Positions 1-64,000 of a stretch of DNA of 64,000 nt are shown here, piece after piece. The position numbers and the translations under genes are program-made. This DNA is from Desulfobotulus mexicanus. Its GTDB lineage: Bacteria; Desulfobacterota; Desulfobacteria; Desulfobacterales; ASO4-4. Location of the stretch: positions 1 to 64,000 of the forward strand of contig NZ_VDMB01000010.1 in assembly GCF_006175995.1 (NCBI RefSeq), in the 5' to 3' direction. Numbering within the stretch: the first letter of the stretch is position 1; every line of letters begins with the position of its first letter. The notes under the pieces are model-generated. The model made no database searches and was not told the origin of the DNA. It saw only the letters and a program-made list of their open reading frames with translations.

Positions 1-387
1 CAGCGGTACTCAAAGTGACAGGATTAAACATCCTGAGGGCAACTGCGTTCAGAAATCGCCTCAAAAGGGTAAAAAGGGGAGGTGAGGGGGCAAACACCCT
101 TAAATTTGCCCTTCATAAGGTTGTCAAAGAGCGCATTTTACATCTACCAGACTCGATTCATCAATTTGTAAGGATATTTTTGTCCCGGAACAATCTTTTC
201 AACTTTTCCTCACAAAATATGGCTTGAGACTTTTTGCGAGTGCATCAATCTCTACAGTAAAAAATACAGGATGCGCCCTGTACAGGTGTTTTTTTGTTTG
301 TGGTGTTTAAGTTTTTGATTTTTTGAATCTCGTCTTAAGAAGGCTGATAAACTGCATTGGCTTGAGATTTTTTTTAAGGAGGTGTTT
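1..387. other. left-edge region without a recognised gene
   Basis: I see no convincing coding sequence here. The only open frame of note, about 70 codons on the plus strand in the first 230 bases, has no recognisable motif and no clear ribosome binding site. The stretch is AT-rich, carries a hairpin with a T-run near 265-295, and ends with the AAGGAGG ribosome binding site of the next gene. It may be flanking sequence of an element lying outside the window, but nothing here proves that. Confidence 0.4.
265..295 (+). terminator. possible rho-independent terminator
   Basis: TACAGG and CCTGTA form a six-pair stem around a six-base loop. A short CAGGTG spacer and a run of seven Ts follow. It would end a rightward transcript entering from the left edge. 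The stem is short, so confidence is low. Confidence 0.35.
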
Positions 388-1548
388 ATGCCGGGCAGGT
401 TTCCATACCGTAAACTAAATAATTATTTTGAGGGTATCCCAACCCCCGCAGAGTGGAAAAGCCTTACAACCATTACCACTTTAGGTTTTAAGCATTCCCG
501 TAAAAATCCAGCCCTTCTTGCAATAGACTCTGCACTGGAAGAGTTTGGGAGTTCTGAGGCAACACCTTTTAATCCCATTGAGGAAACCTTGGCAGCAAAG
601 AAGACAAGGGACCGAATTGCGGCACTGCTTCTGTTGAATATAGCCAAGATCTGTATGATATGGATGGAGAAAAAGGCCCAGGTGGATTCGAGTAACAGAC
701 GCAAATTTGTTGCCAATCTGGCTATGAATGCTCAGGAAATTGCAAGCTCTTTGGTCCCGGATATTGATTTTACAGGTCCGCCTCAGTTGGTTGGTAAAAA
801 TAAAGGTGCAGCCCAACCGAGGCCGGTTACAGCAAGCGAGATTGTTGCTTCGAATGCTGCCAAAATTCGCTGGAAGATGGCGCGTGAAGCGATGAAACAA
901 ATCGGTGTGGCTAAAGGGTGTAAGGTTCTTGAAAAAGATTATTGGATGGAAACCAATATTGGCGGGGCAAACCCGAGACACATACAGGGGTTGAAGTTTG
1001 GTGAAGGCTTTAAAGGCAGCAGTGAACGCTTTGCTTTTAATTTCAGTAGAAAGCATATGGAAAAGGGAGGCCCTTCCGTTAAGTATGTTAGAGAGGATGA
1101 ACGCCCGAATTACAGGATTCATATCAAAAATGGCCTGATGCAGGTTCCGAAAACCACAGTATCTTCAGGAATGCCGGGTGCCTTTGAACCTTTGAATACA
1201 GCCGGTGCGATTTTTATCATTGACAGGGATAAAAATTTATACTGGAGCAGGGGATTGGACTGTCACCCTGATGGTCAGGTTTTTCACCATTCTTCCGTTG
1301 TGTGCGGGGTGGCAGTACTCTTTGCGGGTGGTATTGCAGTTGCGGAAGGCCAGCTTACTTCCATCGACAATATGAGCGGGCATTACAGGCCCGGCAAGGA
1401 GCATTTGCTAGAGGCAGTAAGACTTCTTAGGGTCAAAGGTGTTAAGCTGGATGAAGTAATTGTCACATACCTTGAAGGATTTAACGAAGAAAATATTCCT
1501 ATAGTTAAGAATTATAATGCTTTATCTTTTTTAAAGGAGATTTGTTAA
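388..1548 (+). CDS. IQM-like protein of unknown function
   Basis: Protein of 386 residues. The ATG at 388 is chosen over an upstream in-frame GTG because AAGGAGG lies at ideal distance from it. The C-terminal third reads HHSSVVCG, then AEGQLTSIDN and SGHYRPG. This order (paired HSS, a Gly/Ala-rich strand, then SGHY and a Pro) is the signature of the plant calmodulin-binding IQM proteins, which have many uncharacterised bacterial relatives. The preceding segment (residues about 200-300) also follows the IQM layout. There is no signal peptide or membrane segment. The N-terminal half is unrecognised. The gene is visibly more AT-rich than its neighbours and stands alone, which suggests horizontal acquisition. 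A toxin or effector role is conceivable but not shown. Confidence 0.75.
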   Translation: MPGRFPYRKLNNYFEGIPTPAEWKSLTTITTLGFKHSRKNPALLAIDSALEEFGSSEATPFNPIEETLAAKKTRDRIAALLLLNIAKICMIWMEKKAQVDSSNRRKFVANLAMNAQEIASSLVPDIDFTGPPQLVGKNKGAAQPRPVTASEIVASNAAKIRWKMAREAMKQIGVAKGCKVLEKDYWMETNIGGANPRHIQGLKFGEGFKGSSERFAFNFSRKHMEKGGPSVKYVREDERPNYRIHIKNGLMQVPKTTVSSGMPGAFEPLNTAGAIFIIDRDKNLYWSRGLDCHPDGQVFHHSSVVCGVAVLFAGGIAVAEGQLTSIDNMSGHYRPGKEHLLEAVRLLRVKGVKLDEVIVTYLEGFNEENIPIVKNYNALSFLKEIC

Positions 1549-1584
1549 CCCAAGTTTGTCATTTTTTCTAAAAACCCTATGAAA

Positions 1585-2774
1585 TCAAGCGAAGTGATTT
1601 TTTATGGCGTCAATAAACTTTTCATTCACCCCGTCCCCATGCAGGGTCATGCGGAGAAATCCCTGATTCTGAATACCGGTAAGACGATTCAGGTTGGCAG
1701 TCAGAAAGCCCTGTTTTGCCAGAAGCTCATGGAGTGCATCCGCTCCAAGATTCCGGTGACGGAACATGAGCGTATTGGTATCGGAGTTAAGAAAGCTGAA
1801 AGCCCCAAGCTCTGAATTTTTTTCTCTGATAAGCTCAAAAAAGTGGGTTTTACGCTCCAGATTGCGCTTTCTGATCTCATTGACATAGTCCGTATCCAGA
1901 ACTGCAAGCTGGGCCATATAAAGGGAAAACCAGGAAAAGGGAAACATGGGTCGGTAGGTATTGACGGCCTGCCTGAGACTTTCTGAAGAAGCAATCATAT
2001 ATCCGACCCTTGCACTGGGCAGGCAGTGAACCTTTGAAAAGGTGCGGAGTACCATCAGGTTCGGGTATGATTTAAGGAATGCACTGGCACTGCGTATGGC
2101 ATCGGGCCTGTCCGTATATTCTCCGTATGCTTCGTCTATCACCACAAAGGTGCCGGTTGCCGAGGCATGGGAAAGGAGGGCATGGATATCATCTAAGGCA
2201 ATGAACTGTCCTGTGGGATTGACAGGATTGCTGATCCATAAAAGTCTGTATTTTTTTCCTTTATCTCCCGGCAAAGCCTTTCAATGAATTCCCCATCCCA
2301 GCAGAGGCCCGGAACTTCCATGAAAGTAAGGGAAGCCCCCATTCTGAAGGAAGCGCTTTCAAAAACATCAAAATTGGGAACCGGAATCAGTACAGGATCC
2401 CCCGGGTCCAGCACAGACCGGGCAATGTGATCGATGACGGATTCCAGACCGGCTCCAAAGACAAACCATTCCGGAGGAATGTCATGGTGAAGGGAAAGCT
2501 GCTTTCTGAGACGCTGATAGCTGTTCTCGGGGTATTCGGTCAGGCTTCCCGTGATAAGACCGAGAAGCTCCGGTGTTTCAAGAACATCCTGAATCAGTGG
2601 AGAAAAGCCGTCGATATTTTTTCCAACATCAAAGCGGTACACTTTTTCGAGGGCATATTTATTTTTCAAAGCCTCCACGATGGTAAGTTCATCCACATAC
2701 TTGTGCAGGTAGTCGCTGGATTCTCTGGCAAGGGCCATGCGGGTGAGACGGGAAAGGCAGGTCTCCGTGTTCAT
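1585..2774 (-). pseudogene. histidinol-phosphate-type aminotransferase, frameshifted
   Basis: Two overlapping leftward frames together make one PLP-dependent class I/II aminotransferase of the HisC/CobD type, about 395 residues. The first frame starts at 2774 (MNTETCLSRL) and covers the N-terminal domain. The second carries SNPVNPTG, VIDEAYGEY and the Schiff-base lysine in RTFSKVHCLPSARVGY. The frames meet at a run of seven As (minus strand, 2251-2257). One extra A would restore KEKKYRLLW and a single open frame. The rest is intact and well conserved, so this may be a sequencing error, a phase-variable tract or a very recent pseudogene. No other his genes lie nearby, so the substrate cannot be assigned. 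Confidence 0.8.
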
Positions 2775-2815
2775 GGATATCTCCTTTGATCAAAAGACCG
2801 GAACAAAAGGTATTT

Positions 2816-3604
2816 TCAGGAAATGGTCCTGTTACGGGAAAGAAGATAAAAACTTCTGCGTCCTGTATCGCTTGTCTCCGAAAAAAGTCTTGTGGCATGG
2901 TAGGATCGGCGGTTCAGGTATTCCGTAAAAACGCAGCGGATATCCTGCTGCCAGCGCAGCGCCCTGTCCATGTCATTCATTTTCAGGGTCTTGAGATCCC
3001 CCGGTATTTCAAGAAGCACCGCATTGTCATGGGGCATATGTTCCGGGCCTGCCAGAGGATAAAGGGCCAGCGCCCCGGCCGTGGTCATATCATCCTTATG
3101 CTCTGGCTTGCCATCAAGGCTGCAGCGCACCAGAAGTCTGTCCATGGGTATGCCCGCATGCATGGAGCAGGGAACATGGTAGCAGTCTTCCATGTAACGG
3201 ATGCCCTTGCCCCCCTGCAGGGTCAGATAGAGATAGCCATTGCGGCTTTCCATGGGATCATAGGTCCAGGCCATCTCCCGGATATTCCGGGAAAGAAGCT
3301 CCTGCACCAGCACCTGATGGAGCAGCCCTCCCACGCTGCGGTCACGGTATTCGTCCAGTACCCCCAGCATGTGTCCATAGGCCAGACCCGGTTCCATGGT
3401 GGCCATGGCAATGGCCATGCCCACCATACCTTTGTCTGCAAAAGCCCCCAGAACAAATCCTGTACGTACATCCTCCATGGTCCAGGCCTTGAGGCTGATG
3501 GGAGACGTAACTCCCTGATCTTCAAGTCCCCATATGGTTTTCTGCAAGGCAATGCATGCATCCATTTCTTCCTGTGTGGACAGCCTTCGTATTTCTACTT
3601 CCAT
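2816..3604 (-). CDS. GNAT-family N-acetyltransferase (COG3375-like)
   Basis: Protein of 262 residues starting MEVEIRRLST. An upstream in-frame extension to 3805 has low-complexity, non-domain-like sequence and is left out. The body shows a GNAT fold pattern: an N-terminal WGLEDQ helix region, then GHMLGVLDEYRDRSVGGLL as the acetyl-CoA loop, and WTYDPMESRNGYLYL. The WT-[FY]-DP-x-ESRN stretch is characteristic of the predicted acetyltransferases of COG3375. Substrate unknown. It follows prfC in the same direction and precedes the aminotransferase with a 41-bp gap, so the three may be co-transcribed. Confidence 0.75.
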   Translation of the reverse strand: MEVEIRRLSTQEEMDACIALQKTIWGLEDQGVTSPISLKAWTMEDVRTGFVLGAFADKGMVGMAIAMATMEPGLAYGHMLGVLDEYRDRSVGGLLHQVLVQELLSRNIREMAWTYDPMESRNGYLYLTLQGGKGIRYMEDCYHVPCSMHAGIPMDRLLVRCSLDGKPEHKDDMTTAGALALYPLAGPEHMPHDNAVLLEIPGDLKTLKMNDMDRALRWQQDIRCVFTEYLNRRSYHATRLFSETSDTGRRSFYLLSRNRTIS

Positions 3605-3735
3605 GATAAGGATTCCGATCTTTTTTTGACCTTCGTTACCATGACTGCATGTCATCGCTGACATGGGTGCATCCGTCAAAGTCCCAATTGAGCAGGAGTA
3701 TGGCCGCAAGGCCCTGGTTTCCGTCTCAGTGGGTC

Positions 3736-5331
3736 CTAATCCGCCTCTCTTGTTTTCAGGAAAACCACATCCGGCCATTGTTCCTCCACAAATCCCAGCT
3801 GCCATTCCGTTGTGGTGAGGAAGGTGAGGTGGCCTTCGGCATCCCTTGCAAGGTTGTGGCTGTGTTTTTTTTCAAATTCCGCAAATTTTTTGGGATCTTC
3901 GCAGTGTATCCAGCGGGCCACGCCAAAGTTGGCATTCTCGTAAATGGCATCCACGCTGTATTCCGCTTTAAGTCTGTGCATGGTTACTTCAAACTGAAGG
4001 GAACCCACAGCCCCCAGAATATAATCCGGAGCATTGACGGGCCGGAAGAACTGGACTGCTCCTTCTTCGGCCAGCTGGGTAAGGCCCTTTTGCAGCTGTT
4101 TCAGTTTCAAGGGATTTTTCAGGATGACCCTTCGGAAGATTTCCGGAGCAAAGTTGGGAATGCCCGTAAATTTCAGAGGTTCCTTGGCAGAAAAGGTATC
4201 CCCGATTTTAACGGTGCCGTGGTTGTGCACACCAATGATGTCTCCGGGCCAGGCTTCGTCCACATGGCTTCTGTCCTGGGCCATGAAGATGGTGGCATTG
4301 CTGATGGTGATTTCCTTGCCAAGGCGGTGGTGCATGACCTTCATGCCACGGGTGAATTTTCCGGAGCAGATGCGAACAAAGGCAATGCGGTCCCTGTGGG
4401 CCGGGTCCATGTTGGCCTGAATTTTAAAGGCAAAGCCTGAAAAACTTTCTTCCTCGGGAGAGACCATGCGTGTGCTGGTGGCCCTGGGGGAGGGGGCAGG
4501 GGCCATTTCCACAAAGGCGTCCAGCAGTTCGCGCACACCGAAGTTGTTGATGGCGGAACCGAAGAAAACCGGTGTCTGGGAGCCGGAAAGATAGTGGCGC
4601 ATCTCAAAGGGGCTGGCAGCACCTTCCAGCAGCTCTATGTCTTCCCTCAGCTCATCGGCCTGGGAGCCTAAGATTTCATCCAGCACTGGATCATTGAGAT
4701 CTTTGATGGTTACCACTTCCTTGGGCTTATTGTCTTCTCCCGGATTAAAAAGGGAAATTTCTTTTTTATAAAGGTTGTAAACACCTTTAAAGCGCTTGCC
4801 CATGCCGATGGGCCAGGACATGGGTATGCATTCAATCTGCAGCTTGTCCTCGATATCCGAGAGAATATCAAGGGGGAACATGCCTTCCCTGTCCAGCTTG
4901 TTGATGAAGGTGATGATGGGGGTGTTGCGCATGCGGCAGACGGCCATAAGCTTTTCCGTCTGGGTTTCAACACCCCTTGCGGAATCAATGACCATGAGGG
5001 CGGAATCCACGGCGGTGAGTACCCGGTAGGTGTCTTCTGAAAAGTCCTGATGGCCGGGGGTATCCAGCAGGTTTACTTCATAATCCCTGTAATTGAACTT
5101 CATGACAGAGGTGGTAACGGAAATACCGCGTTCCTGTTCTATGGCCATCCAGTCTGAGGTGGCATGGCGCTGGGCTTTCTTGGCTTTCACCGCACCAGCC
5201 GTCTGTATGGCACCACCAAAGAGCAGGAGCTTTTCCGTCAAAGTGGTTTTACCGGCATCGGGATGGCTGATGATGCCGAAGGTGCGGCGCATGGCCACTT
5301 CCTGGGCTATTTTGCTGTTGGGTCGGGTCAT
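3736..5331 (-). CDS. prfC: peptide chain release factor 3
   Basis: Protein of 531 residues, the usual RF3 length. RF3 is the GTPase that removes RF1/RF2 from the ribosome after peptide release. The G1 motif [13 protein letters not shown] is near residue 20, followed by [14 protein letters not shown] (G3) and NKLDR (G4). The C-terminal EF-G-like domains are complete. The start [19 protein letters not shown] is preferred because the longer in-frame extension is arginine/proline-rich and lies over the leader. A strong hairpin separates it from ettA upstream. Confidence 0.95.
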
Positions 5332-5431
5332 GGTTTTATTCCTGTGGGGTTTGGGCCGCAGGGATAAGGGGCGGCACAGAGGGTTTCGGAGTCTGCTGCC
5401 TGTAGAGACAAAGCTGAAGTCCAGCAAGAAA

Positions 5432-5468
5432 GCCGGAACTGCGTAAAGAATCTTTCCGCAGTTCCGGC
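5432..5468 (-). terminator. hairpin between ettA and prfC
   Basis: GCCGGAACTGCG pairs perfectly with CGCAGTTCCGGC, and the stem continues inward through AAAG/CTTT. Read leftward it is followed by CTTTCTTG, only a weak U-tract, so it probably ends or attenuates the ettA transcript. Read rightward, a T-run (TTCTTTTT) follows a few bases later. Confidence 0.6.
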
Positions 5469-5550
5469 CTGTCATTCTTTTTACGGAGCTGCTTTTAGCA
5501 TATCCTTATAAGAAAGAAAATCATTTTGATCTGAAGCAGCAGAGGCTGCC

Positions 5551-7236
5551 TTACTGCCGGGTCAGCCTTCTGTATTTCATGCGCTTGGGAATGAGGGCAT
5601 CGGCTCCAAGGCGGCGTTTTTTGTCTTCCTCGTATTCGCTGAAGTTGCCGTCAAAGAATACCACTTCCGCATCTCCCTCAAAGGCGAGGATGTGGGTGCA
5701 GGTTCTGTCCAGAAACCAGCGGTCATGGCTGATGATGAGGGCGCAGCCTGCAAAGTTGGCAAGGCCTTCTTCCAAAGCCCGGATGGTGTTCACGTCCAGA
5801 TCGTTGGTGGGTTCGTCAAGGAGCAGGACGTTGGCTTCGGATTTGAGCATCTGGGCCAGATGCACACGGTTGCGTTCTCCCCCGGAAAGGACTTCCACCT
5901 TTTTCTGCTGATCTGCCCCTGAAAAGTTGAAGCGGGCCACATAGGCACGGGAGTTTACTTCCCGGCCACCCACCATAACGATATCCTGCCCTCCGGAAAT
6001 AACTTCCCAGATACTCTTGCCGGATTCAAGGGAGCCCCTGTGCTGGTCCGCATAGCCAAGCTTCACGGTTTCACCGACCCGGATTTCTCCTTTGTCCGGA
6101 GCTTCTTCCCCTGAAATCATGCGGAAAAGGGTGGTTTTACCTGCGCCGTTGGGTCCGATGATGCCCACAATACTGCCGGGCTGCAGATTGAAGCTCATGT
6201 TTTCCACAAGGAGTTTATCTTCAAAGGCTTTGCTGACACCATCGGTTTCAATGACGAGATTACCGAGGCGGGGACCTGAGGGGATAAAAATCTGAAGATC
6301 CCGGTCCATCTGTTCGTTGCTGCGGCCCAGCATTTCTTCATAAGAACTGATGCGGGCCTTGGATTTGGCATGGCGTCCCTTGGGACTCATGCGTATCCAT
6401 TCAAGCTCCTTTTCCAGGGTTTTCTGGCGCTGGGATTCCTGTTTTTCCTCATCCGCAAGGCGTTTTTGCTTCTGCTCCAGCCAGGATGAGTAATTGCCCT
6501 TCCAGGGAATGCCTTCGCCCCTGTCCAGTTCCAGAATCCAGCCGGCCACATTGTCGAGGAAGTAGCGGTCATGGGTAACGGCAATGATGGTTCCCGCATA
6601 TTGTTTCAGGTGCTGTTCCAGCCATGCCACGGATTCCGCATCCAGATGGTTGGTGGGTTCGTCCAGAAGCAGGATATCGGGTTTCTGCAGAAGCAGCTTA
6701 CAAAGTGCCACCCTGCGGCGCTCACCACCGGAGAGAATAGCTACTTTGGCATCCGGCGGCGGACAGCGCAGTGCATCCATGGCCATTTCCAGCCGGGCAT
6801 CAATGTCCCAGCCGTCCATGCGGTCCAGAAGATCCTGTACCTCGCCTTGACGCTCAATCAGTTTGTTCATGGCGTCATCATCCATGGGCTCTGCAAATTT
6901 TTCGTTGATGGCATTGTATTCCTTCATCAGGGCAGCCACCTGACCGGCACCTTCCTCCACCAGTTCCAGTACGGTGCGGTTTTCGTCCAGCAGGGGTTCC
7001 TGGGGAAGGTAGCCGATGGAATAACCGTCGGAAAGGATGGTTTCTCCGGCAAATTCATTGTCAACACCGGCCATGATGCGCAGCAGTGTGGTTTTACCTG
7101 AGCCGTTTAAACCCAGTACGCCGATTTTGGCACCATAATAATAGGAAAGGGAAATATCCTTCAGCACGGTTTTGGTGCCGTGACGCTTGCTTACCTGCAT
7201 CATTGTATAGATGATCTTTTTGGTATCAACACTCAT
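5551..7236 (-). CDS. ettA: energy-dependent translational throttle protein EttA
   Basis: ABC-F protein of 561 residues with two ATP-binding cassettes and no membrane segment. Walker A motifs are GLNGSGKTT (from residue 42) and GPNGAGKTT in the second half. Both LSGGERRR/LSGGERNR signatures and LLDEPTNHLD/LLDEPTNDLD Walker B motifs are present. The linker between the domains is long and charged. The total length and the C-terminal KRMKYRRL tail match EttA rather than Uup or antibiotic-resistance ABC-F proteins. EttA binds the ribosomal E site and gates the first peptide bond according to the ATP/ADP ratio. The gene sits just upstream of prfC, another translation factor. Confidence 0.93.
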   Translation of the reverse strand: MSVDTKKIIYTMMQVSKRHGTKTVLKDISLSYYYGAKIGVLGLNGSGKTTLLRIMAGVDNEFAGETILSDGYSIGYLPQEPLLDENRTVLELVEEGAGQVAALMKEYNAINEKFAEPMDDDAMNKLIERQGEVQDLLDRMDGWDIDARLEMAMDALRCPPPDAKVAILSGGERRRVALCKLLLQKPDILLLDEPTNHLDAESVAWLEQHLKQYAGTIIAVTHDRYFLDNVAGWILELDRGEGIPWKGNYSSWLEQKQKRLADEEKQESQRQKTLEKELEWIRMSPKGRHAKSKARISSYEEMLGRSNEQMDRDLQIFIPSGPRLGNLVIETDGVSKAFEDKLLVENMSFNLQPGSIVGIIGPNGAGKTTLFRMISGEEAPDKGEIRVGETVKLGYADQHRGSLESGKSIWEVISGGQDIVMVGGREVNSRAYVARFNFSGADQQKKVEVLSGGERNRVHLAQMLKSEANVLLLDEPTNDLDVNTIRALEEGLANFAGCALIISHDRWFLDRTCTHILAFEGDAEVVFFDGNFSEYEEDKKRRLGADALIPKRMKYRRLTRQ

Positions 7237-7275
7237 TTGATCAGACTCCCTGGTTCATGGGTTTGCATAAAAGGG

Positions 7276-7303
7276 AAGCGCACCATGGGGTGCGCTTTTT
7301 TGT
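7276..7303 (+). terminator. hairpin with T-run between ppi and ettA
   Basis: AAGCGCACC pairs perfectly with GGTGCGCTT over a four-base loop, with a T-run on the plus strand. Read leftward, the hairpin is followed by CCCTTTT. It may end the leftward cyclophilin transcript before ettA, although the better U-tract faces the other way. Confidence 0.5.
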
Positions 7304-7440
7304 ACATATGTCAGTGGGCCTGAAGGCTTAATCAGGCTATAATTTCAATCCGTATCTAAATGAAGATGAGCGGAATGGCAAGACCTGGTTTTTCGGAAAG
7401 TCTTTTCAGGTTTTGACAGGCCTCACATGCTCCCGGCATT

Positions 7441-8025
7441 TCAAGGGAGTTTTTTTACGGACAGAATTTTCAGGGTTTCTTTGGGTACATTCTGATGCCC
7501 CCTTTTAAAGCCTGTGGGTACACGTTCAAGTTTACTCAGCACATCCATGCCTTCCACCACCTGACCGAATACGCAGTAGCCAAAACCCTGGGCCGTGGAA
7601 GCTTTGTAATTGAGAAAATCATTGTCCACCGTATTGATGAAAAACTGGCTGGTGGCGGAATGGGGAGCATTGGTGCGGGCCATGGCAATGGTGCCTTTAA
7701 GGTTTTTCAGGCCATTGGCCGCTTCATTGGCAATGGGATCCTTTGTGGGCTTCTGCTGCATATTTTCTGTAAATCCGCCGCCCTGCACCATAAAACCATG
7801 GATGACCCGGTGGAAGATGGTGTCGTCATAAAAGCCTTCCGATGCATAGGAAAGAAAGTTTTTTACGGTTTCAGGTGCTTTGTCCGGATAGAGCTCAAGG
7901 GTCATGGCGCCCATGCTGGTTACAATTTCAATCATGACTTTTTCTGTTTTTTCTTCTGACTCTGCCATTACGGGGCCTGCAAGCACAAGGCCTGCGCAGA
8001 GAAGGGAGATCATCAACTTCAGCAT
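7441..8025 (-). CDS. exported peptidyl-prolyl cis-trans isomerase, cyclophilin type
   Basis: Protein of 194 residues. An N-terminal signal peptide (MLKLMISLLCAGLVLAGPVMA) places it in the periplasm. The cyclophilin core is clear: FHRVIHGFMVQGG, then ANEAANGLKNLKGTIAMART and SQFFINT, which carry the catalytic and proline-binding residues of the PpiA/PpiB family. It follows tamB in the same direction with a gap of about 58 bp. That suggests a role in outer-membrane protein folding alongside TamA/TamB. Confidence 0.9.
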   Translation of the reverse strand: MLKLMISLLCAGLVLAGPVMAESEEKTEKVMIEIVTSMGAMTLELYPDKAPETVKNFLSYASEGFYDDTIFHRVIHGFMVQGGGFTENMQQKPTKDPIANEAANGLKNLKGTIAMARTNAPHSATSQFFINTVDNDFLNYKASTAQGFGYCVFGQVVEGMDVLSKLERVPTGFKRGHQNVPKETLKILSVKKLP

Positions 8026-8083
8026 TTTTTATCCTTTCCTCTATTTTTTTTCATTGTGCCTGATCTGACAGGCGCTATTTTCC

Positions 8084-11000
8084 TTAGTAATCTTTTTTCC
8101 AGTAAAGGCCCATTTCTCCGCCCTTTGGACTGAGTTTGCTTTCAAGGGTGATGCGGCGGGTCAGCTCCACATCCGCAGAAATAAGATCATCATCGGTTTT
8201 AAGATCCTTTTCTACCCGAAGGTATACCCGCTCGTGGACATATTTCCCTGCCCTCAGGCGAATATCCTCGTTATCGTCTCCGTCGGATACAATGTCAAGA
8301 TCATCCAGCTGCAGGATGTTTCTTGCGGTATCTATGGCTCCGGGACCGCCGTGTCCTGTCAGCTGCCTTGCGGCAAGGGCCAGCTGGGCGGCCTGTACCG
8401 GTGTGATGGTGGCAAGGGATCTGCCGAAAAGCATATGGGCCAGTACCTCATCCTGGGGCAGGGCCGGGTTGGAGGAAAGGGTAAAATCCAGCTCTGGCGG
8501 GTTGCCTTCCACTCTGAGAATGGAAACTATTTCTTTACCTTCCTGTCTTGCTTCAAAGGTCACAAAGGGATTAGGCGGCTGGCTGCCGTCCAGCATGATA
8601 TTGCCTTCCGTAAGGGTCAGGCGTTTGCCGAGGAAATCCATGCGCCCCCGGAGCAGGCGGATGTCTCCCCGGATGACTGGGTCTGCGGCCTGTCCCTGAA
8701 CGGAAATTCTGCCGGCCCATTCAGAATCAAGCCCCCGGCCCCGGACAAAGATACGGGAGGGGAAATGCAGGTTGATATCCAGGGCAAGGTCTGTATTTTT
8801 TTCCGGGTCGGTCTGAACTGGTTCAGGTTCTCCCTTCCCGTTTATTTCAAAAACATTTAGTTCGGCCACTTCAGGGCCGCCGGTGTCCTTTAGCTGAATC
8901 AGCACACGTTCAAATCTCAGATTGCTCTTTACTTCCTGCTTCAGGATATTACCGCTGACGGTGCTGTTTCCCCTGGCCAGGACAGCCATGATGACAGGAT
9001 TGTCCACGGCTTTGAAACGTTCAGCATCCACGGAAAAATGAAAAGGAAAATGTTCTTTAGCTGAGAGGAGTACTTTGCCGCTTCCCTGAAGCAGGCCGCT
9101 GGCACCGTCGCTGGCGGAGAAGTTTTCCAGTTCAATCCTGTCTTCGCTGATTTTCAGTGCTGCGGCCAGATCACGGATGAGTACCCCCTGCTCAAGGTGC
9201 TGATAGGCGACTTCCTGAAAAAGAATCGTACCCGAGGGCCGGGGATTGCCTACACTGCCGCTGAGGCTGAGGTCCACAAGGGCAAGGCCTGTAAGGGCCT
9301 GATCGTGAGGCATAAAAAGAAGTCCCAGCCTTCCAAGATCCAGAGCTCCAGTAAGGGAGGCTTCCACGGTGTTGTTTTTGGATATATCCAGATTAAAGGG
9401 GGCAAGGGAAAGCATCATGGGTATATGGCCATGCCCCTGCAGCAGGGGTTGCGGTGCATTCATTTCTCCGGCCCGGAGGGTTAGGCTAAGCAGGGCATCT
9501 TTGAGGGTGGCATCTGCATCCAGAGCCATGACGGGAAGATTGATTCCCCCACGGGGGACAAGGTTGCGGCCCTTAAGTTCTGTCCGAATCTCAGGATTTG
9601 CCGGATGACCTTCCATCATAATTGCAGCATCCAGCTCTCCCTCCATGAAAGGGGCAAAGAGGGGCACGGGTAAAGCGGTCAGATCCATCTGCATGTGCAC
9701 ATAATCCTTCTGCCATGAACCCTGGGCCTGAAGACTGCCGGAATCAAGTATAATATCCATAGATTCAAGGAAGAAACCGTCTTTTTTCTGCTGCATCACC
9801 ATGGGAGAGACAAGGCTGAACACATGGCTGTCCCAGCTGCCGCTGAGATCCTTCAGGGTGAGGCTTCGGCTCTCCTGTTGTGTTTCTTGATAAAGGGCTG
9901 CCAGATTCAGCTCAAAGGGGGCCTGAATGTCGCCTTTGGTATGGAGATCCAGCCTAAGGCGTTCCGGAGAACCCTTTATTTCTGCTTCTGCCCTGTCTAT
10001 CTGCAGATCCGCCAAAGACAGTTTTTCTATACGGATGCTGGCATTCACTTCAGGTTTTTCAAAGAGGTTTTGGATATTTCCATCTGCAAGAAGACTTTCC
10101 ATAGAGAGGGGTTTTGTCTCCCATGGTTTAAGTTCCAGATGAAAGGATGCGTCCTGACGCTTATTTTGTTCAAACATATGAACGAGAAGCTGGCCCCTGC
10201 CTTCCATATCCATACCTGCAAGGGCGCTGTAGGGGGATGCATCTTTAAGATCGGCCTTAATTTCGCCTAGTATGACCTTTTTTTCAAAGTCAAAGGCGGC
10301 CTGCCCTGTGATTTCACCGCCTGGAACATTAAGAATCAATCCGGACAGGGAAAATTCATCTTCTCTCATCTGAAAAGTGCTGTCGCCGGAAATCAGAAAA
10401 TCTTCAGGTCCGGTTTTAAGGCGGAGCATTCCCGAAGGCATGCCGAAAAGATCTTTGGCGTCGAGATTTATCTTAAGGGGTGTGGAGGTGCCTGCTATGG
10501 TCAAATCCCGGCTTTCAAGGGTAGAGTTCAGGGAAAGATCACTGAAGCTTCCGCTGGTTTGGGCAAAAAGATCCATATTGCCGGTGACTTCCGGCAGCAG
10601 GGCGGATGTCTGGCGCAGATGTATGTGGGCATCTGTTTCAAAACGACCGCTGCCCGTAAATAAATTCATCTCTCCTTTGAGCAGGGCGTTGGGAGTATCC
10701 AGTAAGAGTTTTGAGATATGGATGCCCATGCCTTCATTTTCCGGATTCAGATAATCCAGTATCAGCTCTCCCTCAAGCCTTGCCCTGCCACCGGTCAGGG
10801 GTCCTAAGGGGTGGGGCAGATCCCGGACATTTTCAAGCTCTGTCAGGACCTCAAAGTGCAGATGCAGAGGATAAAATCTTCCCGTCATACGGGTTTTAAG
10901 GGTACCTTTGCCATGGGCATCCCAGGGCAGGTAGCGGGAAACCCAGGGGTGGAGCTCACCCAGATGCAGGCTGGCGCTGATATCCGTTTCAAGGTTCTTC

Positions 11001-12469
11001 GTGTTGATTTCCCCCTCGCCGTTAAAATCCACATCCTCACCCTGAATGGTAAGGCTGTTTAAGAAGAGTCTGCCCGAAGAAAGGGCAAAGGCAAGGTCAA
11101 AATCCGCTTCCAGCAGGTCCGGCAGGGGAGCATAGGTATAGGAGAAGTTTTCTCCATGGATTTTTCCCCTTGCCAGCAGATCAGGGAGGCCGGACTTTTT
11201 TTCTTCAATAACAAGCTGGCCGTCCAGTTTAAGCAGAGAAAAGGAAAGGCCAGTAACCTCAGGTTCTTTCAGGGAAAGCTGTATCCGGGTTTCCGGTGCA
11301 GTAAAAGGGCCTTTGGCGTGGACATCCAGTACCATGTCAGTTCCCGGATTGAAGCCCAGCCAGTCTGCCAGTGGTTCTGTGTCAAAAAGATGAAGGTAAA
11401 GATGGCTGTCCATCTGTTTTGTTTCGGGAAGAAGGTGTCCTTCTCCTTCAAGCTTAAGCCCGCTGTTTTCCAGTATGAGGTCGGATATAAGAATATGGCC
11501 GGAATCCGCCCTGGATATACCTGCCTTAAAACGGCCCGAGGATAGAAGGGCTGCAAGGGGTTTTGGAAGCAGTTGGGGGTCCAGATCAAATCCGCCATCC
11601 AGTATCAGGGTGGGCAGGGTTTTCCAGCTCAGGCTGATATCGCTTTTCAGCTCATTATTTTCTCCGGCCCGGATATCAAGGTTTCCGTACCAGGATTTTT
11701 CTTCCATGGATTCCCCCCCCAGACTGAGGTGGAGGGGAAGTTTTCTGTCAAGACCCAGAAGCAGGGCCAGCCTGCCATCGGGTTCATCAAGGCGGGTATG
11801 GATGTTGAAAAGGCCTGTTTCCGGAAAAAAACCTGCTTCAAGGGTAAGGGAGGCTGCTGGTCCATGGGTCTGGTTCAGATGAAGACCTGTCTGCCAGAGT
11901 TCCCTGTCCGTGTGCAGAAAGGCCTGTAATCGCAATCGAATGTCTTCACCTGCCACGGATGCTGCAATGAAAATTTCTTCTGCCAGCAGGTCTTCCAGAT
12001 GAATGGCCGGAAGTGCTGGAGGGAAGGAAGACGTTTTTTCTTCCTTTTGTTTTTTTTCTGAACTCTTTTCATCTGTGACAGGAAGCCGGTAAAGGCCAAG
12101 GTAGGATGCATGGAGTTTTTGGATGTGGATACGGCCGGACAGGAGTTCACCCGCAGACAGCCTGATTTCAGGGTGTCTGACTTGAAAGAAAAGCCCTTCC
12201 TTATCATGGAGGGCAAGGCTTTCCATCTGCAGATCAAAGGGTAGCTCTCCTTTCAGACCCTGTATTCGGACAGAGAGACCTTTGGGATTCTCCAGCAGAC
12301 GGTTGAGGCCACTTTCCAGCATACGGTGGCCTGGTTCCGTACGTAAAAAAAACAGGCTTAGGGCAGAGATGCCTATGATCAGAACAAGAAAAGCCCACAG
12401 CATCAGTATCAGGAGCTTTTTCATCCTGCTTTTTATTGCCTTTTGCTGGCTGTGATCGTTTTGGACCAT
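8084..12469 (-). CDS. tamB: translocation and assembly module inner-membrane protein TamB
   Basis: Very large protein (1461 residues) with one N-terminal membrane helix (LLILMLWAFLVLIIGISAL) followed by a long, repetitive beta-rich periplasmic region of AsmA/TamB type. The C-terminal 300 residues form the DUF490/TamB domain, with GNPPELDFTLSSNPALP and QDEVLAHMLFGRS followed by an alanine-rich helix. TamB spans the periplasm, works with TamA, and is linked to outer-membrane protein assembly and phospholipid transport. Its ATG overlaps the tamA stop as TAATG, which indicates translational coupling. Confidence 0.93.
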   Translation of the reverse strand: MVQNDHSQQKAIKSRMKKLLILMLWAFLVLIIGISALSLFFLRTEPGHRMLESGLNRLLENPKGLSVRIQGLKGELPFDLQMESLALHDKEGLFFQVRHPEIRLSAGELLSGRIHIQKLHASYLGLYRLPVTDEKSSEKKQKEEKTSSFPPALPAIHLEDLLAEEIFIAASVAGEDIRLRLQAFLHTDRELWQTGLHLNQTHGPAASLTLEAGFFPETGLFNIHTRLDEPDGRLALLLGLDRKLPLHLSLGGESMEEKSWYGNLDIRAGENNELKSDISLSWKTLPTLILDGGFDLDPQLLPKPLAALLSSGRFKAGISRADSGHILISDLILENSGLKLEGEGHLLPETKQMDSHLYLHLFDTEPLADWLGFNPGTDMVLDVHAKGPFTAPETRIQLSLKEPEVTGLSFSLLKLDGQLVIEEKKSGLPDLLARGKIHGENFSYTYAPLPDLLEADFDLAFALSSGRLFLNSLTIQGEDVDFNGEGEINTKNLETDISASLHLGELHPWVSRYLPWDAHGKGTLKTRMTGRFYPLHLHFEVLTELENVRDLPHPLGPLTGGRARLEGELILDYLNPENEGMGIHISKLLLDTPNALLKGEMNLFTGSGRFETDAHIHLRQTSALLPEVTGNMDLFAQTSGSFSDLSLNSTLESRDLTIAGTSTPLKINLDAKDLFGMPSGMLRLKTGPEDFLISGDSTFQMREDEFSLSGLILNVPGGEITGQAAFDFEKKVILGEIKADLKDASPYSALAGMDMEGRGQLLVHMFEQNKRQDASFHLELKPWETKPLSMESLLADGNIQNLFEKPEVNASIRIEKLSLADLQIDRAEAEIKGSPERLRLDLHTKGDIQAPFELNLAALYQETQQESRSLTLKDLSGSWDSHVFSLVSPMVMQQKKDGFFLESMDIILDSGSLQAQGSWQKDYVHMQMDLTALPVPLFAPFMEGELDAAIMMEGHPANPEIRTELKGRNLVPRGGINLPVMALDADATLKDALLSLTLRAGEMNAPQPLLQGHGHIPMMLSLAPFNLDISKNNTVEASLTGALDLGRLGLLFMPHDQALTGLALVDLSLSGSVGNPRPSGTILFQEVAYQHLEQGVLIRDLAAALKISEDRIELENFSASDGASGLLQGSGKVLLSAKEHFPFHFSVDAERFKAVDNPVIMAVLARGNSTVSGNILKQEVKSNLRFERVLIQLKDTGGPEVAELNVFEINGKGEPEPVQTDPEKNTDLALDINLHFPSRIFVRGRGLDSEWAGRISVQGQAADPVIRGDIRLLRGRMDFLGKRLTLTEGNIMLDGSQPPNPFVTFEARQEGKEIVSILRVEGNPPELDFTLSSNPALPQDEVLAHMLFGRSLATITPVQAAQLALAARQLTGHGGPGAIDTARNILQLDDLDIVSDGDDNEDIRLRAGKYVHERVYLRVEKDLKTDDDLISADVELTRRITLESKLSPKGGEMGLYWKKDY

Positions 12470-14262
12470 TAGAATGCCTGCCCTATGCTGATGTAAATCT
12501 GAAAGGAATCATCCTGGGATCTTCGGTTCAGGGGAAAGGCCACATCCAGACGGAAAGGGGCAAAGTCTGTGTAATAGCGCAGACCCAGTCCTGCACCCCA
12601 GTAGAATTCGTCTTCCAGCTGCAGTTCCGAGGATGTGAATACCTGGCCGCCGTCCAGAAAGGCCACAAGGCCGAAATTGTTTTCCATACGCCAGCGCAGC
12701 TCCCCTCCGGTTTCCACCATGCTGCGGCCTCCGACCACGGTTCCCTTTTCTTCAGGCCCTATGGACTTATAGCTGTAGCCCCGGATGGAACCGCCGCCTC
12801 CGGCATAGAAGCGTTCGTCCGCTGGTACACTGAGGTTGGATTCACCAATGATGGAGCCAAGGCTGCCCCTCATGGAAAAAATAAGTTTTTCCTCTGCAAT
12901 GAGGGGAAAGTGTACGGACATGCCCGTGGCAAGCTTAAGAAACCAGACATCCGTATCAAGGGTATCCCTGAGGGGTTCTACCCGCCAGAAAACACGCATA
13001 CCCTTTGTGGGGTTCAGGATGCTGTTGCGCTGATCCCGGATCAGTTCCTGGGGAAAGGATATGAGGCCGAAGGTTTTGGTTTCATCCTGCTGGGTGGTGC
13101 GGCTTAGGCGGTACTGTACGCCCGTGGATGCGGACCAGAGGGGACAGAGCTGACGGAAAATCCTTGCGCCAAAGGCCCCTTCCTCACTCTTATAGGCCTG
13201 GGATTCTTCTTCTCCCACCCAGCCGGAAAGACGCAGGGACTGGCGTTTATCCATGAAGTCGGGAATCCGGTATTCTGTTTTGGATTCTTTTTTTCTTTCC
13301 GCAAAGGTAAAACTCTGGTTAAGGCGTTCTCCCATGCCCCTGAGGTTTCGGTGTTCCCAGTCAACTTTTATGCCTGTACCCGTGTCCGGCTCATGGAAGA
13401 CCCCGGCTTTAATGGTTCGGGGGCTGCGTTCAATGAGGTTGACATGGACGGGAAGGAAGAGGTCCTCATCGGGCAGGGGAGGGTGATGAATATCCACAAT
13501 GGCAAAAAGACCATCCTGCATCAGCTGGCTGCGGAAGCGGTTGAGGTGGGATGCCCTGAACAGTTCTCCCTTACGCCATGGAATGCGGTTTTCCACATAA
13601 AGGGGCTTAACCCGCCTTGTCCCTTCCACGGAAAGATCCCCGAAAAGGGAAATAGGTTCGGATTTGTAGGTATAATGCAGGTCCACGGTTTTTTGGCTGT
13701 GCCTGACCACCGGTGTTTTTAAGGTAACTTCCGGTGTCGCCGTTCCCCTTTCCCTGAAAAAATTTTTCAAAAGATCAACACCCTTAAGAATTTCAGGGGC
13801 CCTTGCCCTTGTTCCGGGCACAAGATTCAGGTCCTTTGGTTTAGGAAGGTGCTGTACCGAAGGCTCAGTGTCTTCTGAGATTATTAGAATTTCATTGATA
13901 AGATAGGCAGGGCCTGTTTTTACGTGGAAAATGATTTCAGGTATTTCGCCCCTTGTTCTCATTTCACTTGAAATTTCACTTTTGTAAAACCCTTCGGAGC
14001 GCAGGGCACGGGTCATGGGGGCAATGTCATTGGCCGCACGCCTTCTCAGCATTTCAGGTGTGGCAATGGGACGGTCTTTCAGGGCATAGGTCTCGGAAAC
14101 AGCCAGCAGCAGGTTTTTTATATCCGGAGCCATTTCTCCCTCTATTCTGACCCTGTAGGTATCCTGGGATAAAAAGGGCAGCAGTCTGGCTTCGGCTTCA
14201 GAGCTAAGGCAGATCAGCAGAAAAAATAATGAAAATTTAAGAAAAAAATTTAAAAAAAGCAT
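12469..14262 (-). CDS. tamA: TamA/BamA-family outer-membrane assembly protein
   Basis: Protein of 597 residues with a signal peptide (FSLFFLLICLSSEAEA). Three POTRA-like modules occupy roughly residues 30-260. A C-terminal Omp85 beta barrel follows, with ERFYAGGGGSIRGYSY, the conserved loop-6 VRGY/F-like motif (here IRGY). The chain ends in phenylalanine, as expected for an outer-membrane barrel. It lies between the helicase gene (23-bp gap) and tamB (stop and start overlap). Confidence 0.92.
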   Translation of the reverse strand: MLFLNFFLKFSLFFLLICLSSEAEARLLPFLSQDTYRVRIEGEMAPDIKNLLLAVSETYALKDRPIATPEMLRRRAANDIAPMTRALRSEGFYKSEISSEMRTRGEIPEIIFHVKTGPAYLINEILIISEDTEPSVQHLPKPKDLNLVPGTRARAPEILKGVDLLKNFFRERGTATPEVTLKTPVVRHSQKTVDLHYTYKSEPISLFGDLSVEGTRRVKPLYVENRIPWRKGELFRASHLNRFRSQLMQDGLFAIVDIHHPPLPDEDLFLPVHVNLIERSPRTIKAGVFHEPDTGTGIKVDWEHRNLRGMGERLNQSFTFAERKKESKTEYRIPDFMDKRQSLRLSGWVGEEESQAYKSEEGAFGARIFRQLCPLWSASTGVQYRLSRTTQQDETKTFGLISFPQELIRDQRNSILNPTKGMRVFWRVEPLRDTLDTDVWFLKLATGMSVHFPLIAEEKLIFSMRGSLGSIIGESNLSVPADERFYAGGGGSIRGYSYKSIGPEEKGTVVGGRSMVETGGELRWRMENNFGLVAFLDGGQVFTSSELQLEDEFYWGAGLGLRYYTDFAPFRLDVAFPLNRRSQDDSFQIYISIGQAF

Positions 14263-14285
14263 GGCGTGTTCCGGGTGATGTCATA

Positions 14286-16442
14286 TTAAAGGGTATAGGC
14301 ATCCGTTACCGGTTCCCTCATAATTGCGTTGACAGCCGCCATGGCATTTTTGGATGCCTCGGGAAAGACTCCCCCCAGATTGCCCACATGACGAAGATTT
14401 TCCGAGGTGCGCAGCAGAAGCCGGACCAGATCGCCTTCGGCAAGGGGGCTGTTTTTATGTACTTCTTCCCAGGGCATGCCCGAGGCCCAGTGGTACACGG
14501 TCACCGCAGGCGTCAGGTAGAGGGGGAATACTGGAAATCCTCTGGAAACCATGTCTTTGGCAAAGGGCTGCAGGTTTTTTCTTAAGTGCAAAAAAGCCTT
14601 GAGCAGTTTTTCATCAATGAGATCCGAAGGAATTTCCTGATCATCGGCTTCCCTTTCATTGACAAAGGAAGCCATGAGCCCGGCCATGACAGCAGGGTTG
14701 TTTTCCGAAAAAAGCCTGAGCCGGAAGCCTTCAGCCACCAGAACGGGCTGGTCAATGCGCAGCTGGGATGCCCACATGCCGTCTTCGCTGAGGCGGTCAT
14801 CTGCATTGACAAAGTTTTTATCCTTTAAAAAATTCAGATGACGGATGAAGTCGGCAAAGAGCAGTTCTGCGGCACCTTTGCTGGCTTTTTTTGAACCTTT
14901 CCCGGTGAGCTTGCTGGCAATGCGGAAGGCGGCAAAGCTGCGTTCCATAATTTCCCGAATCATGGCAGGGGTGTGGGAGAGCAGCAGATTAAGGGCCATG
15001 GAAAAATCAATGCGGATCTGGCTTTCGACTTCCGTTGGTGGGGCATTGATCATTTTTCCGAAGTGGCGGAGATCCATGAATTTACCGGGAAGGGCCACGG
15101 CAAAGCCGATGCGGTCCATACCCCGGCGGCCTGCCCGGCCTGTCATCTGGTGAAATTCCGTGGATGAAAGGGGCATGAACTCGGTACCGTTAAAACGGTC
15201 TGAGTTGGCGATCAGTACGGTTCTGGCTGGGAAATTAACTCCGGCGGCCACGGTGGAAGTGGCAAAAACCGCATCCAGAAGACCTTCGGACATGAGGGTT
15301 TCCACCACCATTTTCCAGGCAGGAAGATGGCCTGAATGGTGGGCTGCAACGGCCCTTTTTTCTATGTGCATACGCTGGGGATGGCGGGCCGCATGGGGCC
15401 AGTATCGGGTCAGCTCATCCATGCGTTTGCTAAGGAGTTCGCCCCTTTCCGGATCCGCAAGGAGACCGACTTCATCACACAGGGTGATGGCGGCATCGCA
15501 GTCGGATCTGGATTTCAGAAAGAAAATGGCAGGCAGGAGGTTGTAGTGGCGCAGTACGGCCAGAATATCCGCCATATTGGGCAGACGGCGGGGCGGTGCC
15601 AGTTGGGGAGGTCTGTCCGCAGAAAGGTACTGGATGACCTTTTTGTGGAGGCCTTTTTTGCTGCCGGGACGTTTTTCATCGTGTTCCATGAGAAAGGGGA
15701 AGAGGGTGCCGCCGGGATGGAAAAAGAGGGGCTGCAGGGGCACCATTCTCCGCTTGGCCCGGATGATGGTGCAGGTCTGCTGGCGGATGGATTCAAGCCA
15801 TCCTGCAATCTCATCGGCATTGCCTATGGTGGCGGAAAGCATGAGGAGCGGTACACGGGGAGGCATATAAATGATGGTTTCTTCCCACACCACACCCCTG
15901 TCCGGGTCGCCCAGATAGTGGGCCTCATCCAGAATCACCAGATCACAACGGATGTCTTCACAGGTGTGCATGGCATCATAGAGCTGGTTTCTTAAGATTT
16001 CCGTTGTGCCGATGATGATGGGGGCATCCGGGTTTTCTTTGCGGTCCCCTGTGAGAATACCCACATTGGCCTCACCGAATTTCCGGCTGAAGGCAGTATG
16101 GATGGCGTTGGTCAGGGCTTTTAGGGGTGAGGCATACCAGGCCCTTTTGCCTTCCCTGAAGACCTTTTCTATGGCCTGTTCCGCAATATAGGTTTTCCCG
16201 GAGCCAGTTGGAGCCATGACAAGGCAGTCGCCCTTGCCTACGGCTTCAATGGCTTTTTCCTGAAAAGGATCGGCTATGAAAGGTCTGGCTTCGGGCACGC
16301 CGATCTTTGCAAAAACGGCTTTTAATCTGGGATCCGCACCGGGCTTCATGCTGCGGCTTTCGGGTTTGCGGTCCGGGTTTCTTCTTTTACGGAACTGGGG
16401 CTTGTTGCCGGTTCTGCCTGGTATTTTGTGGGATGGATTCAT
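14286..16442 (-). CDS. Ski2-like DEAD/DEAH-box RNA helicase
   Basis: Protein of 718 residues with a basic N-terminal tail, then the superfamily 2 motifs in order: APTGSGKT (residues 77-84), LDEAHYLGD, SATIGN, and a second RecA domain with TSTVAAGVNFPART and QMTGRAGRRG. This arrangement matches the Ski2/Mtr4/HelY class of 3'-5' RNA helicases (COG4581). The C-terminal 200 residues are a helical domain without a named motif. A likely role is RNA turnover or ribosome biogenesis, inferred from family only. It is the first gene of the run that continues into tamA and tamB. Confidence 0.85.
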   Translation of the reverse strand: MNPSHKIPGRTGNKPQFRKRRNPDRKPESRSMKPGADPRLKAVFAKIGVPEARPFIADPFQEKAIEAVGKGDCLVMAPTGSGKTYIAEQAIEKVFREGKRAWYASPLKALTNAIHTAFSRKFGEANVGILTGDRKENPDAPIIIGTTEILRNQLYDAMHTCEDIRCDLVILDEAHYLGDPDRGVVWEETIIYMPPRVPLLMLSATIGNADEIAGWLESIRQQTCTIIRAKRRMVPLQPLFFHPGGTLFPFLMEHDEKRPGSKKGLHKKVIQYLSADRPPQLAPPRRLPNMADILAVLRHYNLLPAIFFLKSRSDCDAAITLCDEVGLLADPERGELLSKRMDELTRYWPHAARHPQRMHIEKRAVAAHHSGHLPAWKMVVETLMSEGLLDAVFATSTVAAGVNFPARTVLIANSDRFNGTEFMPLSSTEFHQMTGRAGRRGMDRIGFAVALPGKFMDLRHFGKMINAPPTEVESQIRIDFSMALNLLLSHTPAMIREIMERSFAAFRIASKLTGKGSKKASKGAAELLFADFIRHLNFLKDKNFVNADDRLSEDGMWASQLRIDQPVLVAEGFRLRLFSENNPAVMAGLMASFVNEREADDQEIPSDLIDEKLLKAFLHLRKNLQPFAKDMVSRGFPVFPLYLTPAVTVYHWASGMPWEEVHKNSPLAEGDLVRLLLRTSENLRHVGNLGGVFPEASKNAMAAVNAIMREPVTDAYTL

Positions 16443-16809
16443 CGGATATCACATTCGTTGGGCCGAAGCCGGGAAAGGGTAAAAAAAGAAGGTCGCTTAT
16501 ATTCGTATTTATGATTGTGGAAAAGTTGCAAGCATCGAAAAAGCAACAAAAAACATTAGGGCTGTATACCATTGCCTGCTGTGTCGGGCAAGGGAATTGA
16601 AAAATAGAAGTCATGGTTCAGGTTGCCACAGGTCTGAAAATGTGGATGAATTCCTTGCCCCTTTCTCCGCTCTCGGGTTAGAATGTCATGTAACCTTTTC
16701 ATTGCTGCTGTTTCTTTGTTTTCGTCCCTCCATGGAGCCGGGGTGCTGTGAAATACGCCCGGCAAGGCCATGCACTGTATCCCCATTATCAGTATAAGGA
16801 GGCGTTTTG
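16443..16809. other. divergent intergenic region
   Basis: This stretch separates the leftward helicase from the rightward efflux operon and should hold both promoters. I could not assign clear -35/-10 pairs. Short open frames on both strands show no family features. The AAGGAGG ribosome binding site of the efflux operon lies at its right end. Confidence 0.5.
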
Positions 16810-18186
16810 ATGAAAATATGGCGGGTGCTGTTCATCCTGTTTCCTGCGTTTTTTTTCTGGCCGTCAGTCCTGGCTGCCGGAGCTTTTTCTCAAGCGCAGA
16901 TAAGACCGGAGCCTGTGCCCGGTGAAATACTCTCCCTAAAGGAAATGCTGACCCTTTCCAGAGAAGGCAATCCTGATATGGAAGAGGCCAGGGCCAGGAT
17001 TCTTGAAGCCGATGCCCTTTTCCGGGAAGCAGGTTCAGGATTCTGGCCGGTTTTTGGCGTTTCCCTTGCATGGACCCAAGGGGATGCGCCCAGTTCCTAT
17101 CTTTTCAAAACCATTGATCAGCGTCGCCTGCCCCAGGATGTTAATTTCAATGATCCCGGATCCTTTCATAATGCGGAGGCTGTCCTCTGGGGACGTATGC
17201 AGCTTTATGACGGGGGCAGAACCGGGATTTTCAGGCAGATGGCGGATATGGGGAGAAAGGAGGCTGCTTTGGGGCTTGAGCACAGGGGCAATCGCCTCGG
17301 GGCCGCAGTGATTCAGACTTTTTTTCATGTGAAGGCAGCAGAAGAGTTCCTTGGCATAGCCGAAGAATCCATAGCAGCAGTTTCCCGCCAGCTGGAAGTG
17401 ATGGAGGTGCAGTACAGGGGGGGCGGAGTTTTAAAATCCGACCTGCTTTCCCTGGAAGTCCGCCTTGCAGAGGTCATGGAAGAAAAGGTTCGCAGTGAAA
17501 ACAGGCTTAAAATGGCATCCTCAGCCCTTTCCGGACTGCTGGGATTCTGTCCGGGGCAGGGTATAAGGCCGGGCAGGGCGGATCTTGTGCTGCCGGATAT
17601 GCCCCTTGAAGGTGATGCGGCCATGGCCCTTGCCCTTGAACACAGGGCGGATCTTAAAGCCATGAAGATTTCCATGCAGCGTTACAGGAAGGCTGTGGAT
17701 GCCGAGGGCAGACGGATGCTGCCCGGAGTGACGCTTCAGGGCCGTTACTGGCATGATGATCCGGATGCGGCTTTTGATAAGAACAGGGAAAACTGGGAGG
17801 TGTCCCTCAAGGCCAGTTGGGAAATATTTGACGGTTTTTCAAGAAAGGCGGGTAAGGAAGGTGCCCTTGCCCGAAAAGCAGGGGAAGAGGCAAGGGCAAG
17901 GAAGCTGATACTGGTCGTTCGTCAGGAAGTTGAGGAAGGGCTTTCTGCTGTCAGCGGAGCGAAAGCCCGACACAGGGTGGCCCAAAGGGCAGTGGCCCTT
18001 GCCGGAGAATCTCTTGATCTGGTGCGCAGGCAGTACGAAGGGGGGGCTGTGGATGTGACCCGCTATCTTCAGGCGGAACTGGATTATAACCGGGCCAGAG
18101 TGAGAAGAACTGCAGCCTTTTATGATCAGGAAGGGGCCAGGGCGGATCTTGCCAGGGCTCTGGGACTTCTTGCCGGGGAGGTGTGA
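16810..18186 (+). CDS. TolC-family outer-membrane efflux protein
   Basis: Protein of 458 residues, the usual TolC-family length. A signal peptide (FILFPAFFFWPSVLAAG) starts the chain. Two internally similar halves are rich in long amphipathic helices with Ala/Arg/Glu patterns, as in the TolC alpha barrel. The ATG at 810 is used rather than the preceding TTG because AAGGAGG is spaced for it. First gene of a three-gene RND operon; the next gene starts three bases after its stop. Confidence 0.88.
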   Translation: MKIWRVLFILFPAFFFWPSVLAAGAFSQAQIRPEPVPGEILSLKEMLTLSREGNPDMEEARARILEADALFREAGSGFWPVFGVSLAWTQGDAPSSYLFKTIDQRRLPQDVNFNDPGSFHNAEAVLWGRMQLYDGGRTGIFRQMADMGRKEAALGLEHRGNRLGAAVIQTFFHVKAAEEFLGIAEESIAAVSRQLEVMEVQYRGGGVLKSDLLSLEVRLAEVMEEKVRSENRLKMASSALSGLLGFCPGQGIRPGRADLVLPDMPLEGDAAMALALEHRADLKAMKISMQRYRKAVDAEGRRMLPGVTLQGRYWHDDPDAAFDKNRENWEVSLKASWEIFDGFSRKAGKEGALARKAGEEARARKLILVVRQEVEEGLSAVSGAKARHRVAQRAVALAGESLDLVRRQYEGGAVDVTRYLQAELDYNRARVRRTAAFYDQEGARADLARALGLLAGEV

Positions 18187-18189
18187 AAG

Positions 18190-19395
18190 ATGATGAATCA
18201 AAGACAGTTTTTTTTAGATAAGGGAATTTTTTCCGGAAAATTTTTCCTCAGTTGCCGGACAGCGGGGCTGGCGGTTTTTCCAGGGATCTTTGCCCTTATT
18301 TTTTTGCTTGGAGCCTGCGGCAGCGGTGACAGCCCCCATGACCGGAAAGTTCAGTCTTCATCATGGCAGCCCGAAGCTACGGTGCTGGCCCTTGCCGGAG
18401 AGAGACAGGAATGGCATGAGGCCGTGGGAACGGTGCGGCCCAGAACGGAGTCCAGTATTGAGGCCCGTATTGCCGGGCAGGTTAAAGAAATACGGGTGAG
18501 ATCCGGGAGCCGGGTGGAGAAGGGTGAGCTTCTTATTCTGCTGGATGACCGTCAGGTGAGGGCTCGCATGGAGCAGGCCAGAGAAGGGCTGGGTGCAGCC
18601 CGTTCCGCACGCAATGAGGTGCTTCAGGCCATTGAGGGGGCCGAGGCATCTCTGGAGGCTGCCCGTCTGGATTATGAGCGGATTCAGGGTTTTTTCAGTG
18701 AGGGCGCTGCTACCCGGCGGCAGGTGGAACAGGCAACTTCCGTTTTTCATCAGGCCAGAGCCGCAGCCAGCAGGGCCAGAGAAGGGCTTGCCGGAGCAGA
18801 TGCCTCCATCCGTCAGGCCGAAGAAGTGCTGAAGGAAGCGGAAATCGCCCATGATTACACCCGTATCCGTGCGCCGGAGTCGGGAGAGGTTCTTAAGAGG
18901 CTTGTGGAACCAGGGGATATGGCGGTTCCCGGCAGGTCCCTTCTTTTGCTTCAGACCAGCGGGTTTCTGCGTCTGGAAGCCTATGTGCCGGAAGGATTGT
19001 TTACCCGTGTGCGGCCGGGGGAAAGCCTGAGTGTGCGCATACGCAGTCTGAATACTTTGCTGCCCGCAGAGGTGGAAGAGCTGGTGCCCTATGCTGACCC
19101 TGAGACAAGGACCTTTCTTGTGAAGGCTTCCCTGCCTGAAAAGGAGGGCCTGTATCCCGGCATGTTCGGTACCCTCAGGATTCCTTTGGGAAGCCGTCCT
19201 GCGGTCTGGCTGCCATCGTCTGCCATTCGCAGGGTAGGACAGCTGGATCAGGTAAAGGTGGCAGTGGAAGACCGCTGGGAGAAACGCTATGTAACCACGG
19301 GTGAAAGGATGGATGACGGCATGGTGGAAATCCTTTCCGGTCTGGACGGGGGTGAAAGGGTTGCCCTGCAGCGTTTGGCAAAGGAGGCATCATGA
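18190..19395 (+). CDS. RND efflux periplasmic adaptor (membrane fusion) lipoprotein
   Basis: Protein of 401 residues. A hydrophobic segment ends in LLGACGSG, a lipobox, so the mature protein should be a lipid-anchored periplasmic adaptor. The order is the HlyD/AcrA one: a lipoyl half-motif (EARIAGQVKEIRVRSGSRVEKG), a long alpha-helical hairpin rich in Ala/Glu/Arg (residues about 120-210), the second lipoyl half (IRAPESGEVLKRLVEPG) and a beta-barrel domain. The unusually long stretch before the hydrophobic core may mean that translation starts at a later codon. It overlaps the pump gene by four bases (ATGA). Confidence 0.9.
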   Translation: MMNQRQFFLDKGIFSGKFFLSCRTAGLAVFPGIFALIFLLGACGSGDSPHDRKVQSSSWQPEATVLALAGERQEWHEAVGTVRPRTESSIEARIAGQVKEIRVRSGSRVEKGELLILLDDRQVRARMEQAREGLGAARSARNEVLQAIEGAEASLEAARLDYERIQGFFSEGAATRRQVEQATSVFHQARAAASRAREGLAGADASIRQAEEVLKEAEIAHDYTRIRAPESGEVLKRLVEPGDMAVPGRSLLLLQTSGFLRLEAYVPEGLFTRVRPGESLSVRIRSLNTLLPAEVEELVPYADPETRTFLVKASLPEKEGLYPGMFGTLRIPLGSRPAVWLPSSAIRRVGQLDQVKVAVEDRWEKRYVTTGERMDDGMVEILSGLDGGERVALQRLAKEAS

Positions 19396-22300
19396 CTTCT
19401 CCCCCATCCTTTGCAGGAGGGCCGCCTGCGGGCGTGCTCATGACACTGGTACGTCAGTTTCTTTCCTCTAAACTTTCTCCCATTGTGATTGTGGCGGCTC
19501 TGTCTCTGGGTATTTTTTCCGTATGGCTTACGCCCAAGGAGGAGGAGCCCCAGATTGTGGTGCCCCTTGCGGATATTTTTGTGGATGCCCCCGGTGCTTC
19601 GGCAAAGGAGGTGGAGCAGCTGGTGGCAACCCCTCTGGAGCGTCTGCTCTGGCAGATTGACGGTGTGGAATATGTCTATTCCATGTCAAGTCAGGATTCG
19701 GCCGTGGTGACGGTGCGTTTTTATGTGGGAGAAGACAGGGAAGCTGCCTTGGTAAAGCTGCACAACCGGATCATGATGAATCAGGATCTGGTGCCTCCCA
19801 TTGTCCGGGGCTGGCTTATCAAGCCCGTTGAGATAGATGATGTACCCATTGTGAACCTTACCCTGCATTCGGATCTTTATGATGATCATGCCCTGCGGCG
19901 CATGGCCGAAGAGATGCTGGTGCGGATTTCTGCGGTCAAGGATGTATCCCGCACGGAGCTGGTGGGGGGCAGAAAACGTGAGGTCCGGGTCAGTCTTTCC
20001 GCCGAAGGTATGATGGGTTTTGGTGTGGATGTGGAGAGGGTGCTGGCAGCCCTTGCCACTTCCGATGTTTCCGTGAGCGCTGGTCGGGTGAGTCAGGCTA
20101 ACCGCAGCTTTATGGTGGCCAGTGATGCCTTTCTTAAAACCGTGGAGGATGTGGCTTCTCTGGTGGTGGGGGTGCATGGGGGCAGACCCGTATACCTCAA
20201 AGATGTGGCGAAGATAGAAGAAGGCCCGGAAGAGGCCCTTTCCTACTCAAGGCTGAGTTTTGGTGCGGGGTATGGGGGGGAGGAGATCGGTGGAGATCCC
20301 CGCCATGCCGTTACCATAGGTGTTGCTAAAAAAAGGGGTACCAATGCTGTTTCTGTGGCCGAAGCTGTGGTTAAAAGAATGGCGGAGCTTGAAGCCGAGG
20401 TGCTTCCCCATGGGGTATACGTTTCCGTGACCCGCAATTACGGGGAAACGGCCAGTGAAAAGGTTTCAGGTCTTTTGATTTCCTTAGGCTTTGCCGTATG
20501 TTCCGTTGTGCTGCTTCTGGCCCTGACCCTGGGATGGAGGGAAGCCCTTGTGGTGGCTGTGGCCGTGCCTTTGAGCTTTTCCCTGGCCCTTTTTGTGAAT
20601 TTCATTGCCGGTTACACCATCAACCGGGTGACCCTTTTTGCCTTGATTCTGTCCCTGGGGCTTGTGGTGGATGATCCCATCACCAATGTGGACAATATAC
20701 AGCGCAATATCCGTAAGGGCGAGCTTGACCCTAAAGATGCCACCCTTATGGGGGTGAAGGAGGTTCTGTCTCCGGTTCTGATGTCCACCGTGGCCATAAT
20801 CCTCTGTTTTGTGCCCCTTTTTTTCATTACAGGCATGATGGGACCCTATATGGCTCCCATGGCGGTGAATGTGCCCCTTACGGTAATATTTTCCACCCTC
20901 TGGGCCCTTACCATTGTTCCATGGCTGGCCTGGCTTCTCCTGCGTAAACGCTTTGGTATGCGCAGGGATGGAGAAAAAAAAGCGGATGCAGGAGTGCATC
21001 CCCTGATTGAATCCCTTTACAGAAAGCTCATCAGCCCCTTTCTTGCTTCCGCAGGATACAGGTGGGGGCTTTTAGGGGGGATTCTTCTGCTTTTTGCCTT
21101 TTGTCTTTCCCTTGTTTTTTTCCGCCAGGTCCCCTTAAAGCTTCTTCCCTTTGACAACAAGGCTGAGTTTCAGGTGATGCTGGATCTGCCCGAAGGTAGT
21201 CCCCTTGAGGCCACCGATGCCGTTGTGAGGGATTTTGAACATTTTCTGCGTTCAGTGCCCGAGGTGACGGAAGTGCTTTCTTTCACGGGTACGGCATCTC
21301 CCATGGATTTTAACGGTATGGTGAGAAAATACTATCTGCGTCAGGGGCCCCATCTGGCGGATATCCGTGTAAATCTGGTGCATGGAAGTAAAAGGGATAT
21401 TCAGAGTCACGGTCTTGTACTGCGGCTGAGACCGGAACTGGAGGCCTTGGCTTCCCGCCACGGGGTGGCCATGCAGGTTGTGGAGGTTCCCCCCGGGCCG
21501 CCGGTACTGGCAACACTGGTGGCGGAAGTTTATGGAAAAGAGGATATGTCCTATGGCGAGCTGCTCCAGGGAGCGGCCCATGTGCGGGATGTAATGAAGG
21601 CGGAGCCCTTTGTCACCGATGTGGATATCATGGCGGAAGCCGAGCATGAACGCATTGCCTTTGTGGTGAACCGGGAAAAGGCGGCTCTGCACGGGGTATC
21701 CGTTGAGATTCTGCTGAATACCCTTGCCACGGCCGTGGGTGGAAGCATTCCCGCCACCCTGCACAGGGAGGACGAGCGTTTTGCCCTGCCCATCCGGGTG
21801 ATTATGCCCAGAGAAGCCAGAAGCTCCGTCAGCGGACTTGGGGCTATTCCTCTGCGGACTGCCTCGGGTGCCATGGTTCCTTTAGCGGAGCTTGTGGATG
21901 TGCAGCTTATGCCGGAACAGGGAAGCATTCACCATAAGAATCTCGAAAGGGTGGTTTATGTTGTGGGAGAGATGGCAGGAAAATCACCTGCCGAGGGGGT
22001 GATAGATCTCATGGCCCGTCTCCGGGATAATCCTGCGCCTGAAGGTATCCGTGTGCAGTGGGCCGGGGAAGGGGAATGGAAGATCACCCTCAGGGTATTC
22101 AGGGATATGGGCCTTGCCTTTGCCTTTGCCCTAATGGGGATTTATCTTCTGCTGGTGATACAGTCCGGAAGCTTTGGTTTGCCGCTGCTGATCATGATGG
22201 CCATTCCCCTGACCCTGTTGGGTATTCTGCCGGGCTTCTGGCTTCTGAATCTGGTGGCGGCACCTTCCATAGGACCCTACCAGCATCCCGTTTTTTTCAC

Positions 22301-22625
22301 GGCCACTTCCATGATCGGTATGATTGCCCTTGGAGGCATTGTGATCCGGAATTCGCTGGTGCTGGTGGAGTTTATTCAGGAGGCCGTGGCAAAGGGGATG
22401 GTCCTTTCTGAGGCGATTCTCCAGAGCGGGGCCATCCGCCTGCGGCCCATTGTGCTGACAGCTCTGACCACAGCCATCGGTGCTACGCCCATTACCTTTG
22501 ATCCGGTCTTTTCCGGTCTGGCCTGGGCTTTGATTTTCGGGCTTTTTGCCTCAACCCTTTTTACCTTGCTGGTGGTGCCCGTGACTTATTATGCCCTTTT
22601 CAGCAGGTCCGGGCAGCAGGCTTGA
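19392..22625 (+). CDS. RND efflux pump inner-membrane subunit
   Basis: Protein of 1077 residues with the AcrB-type layout: one N-terminal helix, a large periplasmic domain, six helices, a second periplasmic domain and the final helices. The fourth helix carries LGLVVDDPITNVDNIQRN, the proton-relay pair of aspartates in a variant that differs from the DDAIVVVEN of drug pumps such as AcrB. The second half has PLTLLGILPGFWLL and GGIVIRNSLVLVEF. Substrate cannot be predicted. The start overlaps the adaptor stop; the ATG at 19440 is an alternative that would remove a proline-rich leader. Confidence 0.92.
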   Translation: MTSPPSFAGGPPAGVLMTLVRQFLSSKLSPIVIVAALSLGIFSVWLTPKEEEPQIVVPLADIFVDAPGASAKEVEQLVATPLERLLWQIDGVEYVYSMSSQDSAVVTVRFYVGEDREAALVKLHNRIMMNQDLVPPIVRGWLIKPVEIDDVPIVNLTLHSDLYDDHALRRMAEEMLVRISAVKDVSRTELVGGRKREVRVSLSAEGMMGFGVDVERVLAALATSDVSVSAGRVSQANRSFMVASDAFLKTVEDVASLVVGVHGGRPVYLKDVAKIEEGPEEALSYSRLSFGAGYGGEEIGGDPRHAVTIGVAKKRGTNAVSVAEAVVKRMAELEAEVLPHGVYVSVTRNYGETASEKVSGLLISLGFAVCSVVLLLALTLGWREALVVAVAVPLSFSLALFVNFIAGYTINRVTLFALILSLGLVVDDPITNVDNIQRNIRKGELDPKDATLMGVKEVLSPVLMSTVAIILCFVPLFFITGMMGPYMAPMAVNVPLTVIFSTLWALTIVPWLAWLLLRKRFGMRRDGEKKADAGVHPLIESLYRKLISPFLASAGYRWGLLGGILLLFAFCLSLVFFRQVPLKLLPFDNKAEFQVMLDLPEGSPLEATDAVVRDFEHFLRSVPEVTEVLSFTGTASPMDFNGMVRKYYLRQGPHLADIRVNLVHGSKRDIQSHGLVLRLRPELEALASRHGVAMQVVEVPPGPPVLATLVAEVYGKEDMSYGELLQGAAHVRDVMKAEPFVTDVDIMAEAEHERIAFVVNREKAALHGVSVEILLNTLATAVGGSIPATLHREDERFALPIRVIMPREARSSVSGLGAIPLRTASGAMVPLAELVDVQLMPEQGSIHHKNLERVVYVVGEMAGKSPAEGVIDLMARLRDNPAPEGIRVQWAGEGEWKITLRVFRDMGLAFAFALMGIYLLLVIQSGSFGLPLLIMMAIPLTLLGILPGFWLLNLVAAPSIGPYQHPVFFTATSMIGMIALGGIVIRNSLVLVEFIQEAVAKGMVLSEAILQSGAIRLRPIVLTALTTAIGATPITFDPVFSGLAWALIFGLFASTLFTLLVVPVTYYALFSRSGQQA

Positions 22626-22816
22626 GTAGGAGAATAGCTTTGGGGCTGTGATCTGCTCCCTTTCTTTTGGGCGGCTGGGTATGCTTCGAGACCTGGAAAT
22701 TTTCACCTTTTCCGCTTATCCCCGGCCGGTCGATGATACCTGCCGCTTTGAAAGGGCAGTTTCGGATCCGGTTTATGTTTTGGCGGGTTATAGAATGGTA
22801 TAACTTTTTTGAAAAT

Positions 22817-22855
22817 AAAACCCCTTCCGGCCTATGCCCGGAAGGGGTTTTATGC
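22817..22855. terminator. bidirectional terminator between the RND operon and fadL
   Basis: A 14-bp perfect stem (AAAACCCCTTCCGG with CCGGAAGGGGTTTT) around a seven-base loop has A/T tracts on both sides. It lies between the converging RND operon and porin gene and should end both. Confidence 0.85.
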
Positions 22856-22878
22856 TGCATTTCTTTAAGACTGAAAAA

Positions 22879-24444
22879 TCAGAATCTGTAGTTGGCCGTG
22901 AGGTTGTATCCCCAGAGATAACCTTTATTTTTTATATACATTTTTGCATCTTTTTCCAGAAGAAGATCAGATGCAACCTTGTTGAGGTGTTCGGATGTGC
23001 CATTGATGTCATCCCTGTAACCCCAGTCAAAGGTACGGATGTGCTGGAAGGCAAAGTCGATGGTCCAGTTTGTTGTTACATTTGCAGAAAAGCCTGCGGT
23101 CATGACATGGCGGTCATTGTCGGGCCAGATGTTGTCAAAGGTATCAGCCGGAACGGGGGTAGGGTCGTAAACATAGCCGGCAAGGAAGGTGAAGTTGTTA
23201 TTTAAGACATACTCCATGGCCAGCTTGTACTGAATTTTATTGTCCCAGTCTCTTCTGTATCCCATATCCTTTGTCTTTTTAATACCATCGATCATTTGGT
23301 TTTTTGTTGCCTCGACATCTGCCATAGCTCCGGGGCTTGCAGCAATTTGCTCAGCAGTCATACCCCTATCTATGGAAACTGCACCAAATGCAACCTTGTT
23401 AATAAACGCCATGGTTTCATCGGGAATGGTGTGGATGGTAACGTACTCAGCCTGATGCTTGCCTATGCTCCAGTTGGCCCATACCATGTCAAAGGACATG
23501 GCAAAATTTTCCGTAAAGGCATAGCGCATACCTGCCTGAATGGCTTCAGGGTGGTCATAATCCATGACGACTTTACCTATGGCCTGGCCGTTGTGGATGA
23601 AGTCTCCCTTGAAATTACCGGGTGTGCGGGAACGGTAGGTGAGACCGAGGCTGAGTTTGTCTGTGGGCTGATACTGAATGCCCGCATTCCAGGACCAGTT
23701 GATGCTGTCATCCATTTCCATTTCGGAGGTAATAAATTTTCCCCCCTGCTCACTTTTGTCAATGTGTTCATAAATGCCAATCTGCTTGAGGGACTCTTTG
23801 TTTACTGGAATACCCTGAGTCTTTTCAATTTCTTTCAGGATGCCAAGCTGGATGGGGTCATAGAGGCTGGTTTTTCCACCTCCAGCCTCGGAGCGGCCCA
23901 TGCTAACGCCAAAGCCAAGGGACAGACGCTCATTTACCTTATAAGATATGGCAGGGGTAACAGCCACGCGGGTATAATAGGATTCCCAGGCGTTAAAACC
24001 CGTGGGTCTGTGGAAGGGGTCTTTTTCCGTTTTCATACGAAACCCATAGGGTGCATAGGCTGCAATGCCAAAGCTGATTCTTTCATTGACGGGCATTGCA
24101 AAGCCCATATGGGGGTTTATTATGGGATCCTTATCCGTTTTCCAGTAAGTGTTCTGAATACCAAGTTCCCGGGTGCGGTCTTCTCCCTTTGAATCCACAA
24201 TTTTATAGTCCCTGTAATAGGCTTGGGCATCATAAATGGCTGTGCCTGCGGACAGGGTCGGTGTTTTTATGTTGCTGAGTCCTGCAGGGTTGTAATAGAC
24301 GGCAAAGGCATCCGTGGCATGGGCGGAGACCGCTTCTCCCAGGGCCGCATTTCTTGCGCCGATGCCAAAGGGCTGAACCAGCCCTGCCTGAGCTGTCGCT
24401 GCCAGCATAAAGAGGCCAGCACACATACAAAATACTTTTTTCAT
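22879..24444 (-). CDS. OmpP1/FadL-family outer-membrane transport protein
   Basis: Protein of 521 residues from MKKVFCMCAG. The upstream in-frame extension is ignored because the signal peptide (CAGLFMLAATAQA) begins at this ATG and AAGGTGGGAG precedes it. The mature N-terminus GLVQPFGIGARNAALGEAVSA followed by DAFAVYYNPAGLS is the FadL-family plug (hatch) signature. The rest shows alternating beta-barrel strands and a C-terminal aromatic residue (YRF). FadL proteins admit long-chain fatty acids or other hydrophobic compounds such as aromatics. An insertion of about 60 residues (residues 370-430) rich in Met/Ala/Lys is probably a surface loop. Confidence 0.9.
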   Translation of the reverse strand: MKKVFCMCAGLFMLAATAQAGLVQPFGIGARNAALGEAVSAHATDAFAVYYNPAGLSNIKTPTLSAGTAIYDAQAYYRDYKIVDSKGEDRTRELGIQNTYWKTDKDPIINPHMGFAMPVNERISFGIAAYAPYGFRMKTEKDPFHRPTGFNAWESYYTRVAVTPAISYKVNERLSLGFGVSMGRSEAGGGKTSLYDPIQLGILKEIEKTQGIPVNKESLKQIGIYEHIDKSEQGGKFITSEMEMDDSINWSWNAGIQYQPTDKLSLGLTYRSRTPGNFKGDFIHNGQAIGKVVMDYDHPEAIQAGMRYAFTENFAMSFDMVWANWSIGKHQAEYVTIHTIPDETMAFINKVAFGAVSIDRGMTAEQIAASPGAMADVEATKNQMIDGIKKTKDMGYRRDWDNKIQYKLAMEYVLNNNFTFLAGYVYDPTPVPADTFDNIWPDNDRHVMTAGFSANVTTNWTIDFAFQHIRTFDWGYRDDINGTSEHLNKVASDLLLEKDAKMYIKNKGYLWGYNLTANYRF

Positions 24445-24533
24445 GGTTTTTCTCCCACCTTCTTTTCCCTTAAGTCCATAATGCCCGTTCGGAAGCTGCC
24501 TGAAGGCCGCATAATGTTTGTTTGCCCCCAGAG

Positions 24534-24556
24534 ACCGGATCCCCAATCCGGTTTTT
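24534..24556. other. hairpin in the fadL leader
   Basis: ACCGGAT and ATCCGGT form a seven-pair stem in the long 5' leader of the porin gene. On the plus strand a T-run follows, so it could also act as a rightward terminator. Confidence 0.4.
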
Positions 24557-24644
24557 GCTGATATCTCCCTACGGAGTTTGATTGTAAGACCAGCGTTTGA
24601 CTCTTAGTTTGAAAGTTGAACCGATGTTCATTGTGTGGATTCTC

Positions 24645-24672
24645 TCTATATGGGCCTGTACGTCTTTGTCAA
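24645..24672 (-). promoter_or_regulatory. sigma-70-type promoter for the FadL-family gene
   Basis: Read leftward, TTGACA and TATAGA are separated by 16 bases. The -35 is a perfect consensus match. The predicted transcript would have a leader of about 190 bases before the porin start. Confidence 0.6.
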
Positions 24673-24900
24673 CAGGGAAAATGTATTTTTTGTGTGAACC
24701 TTTAAAAATAATGCTTTTTTGGTTTGTATTGGTGGGCGCTGTAAAAATAAAGGGAAGGGATGAGGAACATTGGGGGCTTTATTGGTGAGGTTTTGACATC
24801 AAAGGGACTTTGAAGTAATAGGCATGGTGCTGAAGAGGTGTTTGAAAATACGGTTTTTAAAAAATAGGGTTCGAAAAACAGACTTGAAAAGGAAAACTCT
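24673..24900. other. AT-rich intergenic region
   Basis: Between the porin promoter and the next small gene I see no gene-like frame. Short runs resembling TTTTTAAAAA occur, but no paired promoter elements that I would defend. Confidence 0.4.
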
Positions 24901-25098
24901 GTGGAATGGTTGCTTGAGATTGTAAAGATGGGCGCTGCTCTGGGCTCGGCCATGCTGCTGGGGCACTGGTTTCTGGCCGAGGTAAAACGGATAAAGGCTC
25001 AGAATCAACCCCTTTATAAGGCCTATATGACAGTACCCGGCGTGTTGGTGATCCTTGCGGTTCTTATTCCGGCTGTTGTCTGGTTTTTCTGGGGTTAG
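24901..25098 (+). CDS. small two-helix membrane protein
   Basis: Protein of 65 residues starting with GTG, preceded by an AAAAGGA ribosome binding site. Two hydrophobic helices, around MGAALGSAMLLGHWFLA and VPGVLVILAVLIPAVVWFFW, flank a short charged loop (EVKRIKAQNQPLYKAY). Function unknown. The protein-like composition and the convergent position with dusB, 15 bases apart, favour a real gene. Confidence 0.6.
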   Translation: MEWLLEIVKMGAALGSAMLLGHWFLAEVKRIKAQNQPLYKAYMTVPGVLVILAVLIPAVVWFFWG

Positions 25099-25113
25099 CT
25101 GCTGTGGTGTTTT

Positions 25114-26097
25114 TTATATCAGGCCTGCCTGAAAAGTGTGCAGAAGTTCCAGAGCCTTGCTTTTGCTGGAAATGGAAGAGGCTTCAGATCTGAAAACCGT
25201 ACTTCCGGGAAGGCCTTTGACAAACCAGCCAAGGCGGCTTCTGAACATGCTGCAGGCGGTTTCTTCTCCGTAAAAAAGGGTGAGGTTTTCTATGTAGTTT
25301 TCCATGGAGGCAAAGTGTTCTGCAAGGTTTTGTCCCTTAGGGGATATTTCTTCCATGAGATCGTGGATATCCTTAAAAATATGGGGGCTGTGCATGGCGG
25401 TTCTGCCGATCATGACGGCATCACAATTTGTCTTGCTGAACATGGAAAGGGCATCTTCGGGTCTTATGATGTCTCCGTTGCCAATGACGGGAATTTTTAC
25501 AAGACTTTTTATTTTGCGGATAAGTGACCAGTCCGCCTTTCCCCCGAAGCCCTGACGGGCGGTTCTCGGATGGATGGTTATGGCATCCACACCGCAGTCT
25601 TCGGCTATCCGGCTTAAACGAAAGGCATCTTCCCCATGGGGCTGCCATCCGGAACGGATCTTGATGGTCAGGGGGACCGAAAGTACCCTGCGGACCTTTG
25701 TAATGATTTCCTTTGATTTTTCAGGCTCTGCCATGAGGGCGGACCCGGAACCGGATTTTAAGACCTTGCGTACGGAACAGCCGAAATTGATATCCACAAT
25801 GTCCGCACCCGCATCCTGCACCATAAGGGCGGCTTCGGCCATGATGGCAGGATCGGAGCCGAAGATCTGTATGGAAAGAGGTCTTTCTTCCGGATGGGAT
25901 GCCATGAGCTGTCGGGTTTTTTCTGAGCCATAAACCAGACCGTTGGCACTGACCATTTCGGAACACACCAGACCGCAGCCGAACCCTTTGATCATGCGAC
26001 GGAAGGGCTGATCCGTGACCCCTGCAAGGGGAGCCAGCACGGTGGGGTGGGAAAAAGATATGCCGCCAATGGAAAAAGTGTGTTTTTTGGGGTTCAT
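25114..26097 (-). CDS. dusB: tRNA-dihydrouridine synthase B
   Basis: Protein of 327 residues with a flavin-dependent TIM barrel. LAPLAGVTDQPFRR starts the barrel. FGCSVRKVLKSGSGSALM holds the catalytic cysteine, with Ser in place of the usual Pro after it. IHPRTARQGFGGKADW and IGNGDIIRPEDA bind FMN and tRNA. It reduces uridines in the tRNA D-loop. An in-frame helical C-terminal domain completes the expected length. Confidence 0.93.
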   Translation of the reverse strand: MNPKKHTFSIGGISFSHPTVLAPLAGVTDQPFRRMIKGFGCGLVCSEMVSANGLVYGSEKTRQLMASHPEERPLSIQIFGSDPAIMAEAALMVQDAGADIVDINFGCSVRKVLKSGSGSALMAEPEKSKEIITKVRRVLSVPLTIKIRSGWQPHGEDAFRLSRIAEDCGVDAITIHPRTARQGFGGKADWSLIRKIKSLVKIPVIGNGDIIRPEDALSMFSKTNCDAVMIGRTAMHSPHIFKDIHDLMEEISPKGQNLAEHFASMENYIENLTLFYGEETACSMFRSRLGWFVKGLPGSTVFRSEASSISSKSKALELLHTFQAGLI

Positions 26098-26141
26098 AAT
26101 AAAAGAGCTGCCTTGGCTAGATAATGGTTTTTAGTGTGTGT

Positions 26142-26984
26142 TCAGCGGGCATAGCAATAGAGACAGTTATGGGAGCAGGGCTGGCTGCGGTAGGAGCCGA
26201 TGTCCGTGGAATGGGTGCAGCCGCAGTTTTTTCTCTGTCCCTTTTCTTTTCTGAGGGATAGCCTGCCAAAGGCTTTTTTCAGCTCAGTACCCGGAATGCA
26301 GTGGGCCTGAAAAATATTATCAGGCTTGCAGGATGTCAGCAGCTCAGGCTCGCAGCAGAGAAAAAGCCGGATATCCATCTGCCCCAGCAGCTCTGCCATG
26401 CGCTCAATGATTTTTCTTTTATGGTCCGGCTCAGGATCAAAGAAAAAGACGCCGCTGCTTTTGCCCTGCCGGATGACCTTCGGATAAAGGTCCAGAAAGC
26501 TTGTTGTGCAGGAAGAAATACCGGCTTTGGCAGCTGCTTTGGCGATGGAAGAAAAGTCTTGCAGGTTGTGCCGGATACCTCCATGGGCATCCCGCCAGTG
26601 GCATATGGGGTCCCATCGCCAGAAAACAGAGTGAGGACCGAAGCGTAAGGCCAGCTCCTGCATCTGTTTCATCCGTTCTTCAAGGGGCGGCAGGCCGGGT
26701 TCCAGCAGGGGCATCTCTGTATTGATCGTGAACTGAAAGCAGGCTCCCATTCCCATATCCCGGAGCTTTTCTCCGGTTTTATTTTCTAAAAAAGGGCCGT
26801 AATTTTTAGACCAGAAAACAAAAGCTGCCACATCTTCTGCTCTGGCAGAGACGGAAAACTTTCTGCCGGATACGGGATTTTCCACCTCAAAAAAGCCTTT
26901 TTCCAGCCCCCGGTGGAACCATGGGAGGTGAAAGGCTGGAAGATCCGTTCTCCGGGATGCGGAAAGAATGCGGCGCAGGCCCAT
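26142..26984 (-). CDS. DUF1848-family protein
   Basis: Protein of 280 residues. The N-terminus (ILSASRRTDLPAF) and the later FVFWSKNYGPFL and CFQFTINTEMPLLEPGLP are typical of DUF1848. The C-terminus ends CGCTHSTDIGSYRSQPCSHNCLYCYAR, broken here by a cysteine pattern C-x-C-x(13)-C-x3-C-x2-C that could bind an iron-sulfur cluster. The family is suspected to be radical-SAM-related, but its reaction is unknown to me. It is followed leftward by dusB and preceded by a small unknown gene, all in one direction. Confidence 0.75.
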   Translation of the reverse strand: MGLRRILSASRRTDLPAFHLPWFHRGLEKGFFEVENPVSGRKFSVSARAEDVAAFVFWSKNYGPFLENKTGEKLRDMGMGACFQFTINTEMPLLEPGLPPLEERMKQMQELALRFGPHSVFWRWDPICHWRDAHGGIRHNLQDFSSIAKAAAKAGISSCTTSFLDLYPKVIRQGKSSGVFFFDPEPDHKRKIIERMAELLGQMDIRLFLCCEPELLTSCKPDNIFQAHCIPGTELKKAFGRLSLRKEKGQRKNCGCTHSTDIGSYRSQPCSHNCLYCYAR

Positions 26985-26993
26985 GGAAGGTTT

Positions 26994-27338
26994 TCAGCTT
27001 TTTTTGAAATCGGAAAGGGAAATCACCTGACCGGGCGTACTGCTTTCTTTTTTCCCCTTGCCGGCATTCAGGATTTCTTCCTGCCTTTCTTTGAAGGCTG
27101 CTGAAGGTTCCAGTTTTTCCAGCCTGATGCGTTTGCCCTGCATGGTAAATTCGTCACCATTGATGTAAGTATCCCGCAGGATCCAGGTGATGCGTTCCGG
27201 CGGAGGCGGCACCTGCAGAAGGGTCATGGTGAGCTGGTACCAGTCCCTTTTCACATCGGCTTCAATGTCATCGACCCGGGCATAGGTGGTGGGCTGGTCT
27301 TCAAAATAAATGAGAACGATGTCTCCGATATCCGTCAT
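26994..27338 (-). CDS. conserved small protein of unknown function
   Basis: Protein of 114 residues, soluble. It begins MTDIGDIVLIYFEDQPTTYARV, a compact beta-rich pattern. A central VPPPPERITWILRD region precedes a charged helical tail. It lies 9 bases upstream of the DUF1848 gene, so the two are probably co-transcribed. I do not recognise a domain. Confidence 0.65.
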   Translation of the reverse strand: MTDIGDIVLIYFEDQPTTYARVDDIEADVKRDWYQLTMTLLQVPPPPERITWILRDTYINGDEFTMQGKRIRLEKLEPSAAFKERQEEILNAGKGKKESSTPGQVISLSDFKKS

Positions 27339-27456
27339 GGTTTCTGCCTTTTTTTGTTGTTATAATATCTTTTTTCCGGCTTAAGGATTCAGACTGCTTT
27401 CCATGCCGGGCCATCTATGGCACAGGAACGGCTTTTTTGTCAAAGAGGAGAAGCAT

Positions 27457-28344
27457 ATGCTGCTGAGTGATATTTTTGAAAAAAATCCCATGACCTTCAG
27501 TTTTGAGTTTTTTCCGCCGGCAACGGAAAAGGGGTGGGAGAGTCTTTTCCATACCATTGCCGATCTCATGCCCTTAGAGCCTGCCTATGTAAGTGTCACT
27601 TACGGAGCCGGTGGCTCCACCCGTGACAGAACCCACAAGCTTCTGGCCCGTATCCACAGGGAAACTCCGCTGACCGCCGTTTCCCACCTCACCTGTGTGG
27701 GGGCTTCCAAGGATGAAATTCATGAAATTTTAAGTGCCTATGATGCTCTGGGTGTGCATAATATTCTGGCCCTGCGGGGAGATCCACCCGCAGGAGAGCC
27801 CTTTACGCCCCACCCGGACGGTTTTTTATATGCCGCAGATCTTGTGGCCTATATCAAAAAGCATTTTCCGGGTATGTGCGTAGGCGTGGCTGGTTTTCCG
27901 GAAGGACATCCTGCAACGCCTAACCGTCTTCTGGAAATTGATTATCTTAAAGCCAAGGTGGATGCAGGAGCCGATTATATTGTTACCCAGCTTTTTTTCG
28001 ATAACCGGGATTTTTATGATTTCCAGGATCGCTGCCAGCTGGCAGGTATTGATGTTCCCATTCTGGCGGGCATTATGCCCGTAACCACCCGCAAAGGCAT
28101 GGAGCGCATGGCGGAACTTGCCGCAGGGGCCCGCATCCCGGCTCCTCTGCTGCGGGCTGTATACAGGGCCGAGTCCGATGCCATGGTGGAAAATGTGGGT
28201 GTGCACTGGGCTACGGAACAGGTGAGGGATCTTATTGATCATGGGGTAAGGGGAATTCATTTTTATACCCTGAACCGCTCCCCTGCCACATTGCGAATTT
28301 ATGAGGCTCTGGGAGTAAAAAATTCCCGGAATCTGAGCCGCTGA
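27457..28344 (+). CDS. metF: methylenetetrahydrofolate reductase
   Basis: Protein of 295 residues, full length for bacterial MetF. The ATG at 457 follows an AGAGGAG ribosome binding site; an upstream in-frame ATG lacks one. FSFEFFPPATEKGWESL near the N-terminus carries the catalytic glutamate. YGAGGSTRDRT, LALRGDPPAG and FFDNRDFYDF are family motifs for flavin and folate binding. It reduces methylene-THF to methyl-THF for methionine synthesis or, in many anaerobes, the Wood-Ljungdahl pathway. No partner genes sit nearby to tell which. Confidence 0.93.
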   Translation: MLLSDIFEKNPMTFSFEFFPPATEKGWESLFHTIADLMPLEPAYVSVTYGAGGSTRDRTHKLLARIHRETPLTAVSHLTCVGASKDEIHEILSAYDALGVHNILALRGDPPAGEPFTPHPDGFLYAADLVAYIKKHFPGMCVGVAGFPEGHPATPNRLLEIDYLKAKVDAGADYIVTQLFFDNRDFYDFQDRCQLAGIDVPILAGIMPVTTRKGMERMAELAAGARIPAPLLRAVYRAESDAMVENVGVHWATEQVRDLIDHGVRGIHFYTLNRSPATLRIYEALGVKNSRNLSR

Positions 28345-28354
28345 GGGAGATGGT

Positions 28355-28933
28355 ATGGAAGAGATTAATTTTGATGAAGGCCGGAATTTTGAAGAAGACT
28401 GGGATGAGGATGTTCCCCGGAGCCGGTCCCGGAAAAAGCAGGAAGCCAAAGCTCTGGAAGCCATGGGCGTGATACTGGCAACCATGGGTGAGGATGTCTG
28501 GCAGGAGCTGCCCCTTTCACCTGAACTGTACAGGGCTTTGGTTGATTTAAAGGAAATCCGCAGCCATGGTGCAAGAAAGAGGCAGGAAAAAAGAATCGGC
28601 ACCCTGATGCGCCATGAAGAAACGGAGACTATTGCAGCCATTGCCCGTTTTCTGGAAGACGGAGAATCAAGGAAACGGCGGGAACATTCACGGACGCAGT
28701 ACCTTGAATCCCTGCGGGACCGGCTTGCTGCAGGAAATGAAGGACTGGCTGAAAAGCTTGCCCGGCATCCGGGGCTGGAAAAAAACCACTTTCTTTTTCT
28801 TGTGGATCAGGCCGTCAGGGAAAAGACAACGGGTAAACCTAAGGGCAGCAGACGCACTCTTTTCAGGTATCTGAATGAAAGGCTGGATGGAGAAGGTCTG
28901 GATCTGGTGGATGGCTTTCTTTCTGATGAATGA
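28355..28933 (+). CDS. darP: ribosome-associated protein DarP (YjgA/DUF615)
   Basis: Protein of 192 residues, highly charged and helical. ELPLSPELYRALVDLKEIRSHGARKRQEKRIGTLMR (split by function: a helix, then a basic RKRQ patch) and NHFLFLVDQAVRE in the C-terminal helix match the YjgA/DUF615 family, which helps 50S subunit assembly. It starts 10 bases after metF and is probably co-transcribed with it. Confidence 0.85.
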   Translation: MEEINFDEGRNFEEDWDEDVPRSRSRKKQEAKALEAMGVILATMGEDVWQELPLSPELYRALVDLKEIRSHGARKRQEKRIGTLMRHEETETIAAIARFLEDGESRKRREHSRTQYLESLRDRLAAGNEGLAEKLARHPGLEKNHFLFLVDQAVREKTTGKPKGSRRTLFRYLNERLDGEGLDLVDGFLSDE

Positions 28934-28949
28934 AGATTTATTGTTTGAT

Positions 28950-29062
28950 TTCAGAAGCTTGTTTTCGATATGAGACAGTCGGACTGTTTGTGAGTGATCT
29001 TGCAATCGTTTCGTCATGAACAAATGGCCTGATTGTCTATGTACCTGATTGAAGGTATTCAA
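28950..29062 (+). repeat. decayed copy of the foldback element
   Basis: GTGATCTTGCAATCGTTTCG here matches the left arm of the full copies (GTGATGTTGCAATCGTTTCG in the copy at 33.7 kb) with one change. The following CAAATGGCCTGATTGTCTATGTACCTG resembles their right arm. The central hairpin is missing. Exact ends cannot be set. It lies directly beside the intact copy. Confidence 0.5.
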
Positions 29063-29090
29063 TTTACTAAAGAAAAATTGTGCTAAAAAG

Positions 29091-29438
29091 GTAATTGTTC
29101 AGCACAGTTTATTCTGAAATTCCAATGCTGCAATTGCAGCAGCTTCGTATTGTTGCAAGGTACCCTGGCTGTTTGCAAGTGACATTGTAATCGTTTCGGA
29201 TCAGAGCTTCGCAGGCCTGTGCGAAAGAAGCGGCAAACTGTCTGAGCCGCCACAAAGGCAGCGTACTAAGGCTTGCTATGGTAATAAAAAAGTGCATCCT
29301 GCCTGTGGCGGGGAGTTCTTGCCGCTTCCGCACAGGGCAAGAAGCTCCCGAAAAAGATTGCGTCACAGGCAAATAGTCTGGGTGCCTGTGCATCTGTCTG
29401 GCAGCTATGGTACTTGGGAAATTGTGCTTAACAATTAC
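29091..29438 (+). mobile_element. foldback (MITE-like) element, copy 1, 348 bp
   Basis: Terminal inverted repeats GTAATTGTTCAGCACAGTTT (left) and the reverse complement of GTAATTGTTAAGCACAATTT (right). Exact 8-bp direct repeats CTAAAAAG flank it at 29083-29090 and 29439-29446. The interior is a nested palindrome: GCCTGTGCG...AAGCGGCAA at 29215-29236 pairs with 29319-29338, and CCGCCACA...GGCA at 29247-29260 pairs with 29299-29311. No transposase is encoded. It lies between the converging darP and metallo-beta-lactamase genes, so it disrupts nothing. Confidence 0.85.
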
Positions 29439-29518
29439 CTAAAAAGTTACATTGCTTATCGTTTTTTGCTTTTTTCTCCATGGGGCAGGAACAAGGTCTG
29501 CCCCTGCAATTTCCGGAC

Positions 29519-30355
29519 TTATTGGGTCCCGGAAAAAAGCCAGTTACTGCCCACGGAAAGGGCACGGACCTTTTCCCCGAAGATGCGGCGCAGGTGGCAG
29601 TAGGCATGGATACCCGTGCAGTGGCCCACCGTCATATGGTCAAAGGAAAAAGCCTTAAGGCCTTCACTGACATGGTTCAGCCGGTCCGGGTCTGCCTCGC
29701 CAAGGTGCAGGCCGCCCATGATGGCGTGAAAATGGTTTGAGCCTGTGAGGCTGGCCACATGGGTAAGGGTATTGATCAGCCCCCTGTGGGTGCATCCCAG
29801 CAGCAGAACCGTTCCTTTGTCCGTATCCAGAATCAGGCCCATGTCATCGGGCATACTGTCCTGCTCTATCTGATTTCCGGCAAAAAAATAGGATTCCACC
29901 CTTTCCCATGGCGTGACCATGGGAATTTCTCCCGTTGTCCGAATGCCTTGGGTCAGTGTAAGGGAATCTTTTGTCCTTTGTATCTCAAATCCTTTTTTTT
30001 CAAGTGCCTCCGGCGTTAAAGGGCAGCCGATGCCTATCACCTGATCCGGCTGCCTGCCTGCCCATTTGGGTTCAAAGGCTTCCGGATGAGTCACGAGTTT
30101 TCTTTTTTTCCCATTATCACCGAAACAATGCAGCCCGCCCGTATGATCGTAATGCCCGTGGCTGAGCACCACGGTGTCCACTTCCTCCAGATTCTTTCCA
30201 AGGGCTTTTGCGTTGGATGCCAGCACTAAACCCTGTCCCGTATCAAAAAGAATTTTTTCAGAGGCTGTTTCCACGAGAAAGGAAAGACCGTGTTCGCCCA
30301 TGAGGGCCATGCCCGTGGCGGTGGTGTTTTCGGCAAGAAGGGTGATGCGGATCAT
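29519..30355 (-). CDS. metallo-beta-lactamase-fold hydrolase (COG1237)
   Basis: Protein of 278 residues. FDTGQG, then VVLSHGHYDHTGGL (the HxHxDH metal site), LLLGCTHRGLINT and GGLHLGEADPDR give the MBL fold. The C-terminal VGHCTGIHAYCHLRRIFG is typical of COG1237, whose archaeal member makes a methanopterin precursor from dihydropterin. No methanopterin context exists here. It follows the NifX-like genes by about 100 bases in the same direction, as in related clusters of anaerobes, and could be the last gene of that operon. Confidence 0.85.
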   Translation of the reverse strand: MIRITLLAENTTATGMALMGEHGLSFLVETASEKILFDTGQGLVLASNAKALGKNLEEVDTVVLSHGHYDHTGGLHCFGDNGKKRKLVTHPEAFEPKWAGRQPDQVIGIGCPLTPEALEKKGFEIQRTKDSLTLTQGIRTTGEIPMVTPWERVESYFFAGNQIEQDSMPDDMGLILDTDKGTVLLLGCTHRGLINTLTHVASLTGSNHFHAIMGGLHLGEADPDRLNHVSEGLKAFSFDHMTVGHCTGIHAYCHLRRIFGEKVRALSVGSNWLFSGTQ

Positions 30356-30456
30356 ATAAACTCCTTGAATATCATAAAAGCCTTATCCGGGAGATCCGGT
30401 TTCCGGAAAGCAGGAATCCTGACATGGGGACTCCTGCTTTCGGAACCGGATGCCCT

Positions 30457-30789
30457 TTAATGGTCGCAGAGATTGACACCCGTCTGCAGGCAGTTTTCAA
30501 GATACTGTCGGACCAGCACTTCCGGTGCTTCGCTGGGGGCACCGGTGAGTACTTTGATATTTTTTTCCGCAAAGAGCTGCTGGGCCTTGTGTCCCATGCC
30601 ACCGGCAATGACAAGGGTTGCGCCAATGGATTCCACCCAGCGGGGCAGTACACCCGGTTCATGGGGAGGCGGGGTGAGGCTTTCGGTTTTTTCAATTTTT
30701 CCGTCATTCACATGGACCAGAGCAAATTCCTGCACATGGCCGAAATGTACGGCAAGTTTTCCTTCTGCAACGGGAATGGCAACTTTCAT
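30457..30789 (-). CDS. NifX/NifB-type iron-molybdenum cluster-binding protein
   Basis: Protein of 110 residues from MKVAIPVAEGKLAVHFGHVQEFALV, the dinitrogenase iron-molybdenum cofactor domain. VIAGGMGHKAQQLFAEKNIKVLTGAP is the conserved second half. The C-terminus NCLQTGVNLCDH holds two cysteines and a histidine, possible metal ligands. In Desulfovibrio the related orange protein holds a Mo-Cu-S cluster. An upstream in-frame extension overlapping the previous gene is ignored. Confidence 0.85.
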   Translation of the reverse strand: MKVAIPVAEGKLAVHFGHVQEFALVHVNDGKIEKTESLTPPPHEPGVLPRWVESIGATLVIAGGMGHKAQQLFAEKNIKVLTGAPSEAPEVLVRQYLENCLQTGVNLCDH

Positions 30790-30829
30790 GGTAATTCCTT
30801 TCAAACAGGTTTGGATGTCTATGCAGCCA

Positions 30830-31192
30830 CTATACCCAGTGCCCTTCCACGTCGGGTGCCATGGCTGTTTCAAGTTTTCCGTTTTTATAGTGCTGTATCG
30901 CATCAATTACCCTGCCCGAAGCACCCACTACCACCTCAATACCCGCAGCTTGCAGTACGTCAAAGGCTTTGGGTCCACAGTGCCCTGTAAGAACGGCTGC
31001 GGCACCGGTCGCAGCTGCGGTTTTGCCCGCCTGTATTCCGGCCCCCTGGGGCAGGTTCAGGTTCTGGGAATTTTCCACGACGGAGTATTCCAGAGATTCC
31101 GTATCCACCAGAAGAAAACAGGCGGCACGGCCAAAACGGGGGTCCAGAGCGGCGTCCAGAGTATGCCCCTGGGATGAAACAAGTATTTTCAT
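30830..31192 (-). CDS. NifX-like protein
   Basis: Protein of 120 residues beginning MKILVSSQGHTLDAALDPRFGRAACFLLVD, a classic start for the NifX/NifB C-terminal-like fold (D-x-R-FGRA). LTGHCGPKAFDVLQAAGIEVV follows, with a cysteine in the position where orange-protein-like members bind metal. It overlaps the ATPase gene by four bases (ATGA), so it is translationally coupled. It is a paralogue of the 110-residue protein downstream. Confidence 0.87.
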   Translation of the reverse strand: MKILVSSQGHTLDAALDPRFGRAACFLLVDTESLEYSVVENSQNLNLPQGAGIQAGKTAAATGAAAVLTGHCGPKAFDVLQAAGIEVVVGASGRVIDAIQHYKNGKLETAMAPDVEGHWV

Positions 31193-32121
31193 GGTATTGT
31201 CTCCTGTTTCAGGGATTCCATAATCAGAAGGCCGCCATCGGAGGACTTCTGCTGTTTTTCCAAAAGGCTGAGTACTTCCTGCCAGAGCTGCATCAGGGCC
31301 TGACTTGCCGGGCCGCTGGAGACTTCTGTAAGGCTCCTGCCTGCGGCCATGGCCTTTGTCATTTCGGTGTCAAAGGGAATGGAGCTGAGGATTTCCATGC
31401 CTCTGCTTCGGGCTTCTTCTTCCATGGCATGGGCCATCTCCGGATTAAGATCCCACTTGTTGAGGGTGAGGCATACGGGAATGCGCATCCGGGCGCAGAG
31501 CTTTGCAAGGCGCAGCATGTCATGGCGACCGGAGAGTGTTGGTTCCGTTACCATGAGAACAAGATCCGCACCGGTAAGGGAGGCAATGACAGGGCAGCCG
31601 ATGCCGGGAGGACCATCCACAAGGATGATGGGATACTCGCCCTGTCTGCCAAGCTCCCCTGCACGTTTGCGCAGCATGGAAACCAGTTTGCCGGAGTTTT
31701 CTTCGGCGATGCCCAAACGTGCATGGAGCATGGGGCCTTCTGCCGTGCTGGAATGAAACCATGTTCCCGAGATCCTTGGTTTGAGGCCTATGGCCCCGGC
31801 GGGGCAGAAGTCATGACAGATGCCGCAGCCTTCGCAGTAAACAGGATCGATTTCCGGCGGATGGGTGTCTTTGATGGCATGGAAGGCGCAGATTCCCACG
31901 CAGGTACCGCAGTCCGTGCACAGGGTCAGGTCCAGCTCCGGAAGAATACCGCCGGAAAAGGCTTCGGAAGAAAAGACCTTATGGGGTACCACCAGATGAA
32001 GGTTGGCCGCATCCACATCGGCATCCACCAGAATGCGGGAAGGTGCCAGATGGGCAAAGGCTGCGGAAATGCTGGTTTTACCAGTTCCGCCCTTACCGCT
32101 GAGGATGACAAGTTCCTTCAT
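31189..32121 (-). CDS. MinD-superfamily ATPase with inserted ferredoxin domain (second)
   Basis: Protein of 310 residues. Deviant Walker A LSGKGGTGKTS (residues 8-16) starts the MinD/Mrp fold. A 2[4Fe-4S] ferredoxin insert has CxxCxxCxxxC motifs at C68-C78 and C96-C106. VDGPPGIGCPVIASLTGAD and TEPTLSGRHDMLRL follow. Such proteins are thought to assemble or transfer metal clusters, as for the ORP complex of Desulfovibrio. The ATG at 32121 overlaps the preceding ATPase stop by four bases. Confidence 0.9.
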   Translation of the reverse strand: MKELVILSGKGGTGKTSISAAFAHLAPSRILVDADVDAANLHLVVPHKVFSSEAFSGGILPELDLTLCTDCGTCVGICAFHAIKDTHPPEIDPVYCEGCGICHDFCPAGAIGLKPRISGTWFHSSTAEGPMLHARLGIAEENSGKLVSMLRKRAGELGRQGEYPIILVDGPPGIGCPVIASLTGADLVLMVTEPTLSGRHDMLRLAKLCARMRIPVCLTLNKWDLNPEMAHAMEEEARSRGMEILSSIPFDTEMTKAMAAGRSLTEVSSGPASQALMQLWQEVLSLLEKQQKSSDGGLLIMESLKQETIP

Positions 32122-32978
32122 GACGCCCTCCTTGTTTTCTGATCTTCTGCTTTTTTTATGATGATATCCCATAGCCCGGTGAAAGCTTTTCTGAGTGCAG
32201 GGTCGGTATCAATGAGCTTTTCTCCCCTGGAATAGCTTTCTGCGTAGGATCGTCTGAAGGGAATTTCAAGGAGTACGGGAATATCTTCCAGGGCTGCATA
32301 ATCCTGTATCTGTGTATTGCCCTTTTCTGCCCGGTTCACCACAATACCGCAGGGTATTTTCAGATGTCTGGCTGTTTCCACAGCCAGAGTAAGGTCATGG
32401 AGCCCGAAGGAGGTGGGTTCTGTAACCAGTACCACAAAATCACAGTCCCTTATGGCTGCAATCATGGGGCAGGAGGTGCCGGGGGGTGAGTCCAGCAGAA
32501 GAGGGCGGTCTTCCGGAGCCATGCGCTGTACCGCTTCAATGAGGGGAGGGCTCATGGCCTCGCCCACCCTCATTTCTCCCCATATGAGCTGATGGGGGCC
32601 AAAGGAGCCGGAAAGCACATCCCCCAGAATTCTTTCTCCGGGGGAGATGGCTTCTTCCGGGCAGATGCGCATGCAACCGAGGCAGGCATGGCACATTTCA
32701 GGATAGGCCAGCAGCCGTTTTCCTATGATCACCAGCGCTGAAAAACGGCAGATGGCTTCGCATTTTCCGCAGAGGGTGCAGCGGTCAGTATCTATGACCG
32801 GGACAAAAACCCCTTCGGGATGCCGCTGTATGTTTTCTGCCCGTATAAAGAGGTGGGCATTGGGTTCTTCCACATCGCAGTCCAGGAGGCAGATGGGCAT
32901 AGGGGCGGAAGCCGCAAGGTTCACCGCAAGGGTGGTTTTGCCTGTGCCGCCTTTTCCGCTGGCTATGGCTATTTTCAT
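32118..32978 (-). CDS. MinD-superfamily ATPase with inserted ferredoxin domain (first)
   Basis: Protein of 286 residues from MKIAIASGKGGTGKTTLAV; the ribosome binding site AAAGGAGG is at ideal distance. Walker A is at residues 9-16. Eight cysteines in two CxxCxxCxxxC blocks (C67-C77 and C96-C106) form the ferredoxin insert. LLDSPPGTSCPMIAAIRDCD and TEPTSFGLHDLTL complete the fold. It is homologous to the next gene; pairing of two such ATPases is typical of the ORP-type operons, where they may act as a heterodimer. Confidence 0.9.
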   Translation of the reverse strand: MKIAIASGKGGTGKTTLAVNLAASAPMPICLLDCDVEEPNAHLFIRAENIQRHPEGVFVPVIDTDRCTLCGKCEAICRFSALVIIGKRLLAYPEMCHACLGCMRICPEEAISPGERILGDVLSGSFGPHQLIWGEMRVGEAMSPPLIEAVQRMAPEDRPLLLDSPPGTSCPMIAAIRDCDFVVLVTEPTSFGLHDLTLAVETARHLKIPCGIVVNRAEKGNTQIQDYAALEDIPVLLEIPFRRSYAESYSRGEKLIDTDPALRKAFTGLWDIIIKKAEDQKTRRAS

Positions 32979-33021
32979 GCTGCCTCCTTTTTTATCTGTG
33001 CTTGAAGGTAGATATCCGGCT

Positions 33022-33432
33022 TTATGATTCCGCCGGTTTGACTTCCGGGTGTGTACACCGGGGGCAATGTTCCGGATGCTCTTCTTCCAGAGGATGCTCA
33101 AAAGCCCGCTGGCATCCGAGGCAGAGAAAATGGCTGGCCTTGCGCAGGGTATAGACCCCGCCTTCCACCCGGATGGCTTTGCCGTGAATCATGGCATCGG
33201 CTACCGTGTTCCTTGCTTTCTGCAGGATGCGGCCAAAGGTGGCCCTGGAGACTTCCATGCGTTCGCCTGCATCGGCGTGGCTCAGGTCTTCCAGATCCGC
33301 AAGCCTCAGGGCTTCCCGTTCATCCACCGTCAGAATAACTTCATCCAGATCTCTGAGGGGAATGCCTCGGGGTTTGAAGTAGCTGACCTCGGGGTGGGCG
33401 GATACGATGCGGTTTTTTTTAGGTCGAACCAT
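33022..33432 (-). CDS. DUF134 DNA-binding protein with zinc motif
   Basis: Protein of 136 residues. RPKKNRIVS and FKPRGIPLRDL at the start are DUF134 signatures. A sigma-70-region-4-like helix-turn-helix follows (LTVDEREALRLADLE, then SHADAGERMEVSRATFGRIL). The C-terminus has CLGC and CPRC, a likely zinc ribbon. It is the first gene of the ATPase/NifX operon and probably its regulator. A palindrome lies just upstream of its start. The start MVRPKK follows a TGGAGGA ribosome binding site. Confidence 0.88.
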   Translation of the reverse strand: MVRPKKNRIVSAHPEVSYFKPRGIPLRDLDEVILTVDEREALRLADLEDLSHADAGERMEVSRATFGRILQKARNTVADAMIHGKAIRVEGGVYTLRKASHFLCLGCQRAFEHPLEEEHPEHCPRCTHPEVKPAES

Positions 33433-33446
33433 CTGTCCTCCAGATA

Positions 33447-33460
33447 TGAGCATATGCTCA
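33447..33460. promoter_or_regulatory. operator candidate, perfect palindrome TGAGCATATGCTCA
   Basis: A 14-bp perfect inverted repeat, 14 bases before the DUF134 start and just downstream of the predicted -10. Position and symmetry suit a repressor site, perhaps autoregulation by the DUF134 protein. This is inferred. Confidence 0.55.
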
Positions 33461-33468
33461 ATAGTGGT

Positions 33469-33498
33469 GTGTTAGTCAGATCCAGTCTGACAAGTCAA
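33469..33498 (-). promoter_or_regulatory. promoter of the DUF134-ATPase-NifX operon
   Basis: Leftward, TTGACT and TAACAC are 18 bases apart. The spacer contains a second dyad, GTCAGA-5-TCTGAC (33475-33491), which could be a further regulator site. Confidence 0.5.
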
Positions 33499-33552
33499 GG
33501 GAAAAAAAGAATTGTTATGCAGGGATGAAAAACCCGATGTTTTTATGGACAT

Positions 33553-33605
33553 AAAAAAGCGGGCTGCCCGTCTCCACCATTGTGAGTGGAGGCTTTTTCT
33601 TTTTC
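33553..33605. terminator. bidirectional terminator-like double hairpin
   Basis: AAAAAAGC and GCTTTTTC enclose two small hairpins, CGGGC-T-GCCCG and CTCCAC/GTGGAG. T-runs leave on both strands. No annotated gene ends here on either strand, so its client is unknown. Confidence 0.5.
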
Positions 33606-33641
33606 ATGGTACAGAGAAGGGGTCAATATGTGAACAGGGGA

Positions 33642-33989
33642 GTGACTGTTCAGCATAATTTATTCCGGAATTCTACCTCTGTAATTGCAGAAGCTTCGGG
33701 CTGTGGCAGGGCACCCTGGCTATTTGCCAGTGATGTTGCAATCGTTTCGGATTAGAGCTTTGAAGGCCTGTGCGAAAGAAGCGGCAAACTGTCTGAGCCG
33801 CCACAAAGGCAGCGTGCTTAAGCCTGCTATGGTAATCAAAAAGCTTACCCTGCCTGTGGCGGGGAGTTTTTGCCGCTTCCGCACAGGGCAATAAGCTCCA
33901 GAATAAGATTGCGTCACTGGCAAATAGCTTGGGTGTCTGTGTATCTGTCTGACAGGTATGGCACTTGGAAAAGCGTGTTGAACAATTAC
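33642..33989 (+). mobile_element. foldback (MITE-like) element, copy 2, 348 bp
   Basis: Same orientation and same length as copy 1, with long identical blocks including the central hairpin arms. The left end GTGACTGTTCAGCATAATTT has drifted from the consensus; the right end is the reverse complement of GTAATTGTTCAACACGC. No 8-bp duplication is visible, so this copy is older or rearranged. Its right end lies 43 bases before the start of the HD-domain gene. Confidence 0.8.
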
Positions 33990-34032
33990 GTTTTTTGATG
34001 TTTATGGTGGAATTCCCTTATGGAGATGCTCC

Positions 34033-34803
34033 ATGCAGGCTATATATTATGATATCAGGGAGATGGCGCGGGCCATTGTCCATGGTGCCCCAACCCCGGC
34101 TTTTTACAGCGAGTGTGCCTTTTTTCTGGAAAAATCCTGCATTTTTTTTGAAAAGGATGCAAAGGTTGCGGGTATAAGGGATAAGGTCATGCTTCTTCTG
34201 GCCGAAGACTGGGGGCATGGGATGGGGCACAGCCGGAAAGTGGCGGTGGAGGCAGGGGCTCTGATTTTCATGGAAGGTATGGCCGCAGGGTTCAGGGAAG
34301 AGGCCTGTCTGGATCATCTTATGCGCCTGGCTCAATGTGCAGGACTTCTGCATGATATCTGCCGTAAGGAAAAAAATCATGCGGAAAAGGGAGCCGTAGT
34401 TGCGGGGTTCATCCTTGAAGAGGAAGGATTTTCTTCAAAGGATGTGGAGGCTGTATGCGAGGCCATACGCAGACATGAGGCCTTCAGGCATTATCCTGAA
34501 GCTGAAGCCCTCAGCCTGAACACGGATCTTCTGGTGAACTGCCTCTATGATGCGGATAAATTCCGCTGGGGACCGGATAATTTCACCCATACGGTCTGGG
34601 ATATGCTGGCATCGGCAAGGGTGCCTGTATCTGCGTTTCTGAAAGGCTACCCCCAGGGGATTGCTGGTATTGCCCGAATCAGAGAAACCTTCAGGAGCCA
34701 TTCCGGCCGCCGTTTTGGTCCGGAATTCATTGACATCGGCATGGGTATTGCCGCCCGTGTCTATGTGGCTATTCTGGAGCGTTACGGCAGGGACGCTGAG
34801 TGA
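34033..34803 (+). CDS. HD-domain phosphohydrolase
   Basis: Protein of 256 residues. The HD signature is split as expected: WGHGMGHSRKVAVEA (first histidine), LLHDICRKE (HD pair) and later VNCLYDADKFRWG (last aspartate). Such enzymes hydrolyse phosphate esters, often of nucleotides. Substrate unknown. It stands between the foldback element and the convergent minE, with no operon partner. A GGAG sequence precedes the ATG. Confidence 0.8.
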   Translation: MQAIYYDIREMARAIVHGAPTPAFYSECAFFLEKSCIFFEKDAKVAGIRDKVMLLLAEDWGHGMGHSRKVAVEAGALIFMEGMAAGFREEACLDHLMRLAQCAGLLHDICRKEKNHAEKGAVVAGFILEEEGFSSKDVEAVCEAIRRHEAFRHYPEAEALSLNTDLLVNCLYDADKFRWGPDNFTHTVWDMLASARVPVSAFLKGYPQGIAGIARIRETFRSHSGRRFGPEFIDIGMGIAARVYVAILERYGRDAE

Positions 34804-34818
34804 AATGAAGGGTGTATT

Positions 34819-35100
34819 TTATTTCGGAGTTTGCCCCCGTTTTTTTGCGGCTATGATGGGTGTGTTCAGTACAAGGGCTGAAAGATCTTCCTGACGGGTA
34901 ATGTCAAGCCTGAGGGAGGCTTTGTCTATCTCAAAATATTTGGAGAGGACATCGACAATATCTTTCTGGAGATTTTCAAGCATATCATCGGAAACTTCCA
35001 GTTTGTCATAGACCAGGGCAAACTGCAGCCGCTTTTTGGCGACCTCCCCCGGAGGTGCCTCTTTTTCCTTGAACATCTTGGAAAAAAAGTTGTTAAGCAT
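34819..35100 (-). CDS. minE: cell division topological specificity factor MinE
   Basis: Protein of 93 residues with the MinE layout: an N-terminal amphipathic segment (MLNNFFSKMFKEKE) and LQFALVYDKLEVSDDMLENLQ, where the family contact helix lies, then the dimerisation domain (DVLSKYFEIDKASLRLDIT). It drives MinCD from mid-cell. Last gene of minCDE. Confidence 0.9.
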   Translation of the reverse strand: MLNNFFSKMFKEKEAPPGEVAKKRLQFALVYDKLEVSDDMLENLQKDIVDVLSKYFEIDKASLRLDITRQEDLSALVLNTPIIAAKKRGQTPK

Positions 35101-35145
35101 GTTTAATTCCCCTTTCTGACAGGTTTTTTAGGTCCAGTGCCTGAT

Positions 35146-35952
35146 TCAGGTTTTCCGCAATCCCATCTTAGAGCTGATGCGGTTCCAGAATCCTTTGAGA
35201 TCCTCAAGGGGATCAACAATGGGAATTTCGGTGTTTCCGAGGAGGCGGGCGGCAATGCGCCGGAATGCCTGGCCTGCCCTTGAATCCCTGTCCAGAACAA
35301 CGGGTGTACCTGTGTTGGTGGATGTGATGACAAAATCATCCATACAGACAAGACCGATGAGTTCAATGGACAGAACATCCACAACATCCTTGTGGCTGAG
35401 CATGTCCCCCGAAGCTACCAGCCTTGGGACAATACGGTTGACAATGAGTTTGGGGGTGATGGATCTGGCATAAAGAAGGCCTATGATACGGTCCGCATCC
35501 CGCACCGCAGAAACCTCCGGCGTGCATACCACCACAGCCTCATCCGCTCCGATGACAGAGTTTTCAAATCCCTGTTCTATCCCTGCAGGACAGTCTATGA
35601 GAACCACATCAAATTCCTGACGGAGCTTTTTGCAGAGCCGTATCATATCATCGGTACTCAGGGCGGTTTTATTATCGCTCTGGGATGCGGGTATGAGAAA
35701 AAGGTTTTCTATGCGTCTGTCTTTGATGGCAGCCTGGCGAACCTTGCAGCGGCCCTTGGCCAGATCCACCACATTGAAGACAATGCGGTTTTCAAGGCCC
35801 ATTACTACATCCAGATTGCGCAGGCCTATGTCCATATCCACTACGGCAACTCGTTTGCCTTCTAGGGCAATGGCAGCACCAAGGGCAGCCGTTGCCGTAG
35901 TTTTGCCAACGCCCCCTTTGCCGGATGTGATGACAATAATTTTTCCTTCCAA
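35146..35952 (-). CDS. minD: septum site-determining ATPase MinD
   Basis: Protein of 268 residues. Deviant Walker A SGKGGVGKTT (10-19), then VDMDIGLRNLDVVMGLE and DCPAGIEQGF. The C-terminal LEDLKGFWNRISSKMGL is the membrane-targeting amphipathic helix. Recruits MinC and MinE to the membrane. It lies between minC and minE in the usual order. Confidence 0.96.
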   Translation of the reverse strand: MEGKIIVITSGKGGVGKTTATAALGAAIALEGKRVAVVDMDIGLRNLDVVMGLENRIVFNVVDLAKGRCKVRQAAIKDRRIENLFLIPASQSDNKTALSTDDMIRLCKKLRQEFDVVLIDCPAGIEQGFENSVIGADEAVVVCTPEVSAVRDADRIIGLLYARSITPKLIVNRIVPRLVASGDMLSHKDVVDVLSIELIGLVCMDDFVITSTNTGTPVVLDRDSRAGQAFRRIAARLLGNTEIPIVDPLEDLKGFWNRISSKMGLRKT

Positions 35953-36035
35953 TGTTCACCTCTTATGGGTTGTCATGGCGATCTGATTAAGAGTATAAGC
36001 CTGTCCGCTATGGGTATTCAATGGCCTTTTTTTGT

Positions 36036-36710
36036 TTAAGCGCGGAATTCCGGCCATGGCAGACGTCCGAAGGGAGGGTTGCCGAGGTAATCCTCCACGA
36101 TAATGGTGTCTTCCCGGAGAAAGGCATATTCCGGATTTTTATTGCCGGATCCGAATGGGCCACTGCTCACCTGCTGGCCTATATGCAGAAGGGTGGGCCG
36201 GAAATCCAGAGCCACTATAATAGCATCTTTTTTCTGTGTCTGACCGGCCATGGCCATACCGCAGAGGCTGCCCAGAATAATAAGGTCGCCGCCCGCGATG
36301 ACCTCTCCGCCCGGATTGACATCCCCCATGAGTACAAGGTGCCCTTTTGCCTGAATCCGCTGGCCTGAACGGACACGACCGCACATCATGAGTACATCAC
36401 TTTTCCGGTTTTCCCAGGATTTGTCCACATCACGCTGGCGCTTTCTTGACTCCTGTTGCCGGGGCTGCACAGTTTCCACTGGAATGACCTCTGCCACTGC
36501 GTATTCCCGGATAAGAAAATCCCTGAGAAAGGGCAGAAGGTCAGGGTCTTCACCGCTGGCATCCACAGTAATTCTGGCCCCTGAGGCCAGCTGGCGGATA
36601 CGGTCAAAGAGGGGGCTGATTTCCGCCAGCAGTTTTTCCCGGGCCATGGGAACGCCGATGTGCAGGCGTAGACCATCGCCTACGCCTTTTAAGGATACCG
36701 TCTGGTCCAT
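36036..36710 (-). CDS. minC: septum site-determining protein MinC
   Basis: Protein of 224 residues from MDQTVSLKGVGDGL; a TTG 24 bases upstream is an alternative start. N-terminal domain as in MinC, then a Q/R-rich linker (residues about 105-120) and the beta-helical C-terminal domain with VRSGQRIQAKGHLVLMGDVNPGGEV, GGDLIILGSLCG and MAMAGQTQKKDAIIVAL. It blocks FtsZ assembly away from mid-cell. Confidence 0.93.
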   Translation of the reverse strand: MDQTVSLKGVGDGLRLHIGVPMAREKLLAEISPLFDRIRQLASGARITVDASGEDPDLLPFLRDFLIREYAVAEVIPVETVQPRQQESRKRQRDVDKSWENRKSDVLMMCGRVRSGQRIQAKGHLVLMGDVNPGGEVIAGGDLIILGSLCGMAMAGQTQKKDAIIVALDFRPTLLHIGQQVSSGPFGSGNKNPEYAFLREDTIIVEDYLGNPPFGRLPWPEFRA

Positions 36711-36877
36711 AGCTGATTTTGTCGCTTTCCGCAAGTAAGTGGGACAGGGAACGGGTTTTATTCAGGAGTCTAAACATAAAAAAACCGATCTGTATCCTGC
36801 CCTGAATTTGATGGAAGCCTGTTTGAATGGGCAGATTAAGACAATTCTTAAAATTGTCAGAAAATATAAAGAAAGGG

Positions 36878-38476
36878 TCAGGGTGTGTCAAGCTGTGCCT
36901 GTATTCTGCCAAATCCCATGATGGCTTCCTTAAGACCTTTCAGTGTAAAGGGTTTCTGTATGAATGCGGTTATTTCGGGAAGCAGGATATCTTCTGGTTC
37001 CAGGTGCATCTTCTCATAACCGCTGGAAATGAGGACTGGCAGGGCTGGATTCCGTTTCCTGAGAGCCTGTATGGTTTTTTTTCCATCCATTCTGGGCATC
37101 ACCATGTCAAGAATCACAAGATCAATGGTGTCGGAATGTCTGTCAAAGAGATCAAGGGCTTCCTGACCACCGGAGGCACAGATGACCTGATGCCCCAGTT
37201 CTTTAAGCAGATCCCCAGCCACATCCAGAATCATTTCTTCATCATCCACAAGAAGAATGGTTTTTATGGCAGAAGCAGGAACAATTCCCCTTGCCTGATG
37301 ACTGGAACAGGGCAGGTGAATAATGAAGGTGCATCCCTGGCCTGCAGAGCTGTTTATGGAAATGATACCGTGGTGATTTTTGATAATACTGAAGGCCGAT
37401 GCCAGGCCCATGCCTGTTCCCTGTCCCTTCTCAAGGGTGGAGAAGAAGGGATCAAAGGCCCGTTTTCTGGTTTTTTCATCCATGCCTTTGCCCGTGTCCC
37501 GGATCAGAATACGAAGGTAGTCTCCGGCAGGAAGCTTGTGGGGACTGGTAAAGGTTTCTTTGAGAAAAACCCTGTCCGTTTCCACATAAAGGTCGCCGCC
37601 ATCGGGCATTCCGTGGGTGGCCGCATTGATGAAAATATAAAGGAGAACCTCGCTGATCTGGGAAGAATCAGCCATCACAGGGCAGATATTTCCGGAAAGT
37701 TCCTGGTGCATCTGGATATTTTTATGGGTGCGGGAAAAGATCAGGCCCGTCTCCTGTACGAGGGTATTGATGTCGCAGATGGTCCGTTTGCCTTCCTGGT
37801 CCTTTGAAAAGCCGAGAAGCTGGCGTGTGAGGTTGGCTCCATGGCGTACCTGCGCTTCAATTTTTATAAGGCGTTTCCATGCCGGTGTTTCCGGTTCCGT
37901 ATGGAGCATAAGCAGTGAAGTGTTGCCCTGAATTCCCATGAGAAGATTGTTGAAATCATGGGCAATGCCTGCGGCCAGCGTTCCTATGGCTTCCAGCTTC
38001 TGGGCCTGCTGCAGCTGCTCTTCAAAAAGGGCTTTTTCTTTTTCAGCGGCAATTTTGCTGGAAATATCCCTGGCCACTCCCCGGAATCCCTGCAGTCTGA
38101 GTCCCGGGCTCTGGATCAGAGAAACGGATATTTCTAATGGTATGGTGTGTCCCTTTTTATGGAATACTTCCAGATGGCTCAGTGCATGGCTTTCCTTTTT
38201 TTCCAGAGTGTGCCGGAATATCTGTTCCAGCCGTGTGGCTGATTCCCGGGGACAGAGATCCCTTGCCACTTTTCCATGGAGGACATTTTTGGAAAAACCT
38301 GTGATGTTACAGAGGCTCTGATTGAAAAAGGTAAGGCGGCCGCTGGTATCCGTTTCAAAGTAAATTTCAGAAATACTGTCCAGCGTCATGGTGTAACGCT
38401 CTTCCATTTTCTGCAGGCGACTGCGGAGCCTTTCATTTTCACGGCGCAGATTTTCTGTTTCTGTATTTCCGGACAT
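36878..38476 (-). CDS. PAS hybrid histidine kinase with receiver domain
   Basis: Protein of 532 residues without membrane segments. An N-terminal coiled coil (residues 5-30), a PAS domain (about 30-140), then HisKA with LAAGIAHDFNNLL, where H173 is the expected phosphoacceptor. HATPase follows with DTGKGMDEK and GTGMGLA. The C-terminal REC domain begins ILLVDDEEMILD and has VILDMVMPRMDG with its phosphoacceptor aspartate. There is no output domain, so a separate regulator is needed; none lies beside it. It follows alr by 18 bases in the same direction. Confidence 0.9.
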   Translation of the reverse strand: MSGNTETENLRRENERLRSRLQKMEERYTMTLDSISEIYFETDTSGRLTFFNQSLCNITGFSKNVLHGKVARDLCPRESATRLEQIFRHTLEKKESHALSHLEVFHKKGHTIPLEISVSLIQSPGLRLQGFRGVARDISSKIAAEKEKALFEEQLQQAQKLEAIGTLAAGIAHDFNNLLMGIQGNTSLLMLHTEPETPAWKRLIKIEAQVRHGANLTRQLLGFSKDQEGKRTICDINTLVQETGLIFSRTHKNIQMHQELSGNICPVMADSSQISEVLLYIFINAATHGMPDGGDLYVETDRVFLKETFTSPHKLPAGDYLRILIRDTGKGMDEKTRKRAFDPFFSTLEKGQGTGMGLASAFSIIKNHHGIISINSSAGQGCTFIIHLPCSSHQARGIVPASAIKTILLVDDEEMILDVAGDLLKELGHQVICASGGQEALDLFDRHSDTIDLVILDMVMPRMDGKKTIQALRKRNPALPVLISSGYEKMHLEPEDILLPEITAFIQKPFTLKGLKEAIMGFGRIQAQLDTP

Positions 38477-38494
38477 AATCGTCTTCCTGTATTT

Positions 38495-39628
38495 TTAGTG
38501 CTGCATGATGACCCTGGGAACCCTTGGCATCAGGCCAGTGACCAGTTCATAGCCAATGGTGCCAATGGTTTCCGCAAGGGTTTCCGCCAGAATTTCATCA
38601 CTGCCATCTTTGCCGATAAGGGTAGCTGTGTCTCCTGTGCAGACATCTGGAATACCGCTGATATCAATCATGCAGAGATCCATGCAGATTCTTCCCCTTA
38701 AAGGGGCCCTGCGTCCCCGGACCAGCACTTCCGCATTGTTGGAAAGAAGACGGGGGAATCCGTCTCCGTAACCGCAGGCAAGGGTGGCGATGGCCGTGGG
38801 TTTGCTGGCTGTCCAGCTGCGTCCGTAACTGATGGAAAAACCTGCTGGAACGGTTTTGATCTGAACAATTTTTGTTTTCAGACTGAGGGCAGGCTTAAGG
38901 GGGAAGGCTTCTTTATCCATGGTGACGGAAGGCTGGATGCCATAGATGGCAATGCCGGGCCTGACCATGTCAAAATGGCATTCGGGAAATGAGATCAGGC
39001 CTGCACTGTTTGCGGCATGGGCAATGGGCGGACGGAGGCCTGCACCTTCAAGGCTTGTCAGCAGCCGGGAAAAGGTCTGAATCTGATGCCGGGTAAATTC
39101 TTTTTCCGGGTGATCTGCCGTGGCTAAATGGGTGTAGACTCCCTGGATGCGCAGGCCGGGAAGGGCACTTATTTTTCTTACCGTTGTCACAGGGTCACTT
39201 AGGGCCTGTCCCGTAAAACCCAGTCTGCCCATGCCCGTATCAAATTTTAAATGTACTGGCAGTTTTTTACCCGTAGTGATGGCGACCTCTGAGATGCGCA
39301 GGGCATCATCCATGCTGTACACGGAAGGTGTCAGGCGGTAACGGATCATTTCCTTGATATCACTGGAAAGGGAAGGGCCGAAAACCAGAATGGGGGCGGC
39401 AAATCCTGCGGTACGCAGGGCAATCCCTTCTTCCATACGGGCTACGCCGAGGCTGGCTGCACCATTGGCAAGGGCTGTGCGGGCAACTTCGATGGCGCCA
39501 TGACCGTAGGCATTGGCTTTAACCACAGCCATCATGGAGGCTGCTGAAGAGCCTGCCCTGCGAAGGTTGCGGATATTTTCTGCAATGGCATCCAGCCTGA
39601 TTTCAGCCCATATGAGATGTTCATGCAT
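38495..39628 (-). CDS. alr: alanine racemase
   Basis: Protein of 377 residues. The PLP lysine is K37 in VVKANAYGHG. FDTGMGRLGF, HAANSAGLISFP and the second catalytic tyrosine in SISYGRSW are in order. GRICMDLCMID near the C-terminus matches the family. It makes D-alanine for peptidoglycan. Confidence 0.95.
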   Translation of the reverse strand: MHEHLIWAEIRLDAIAENIRNLRRAGSSAASMMAVVKANAYGHGAIEVARTALANGAASLGVARMEEGIALRTAGFAAPILVFGPSLSSDIKEMIRYRLTPSVYSMDDALRISEVAITTGKKLPVHLKFDTGMGRLGFTGQALSDPVTTVRKISALPGLRIQGVYTHLATADHPEKEFTRHQIQTFSRLLTSLEGAGLRPPIAHAANSAGLISFPECHFDMVRPGIAIYGIQPSVTMDKEAFPLKPALSLKTKIVQIKTVPAGFSISYGRSWTASKPTAIATLACGYGDGFPRLLSNNAEVLVRGRRAPLRGRICMDLCMIDISGIPDVCTGDTATLIGKDGSDEILAETLAETIGTIGYELVTGLMPRVPRVIMQH

Positions 39629-39775
39629 TTGTTCTTGGTCTCCCTTATCCCATTGAATCCTTTATAATCGACTTCTTTCCTTATGGTCTGGATGAAGGGC
39701 TGTCAAGAAGCATGGCAGAGAAAGCTGCAGGGGCAAGTCTTTGTATGTCGGTCTGTTTGGGATCATGGTGTAAAA
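39629..39775. other. intergenic region upstream of alr
   Basis: Short AT-rich stretch before alr; no gene or confident promoter seen. Confidence 0.4.
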
Positions 39776-39809
39776 AGCAATCCCGGCGGAGGGTTCCGTC
39801 GGGATTGCT
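39776..39809 (-). terminator. terminator of the thiolase transcript
   Basis: AGCAATCCCGGCGGA pairs with TTCCGTCGGGATTGCTT over a three-base loop. Read leftward, TTTTTAC follows. It fits the leftward thiolase gene, from which it is now separated by a foldback element. Confidence 0.7.
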
Positions 39810-39835
39810 TAAGGTCTGCAAAAGAAACAGATGTC

Positions 39836-40180
39836 GTAACTGTTCAGCACAGTTTTCCATATCATACCTGCAAGACAGATGCACAGGCTCCAGGCTATTT
39901 GCCCGTGACGCAATCTTATTCTGGAGCTTCTTGCCCTGTGCGGAAGCGGCAAAAACTCCCCGCCACAGGCAGGATAAGCTTTTTGATTGTCATAGCAGGC
40001 TTAAGCACGCTGCCTTTGTGGCGGCTCAGACAGTTTGCCGCTTCTTTCGCACAGGCCTGCAAAGCTCTGATCCGAAACGATTGCAATGTCACTTTCAAAT
40101 AGCCTCGGAGCCTTGCAATAGTATGAAGCTGCTGCAATTACAGCATTGGTAGTTTGGAATAAACTGTGCTGAATAATTAC
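39836..40180 (-). mobile_element. foldback (MITE-like) element, copy 3, 345 bp, inverted
   Basis: The same element in the opposite orientation to copies 1 and 2. Ends are GTAACTGTTCAGCACAGTTT and, inward from the right, GTAATTATTCAGCACAGTTT. The flanks CAGATGTC (39828-39835) and CAAATGTC (40181-40188) are 8-bp direct repeats with one mismatch. It lies between the thiolase stop codon and the hairpin that should terminate that gene. Confidence 0.85.
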
Positions 40181-40225
40181 CAAATGTCTTACAAGGTCAG
40201 GCTGCACAGGACAAATATGTGTTCA

Positions 40226-41431
40226 TCAGATATCCAGCGTCCACAGGGAGCTGACGGCGGGCCCACCCCCCACGCAGAGGGAGGCTCCCCCCAGCGTGGC
40301 TCCCCGCCGCTTCATTTCATAATAGAGGGAAACCACAATGCGCAGGCCCGTGCAGCCCACGGGATGCCCCAGGGCTATACCGGAACCATTGGCATTGACT
40401 TTGTTCATATCAAGCTTCATGCCAAAGTCCTTTTCCATCATGCGGCCTACACCCAGCCACTGGGCTGCAAAGGCTTCGTTGATTTCCCAGTAATCAATGG
40501 CGTCAAAGGAAAGGTCAGCCTGCTGCAGGCATTTGGGGATGCAGACCGCAGGGCCAAGACCCATAACTTTGGGGTCTACTCCCATATCACAGACATTCAC
40601 AAGCTTCATGAGGGGTTTCAGCCCCATATCCAGTGCTGCTTTTTTGGACATGAGTATCATGGCGGCAGCACCGTCGTTCAGACCGGAGGCATTGGCTGCT
40701 GTGACCACGCCATCCTTTTTAAAGGCAGAAGGCAGTGCGGCCATGGATTCCATGCTGGCATCGAGAATGGGATGTTCATCCGTCTCAAAGATACGGGTCT
40801 TTTTGCGGGAAACGATCTCCACAGGTACCACTTCTTCTTTGAAGACGCCCTTTTCAATGGCAGCCTTGGCCCGTTGATGGCTCATGAGGGCCAGTTCATC
40901 GCATTCCCTGCGGGTGATACCATATTTTTCTGCTATGTTTTCGGCGGTGATTCCCATATGGCCGGGGACCATCTCATCCACAAGGCCATCATGGAGCATC
41001 TGATCTTCAATCTGACCCGGTCCCATGCGGTAGCCCATACGACCCTTGGGAAGCATGTAGGGGGCATTGGTCATGCTTTCCGTTCCCACCACAAGGGCTG
41101 ACCGGGTTTTGCCCAGCATGATGTTGTGGGCGGCCACTTCAAGGGCGCGCATGCCTGAGGCGCAGTTTTGATTGACGGATACGGCACTGCTTTCATGGGA
41201 AAGGCCGATGCGCATGGCCACCTGCCGGGCGGGAAGGGAACCCTGCATACCGGGGAAAACCTGTCCCATGCAGATTTCATCAATCTGATCCGCAGCAAGG
41301 CCTGCCCTCTCAATGGCGTGGCGGCCTGCGGTCATGGCCAGCTCTCTGGCAGAAACATCCTTGAGGCCACCCATAAATTTTGCAATGGCCGTGCGGCAGG
41401 CACTTACAGCAACAACTTCCTGGATTTCCAT
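40226..41431 (-). CDS. acetyl-CoA C-acetyltransferase (thiolase)
   Basis: Protein of 401 residues. The acyl-accepting cysteine is C90 in NQNCASGMRA. The catalytic EINEAFA, GSGIALGHPVGCTG and C-terminal SLCVGGG motifs are present. It condenses or cleaves acetoacetyl-CoA or longer 3-ketoacyl-CoA. It has no fatty-acid oxidation partners beside it, so the direction of use is open. Confidence 0.93.
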   Translation of the reverse strand: MEIQEVVAVSACRTAIAKFMGGLKDVSARELAMTAGRHAIERAGLAADQIDEICMGQVFPGMQGSLPARQVAMRIGLSHESSAVSVNQNCASGMRALEVAAHNIMLGKTRSALVVGTESMTNAPYMLPKGRMGYRMGPGQIEDQMLHDGLVDEMVPGHMGITAENIAEKYGITRRECDELALMSHQRAKAAIEKGVFKEEVVPVEIVSRKKTRIFETDEHPILDASMESMAALPSAFKKDGVVTAANASGLNDGAAAMILMSKKAALDMGLKPLMKLVNVCDMGVDPKVMGLGPAVCIPKCLQQADLSFDAIDYWEINEAFAAQWLGVGRMMEKDFGMKLDMNKVNANGSGIALGHPVGCTGLRIVVSLYYEMKRRGATLGGASLCVGGGPAVSSLWTLDI

Positions 41432-41553
41432 TCGCTCTGTCCTCCATCAGGGTTTGATATAAGGGGCTGTATGGTCATCTCTCCTGTTTTTTTATCTGAA
41501 CCGGATTTTTGTGTGGCAAACAATAATCGGAACAGGGGGCGAATGTCAAGGGG

Positions 41554-42246
41554 TTAGCGGATGACGCACTGCCCTACATGGGGGGCAAGGAGTTTCTGAA
41601 TTATTTCTGTTTCTTCCGGAGTGAGTCCCCGGCCACCTTGAGTAAAAAAATCCGGTTTGTAAAGGGACTGGGAGGAAAATGTCTGCAGGGCGTAGGTTCT
41701 GGCTCCTTTAATTATCGGGATAATACGCCGTATTTTTTCTTCTGTAATAAAAGGATATACGCAGGTGGTCCGAAACTCATGATCGATTCCACTTTCAAGG
41801 ATCAGGCGGATACTGCTTTCAAGGACCTGCTCCATCGGAGCAGTGCAAAGGCCCGGGGAGTATTCCAAGGGATGGGTTTTGATATCCATGGCAATATAAT
41901 CAACCAGTTTTGCTGATATCACTTCCTTCAGAACTTCAGGTCTGGAGCCGTTGGTATCCAGCTTTACAGGGTATCCCAATTTTTTTACTTTTTCGCAGAA
42001 ATTGGCCAGATCCTTCTGCAGGGTTGGTTCTCCGCCAGTAATGGCAAGTCCTTCAAGCAGCCCTCTTCGTTTTTCAAGGAAAAGAAGAATATCTTCTTCA
42101 TGGAAGATGTCTTTTCCTTTCATGGGAATCAGGCCTAGATTATGGCAGTAGGGACAATGGAAATTGCATCCTTGGGTAAATACAAGTGCAGCAATTTTTC
42201 CGGGGAAATCAATAAGGGAGTTTTTTTGCAGACCACCGAAAATCAT
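41554..42246 (-). CDS. nrdG: anaerobic ribonucleotide reductase activating protein
   Basis: Protein of 230 residues, radical SAM. The cluster motif CNFHCPYC gives C27, C31 and C34. TGGEPTLQ and LDTNGSRPEVL follow. It is longer than E. coli NrdG and of the type paired with archaeal-like class III reductases. Preceded by AGGAAAAATTAAC as ribosome binding site and a TATAAT-like -10 at 42279-42284 (leftward); no clear -35. The nrdD gene lies 900 bases upstream, in the same direction, beyond a rightward lipoprotein gene. Confidence 0.9.
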   Translation of the reverse strand: MIFGGLQKNSLIDFPGKIAALVFTQGCNFHCPYCHNLGLIPMKGKDIFHEEDILLFLEKRRGLLEGLAITGGEPTLQKDLANFCEKVKKLGYPVKLDTNGSRPEVLKEVISAKLVDYIAMDIKTHPLEYSPGLCTAPMEQVLESSIRLILESGIDHEFRTTCVYPFITEEKIRRIIPIIKGARTYALQTFSSQSLYKPDFFTQGGRGLTPEETEIIQKLLAPHVGQCVIR

Positions 42247-42533
42247 TGTTAATTTTTCCTGGAAGGGGGTAGGTTGTTATTATATGCAGGCGCAGTCTGT
42301 TGGTATTGTGTCTTTCTGTTTAAGGTATCCTGTCTTTTGTCTGGTTTTAAGTGTTTTGCATGGGGCTGTTTTTGTTGTTTTTTCGGGATACGAATATCTT
42401 TTTCTTCATCTGTATTTTAGAAAGAGACTGGTATGGATTGTATCCACAATGATTACAGAAACGGCATGGAACTTATGTGTGTAAGAGAGCTGTGGGGACC
42501 AAAGCCGTTTTTAGTGAGGGTGTGGGAGGAAAG
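42247..42533. other. intergenic region between nrdG and the lipoprotein gene
   Basis: Divergent region; holds the candidate nrdG -10 (TATAAT). The rest is T-rich with no assignable gene. Confidence 0.4.
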
Positions 42534-42938
42534 ATGAAATCTTTTCAAAGAGTGCTTGTCTGGATGGTTCTTTTTTTATGTCTGGTTCCCCTGACGGGGT
42601 GCGGTACCCTTTTGTATCCGGAGCGCAGGCATCAGCAGTTGCAGCTGGACCCTGGGGGACGTCGTATTGATCCGGCCGTGGCAGTAATGGACGCAGCTTG
42701 TCTGATCTTTTTTATTATCCCAGGCATTGTTGCTTTTGCCGTTGATTTTGCAACAGGCGCCATCTACCTGCCAGGGGGCAGTGCGTCACTGGACAGTGAA
42801 AAAGAGCCTGCCATGGCAAGCCTTCCTGCAGATAAAAGAGAAATAGAAGATAAAGTCAGAGAGCTTGCCGGGATCTCTTTTGATATGGATGATCCTCGTA
42901 TGGAAGCCTTTGTACTGGACAAAGGTAATTCTTTTTGA
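42534..42938 (+). CDS. small lipoprotein of unknown function
   Basis: Protein of 134 residues. The signal peptide ends in LVPLTGCGTLL, a lipobox, and the start is set by GGGAGGAA before it. After the anchor comes YPERRHQQLQLDPGGRRIDPA, then a hydrophobic FFIIPGIVAFAVDFATGAIYLPGG segment, a pattern seen in small conserved proteobacterial lipoproteins. Charged helical tail. No function known to me. Stands alone between nrdG and nrdD on the opposite strand. Confidence 0.75.
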   Translation: MKSFQRVLVWMVLFLCLVPLTGCGTLLYPERRHQQLQLDPGGRRIDPAVAVMDAACLIFFIIPGIVAFAVDFATGAIYLPGGSASLDSEKEPAMASLPADKREIEDKVRELAGISFDMDDPRMEAFVLDKGNSF

Positions 42939-43018
42939 AATGAATTTTCAGGGTCTGCTGACTTTGGAGGTCTTGTTTTTTCAAAGGTGTTGATTCGATA
43001 AAAGATGCACAGTAGAAG

Positions 43019-43087
43019 AGTAACCGGAATCCGGCATCCAAACCCAGCCTTAAGAAGCAGTAAGCGGTTACTGGATTTGGGTGCCGG
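43019..43087. repeat. interleaved inverted repeats downstream of nrdD
   Basis: CCGGCATCCAAACCCAG (43031-43047) pairs with CTGGATTTGGGTGCCGG (43071-43087), 15 of 17 exactly and two by G-T. AGTAACCG (43019-43026) pairs with CGGTTACT (43065-43072). The order A-B-A'-B' allows a pseudoknot in RNA or two competing folds. No T-run follows, so it is not a simple terminator. Confidence 0.55.
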
Positions 43088-43139
43088 AGAACGCTTTCCT
43101 TTGCGGGGGAAGAATCAGGGACGGGTCCCCCTTAAAAAA

Positions 43140-45233
43140 TCACATGGCATCACTGAAGGTTTTTCGCATACGGAATTCCGTTTGTTTGCCGTTATTCCAC
43201 TGGTTTACCGGTCTCAGGTATCCAACCACTCTGGAGTAAACTTCCGTGGGGCCCTGGCAGGTGGTGCAGGCGCTTTTTTCTCCCCGGATATAGCCGTGTG
43301 AAGGACAGACACTGAATGTGGGGGTCAGGGTGAAATAGGGTAACTTGTAATTGTCTGTTATTTTACGGACAAGGTTTCGGGTGACCGCAGGATCCTGGAT
43401 TTCTTCCCCGAGGAAGGTATGCAGCACTGTACCGCCTGTATATTTTGCCTGAAGATCATCCTGATGATCCAGCACCTCAAAGAGATCATCGGAGTAGTTC
43501 ACCGGCAGATGGGTGGAATTGGTGTAAAAGGGATCTCCGCCCTTTTTGAAATCTTCCTCATTGGCGCAGACAATTTCCGGATACATTCTTTTATCTTTAA
43601 GGGCCAGTGAATAGGAGGTGCCTTCAGCAGGGGTGGCTTCCAGATTGAAGATATTGCCGGTCTCGTTCTGTATGCTTTCCAGTTTTCCACGGATATGGTC
43701 CATGATGGAAAGGGCGAAGTTTTTACCTGCTTCCGTGGAAATGTCTTCACCGATGAAGTTGATGCAGGCCTCGTTCATGCCGTTGATGCCGATGGTGGAA
43801 AAATGGTTTTTCCAGAAGACTCCGGTGCGCTCCTTGATTTGGCGCAGATAGAACTTGGAGTAGGGGTAAAGGCAGCCTTCGGTGAAACGCTCCAGTACCT
43901 TGCGTTTGATCTGCAGGGAGTCTCTGGCCAGCTCGATATTGTTGTCCAACAGGTTTTTGAATTCTTCTTCCGTATCGGCAAGGTAGGCGATGCGGGGCAT
44001 GTTGATGGTGACAACGCCAATGGAGCCTGTGAGGGGATTGGCTCCGAAAAGACCACCTCCCCTTTTCCGCAGCTCCCTGTTGTCCAGACGCAGACGGCAG
44101 CACATGGACCTTGCATCGTCGGGACTCATGTCTGAGTTTACAAAATTGGAAAAGTAGGGGATGCCGTATTTGCCCGTCATTTTCCAGATGGCGTTCATGC
44201 GGGGGTTGTCCCAGTCAAAATCCTTTGTGATGTTGTATGTGGGAATGGGAAAGGTGAAGACCCTTCCCCGGGCATCACCTTCCATCATCACCTCAGCAAA
44301 GGCCTGGTTCATAAGGTCCATTTCCGTCTGGAAATCTCCGTAGCAGATATCCATATCCCTGCCACCGATTACCACGGGTACATCTTTAAGGATGGAAGGT
44401 ACATTGAGGTCCATGGTTATGTTGGTAAAGGGGGTCTGGAAACCCACCCGTGTGGGAATATTGATGTTGAACACAAACTCCTGCAGAGCCTGTTTGATAT
44501 CCGCATAATCCAGTTCGTCATAACGGATAAAGGGTGCCAGAAGGGTGTCAAAATTTGACACGGCCTGGGCACCTGCTGCTTCGCCCTGAAGGGTGTAGAA
44601 GAAATTTACCAGCTGGCCCAAGGCCGTACGGAAATGGCGGGGCGGAGCACTTTCCACCTTGCCTGCAACGCCCTTAAAGCCCTGTCGCAGCAGATCCTGC
44701 AGGTCCCAGCCCACGCAGTAGACGGAAAGCAGGCTTAAGTCATGTATATGGATGTCCCCTTCCTTGTGGGCCCTTCTGATTTCCGGGGGATAGATGCGGT
44801 TCAGCCAGTATTCCGCCGTGATATCAGAGGAAATATAATTGTTCAGGCCCTGGAGAGAATAACTCATGTTGCTGTTTTCTTTGATCTTCCAGTCCATCTG
44901 CCTGAGGTAGTTGTCCACAAGGTCACCATTGACGCCGGAGACAATGTTGCGGAGCTGTTTGCGCTGTTCCCGGTAGATGATATAGGCTTTGGCCGTTTGC
45001 AGGTAGGGGGAGTCCAGAAGTATGCGTTCCACAATATCCTGTATGGACTCCACATCCGGAGAGGGCCCAAGGCGCATGTCTTTTATCAGAGTTAATACCC
45101 GGAGGGTAAGCTTGCGGGCTTCCCGTTCCGTGAATTCTCCGGTGGCTTTTCCAGCCTTTGTAATGGCTGCGGTGATTTTGGAAGAGTCGAATTCGACAAT
45201 ACGGCCGTTTCGTTTTTTAATGCTTTCGAGCAT
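43140..45233 (-). CDS. nrdD: anaerobic ribonucleoside-triphosphate reductase
   Basis: Protein of 697 residues. An N-terminal ATP cone (residues 1-90; SIKKRNGRIVEFD start) gives allosteric control. Glycyl-radical core follows. The C-terminal CPSHGYIRGEKSACTTC cysteines bind zinc, and the radical glycine is G671 in RVVGYLRP, 26 residues from the end. Makes deoxyribonucleotides without oxygen. Its promoter carries two NrdR-like boxes. Confidence 0.96.
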   Translation of the reverse strand: MLESIKKRNGRIVEFDSSKITAAITKAGKATGEFTEREARKLTLRVLTLIKDMRLGPSPDVESIQDIVERILLDSPYLQTAKAYIIYREQRKQLRNIVSGVNGDLVDNYLRQMDWKIKENSNMSYSLQGLNNYISSDITAEYWLNRIYPPEIRRAHKEGDIHIHDLSLLSVYCVGWDLQDLLRQGFKGVAGKVESAPPRHFRTALGQLVNFFYTLQGEAAGAQAVSNFDTLLAPFIRYDELDYADIKQALQEFVFNINIPTRVGFQTPFTNITMDLNVPSILKDVPVVIGGRDMDICYGDFQTEMDLMNQAFAEVMMEGDARGRVFTFPIPTYNITKDFDWDNPRMNAIWKMTGKYGIPYFSNFVNSDMSPDDARSMCCRLRLDNRELRKRGGGLFGANPLTGSIGVVTINMPRIAYLADTEEEFKNLLDNNIELARDSLQIKRKVLERFTEGCLYPYSKFYLRQIKERTGVFWKNHFSTIGINGMNEACINFIGEDISTEAGKNFALSIMDHIRGKLESIQNETGNIFNLEATPAEGTSYSLALKDKRMYPEIVCANEEDFKKGGDPFYTNSTHLPVNYSDDLFEVLDHQDDLQAKYTGGTVLHTFLGEEIQDPAVTRNLVRKITDNYKLPYFTLTPTFSVCPSHGYIRGEKSACTTCQGPTEVYSRVVGYLRPVNQWNNGKQTEFRMRKTFSDAM

Positions 45234-45347
45234 GGCATCTCTCTGGGGAAGTGGGGTTGTCGGCTGTTTTACTGACTGAGATCTTTATGGTCGCAGGATC
45301 GGAAATGAGCCTGTCTGGAAGAAAGAATCAATCTTTGTTTCTGGGTC

Positions 45348-45376
45348 AAGATAGGGAAGAGAGTTTGGGATGTCAA
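45348..45376 (-). promoter_or_regulatory. nrdD promoter
   Basis: Leftward TTGACA and TATCTT separated by 17 bases, a near-consensus sigma-70 promoter about 110 bases before nrdD. Confidence 0.7.
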
Positions 45377-45422
45377 GTCTGTATATTGCGCTGTTGTGTT
45401 TTTGTGTGACTGTATGTTGTGT
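45376..45422 (-). promoter_or_regulatory. tandem NrdR-type boxes upstream of nrdD
   Basis: Two 16-bp sequences, GCGCAATATACAGACT and ACACAACATACAGTCA (leftward), resemble the NrdR box ACACAATATATAGTGT. Their starts are 31 bases apart, the three-helical-turn spacing typical of paired NrdR sites. One abuts the -35. NrdR itself is not in the window. Confidence 0.6.
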
Positions 45423-45594
45423 TTGTTGTGGGATCTATCTGGTTTCTTGGGGAAAAACAGCTTCCCTGTGGAAAAAGATTTTTTCTCCCTTGGGCAGGGG
45501 GTAAAATATGTTCAGAAAGTAATTTGGCATTGCAAAAACAGGCTTTTTCTTTATCGATTAAAAAAGGCAGATAAGAAGGGAGAAGGAGATAAAA
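45423..45594. other. rest of the intergenic region before the small membrane gene
   Basis: AT-rich; ends with the AAGGAG ribosome binding site of the next gene. No further feature seen. Confidence 0.4.
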
Positions 45595-45852
45595 ATGGGG
45601 TGGGGGAAAAAACCGGTACATCGTCAGAAACACATACCATGGTATGATAATCAGGCAGCATGCCGGATTGTCTTCTGGATGCTTTTTCCCATACTGCTTC
45701 TGGGCATTGCGGGTCTTTTTGAGGCGATGAAAACAGAGCGCTGGCAGCAGAATGTCTGGGTCCCTGCGGCCATGAGCCTTATCAGTGGCTGGCTTATGCT
45801 GCGCATGGTGCTGCGTGTTATCCGCAGGAGGAAAGAGGATGGTTTCCGGTAG
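45595..45852 (+). CDS. small two-helix membrane protein
   Basis: Protein of 85 residues with a good ribosome binding site (GAAGGAG). Two helices (IVFWMLFPILLLGIAGLF and WVPAAMSLISGWLMLRMVL) and a basic tail (RRRKE). The middle loop KTERWQQN is charged. Unknown function. It converges on the Nudix gene and overlaps its end by 35 bases. Confidence 0.7.
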   Translation: MGWGKKPVHRQKHIPWYDNQAACRIVFWMLFPILLLGIAGLFEAMKTERWQQNVWVPAAMSLISGWLMLRMVLRVIRRRKEDGFR

Positions 45853-46405
45853 AAAGAAGACACTCCATGAAGTGGTGGACAATGCGTGCTGTGGCTCCCC
45901 AGATGACGGCGTCTTCTATGGGATAGCGCAGTTCGGTCCAGTCTGGCTCCCTGCCTGAAAAACCTGAGGCCAGATGGTTTTCCATCAGTATATTCAATGG
46001 TATGTCCAGAACCCTGTCAATTTCTGAAGGATCATGGCGCAGGGGGCCTGAGCCTTGCCACCAGCCGGCAAGAACCTCGATGCACACATTGTTAAGGGTC
46101 ATAAAATGGCCTAGAGAACCGATCATATCAACTTTGTCGGAGGAGATCCCCAGTTCCTCCTCCAGTTCCCGCAGGGCTGTATGTTTCGTGTCCGGGTCTT
46201 CAGGGTCCACATGACCACCGGGGAGGGCTACCTGCCCGGCCCAGGTGTAGTGCGGATGGGCTGCTTTTTGTATGGCCAGCAGCCTGGGGGCTTCATCCGG
46301 TGTAAGAAGGAAGGATACCGCAGCTGGACGTATGCGGTTTCCTGGAGGTCCTGGATGGGGATGGTCCAGTACAATATTGCGGTATATCTTGTCAAAATTG
46401 TTCAT
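45818..46405 (-). CDS. Nudix hydrolase, CoA-pyrophosphatase type
   Basis: Protein of 195 residues. The Nudix box is LPGGHVDPEDPDTKHTALRELEEELGI split as GHVDPE and RELEEELG, with two residues more than the canonical spacing, as in the CoA/acetyl-CoA pyrophosphatases of the NudL type. The upstream RIRPAAVSFLL and QKAAHPHYTWAGQVA strands support that group. Starts in a four-base overlap with the thioredoxin gene. Confidence 0.85.
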   Translation of the reverse strand: MNNFDKIYRNIVLDHPHPGPPGNRIRPAAVSFLLTPDEAPRLLAIQKAAHPHYTWAGQVALPGGHVDPEDPDTKHTALRELEEELGISSDKVDMIGSLGHFMTLNNVCIEVLAGWWQGSGPLRHDPSEIDRVLDIPLNILMENHLASGFSGREPDWTELRYPIEDAVIWGATARIVHHFMECLLSTGNHPLSSCG

Positions 46406-46821
46406 TTATCGTGTTTTCCTGTGTGTAGAATTTCAAGAATCCGAATGAAGGTTTGCGGCGGCACATGGCCGGGTCTGCTGAAAAGGGTTTCTCCTTCTGA
46501 GGAGAGAAAAATGTTGGCGGGTACGCCGCTGACCCTGTATTTTCTTGTCAGGGCCGGGTTGGTGTCCATGTTGATATTGACGCTGATGAAGTTTTCTTTC
46601 AGATAGGCTGCCACCTTCCCATCTCCATGGGTTTTGTTTTCCATGGTCCGGCACCAGGGGCACTGGGGGCTGTAGAAATAGAGATAGATCTGTTTGTTTT
46701 CAGAGGCGGCTGTTTCCAGAGCCTGCTTATAGGGTGTCCAGCTGAGGGACTGGGCTGTGAGGTTGCCTGCAGTGAATAGGAGAAGCAGGGTGGCTGTAAG
46801 AAAAAGACGAACATGGATCAT
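46402..46821 (-). CDS. exported thioredoxin-family protein
   Basis: Protein of 139 residues from MIHVRLFLTATLLLLFTAG; ribosome binding site GGGAG. Signal peptide ends near LTAQS. YFYSPQCPWCRTMEN holds the CPWC redox pair, and VSGVPANIFLS holds the cis-proline. Resembles periplasmic DsbD-gamma/SoxW-like thioredoxins. The CcdA-type membrane protein just upstream is the likely electron donor. Confidence 0.87.
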   Translation of the reverse strand: MIHVRLFLTATLLLLFTAGNLTAQSLSWTPYKQALETAASENKQIYLYFYSPQCPWCRTMENKTHGDGKVAAYLKENFISVNINMDTNPALTRKYRVSGVPANIFLSSEGETLFSRPGHVPPQTFIRILEILHTGKHDK

Positions 46822-46881
46822 GTGTATATCTCCCTGGCTTTTGGTTTGAATATTCAAAAAATCAGCTGATATGTTTTTTTA

Positions 46882-47589
46882 TTATGGAATAAAAACCAGT
46901 CTTCCCATCTGATCGCTCATCAGGATAAGGCCGGTGGCAACAAGAAGCAGGCCTGCGGTGACATTGGCCACACGGATAAAGCCCTTGGCTTTTTTGACAA
47001 AGACCATGAGCCGGGTTGCCGCAAAGGCCAGAAGGGCAAAGGGCAGGGCAAGGCCTGCGGCATAGACTGAGAGCAGAAGGATGCCATATTCCACGCTCTC
47101 CTTTGTACCTGCAATGACAAGGATGGAGCCGAGCAGGGGACCGATACAGGGACTCCATCCAGCGGCAAAGGCCATGCCTATAAAAATGGCAGCCAGGCCG
47201 TGTACGGGCCTTGATTTCAAGTGTATCCTTTTTTCCGACTGCAGAATAGGAATGCGTAGAATACCCATGAGGTGCAGGCCAAAAATCAGCACCATAGCAC
47301 CTCCTGTAATGCGAAGCCAGAAGCCGGTACCGGAAAAGAGCTGGCCCAGAAAGCTTGCCGATGCGCCAAGGGCAATGAAAACCAATGAAAACCCAAGGAT
47401 AAAACCGAAGGTACTGATCCTTATTCTTTGCCTGGCCTCGCTGGAAGGGCCTTCTGCCAGCTCTTCAATGGATACGCCGGAGATAAAGCTAAAGTAGGCC
47501 GGTATCAGGGGAAGAATGCAGGGAGACAGAAAGGAAAGCAGGCCTGCACCAAAGGCTGCAATAAGGGATACGGGTTCTAGGATAATCAT
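46882..47589 (-). CDS. ccdA: CcdA-type membrane thiol reductant carrier
   Basis: Protein of 235 residues with six membrane helices. FLSPCILPLIPAYFSFISG and FAAGWSPCIGPLLGSIL hold the paired cysteines on helices 1 and 4 that pass electrons across the membrane. With the next gene's thioredoxin it forms a reductive pathway to the periplasm, for cytochrome c maturation or similar. Confidence 0.9.
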   Translation of the reverse strand: MIILEPVSLIAAFGAGLLSFLSPCILPLIPAYFSFISGVSIEELAEGPSSEARQRIRISTFGFILGFSLVFIALGASASFLGQLFSGTGFWLRITGGAMVLIFGLHLMGILRIPILQSEKRIHLKSRPVHGLAAIFIGMAFAAGWSPCIGPLLGSILVIAGTKESVEYGILLLSVYAAGLALPFALLAFAATRLMVFVKKAKGFIRVANVTAGLLLVATGLILMSDQMGRLVFIP

Positions 47590-47728
47590 GGAATCATTCC
47601 CGGTGGAAAAATATTAAAAAAAGTGTCATATCAATATTTTAATTGATCAAGTAAGTCTCTGGTACTTTGGACATCTTAAGATAAAGATCCTTTTTCAGGA
47701 TGGAGGTTACAAAGGAAAAAGATCTTTA

Positions 47729-48592
47729 TCACCGTGCGGAAAGCTCAATGGAACGATCCCTTGCCGCAGCAATGGCCTTTACCACAAGGTCCTCAAATCC
47801 GGCGTCCTGAAATACGGAGATGGCTGCTGCCGTTGTTCCGCCCGGTGATGTTACCCGTTGCCTCAGGGTGGCGGCATCGGCATCTCCCTTTTCAAGGAGG
47901 GCAACGGCTCCTTTCAGGGTCTGTACCGTAAGGGTCCGGCTGTCTTCAGAGGAAAGTCCCATTTCCCTTCCTGCCCGTATCATGGATTCTGCCATAAGAA
48001 AAACATAGGCGGGGCCTGAGCCGGACAGGGCTGTAAGGGCATCCATCAGGGATTCCGGCAGCAGGCATACCTTGCCCATGGAAGCGGCAAGGGCCATGGC
48101 CAGTTCCATGTCCGTATCACTGGCCCTTGCACTCCTGCTGATGCCTGACATGCCGCATCCCACAAGGCCTGGTGTGTTGGGCATTATACGGATGGGAATG
48201 AAATTTTCTTTCTGCTCCTGTGTCAGGTTGGTGGTCAGCAGATTTTCCAGTGTTGGCAGGGCAATGCCCGCAGCAATGGAGACCACAAGTTTTCTGGAAG
48301 CCATCAGGCCATAGCGCTTATCTGTGGTCATAGAAGAGAGAAGTTCCGGCAGCTGCTGGGGTTTTACGGCAAGAATAACCATGTCGGATTTGAGAAATAC
48401 TTCCATGTTGTCATCAGAGGTTTCAATGCCGTACAGTTTGCTGATCTCTTGCCTGCGGGTTTTGCTGGAATCCGATGCAAGGATTTTGTCCGGATAAAGT
48501 CCAAGGTTATGACGCAGGGCATGGATCATGGCCTCTGCCATATTGCCTGCACCAATAAAGCCTATGGTTTTTCCGGTAAGTACAGAAGGCAT
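47729..48592 (-). CDS. proC: pyrroline-5-carboxylate reductase
   Basis: Protein of 287 residues. GFIGAGNMAEAM is the NADP site, VKPQQLPELL and MPNTPGLVGCGMSG follow. ALSGSGPAYVFLMAESM and ALLEKGDADAATLRQRVTSPGGTT make the substrate end. Final step of proline synthesis. Confidence 0.94.
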   Translation of the reverse strand: MPSVLTGKTIGFIGAGNMAEAMIHALRHNLGLYPDKILASDSSKTRRQEISKLYGIETSDDNMEVFLKSDMVILAVKPQQLPELLSSMTTDKRYGLMASRKLVVSIAAGIALPTLENLLTTNLTQEQKENFIPIRIMPNTPGLVGCGMSGISRSARASDTDMELAMALAASMGKVCLLPESLMDALTALSGSGPAYVFLMAESMIRAGREMGLSSEDSRTLTVQTLKGAVALLEKGDADAATLRQRVTSPGGTTAAAISVFQDAGFEDLVVKAIAAARDRSIELSAR

Positions 48593-48961
48593 GGATTATA
48601 TCCTTTCAGGGTATGGGGAAAGAGAAAATATACGAGCTTGCGCAAAAGAGGTTGTTTTCGACAAAAAACGGCAGCTTTTTTCTGATCATAGCTCTCCCTT
48701 GACAGTGGAAGCAGATATTTCCATATCAGTTTCACAGGGCTTTATCCAGTGCGTGGATGTGTGACTGGTCCATAATCTTGACGGTTTCAGGGCCATGGCG
48801 TATGCTGCATCATATGTTTAAAGAGCCCTCTTGAAAGTTTTGCTGATGGATTCTGACATAAGTTTTTTTTAAAGGAAGGTAGTTAGTTCCCTGTTGATTA
48901 TTTTCAGGGGAATCAGGGCTGCAATGGTCCGTAAATCATAAAGGAAAAGGGTTTTTTTTAT
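48593..48961. other. divergent intergenic region proC/yggT
   Basis: No gene is supported. The right end carries AAAGGAAAAGG, the likely yggT ribosome binding site. No confident promoter pair seen. Confidence 0.4.
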
Positions 48962-49264
48962 ATGTTTTTACTGGGTAATTTTTTTATGGCGCTGGCTAAA
49001 ATAACGGAAATGGTACTGACTATTTATGTATGGATTCTTATAGCACGGGCTTTATTGTCCTGGGTAAATCCCGATCCTTACAATCCCATTGTACGTTTTT
49101 TGCATCAGGTAACGGATCCTGTCATGGACAGGGTGCGCAGGTGGATTCCTCTGCAGTTTGGTGGTATTGATTTTTCTCCCATAATTATCATTCTGGGTAT
49201 CGTTTTTCTCCAGCAGATGCTGGTATCGACCCTCTACAGGATGGCGATGATGATGGGGGGCTGA
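48962..49264 (+). CDS. yggT: YggT-family membrane protein
   Basis: Protein of 100 residues with two helices. YVWILIARALLSWVNPDPYNPIVRFLHQVTDPVM is the family signature (WVNPDPYNP, then TDPVM). Also found in a cluster with proC and cell-division genes in other bacteria; here it neighbours proC divergently. Role unknown, linked to membrane/cell division. Confidence 0.9.
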   Translation: MFLLGNFFMALAKITEMVLTIYVWILIARALLSWVNPDPYNPIVRFLHQVTDPVMDRVRRWIPLQFGGIDFSPIIIILGIVFLQQMLVSTLYRMAMMMGG

Positions 49265-49330
49265 ATACTGTTTTTAGGGTGTGCCCTGAACTCAGGGGGC
49301 ATGCATGGCCTTCCTTATGGAGACAGAACA

Positions 49331-50413
49331 ATGGCAAGGATAGACGCTTTTTTCAAGCTTATGCATGATCAGGGTGCTTCGGATCTGCATCTTGTGGCAG
49401 GCCAGCCGCCTGCCCTGCGGATTAACGGTGATATGGAGCGGGTCAAATACAAGGTGTTGGGCAATGATGAACTCCGGTCCATGCTGTATGAGATCTGCCC
49501 CGAGGATAAGATCAAATCTTTTGAAGAAACAGGGGATGTGGATTTTGGATATGAAATCCAGGGACTTGCCCGCTACAGGGCCAATTTCTTTCTCCAGCGT
49601 AACGGAGTGGGTGCCGTGTTCAGGGAAATTCCCACCAATATCCTTACGGCGGAACAGCTGGGACTGCCCTCGGTGATTTCCAAACTGGCTCTGCTTCCCA
49701 GGGGGCTGGTACTGGTGACAGGCCCGACAGGTTCCGGTAAGTCCACCACCCTTGCAGCCATTCTGGATGTGGCCAACCGCCATCGCAAAGACCATATCAT
49801 CACCGTGGAAGATCCCATCGAATTTGTGCACACCAGCCAGAGTGCCCTCATCAATCACCGGGAGGTGGGCAGCCATACCAAAAGCTTTTCTGCGGCCCTG
49901 CGCGGGGCTTTGCGTGAAGACCCGGATGTTATTCTTGTAGGCGAGATGCGGGATCTGGAAACTATTTCTCTGGCTATGGAGGCAGCCAGTACCGGCCACC
50001 TTGTGCTGGCCACCCTGCATACCAACAGCGCTGCAAAAACCGTTGACCGTATCATAGAAGTGTTTCCTGCCAACCAGCAGGCCCAGGTTCGTTCCACCCT
50101 GGCAGACAGCATCCGGGCTGTGATTTCCCAGACCCTTTTTAAAAGGGTGGATCAGAAGGGGCGTGTTGCTGCCATGGAGATTCTTATCGCCAATCCTGCA
50201 GTGAGAAACCTCATCCGGGAAGGCAAAACCTTCCAGATAGCCTCCATGATTCAGACGGGTAAAAAATACGGTATGCAGCTTCTGGATGATGCCATCATGA
50301 ATCTTTATACTAAAGGGATCATTTCCGCCGATGATGCCTATTCCAAATCCAATGAAAAATCCCGTTTTGTCAATTTCCTCAAAAATCCACCACTGGATTT
50401 CACGGAAGTCTGA
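49331..50413 (+). CDS. pilT: type IV pilus retraction ATPase PilT
   Basis: Protein of 360 residues. Walker A GPTGSGKST (131-139), Asp box ITVEDPIEFVH, Walker B DPDVILVGEMRD and His box TGHLVLATLHTN are complete. An N-terminal PAS-like domain (GASDLHLVAGQPPALRI) is present. It powers pilus retraction for twitching. Start at MARIDAF with GGAG upstream. Confidence 0.93.
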   Translation: MARIDAFFKLMHDQGASDLHLVAGQPPALRINGDMERVKYKVLGNDELRSMLYEICPEDKIKSFEETGDVDFGYEIQGLARYRANFFLQRNGVGAVFREIPTNILTAEQLGLPSVISKLALLPRGLVLVTGPTGSGKSTTLAAILDVANRHRKDHIITVEDPIEFVHTSQSALINHREVGSHTKSFSAALRGALREDPDVILVGEMRDLETISLAMEAASTGHLVLATLHTNSAAKTVDRIIEVFPANQQAQVRSTLADSIRAVISQTLFKRVDQKGRVAAMEILIANPAVRNLIREGKTFQIASMIQTGKKYGMQLLDDAIMNLYTKGIISADDAYSKSNEKSRFVNFLKNPPLDFTEV

Positions 50414-50452
50414 AATTATTCTTAAAGGGTTTGAAATGGGAAGGGGAATACC

Positions 50453-51628
50453 ATGAAAAAGCAGGAAATTGATCATATTCTTACGCAGATGCTCGATTAC
50501 AGGCAGAATGTGTCGGACCTCAATTTTACCGCAGGACGTCCTCCTCAGGTGGAGAGTGATGGCAGGCTGCTGGGGGTTCCCATAACGCCCCCTCTGCCAT
50601 CCCTGACTCCCTACCAGACGGAAATGCTGGCCCTGACCCTTGTGGGCAGGAACCGCAGGATGGCACGCCAGCTGGTTCAGGAGGGTTCCTGTGATCTTTC
50701 CTATGGGTTGCCCGGTAAGGCCAGATTTCGTGTGAATGTATTTTCCCAGTCCGGTGGAAATTATTCCACGGTTCTTCGAAAGCTGGAGGCCCGCATTCCG
50801 ACCATTGATACCCTTAATCTTCCGGAAGTTTTCCATAAAATTGCATCGGAAAAAAACGGCCTGATTTTTGTGACAGGTGCCACGGGTTCAGGTAAGTCCA
50901 CAAGCCTTGCGGCCATGCTGGATGCCATAAACAATACCCAGGAAGTGCATGTGGTCACCCTTGAGGATCCGGTGGAATATCAGCATCCCCAGAAAAAATC
51001 CACCTTTAACCAGAGAGAATACGGTGTGGATTTCCCCGATTATGTTACAGGGCTGCGTGCGGCACTCCGTCAGGCGCCCAAGGTAATTCTGGTGGGGGAG
51101 ATGCGGGATAAGGAATCCGTGGAAATTGGTCTCAGGGCGTCAGAAACCGGCCATCTGGTGCTGACTACCCTGCATACGGTGGATGCGGGTAAGACCATCA
51201 ATCGTATCATTGGTATGTTTGAGACCGAAGAGGAGAGGCAGATGCGTATCCGACTCTCTGATTCCGTTAAGTGGATTATCTGCCAGCGCCTTTTGCCCAA
51301 GGTTGGGGGAGGAAGGGTCGCTGCCTTTGAGATTCTTGGAACCAGTCTCAGGGTGAAGGATGTTATCATGCATGGTGAGTCTGAAGGTAAAACTTTCTAT
51401 GAAATGATTCAGGCAGGACGCCACCGGGGCTTGTGTACCTTTGATGATTCAATTATCGAACTTTATGAAAAAGGCCTGGTAACTGAAGCCACAGCTCTGG
51501 CCTATGCTTCCAAGAGGGAGTCTGTTGCCCGGGGTATTGACCGGGTCAAGTCTGCCAGAGGAGAGAAAACAACTGATATAGACAACCTTGAAATTGACAG
51601 GGGTTATGGTCGGCGGGAGGGCTTCTGA
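50453..51628 (+). CDS. pilU: PilT/PilU-type ATPase
   Basis: Protein of 391 residues, a diverged paralogue of pilT. Walker A GATGSGKST (142-150), VTLEDPVEYQH, KVILVGEMRDKES and TGHLVLTTLHTVDAGKT. A short charged tail follows. PilU assists PilT in some species; name is by position and similarity. Confidence 0.85.
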   Translation: MKKQEIDHILTQMLDYRQNVSDLNFTAGRPPQVESDGRLLGVPITPPLPSLTPYQTEMLALTLVGRNRRMARQLVQEGSCDLSYGLPGKARFRVNVFSQSGGNYSTVLRKLEARIPTIDTLNLPEVFHKIASEKNGLIFVTGATGSGKSTSLAAMLDAINNTQEVHVVTLEDPVEYQHPQKKSTFNQREYGVDFPDYVTGLRAALRQAPKVILVGEMRDKESVEIGLRASETGHLVLTTLHTVDAGKTINRIIGMFETEEERQMRIRLSDSVKWIICQRLLPKVGGGRVAAFEILGTSLRVKDVIMHGESEGKTFYEMIQAGRHRGLCTFDDSIIELYEKGLVTEATALAYASKRESVARGIDRVKSARGEKTTDIDNLEIDRGYGRREGF

Positions 51629-51630
51629 TT

Positions 51631-52311
51631 ATGGGTGAAGATGGCATGGTTTTGGTGTGTGATGGCTGTGATGCATCCTTCCGTATTCCAGATGGCAAGG
51701 TGCCTCCGGGGAAAACCGTGGGAATGACCTGTCCGAAATGCGGACATCGCAGTTCCTTTACGGCACCTTCTGCTGGAAACGGGTGGCATGAAGATTCATC
51801 CGGGCCTGTACAGGAAAGTACTTCTGATAAGGATGTGGAGCGTAAATCCTTCTCTTCTCTGGTTTTTGCCGAAGAGGAAGGGGATCTTGCCCTTGTTTGT
51901 GTGGAAGATCCGGAACTTCAAAGGCAGATTCAGAAAGCCCTTGAACTGATGGAATATCAGGTGATAGCGGTTAAGGAACCCCACGAAGCCCTTAAAAACC
52001 TGCGTATGCACACCTGTAAGCTGGTCATGGTGCATGAGTCTTTCGGAGGAGGGGAAAGCAGTGAACGTAATCCTGTCCTGCTTTATCTGGAACGCCTGCC
52101 CATGTCCATGCGCAGGGAAATGTTTGCGCTTATGCTTTCCGAGCGTCACAGTACCCTGGATTCTCTCGTGGCTTTTATACGGAGTGTCAATATGGTGATG
52201 AACGTACGTCATTTGCCGGACTTTGAGGGGCTTCTCCGCCAGGGTCTGGCAGATCATCAGCGCTTCTATGAGGTTTTTCTTGATGCTTTAAAGGAAAGTG
52301 GGCGGGGCTGA
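51631..52311 (+). CDS. zinc-ribbon protein with receiver-like domain
   Basis: Protein of 226 residues. C10, C13, C34 and C37 form an MJ0042-type zinc ribbon. After a linker, LALVCVEDPELQRQIQKALELMEYQV starts a CheY-like fold (residues about 85-200), but the usual phosphoacceptor position reads KLVMVHESFG, with no aspartate. It starts 3 bases after pilU, so it probably acts with the pilus motors. Confidence 0.75.
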   Translation: MGEDGMVLVCDGCDASFRIPDGKVPPGKTVGMTCPKCGHRSSFTAPSAGNGWHEDSSGPVQESTSDKDVERKSFSSLVFAEEEGDLALVCVEDPELQRQIQKALELMEYQVIAVKEPHEALKNLRMHTCKLVMVHESFGGGESSERNPVLLYLERLPMSMRREMFALMLSERHSTLDSLVAFIRSVNMVMNVRHLPDFEGLLRQGLADHQRFYEVFLDALKESGRG

Positions 52312-52347
52312 CAGAATCTGTTTTATGATTATGGACAGCTTATTTTG

Positions 52348-52384
52348 TACCCGCCCCTGACCCGGCGGGTATTTTGTTTTTTAT
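52348..52384 (+). terminator. terminator of the pilT-pilU operon
   Basis: TACCCGCC pairs with GGCGGGTA over an eight-base loop, followed by TTTTGTTTTTT. The coaX stop lies within the T-run on the other strand. Confidence 0.8.
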
Positions 52385-53154
52385 TCAATTCTATCGCTCA
52401 GGAGACGAAGGCCCTCCAGGGTGAGGTTGCTGTCTACCACTTCAATGGTGCGGGATACTGCCTGCATAAGGGGAGCAAGGCCACCGGTGGCGATGACTTT
52501 TAGAGGAGCTGGCAGTTCTTCTCGGATTTTTTCCACCATGCCGTCCACCAGAGCGGCGTATCCATGTATTATGCCCGATTTCAGGCTGCTTTCCGTATCT
52601 TTGCCTATCACCTTTGAAGGAGGGTTGAACAGGGCAACCCTGGGCAGTTTGGAGGCCCGCTGGAAAAGGGCATCCGCAGCAATTGCAATTCCTGGAGAGA
52701 TGGCTCCTCCGAGATATTCTCCTGCTTCTGAAATAACATCAAAGGTCGTTGCTGTGCCAAAATCAATGACTATAAGTGCCTGGTGATATCGATGGTAAGC
52801 GGCAACGCTGTTTACAATGCGGTCGGCACCTACTTCTGAGGGATTGGTGTAGAGGATGGGCATCCATCCTTTGACGGAATCCGCATCAACCCAGTGGGGT
52901 GGGGGGGCCTGTATATGACGGCGACAGAAGGCATCAAGTACCGGAACCATAGGCGGGACAACGCATGAAATTATGGTTTTCCGGATTTCTCTAAGGGGGA
53001 TGGCGGCATCTTCAAAGAGGTTTTTCACCAGAACATAAAATTCATCTGCAGTGGTATCCCGTTTGGATGGGATGCGCCAGTCTTTATGAAGTATTGTTTC
53101 CTCGAAAACCCCAATGACAGTATTGGTATTTCCAACATCGATGACCAGCAGCAT
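52381..53154 (-). CDS. coaX: type III pantothenate kinase
   Basis: Protein of 257 residues. LLVIDVGNTNTVIGVFE start, PSEVGADRIVNSVAAYH, IDFGTATTFDVI and GGAISPGIAIAADAL are CoaX motifs. First step of coenzyme A synthesis. Upstream folP is 94 bases away in the same direction. Confidence 0.95.
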   Translation of the reverse strand: MLLVIDVGNTNTVIGVFEETILHKDWRIPSKRDTTADEFYVLVKNLFEDAAIPLREIRKTIISCVVPPMVPVLDAFCRRHIQAPPPHWVDADSVKGWMPILYTNPSEVGADRIVNSVAAYHRYHQALIVIDFGTATTFDVISEAGEYLGGAISPGIAIAADALFQRASKLPRVALFNPPSKVIGKDTESSLKSGIIHGYAALVDGMVEKIREELPAPLKVIATGGLAPLMQAVSRTIEVVDSNLTLEGLRLLSDRIE

Positions 53155-53248
53155 GGAACCTCCTCATGGTGTTTTGGAAAATTGCGTGGCAAGATTCCAG
53201 CAAACAGAACTTTTTGTCAAGCGGCATCTGTCTGTTTCAGAATGTTTT

Positions 53249-54130
53249 TTACGGGAATGTTCCGGAAGGTGCGGCATTGCATATGGCTGTATAAACTTGC
53301 AGCGTAGCACGGGTGGCTGCCACATCATGGATTCTGAGTATGGATGCACCGCTTTGAAAACCTGCAATACTGGTGGCCAGCGTTCCGGCCAGAACCTCCA
53401 TTGAAAGTACATCCGGCTCCTGATGATGACTGGCAGAAAGGGCCCGGATGAATTTTTTACGGGAAGTACCCAGCAAAAGGGGGAAGCCAAGGGTATTAAG
53501 TGTGCTGAGGTTGGCCAGCAGCTTAAGATTGTCCTGCAGGTTTTTTCCGAAACCGATTCCGGGGTCCAGAACAATGCGATTGGCGGCAATCCCACTTTTC
53601 AGGACCTGTTCGCTTTTTGTACGCAGATAGTCTGACACTTCCCTGACCACATCGCTGTAACGGGGTTGAAGCTGCATGGTTGCCGGCGTACCCTGCATAT
53701 GCATGAGAACAAGGGCTGCGCCGGTGTCTGTACAAAGGGGCAGCATGTCCGGGTCTTCCAGCGCTGATATGTCGTTGATAATATCTGCGCCTGCTTCAAT
53801 GGCTGCTTTAGCCACGCTGGCTTTGCGGGTATCGATGGAGATGGACAGGTTCGTTTCCCGCCTCAGTTCCCGGATCAGGGGGATGACCCGCCGGCATTCT
53901 TCTTCTGCAGAGACCTGTGTGGCAAAGGGACGTGTGGATTCTCCGCCCACATCCAGAATGTCAGCTCCTTCGGCAATCAGGTTCCTTGCGTGGGTCAGTG
54001 CTTTTTCCAGAGCTATAAAACGACCTCCGTCGGAAAAGGAGTCCGGGGTGCAGTTGATAATGCCCATGAGTGCACAGCGCCCCTTTATGGAAAGGGTTGT
54101 TCTTGCTGTCTGAAGCATGAGTTCCGGCAT
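53249..54130 (-). CDS. folP: dihydropteroate synthase
   Basis: Protein of 293 residues. MGIINCTPDSFSDGGRF, DVGGESTRPFA, SIDTRKASVA and LDPGIGFGKNLQDN are in order. Joins pterin and p-aminobenzoate in folate synthesis. It follows ftsH, as in many bacteria. Confidence 0.95.
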   Translation of the reverse strand: MPELMLQTARTTLSIKGRCALMGIINCTPDSFSDGGRFIALEKALTHARNLIAEGADILDVGGESTRPFATQVSAEEECRRVIPLIRELRRETNLSISIDTRKASVAKAAIEAGADIINDISALEDPDMLPLCTDTGAALVLMHMQGTPATMQLQPRYSDVVREVSDYLRTKSEQVLKSGIAANRIVLDPGIGFGKNLQDNLKLLANLSTLNTLGFPLLLGTSRKKFIRALSASHHQEPDVLSMEVLAGTLATSIAGFQSGASILRIHDVAATRATLQVYTAICNAAPSGTFP

Positions 54131-54151
54131 GGAATCTCCTCTAATGAAAAT

Positions 54152-54196
54152 ATACGGGCCTTTTTCTGCCTGAGAAGGCTGGAAAAAGGCCCGTAT
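54152..54196 (-). terminator. hairpin between ftsH and folP
   Basis: A perfect 15-bp stem, ATACGGGCCTTTTTC with GAAAAAGGCCCGTAT, with a small inner hairpin. Leftward it is followed by ATTTTC. Probably terminates or attenuates ftsH transcripts before folP. Confidence 0.65.
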
Positions 54197-54225
54197 GAAT
54201 ATGCTTGATAAACGATTTTCAAAGA

Positions 54226-56250
54226 TCAGGACCGGGTGTCGTCATCCTGTTTTTTATCCCTGTCTTCTTCCTGCTGTCCGGGTTCTTCAGGCTCAGGACT
54301 GTCATTTCCGTCCTGTCTGTCATCCTGATTTTCCTCTCCTGTATCCGGACTGATTCCGTCTTTTCCCTGTCCTGTATAGTTTTCCGGCCCTTTGCGTTCC
54401 GGTGCGTCGTAAAGATTGTCGTCATCGTCCATTTCCGGTAGATGGGAGGGAAAGATAATATCCGGGCGTATGGTTAAAATCAGATCATCCAGTTCTTTTC
54501 CGGAAACCGTTTCCTTGTCGAGAAGCATGGCCGAAAGCTTGTGCAGGATTTCAAGGTTATCTTTAAGTACTTCCAGTGCTTTCTCGTAGGCATTATGGAT
54601 AAGGCTGGAGATTTCATAATCAATTTTTCTCGCTGTCTCATCGGAATAATCCCGGTTCTGTCCAATGTCCCGGCCAAGAAAAATCTGTTCATCTCCCTTG
54701 GCATAGGAAATGGGGCCAAGGTCATCGCTCATGCCCCAGGAGCGGACCATGCGCTGAGCCACATCTGTTGCCTGTTTGATGTCATTGGCGGCCCCCGTGC
54801 TGATGCGCTTGAAGATGATTTCTTCGGCAGCCCGTCCGCCAAAGGCCACGGACAGTCCGCTGATCAGCTGGTCCTTGTAGCGGAATGCACTTTCATCGGG
54901 AAGGAACCAGGTGATACCTGCAGCCCGTCCTCTGGGGATGATGGTGATTTTGTTCACAGGATCCGTAAACGGCAGGAGCCTTGCAACAAGGGCGTGGCCA
55001 GCTTCATGGTAGGCCGTTACCTTTTTTTCCTCTTCACTCATGACATTGGATTTACGCTCAAGGCCCATATAGACTTTATCCTTGGCATCTTCAAAGTCCT
55101 TCATGTCCAGGAAATCCTTGTCCCGCTTGGCAGCTATCAGGGCGGCTTCATTGACCATGTTTTCTAAGTCTGCACCGGAAAAGCCGGGGGTGCCTTTGGC
55201 CAGCACCTTAATATTCACATCTTTCCCTATGGGGGATTTTTTCATGTGAACGCGCAGAATGGCCTCTCTGCCTGCAATATCAGGCAGGGGAACCACAACC
55301 TGCCGGTCAAAACGGCCGGGCCGCAGAAGGGCAGGATCGAGAACATCGGGTCTGTTGGTGGCGGCGATGAGTATGACTCCCTCATTGGATTCAAAGCCAT
55401 CCATTTCCACCAGCATCTGATTAAGGGTCTGCTCCCTTTCATCGTGTCCACCACCAAGGCCGGCACCCCTCTGGCGGCCTACGGCGTCAATTTCATCGAT
55501 GAAGATTATGCAGGGCGCATTTTTCTTGCCCTGATTGAAAAGATCCCGGACACGGGAAGCACCGACACCAACAAACATTTCCACAAAATCGGAACCGGAA
55601 ATACTGAAAAAAGGAACGCCTGCCTCTCCGGCAACGGCCCGGGCCAGTAGGGTTTTGCCTGTTCCGGGAGATCCTGTAAGCAGAACACCCTTTGGAATAC
55701 GTCCGCCGAGGCGGGTAAACTTTTTCGGATCCTTAAGAAAGTCTACAATTTCTTCCAGCTCTTCCTTGGCTTCTTCCACACCGGCCACATCCACAAATGT
55801 GACCCTTGTGGTATTTTCATCCATTAGCCGTGCCTTGCTCTTACCAAAACTCATGGCCTTGCCGCCACCGCCCTGCATCTGGCGCATGAAAAAGATCCAG
55901 ACACCTATCAGCAGAAGCATGGGAAGCCAGGAAACCAGTACTGTAAGAAACCATGGAGATTCCGCAGGAGGTCTGGCTTTAATGGCAACACCTTTGGTAC
56001 GGAGCATGGGAATGAGTTCCGTATCATCAGGGGCATAAACCTTGAAACGCTGGTTGGTCGGGGTGACCACCAGAAGATCATTACCCTGTATGGTGACATT
56101 GGAGACCTGGTCCCTGTCCACCATGGCTAGAAATTCGGAATATCCAATACTTTCCTCGGCATACTGGGGCTGGTTAAAGATGTTGTAAAGCATGATCATC
56201 ATGAGAATGATGACGAGCCACAGAGAAAGATTTTTATAAAATGGGTTCAA
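54226..56250 (-). CDS. ftsH: ATP-dependent zinc metalloprotease FtsH
   Basis: Protein of 674 residues. Two membrane helices (about 9-25 and 101-121) flank a periplasmic segment. AAA domain with Walker A GSPGTGKT (193-200) and Walker B IIFIDEID. Protease motif HEAGH at 415-419. The C-terminus is an unusually long Asp/Glu-rich tail (last 70 residues). Degrades membrane and regulatory proteins. Lies between tilS and folP, a common order. Confidence 0.96.
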
Positions 56251-56624
56251 AGCGCCCTCCCGGAGCGTGGATGTTTGTCCGTAAATAAAGGTTGGATGGA
56301 AAAAATTTCCGGGCCATCTGATCAGGAATGAATTGTAATCTTTTAATAATATCCTTGATAAGCCGCAAAAAAAAATCCTTTTACCTGATACGGATGAAAC
56401 AGTGGATTTTTTACCATATATGGAATTGCCTTATGACAAAACGTCCTGCACATAATAATCACAATCCTGCATCAGGCAAGTCAGCCCGGGTGTATATAGC
56501 CTGCTGGCTCCCTTGTGCAGGGCATATCTGGCCTTCATTGTCTTCAGGATAAACTGAATACAATGAATATCCCTATTCCTATAACACACCCGGTGGAATT
56601 TCGTGAAGGTTCTTCATGTTTTTT
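56251..56624. other. intergenic region tilS/ftsH
   Basis: AT-rich; should hold the ftsH promoter. TGAAG/CTTCA with eight Ts follows near 56600 on the plus strand, too short to call with confidence. No gene seen. Confidence 0.4.
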
Positions 56625-58037
56625 TTAGAGTTTTTCATCATACCATAAAAGCCATACAGGCCTGTCTTTGGAGTTTTCAGCCTTGTTTTTTTCATCCGGT
56701 GGCAGCCCCGGTACCCAGATGATACCTTCTTTTACTGCAATAACAGGCCTTTTTCGGCGAAGCTCTTTTGGGATTTTTTTTTCTGAGAACAGTCGCATCA
56801 GTTTTCTGCTTCCTCCCCGGCCCCATGGATGCATGCGATCACCCGGCAGGGGGGCACGGATGGTCAGGGGAAACAGCCGGTCTGAAATCGATGTATACAT
56901 ATCCGAAGGAGTATCGGATGGCTGCTGACCTAAAATCTCAAGTCTTCCGAAACCATGGGGAAGGAGAATGCTTGCGGGCAGCTTTTCAGGCAGAGGCAGT
57001 TCCTTTGAAAAAAAAGGCAGAGGGCTTTCTTTTTCTCTCAGGGAATGTTCTGCTTTTTTGATTTCAAGGATGTTTTGGGAAAGCCGGACAAGAATTTTTC
57101 CTGGAAGATGAAGCTCGCTGGACTCTGTGGATTGAAGGGCTTTTTGTATGGCTTCCACATGGGGCAGGGTGATGGACTGCAGGTTTCCCTGAATCTGGAA
57201 GATGGCATGGCGCAGGATACGGGCCTGATGTCCGGGAAACAGCAGCGAGAGTTTCCTGCCATCTAAGATAACAGCATTGCTTTTCTCTTCCAGCAGCAGG
57301 CTGCTGTAAGTTTTTTCAGCCATGGAGTTCATCCACCTGTTTTCTTCTGCGGCAATGTTTCCTGTGCGCAGAAGGCCTTTGCGGATGGCAGGATTGAAAT
57401 TGTTTTCCAGCAGGGGAATGAGCTGATGCCGGATGCGGTTACGCAGAAAACGGGTATCTGTATTGGACGGATCTTCTTTCCAGGAAAGTCCCTTGTCTTT
57501 AAGGTAAGAGATTATTTCCTTTCTCTCCATGTCGATCAGCGGCCTGACAACATATCCGTCCCGAATGGCGGGAATTCCCCCAAGACCGTCAGGACCGCAA
57601 CCCCGTATAAGATTCATGAGGATCTGTTCTGTTCTGTCACCGGCATGGTGGGCTGTGGCAATCCGGGTATATTTTTTCGTTTTCATTAAAAAATTAAAGA
57701 AATTATACCGGGCCATGCGACCGGCCTCTTCGCAGCCGAGGCCGGGATACTCCCTGTGAAGGGAAACTTTGTGGCTGTGGAAGGGTATGCCAAGTTGCGC
57801 AGCCTGATCAGCCACAAAGGATTCTTCTTCATCCGCTTCGGGTCTGAGACTATGGTTCAGATGGGCAACTCCCATAAAAGCACCATGCAGGTTTTTGAGG
57901 TCTGCAAGGCCATGGAGCAGGGCCATGGAGTCGGCGCCACCGGACACGGCGATCAGGATACTGTCTTCCTTCTGCCACATTTTGTGGATGGTAAGGGCCG
58001 TGATAATTTTTTTTAGGAAAAAAGACTGCGTATTCAA
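56625..58037 (-). CDS. tilS: tRNA(Ile)-lysidine synthetase
   Basis: Protein of 470 residues. PP-loop SGGADS (32-37), HLNHSLRPEADEEE, ATAHHAGDRTEQILMNLIRG and RNRIRHQLIPLLE. C-terminal substrate domain, RAPLPGDRMHPWGRGGSRKLMRLFSEKKIP. Converts C34 of tRNA-Ile(CAU) to lysidine. Confidence 0.94.
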   Translation of the reverse strand: MNTQSFFLKKIITALTIHKMWQKEDSILIAVSGGADSMALLHGLADLKNLHGAFMGVAHLNHSLRPEADEEESFVADQAAQLGIPFHSHKVSLHREYPGLGCEEAGRMARYNFFNFLMKTKKYTRIATAHHAGDRTEQILMNLIRGCGPDGLGGIPAIRDGYVVRPLIDMERKEIISYLKDKGLSWKEDPSNTDTRFLRNRIRHQLIPLLENNFNPAIRKGLLRTGNIAAEENRWMNSMAEKTYSSLLLEEKSNAVILDGRKLSLLFPGHQARILRHAIFQIQGNLQSITLPHVEAIQKALQSTESSELHLPGKILVRLSQNILEIKKAEHSLREKESPLPFFSKELPLPEKLPASILLPHGFGRLEILGQQPSDTPSDMYTSISDRLFPLTIRAPLPGDRMHPWGRGGSRKLMRLFSEKKIPKELRRKRPVIAVKEGIIWVPGLPPDEKNKAENSKDRPVWLLWYDEKL

Positions 58038-58079
58038 GGGTGGTTTATGCTTTCTTTTAAAAACTAAGTGAAGAATGTC

Positions 58080-58108
58080 TTGTCAAGAAGCTTATGGGTC
58101 TGTATATT
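58080..58108 (+). promoter_or_regulatory. promoter of the SRP RNA gene
   Basis: TTGTCA and TATATT separated by 17 bases, placing the start of transcription a few bases before the RNA's closing stem. Confidence 0.7.
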
Positions 58109-58123
58109 CCCCCAGTGAATGAG

Positions 58124-58251
58124 CCTCCAGGGGTATCCTGACCGGCCGCTGCGTAACATACCATCATGAACCTCGTCAGATCCGGAAGGAAGCAGCGATA
58201 AGTGAAACGGTATGTGTCGTGGATCGATCCCGGTCAGGATACCCTTGGAGG
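58124..58251 (+). ncRNA. ffs: signal recognition particle RNA (4.5S-like)
   Basis: The conserved core GTCAGATCCGGAAGGAAGCAGC, split as GTCAGA plus CCGGAAGGAAGCAGC, is the Ffh-binding helix 8 with its GGAA tetraloop. The ends pair over more than 20 bases: CCTCCAGGGGTATCCTGACC with GGTCAGGATACCCTTGGAGG. Length about 128 bases, a little longer than E. coli 4.5S RNA. T-rich sequence follows as terminator. Exact ends estimated from the stem. Confidence 0.9.
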
Positions 58252-58282
58252 TTTGTTTTATTTTTGCCTTTGCAAATTTACC

Positions 58283-59350
58283 TTAAGCTTTTTCATTTCC
58301 TTCCTCTGCCCATGAAACAACACTGTTTTTCCCCCTTTTTTTTGCTTTGTACATGGCCTGGTCCGCAAGGAGAAGTAGTTCCTTTCTGGTGACGGCATCA
58401 TCAGGATAAATAGCAAAGCCGAGACTGGCAGTTACATGTACAGGGGGCTGCGGATCAGATTGCAGGAAGGGTGTTCTGCGGATGGCGTTGAGAATTTTCG
58501 TACATTTTTCATGCGCATTTATTCTGTTGCAGTCAGGAAAGATCATCACATACTCATCTCCCCCGTATTTTATTACAATATCTTTTTTACTCAGAGCTGC
58601 TTTTACGGTTTGTCCTACTTCACGGAGAACCTCTGAGCCCATCAGGTGTCCCCTTGTATCGACAACTGTTTTGAAGTGATCCATATCCATAAAAACCACA
58701 GCCGCTTTTTTATTTTCAGTGTGTAGCGCATGGAGCATTTTTTCTAAAAGTTCATGCATGTATCTGGCATTGTACAGGCCTGTATATTCATCTGTAATGC
58801 TGAGAAGACGAATGTGGTCCAGGAACTGGGCATTTCTTATGGCAATGGCTGCGTAATCCGCAAGCAGCATCAAAATGGGGAGATGCAGTTCTTTAAAAAT
58901 TTTTACGTCTTCAAGGTTAAGAATTTCAATGACGCCAAGAACTTTACCATGGATGCACAGTGGAAGACAGAAGGCGGACCGGGTTTCAAAGCCGGTGACG
59001 GCATCAATGCCCGGAAAAAAGCGGGGGTCATTCTTTACGGATGGTACAAAGAGGGACTCTCCGCTTTCAGCCACATACCCGGCAATCCCTCTGCCCTTTT
59101 CAATGGTGACATCCGAAAGGAATTCTTTATCAATACCAACAATAATTTTAAAGCTCAGCTCACCGCTATCTTCGTTTCGAAGCAGCAGAGACCAGTGCTC
59201 AGCTGCAACAAAACTGCTGATTTTTTCCATGATCAGCTGTAGGATTTCGTTGAGATCCAGGGTGGATGTCAGGGTTTTTCCTACCTCAAGGCAGGCCAGC
59301 AGTGCCTTGGATTCAAGTGGCTGATTCATTTCTTCTGCCAGAGGCCCCAT
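58283..59350 (-). CDS. GAF-GGDEF diguanylate cyclase
   Basis: Protein of 355 residues. GAF domain (about 30-170) then GGDEF (about 190-350) with active site YGGDEYVMIFPD; Y replaces the usual F. The inhibitory site RxxD is not seen (SKKD at that position), so product inhibition may be lacking. MDMDHFKTVVD binds metal and GTP. Makes cyclic di-GMP. Starts with ATG at 350, another Met seven codons later is possible. Confidence 0.88.
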   Translation of the reverse strand: MGPLAEEMNQPLESKALLACLEVGKTLTSTLDLNEILQLIMEKISSFVAAEHWSLLLRNEDSGELSFKIIVGIDKEFLSDVTIEKGRGIAGYVAESGESLFVPSVKNDPRFFPGIDAVTGFETRSAFCLPLCIHGKVLGVIEILNLEDVKIFKELHLPILMLLADYAAIAIRNAQFLDHIRLLSITDEYTGLYNARYMHELLEKMLHALHTENKKAAVVFMDMDHFKTVVDTRGHLMGSEVLREVGQTVKAALSKKDIVIKYGGDEYVMIFPDCNRINAHEKCTKILNAIRRTPFLQSDPQPPVHVTASLGFAIYPDDAVTRKELLLLADQAMYKAKKRGKNSVVSWAEEGNEKA

Positions 59351-60034
59351 GTGTTTTCCGTTTCTTTTCTGTTTTACCAGTTATGATTTTTTATTGGGAA
59401 TTTGTTGATTTTTTGCGTGCAAACCAGGAAATCAGTATCAGATTTCAAATTACAGGCAAAGGGAAAGATTTTCAAGCTGGTTGAAAGGTGCATTATGATA
59501 TCCGGGTGTTTTATGTCGAGGGTAAATCTCTGGATTTATGGATATGAAATTTTATGGGTGCTGTAAATTTTTAAGATCATATTAAGAAATTATGGAGGGG
59601 AGGGTTATCGCCGGGTGTCCTGGTCGAAGGGACACCCAGCCTGGCAGGTATTTGGCGAGTTATATGGATGGGACCGGAATGATCTCCGGTTTTAAGTGGG
59701 CTAGGTTACCTTGTTAAGGATAACCCGACCGGGGTAGGGCATTGAATCACTTGGACTCATAGTTTTGTATTGCATCTTGCGTGCCATGTTTTGGGTGTTT
59801 TATGTTTTTATAGTATTTGTATTTGAAAACATTACTCTTATTTTTTTGAAGCAAGGTCTGGTCTATGATTTGATGTTTTTTCTGGTACTGAATAAGGTTC
59901 TTTTTTTCGGAAAAGGAAAAAAAGATTGGATAAAAAAGATGCAGCAGGCGGAGTGGCGGATACAAAAGAGCCGATGTTCACTATTGTCGAACGCTGTGTT
60001 GCCCAGATAAAAAACCATTTCCGGACTTGGTGAT
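59351..60034. other. long intergenic region between speB and the GGDEF gene
   Basis: Contains the structured element at 59602-59726. The right part (59760-60010) is AT-rich with short open frames on both strands, not supported as genes. A 35-codon frame ending at 60032 (VERCVAQIKNHF) lacks a good start. Confidence 0.5.
59602..59726. repeat. structured intergenic element with competing stems
   Basis: GGGTTATC (59602-59609) pairs with GATAACCC (59719-59726), closing a region that holds hairpins GGGTGTCC/GGACACCC and ACCGGA/TCCGGT. GGTTACC (59704-59710) can instead pair with the same GGATAACC. Two exclusive folds suggest a regulatory RNA, on either strand. No known riboswitch consensus recognised. 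Confidence 0.5.
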
Positions 60035-60913
60035 TCAGGGAAGTCTGGATTGTCTCTGGATTATTCCCATGGTCTGATAAATCAGGTGAGCCGCTGTAAA
60101 ATCGGCATGGTGCAGGCCGTTAATGGGGGCCAGTTCCACGCAGTCAAAGCCGATGATTCTGCGTCCTGTTACGGATTTAGCAATAACGTCAAGGGTCTGA
60201 TACCATGACAGTCCTCCGGGAACAGGGGTTCCAGTGGATGGCATCACCGTAGGATCAATGCCGTCCACATCAATGGTAAGCCAGATACGCTCAGGAAAAT
60301 CATGGGGCAGAAGCTTGTTTGGTATTCCTGAAAGGGCAATGGCCGATGCATCCAGATGTGCCACGGGAAAGGCTTCCCTGAAGTCCGCTTCTTCTGAACA
60401 GAGGGCACGGACTCCCACCTGAAAAACCCGATGACCAAGATCCAGTGCCCTGCGCATGACCGAGGCATGGCTATAGGGGTTTCCTTCGTAGGAATCCCTG
60501 AGATCCGCATGGGCATCAATCTGTACTATGCCGATTTCTCCGAATCGTTCCTTTGCTGCCATTAGTCCGCCCAGGGTCACTGTGTGTTCCCCCCCTAAAA
60601 GCACGGGAATGCCATATCTGGAAAAAACACTGTCACAGGCTCCGGCAATACGGGAAAGGACTTTGGCGGGGGAAGACTCACAGGCTATGGGTGGATGGGT
60701 CCATATGCCAAGGTTGGCAGGCTCATCCACACCGTCAAAACGTTCCAGCTGGTCCGAAGCTTTTAATATGGCCGAAGGTCCCCTGGCCGTGCCTCCGCCA
60801 TAGGATACGCTGGCCTCCCAGGGTACTGGAATGACATGAAAGAGGCATTTGTCCGGGTTGTTTCCCGGATTTTCACTGGCCAGAAAAAAAGGATAATCGT
60901 TGTTATTTTCCAT
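60035..60913 (-). CDS. speB: agmatinase
   Basis: Protein of 292 residues from MENNNDYPFF. Manganese ligands: H110 in GGEHT, D133/H135/D137 in DAHAD and the later DVDGIDP. SYGGGTARGPSAI is the family start. Converts agmatine to putrescine and urea. An upstream in-frame start would lie inside the remnant foldback element; AGAAAGG is the ribosome binding site for the chosen start. Confidence 0.92.
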   Translation of the reverse strand: MENNNDYPFFLASENPGNNPDKCLFHVIPVPWEASVSYGGGTARGPSAILKASDQLERFDGVDEPANLGIWTHPPIACESSPAKVLSRIAGACDSVFSRYGIPVLLGGEHTVTLGGLMAAKERFGEIGIVQIDAHADLRDSYEGNPYSHASVMRRALDLGHRVFQVGVRALCSEEADFREAFPVAHLDASAIALSGIPNKLLPHDFPERIWLTIDVDGIDPTVMPSTGTPVPGGLSWYQTLDVIAKSVTGRRIIGFDCVELAPINGLHHADFTAAHLIYQTMGIIQRQSRLP

Positions 60914-60925
60914 GAAAGCCTTTCT

Positions 60926-61020
60926 GTAATTATTCAGCACATTTTATTCTGAAATGCATGCTTTGTAATTATAGTGGATTACTACAGTTTGGGTGCCTAT
61001 ACAGCTGCCTTTCCGTCATT
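60926..61020 (+). repeat. decayed copy of the foldback element
   Basis: Left end GTAATTATTCAGCACATTTT and the following ATTCTGAAAT match the ends of the full copies. GGGTGCCTAT then resembles their right arm. Most of the hairpin is gone and the right terminal repeat is missing; the right limit is approximate. Confidence 0.6.
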
Positions 61021-61068
61021 AGGCCTTGCAAATGAAAAAGATATTGAATAAATACGACTTTCTTATAC

Positions 61069-62238
61069 TCAGCCCAGTCTTGTTTTAAAGTCCTGATACC
61101 CGAATTTTCGTTCCAGATGCATTTTCCCTTCCATGTCAATGCGGTAGATGGAAGGCAGGGGAATGCCGTTGAAGGTATTGGTTTTCACCATGGAGTAGTG
61201 GGCCATGTCCGTGAAGACCAGCCGGTCTCCCACGGCAAGGGGGGCGTCAAAACTGTAGCGGCCGATATTGTCCCCGGCAAGGCAGGAGAGTCCGCCCAGC
61301 TGATAGGCATGGGCCTTTTCCCCCTCTTCCCCGGCTCCGATGATCTGCGGCCTGTAGGGCATTTCCAGCACATCGGGCATGTGGCAGGTGGCGGAGCTGT
61401 CCAGGATGGCGTGGGTATCCGGGCCTGAGCCTGCGATGTCCAGCACCTCGGCCACAAGAAAGCCCGTGTCCAGGGCAATGGCTTCTCCCGGTTCCAGATA
61501 CACGGGGATATTGTTGAAGCGTTTTCTGAAGTCCGTGATCAGGCGGCAGAGCTTTTCCAGATCATAATCCTGCCTTGAAATATGGTGGCCACCGCCGAAG
61601 TTCACCCATTTCATGGAGGGGATGAATTCTCCGAAGTGCTGAACAAAGCCTTCCAGCACGATTTCCAGTTCGTGGCTGTTCTGCTCGCAGAGGGCATGAA
61701 AATGCAGTCCCTCTATGCCCTCAAGCATATCCGGCCTGAAATCCTTATGCCTGACTCCCAGCCGGGAGCCGGGTGCACAGGGATCGTAGATGGCAACCCT
61801 GCCCACGGAGCGCTCCGGGTTCACCCGGATTCCGCAGCTGATTTTCCTGGGGGCTGAGAGCACCATGGGTTTAAAACGCTCCCACAGGGAAAAGGAGTTG
61901 AAGACCAGATGATCTGTGATGGAAAGAAAGCTTTCCATGTCCTCTTTGCTGAAGGCTGCGGCAAAGGCGTGTACCTCGCCGCCAAAGGTTTCCTTTCCAA
62001 GCATGGCCTCATGCACGGAGCTGGCGCAGGTGCCGTCAAGGCTTTTTCGGATCAGGGGAAAGGTGGAGAACATGGAAAAACCCTTCAAAGCCAGAAGGAT
62101 GTGACATCCTGTCCGCTCCTTTACCTCCCGCAGGCGGGCAAGGTTTTTTTCTATGCGCCTTTCATCCACCACAAAGGCGGGTGTGGAGATGGTGTGGGGG
62201 TCAAAGCCCAGGGCTTTTCCAAGGAAGTCCGTCAGCAT
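61069..62238 (-). CDS. nspC: carboxynorspermidine/carboxyspermidine decarboxylase
   Basis: Protein of 389 residues, alanine-racemase-fold decarboxylase. PLP lysine K52 in LLALKGFSMF. WVNFGGGHHIS, EPGEAIAL and HAILDSSATCHMPDVLEMPYRP are NspC motifs. Final step making spermidine. Start overlaps the dehydrogenase stop. Confidence 0.93.
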   Translation of the reverse strand: MLTDFLGKALGFDPHTISTPAFVVDERRIEKNLARLREVKERTGCHILLALKGFSMFSTFPLIRKSLDGTCASSVHEAMLGKETFGGEVHAFAAAFSKEDMESFLSITDHLVFNSFSLWERFKPMVLSAPRKISCGIRVNPERSVGRVAIYDPCAPGSRLGVRHKDFRPDMLEGIEGLHFHALCEQNSHELEIVLEGFVQHFGEFIPSMKWVNFGGGHHISRQDYDLEKLCRLITDFRKRFNNIPVYLEPGEAIALDTGFLVAEVLDIAGSGPDTHAILDSSATCHMPDVLEMPYRPQIIGAGEEGEKAHAYQLGGLSCLAGDNIGRYSFDAPLAVGDRLVFTDMAHYSMVKTNTFNGIPLPSIYRIDMEGKMHLERKFGYQDFKTRLG

Positions 62239-63416
62239 TAGAGAATCACTTCCTTCCAGGGCAGTCCGTGAAGGTTCAGGGCTTCCATGAAGGGGTCGGG
62301 ATCCAGTTCTTCCATATTAAAGACTCCCTTGCCCGTCCATTTGCCCGTGAGCATCATTTTGGCACCGATCATGGCCGGAACGCCTGTGGTGTAGGAGATG
62401 GCCTGTGAACCCACTTCAGCATAGGCCTCTTCGTGGCTGCAGATATTATAGATATAGACGGTTTTTTCTTTTCCGTCTTTCACGCCCTTCATGAGGCAGC
62501 CGATGCAGGTGCGGCCCTTGGTAAGGGGGCCGAGGCTTCCGGGATCGGGGAGAACGGCCTTCAGGAATTCGATGGGTGCGATCTTCTGGCCCTTGATTTC
62601 CACGGGATCAATGCGGGTCATGCCCACATTCTCAAGGACCTTCAGGTGGGTGAGGTAGGCATCGGAAAAGGTCATCCAGAAGCGGGCTCGCTTCAGGCCT
62701 TTAAGGTTTTTCACCAGAGACTCCAGCTCCTCATGGTAGAGGAGAAAGCATTTTTTGGGGCCGATGCCTTCGGGAAAATCATAGGTCATGGACCAGGAGA
62801 GGGGATCGGTTTCCACCCATTCGCCCTGCTCCCAATACCGGCCCCTCTGGGTGATTTCCCTGATATTGATTTCCGGGTTGAAATTGGTGGCAAAGGGCTT
62901 GCCGTGGTCGCCTGCGTTGCAGTCAATGATATCAAGGGTATGGATTTCGTCAAAGTGATGCTTCTGGGCATAGGCGCAGAAAACATTGGTGACACCGGGG
63001 TCAAAGCCGCTGCCGAGAAGGGCCATGAGACCTTTCTCCTTAAAACGCTCCTGATAGGCCCACTGCCATTTATACTCAAATTTTGCCACATCCGGTGGTT
63101 CGTAGTTGGCTGTATCCAGATAATGCACGCCGGTTTCAAGGCAGGCGTCCATGATGGCAAGATCCTGATAGGGCAGGGCCACGTTGATGACCATTTTCGG
63201 CTGAAACTGACGTATCAGGGCCACGGTGTCAGCCACCTTGTCCGCATCCAGTGCGGCTGTCTGTATGGGGCGATTAAGCTGGACTGCAATGCGGTCGCAT
63301 TTTTCCTTTGTGCGGCTTGCAAGCATGATTTCGGAAAAAATGTCGGGAAGCTGGGCGCATTTGTGGACCACCACCTGACCGACACCGCCGGCACCGATAA
63401 TTAAAACCCTGGACAT
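62238..63416 (-). CDS. carboxynorspermidine/carboxyspermidine dehydrogenase
   Basis: Protein of 392 residues, saccharopine-dehydrogenase fold. Rossmann motif GAGGVGQVV (8-16). DTANYEPPDVAK, LLGSGFDPGVTNVFCAYA and HGKPFATNFNPEINIREI are typical of the carboxyspermidine dehydrogenase group. Joins putrescine and aspartate semialdehyde. Coupled to nspC by TAATG. Confidence 0.92.
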   Translation of the reverse strand: MSRVLIIGAGGVGQVVVHKCAQLPDIFSEIMLASRTKEKCDRIAVQLNRPIQTAALDADKVADTVALIRQFQPKMVINVALPYQDLAIMDACLETGVHYLDTANYEPPDVAKFEYKWQWAYQERFKEKGLMALLGSGFDPGVTNVFCAYAQKHHFDEIHTLDIIDCNAGDHGKPFATNFNPEINIREITQRGRYWEQGEWVETDPLSWSMTYDFPEGIGPKKCFLLYHEELESLVKNLKGLKRARFWMTFSDAYLTHLKVLENVGMTRIDPVEIKGQKIAPIEFLKAVLPDPGSLGPLTKGRTCIGCLMKGVKDGKEKTVYIYNICSHEEAYAEVGSQAISYTTGVPAMIGAKMMLTGKWTGKGVFNMEELDPDPFMEALNLHGLPWKEVIL

Positions 63417-63455
63417 TGATTACCTCCCTTGTTTTTTTTGGTAGTTTTTAAGGTC

Positions 63456-64000
63456 TCAGCGTTCATAGTAGGTGTATCCCAGTAAGCCCGTTTCATAGGC
63501 TTTCATGACCTTGTAGCGGTCTTCCACGCTGATGAATCCTGCCTTGATGGCCATTTCCGCCGTATGGCGGAAGCGTTCGGCCATGGCTTTGGGATTGTAT
63601 TCCACATAACTCAGAACATCAGCCACGGAGTCCCCTTCCATTTCCTTTACATAATCAAGGGTTCCGTCTTCCCGGATACGTACACTGACTACATTGGTAT
63701 CCCCGAAAAGGTTGTGAAGATCCCCAAGGGTTTCCTGATAGGCTCCCACGAGAAAGGCTCCGAGGTAATATTCCTCATCGGGCCGTAGCTCGTGCAGGGG
63801 CAGGGATCTTCTGACGCCTTGGATATCGATGAAGCTGTCCAGCTTGCCGTCGCAATCGCAGGTGATATCTGCAATCACGGCATTGCGTGTGGGTTTTTCC
63901 AGAAGCCTGTGTATGGGCATGATGGGAAAAATATGATCAATGGCCCAGGCATCGGGGAGGCTTTGGAAAACACTCAGGTTGCCATAGTAGATGTCTGCCA
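63456..64000 (-). CDS. speA: biosynthetic arginine decarboxylase, C-terminal part
   Basis: The frame is open to the window edge; the N-terminal two thirds lie outside. YYGNLSVFQSLPDAWAIDHIFPIMPIHRL at the edge (PDAWAID, FPIMPIHRL), DITCDCDGKLDSFID, YYLGAFLVGAYQETLGDLHNLFG and FISVEDRYKVMK are characteristic of SpeA. It makes agmatine for speB. First known gene of the polyamine cluster. Confidence 0.93.
   Translation of the reverse strand, partial: ADIYYGNLSVFQSLPDAWAIDHIFPIMPIHRLLEKPTRNAVIADITCDCDGKLDSFIDIQGVRRSLPLHELRPDEEYYLGAFLVGAYQETLGDLHNLFGDTNVVSVRIREDGTLDYVKEMEGDSVADVLSYVEYNPKAMAERFRHTAEMAIKAGFISVEDRYKVMKAYETGLLGYTYYER

Follow-up and report, generated by a model that had tools for sequence, protein, structure and literature searches.

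Several families of bacterial MITEs have been described. According to the accessible text of one review, Chunjie of Geobacter uraniireducens, QMITE1/2 of Coxiella, Correia and ERIC are short, carry terminal inverted repeats and direct repeats, occur in many copies, lie in intergenic DNA, come in size variants and form a stable hairpin, and stable stem-loop transcripts are described there as typical of MITEs (PMC10969869). MITEPsy1 is marked 'IS5?' and has a 4-nt duplication in the accessible part of PMC3189936. As for IS66 insertion sequences, they make 8-bp repeats and usually start with GTAAGCG, as far as the accessible text of PMC11946415 goes, so that the start GTAAYTR dealt with here is a variant. 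We found no IS66-derived MITE in the open-access literature, including the accessible parts of PMC3189936, PMC9769881 and PMC12888890, and no report on Desulfobotulus repeats as judged by titles.

We analyzed a family of repeats in the genus Desulfobotulus, starting from a window, i.e. the whole stretch of DNA under study, that spans bases 1-64000 of contig C10 of Desulfobotulus mexicanus (draft genome of 3.83 Mb in 69 contigs, G000). Two other Desulfobotulus genomes were compared with it, namely that of the sister species Desulfobotulus alkaliphilus ASO4-4 (G001) and a third one (G002). The name of G001 comes from 7 of 13 loci that match sequences recorded for ASO4-4 at 100% over more than 2 kb, the comparison covering 80 of 116 recorded stretches. 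The family has repeated ends, which its size variants retain; target duplications of 8 bp, insertions of one element into another and empty sites were also observed. A sequence-only reading of the window had reported three full copies, the third inverted, which was borne out (Table 1). These copies show 86-89% identity in ungapped comparisons of 291-300 nt, and a BLAST search with copy 1 retrieved copy 2 at 85% and copy 3 at 88% identity. The length of 348 bp given for all of them is right for copies 1 and 2 but not for copy 3, and the shared end GTAATTGTTCAGC is exact at the left end of copy 1 only, while the other ends differ (GTGACTGTTCAGC and GTAATTGTTCAAC for copy 2, GTAATTATTCAGC and GTAACTGTTCAGC for copy 3). 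Copy 1 indeed lies between exact 8-bp repeats; of the 8-bp duplications announced for the family, that of copy 3 is imperfect (7/8) and the flanks of copy 2 show 0/8 agreement. Moreover, the count of three had overlooked a fourth, short element, whose right end is weak (5 mismatches out of 15). The predicted RNA fold of copy 1 runs nearly from end to end (-168.1 kcal/mol). In an Rfam search of the window the element matched no family at the gathering score, and the only hit, located elsewhere, was a bacterial small SRP RNA (RF00169, positions 58140-58238).

Table 1. Elements of the family and their target-site duplications in the window.
Feature	Position	Strand	Basis or remark
Copy 1, foldback MITE, 348 bp	29091..29438	+	repeat comparison, BLAST, ends
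Copy 2, 348 bp, flanks without visible target duplication	33642..33989	+	repeat comparison, BLAST, flanks
Copy 3, 345 bp; same site occupied in D. alkaliphilus, interior different	39836..40180	-	
Left target-site duplication of copy 1, CTAAAAAG	29083..29090	.	
Right target-site duplication of copy 1, CTAAAAAG	29439..29446	.	
8-bp target duplication flanking copy 3, CAGATGTC	39828..39835	.	
Target-site duplication of copy 3, CAAATGTC (7/8)	40181..40188	.	
Copy 4, 130-bp short form, flanks GCCTTTCT / GACTTTCT (7/8)	60926..61055	+	
Decayed older element without core, left border approximate	28951..29090	+	copy 1 inside its right terminal repeat

Examination of the surroundings of copy 1 revealed a nested insertion. 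When copy 1 and one CTAAAAAG are removed, the locus reads AAATTGTGCTAAAAAGTTAC, which agrees with AAATTGTGCTGAACAGTTAC at 18 of 20 positions, and the last four bases of this terminal repeat (TTAC) are found beyond copy 1, at 29447-29450. The right terminal repeat into which copy 1 jumped belongs to an older, decayed element. At the corresponding locus of D. alkaliphilus (L130), 17 bp stand in place of 512 bp (window 28951-29462); since both this relic and copy 1 are missing there, the locus does not count as an exact empty site for copy 1 by itself. The copy 2 site is occupied in D. alkaliphilus by a long form between CCGTGACC repeats, itself nested in an older copy, and the copy 3 site by an element with another interior surrounded by a perfect CAAATGTC pair; in G002 the latter site is a short intergenic stretch devoid of termini.

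Beyond the window, the claim of an 8-bp target duplication was confirmed: the flanking 8 bases agree at 6/8 or more in 46 and at 7/8 or more in 43 of the 64 copies from the three genomes whose flanks were paired, a set that includes some mispaired ends. When the flanks were re-paired 2000 times, a mean of 3.4 copies, and 10 at most, reached 6/8. The agreement peaks at a width of 8 only (0.77, compared with 0.30-0.44 for widths of 4-7 and 9-13). The remaining 18 copies fall below 6/8, copy 2 of the window being at zero. The 43 duplications with at least seven matches contain 77% A+T, compared with 49% in the window.

Sites lacking the element in a relative, which had been named as a further check, were also found, with one junction that is exact and two that are less so. 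In the exact case, the element of L023 lies between TAAAAATC repeats and D. alkaliphilus (L031) has a single TAAAAATC, in an ungapped junction of 729 bp with 92% identity. Conversely, the L031 element is missing in L023 (89%, 2 gaps, with one TTCCGTCC for TTCAGTCC), and the 145-bp element of L108 is missing in L007 (87%, 3 gaps). Taken together, the 8-bp duplications, the empty sites and the nested insertion make transposition of this family well supported. Two other candidate empty sites were not counted, namely that of the L130 element at 1801-2152, where neighbouring bases are also missing from the window (49 gaps), and that of L055, where the flank matches correspond to another intergenic repeat. 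The latter, which surfaced on searching joined flanks for empty sites, consists of GACTCAGCCACAGCTTGCTGGTCAG... followed by a GGGCAGGC..GCCTGCCC palindrome and is present in the right flank of L055 and in L107, L115, L118, L142, L174 and others of D. alkaliphilus. Yet another repeat (GTAACACGGCGTGG / CCACGCCGTGTTAC, plus a close variant) adjoins the right flanks of L027 and L067 and the left flank of L030; the end of the copies abutting it reads GTTGCTGTTCAGCAC or similar and not GTAAC.

We estimated the size of the family from its terminus GTAAYTGTTCAGCAC, tolerating at most 2 mismatches. In the D. mexicanus genome, this pattern was counted 101 + 99 times, compared with 4 + 3 for the reversed control, 206 + 214 times in D. 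alkaliphilus (control 2 + 4) and 24 + 22 times in G002 (control 0 + 3). The roughly 200 termini of D. mexicanus, against a control of 7, thus suggest about 100 elements; half the excess of termini over control amounts to ~97, ~207 and ~21 elements in the three genomes, respectively. By our own arithmetic, the family makes up under 1% of the D. mexicanus genome. A search of this genome with copy 1, in which 40 of 166 first-look candidates were scored, listed 42 matches, of which 40 are element places and the other 2 are short and self-reverse. No element match was obtained in the 55 genomes outside the genus among the 58 searched (D. mexicanus included), and the three positive ones are all Desulfobotulus. 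An exact 21-mer of the core was found in 116 stretches of a collection of 84,980 species that possibly does not include the D. mexicanus genome, and all 80 stretches listed belong to D. alkaliphilus. Among the genomes searched, the family is confined to the genus Desulfobotulus.

Two of the 40 places in D. mexicanus are a single copy divided over two contig ends (L011 at the end of C16 and L018 at C11:517-862), with 344 of 346 bases in agreement; AAATAATC precedes the element on C16 and comes after it on C11. Bases 1-516 of C11 match, in reverse complement, the sequence flanking a different copy on C1 (516/516 identical), so that this is either a chimeric contig end or the result of recombination between copies. 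One or more contig ends of the assembly that are broken or chimeric are explained by the family.

What enzyme could move these elements? The sequence-only reading had suggested a non-autonomous element moved by an IS66-like transposase. The element is indeed mobile and non-autonomous, duplicates 8 bp and has ends of IS66 type, but its own genome contains no IS66 transposase detectable with the Pfam profile PF03050 or as a match of a 471-aa protein. PF03050 is present in 24 of 58 genomes and gave no hit in G002; D. alkaliphilus contains a single frame for an IS66 transposase (533-537 aa), which is of another type, with ends GTAACTTCTCAATAA and no 8-bp duplication. The 471-aa protein is a PF03050 transposase (1.1e-45) of the genome G012, flanked by GTAACTATTCAGCAAAAAAC on one side and GTAACTATTCAGCCCGGTTT on the other, with 8/8 duplications. 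Relatives of it were detected in 15 of 116 genomes of Desulfobacterales and, at 1e-20, in none of the three Desulfobotulus genomes. IS66 elements with ends agreeing over 13 bases, of the kind it had been proposed to look for, exist in other Desulfobacterales genera but were not found in these three genomes.

Both ends and 8/8 duplications could be recognized at 7 of 24 fetched IS66 loci, from five genomes (L258, L259, L260, L261, L264, L273 and L278, with L258, L273 and L278 being copies within one genome); the other 17, which are cut by contig ends, fragmentary or unresolved, do not show both together. Six of the seven complete loci, from four genomes, have GTAACTATTCAGC at one or both ends, and the seventh has GTAACTACTCAGG. 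The best IS66 end agrees with a MITE end at 17-18 of 20 bases. Regarding the interior, three MITE copies compared with 54 IS66 loci showed no likeness beyond chance (best E 0.17), hence the likeness concerns the ends only and descent from IS66 is unsupported. We infer that the enzyme is of IS66 type from the ends and the duplication, which match IS66 elements of other Desulfobacterales, and the proposed link between MITE and IS66 appears well supported by analogy.

One could also assume that the MITE is moved by a transposase of another family that likewise duplicates 8 bp. Other IS families also make 8-bp duplications, and this assumption would fit with a genome without IS66 transposase. On the other hand, the MITE end matches, over 13 bases with two variable positions allowed, IS66 ends of four genomes of other genera that are bordered by 8/8 duplications, and we consider a mobiliser outside IS66 unlikely. 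We rather propose that these repeats are very probably a genus-specific family of non-autonomous transposons (MITEs) mobilised in trans by an IS66-type transposase. On this view, an IS66-type DDE transposase acting in trans would recognize a terminal inverted repeat of ~13-15 bp (GTAAYTRTTCAGCAC), place the element for the most part in intergenic DNA rich in A+T and duplicate 8 bp, and the palindrome would have been inherited along with the element.

The elements are terminated by inverted repeats, with the consensus GTAATTGTTCAGCACAGTTT drawn from 160 ends of 80 copies; position 5 is T in 87 and C in 64 of the 160 ends, and position 7 is G in 99 and A in 61. Besides the main form of 345-352 bp, other forms range from 117 to 479 bp. 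In 8 regions there are forms of 479, 412, 326, 177-179 and 117 bp that share these ends, and further ones were seen among 35 regions picked by their termini alone, for which the best end pair was retrieved in 33 of 35, several pairs being plainly wrong. The 177-179-bp forms are without most of the core, and coreless forms of 135 and 190 bp are bordered by 8/8 and 7/8 duplications; the core is thus not needed for insertion. A full-length version coding for a known gene had been considered as a possible objection. No such version was seen: in 80 copies, closed frames span 54-111 aa, and three frames of the window overlapping copies had no Pfam match.

Long forms bear hairpins of 67-72 bp, CCGGCACTCAAG...CTTGAGTGCCGG, with variable interiors and at two fixed sites; they are present, for example, in L051, L052, L055, L107, L110 and L113. 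With exact ends, 23 such hairpins were counted in D. mexicanus, 96 in D. alkaliphilus and none in G002. The idea that they form an independent second mobile family was rejected: all 63 distinct hairpins examined (50 from D. alkaliphilus and 13 from D. mexicanus) have the flank of one of the two element sites under a loose match (at most 3/10 or 2/7 mismatches), with 3 fitting both, and 49 of them are located between two recognized termini. A speculative view, which we hold to be quite improbable, is that of a modular foldback element, in which a core less variable than the arms and the transposase-recognized ends would be combined with exchangeable 67-72-bp hairpin cassettes having invariant CCGGCACTCAAG/CTTGAGTGCCGG ends and restricted to two sites, and in which the long forms would adopt a multi-armed cruciform or RNA structure that itself serves a function in transposition, in replication or for the host.

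The folding of the elements had itself been taken as unusual for a simple MITE and as a hint of selection for a cruciform or an RNA fold. ERIC and other bacterial repeats are palindromic throughout. The unusual character of an end-to-end fold is also doubtful in view of the stable stem-loop transcripts described as typical in the accessible text of PMC10969869. As concerns selection, we examined an alignment (A1) of 80 copies, 3 of them from G002 and the other 77 being the whole set of 78 full-length ones except L018, which lies at a contig end, against 500 shuffles, using the majority-consensus fold of these copies (126 pairs). A host-recruited repeat, with an RNA or cruciform acting in regulation or as a terminator and kept by selection on its fold, would be favoured by three of the values obtained: 92.7% of cells are paired, compared with 92.3 +/- 0.1 in shuffles (reached by 0/500), the covariation score is 0.075 compared with 0.072 +/- 0.001 (7/500), and 66 cells show double changes compared with 50 +/- 8 (5/500). 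However, the excess is tiny, and related sequences can exceed shuffles in this test without any structure. Pairs with double changes number 23, compared with 19.2 +/- 2.5 in shuffles (50/500), and further pair types 99, compared with 97.1 (155/500). Structures slid by 1-3 columns gave 20-24 double-change pairs and 39-66 double-change cells; only 36-47% of their cells are paired, as expected since the fold was derived from the consensus. In RNAalifold, the covariation term contributes -1.17 of -75.26 kcal/mol and a double change is kept in 7 of 69 pairs.

The core (~180 bp) also speaks in favour of such a role, with a mean p-distance of 0.067 compared with 0.173 for the arms in 38 copies of D. 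mexicanus, the columns of the core 21-mer being excluded, and core columns paired in a fold predicted on the same alignment vary less than unpaired ones (0.033 versus 0.112). Fetching copies by the core 21-mer could have created this conservation as an artefact; this was rejected, as it persists (0.097 versus 0.296) in 10 copies chosen by their termini and as the 21-mer columns had been left out for the 38 copies. Yet the core is no slower than the arms in two of three orthologous pairs and much slower in the third (core versus arm identity of 0.967 versus 0.993, 0.945 versus 0.963 and 0.961 versus 0.813). Over the whole element these pairs are 0.977, 0.896 and 0.945 identical, with flanks at 0.785/0.959, 0.946/0.906 and 0.947/1.0; in these three pairs, orthologous copies change roughly like their flanks. 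The core may have spread or been exchanged among copies later than the divergence of the arms.

The position of the elements relative to genes was assessed with a simple purpose-written codon-usage gene finder on the 100 of 132 elements having the required 700-bp flanks. Ninety-seven are intergenic, of which 64 lie between tandem, 17 between convergent and 16 between divergent genes, close to the share of intergenic bases (64% tandem, 14% convergent and 22% divergent); there is no bias in the orientation of neighbouring genes. Given the marginal covariation, this unbiased placement and the two orthologous cores that are no slower than their arms, and with coreless forms also found between duplications, we regard a repeat recruited by the host as very unlikely. 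Altogether, there is no clear sign of selection on the fold, nor proof against it, and the balance leans towards a palindrome that is inherited.

The repeats of Desulfobotulus are a new MITE family, belonging to a well-known kind of genetic parasite and ordinary in kind. They add a large family with a plausible IS66 mobiliser, which counts about 100 elements in D. mexicanus and about 200 in its sister species D. alkaliphilus, at both shared and private sites, and they form a natural series on which to address the question of whether the long palindromes of bacterial MITEs are under selection or simply inherited. A first parallel can be drawn with the IS66 insertion sequences of L258, L259, L260, L261, L273 and L278, which have 13-base ends GTAACTRTTCAGC and an 8-bp duplication as in the MITE. 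These IS66 elements, from Desulfobacterales, measure ~1.7-1.8 kb and have a single large ORF coding for a transposase of ~470-500 aa, whereas the MITE has none. Another parallel concerns MITECca01 of Cardinium, which derives from IS982: according to the accessible text of PMC9769881, it is a non-autonomous IS derivative with 169 copies; like it, the Desulfobotulus MITE is non-autonomous, present in many copies and mostly intergenic. Its parental IS is still in the Cardinium genome, whereas no matching IS was found for the Desulfobotulus MITE. Finally, the family shares with Chunjie, QMITE1/2, Correia and ERIC the features listed for these at the outset, but differs from them by its ends and its genus, and by extra hairpin modules carried at two fixed internal sites.
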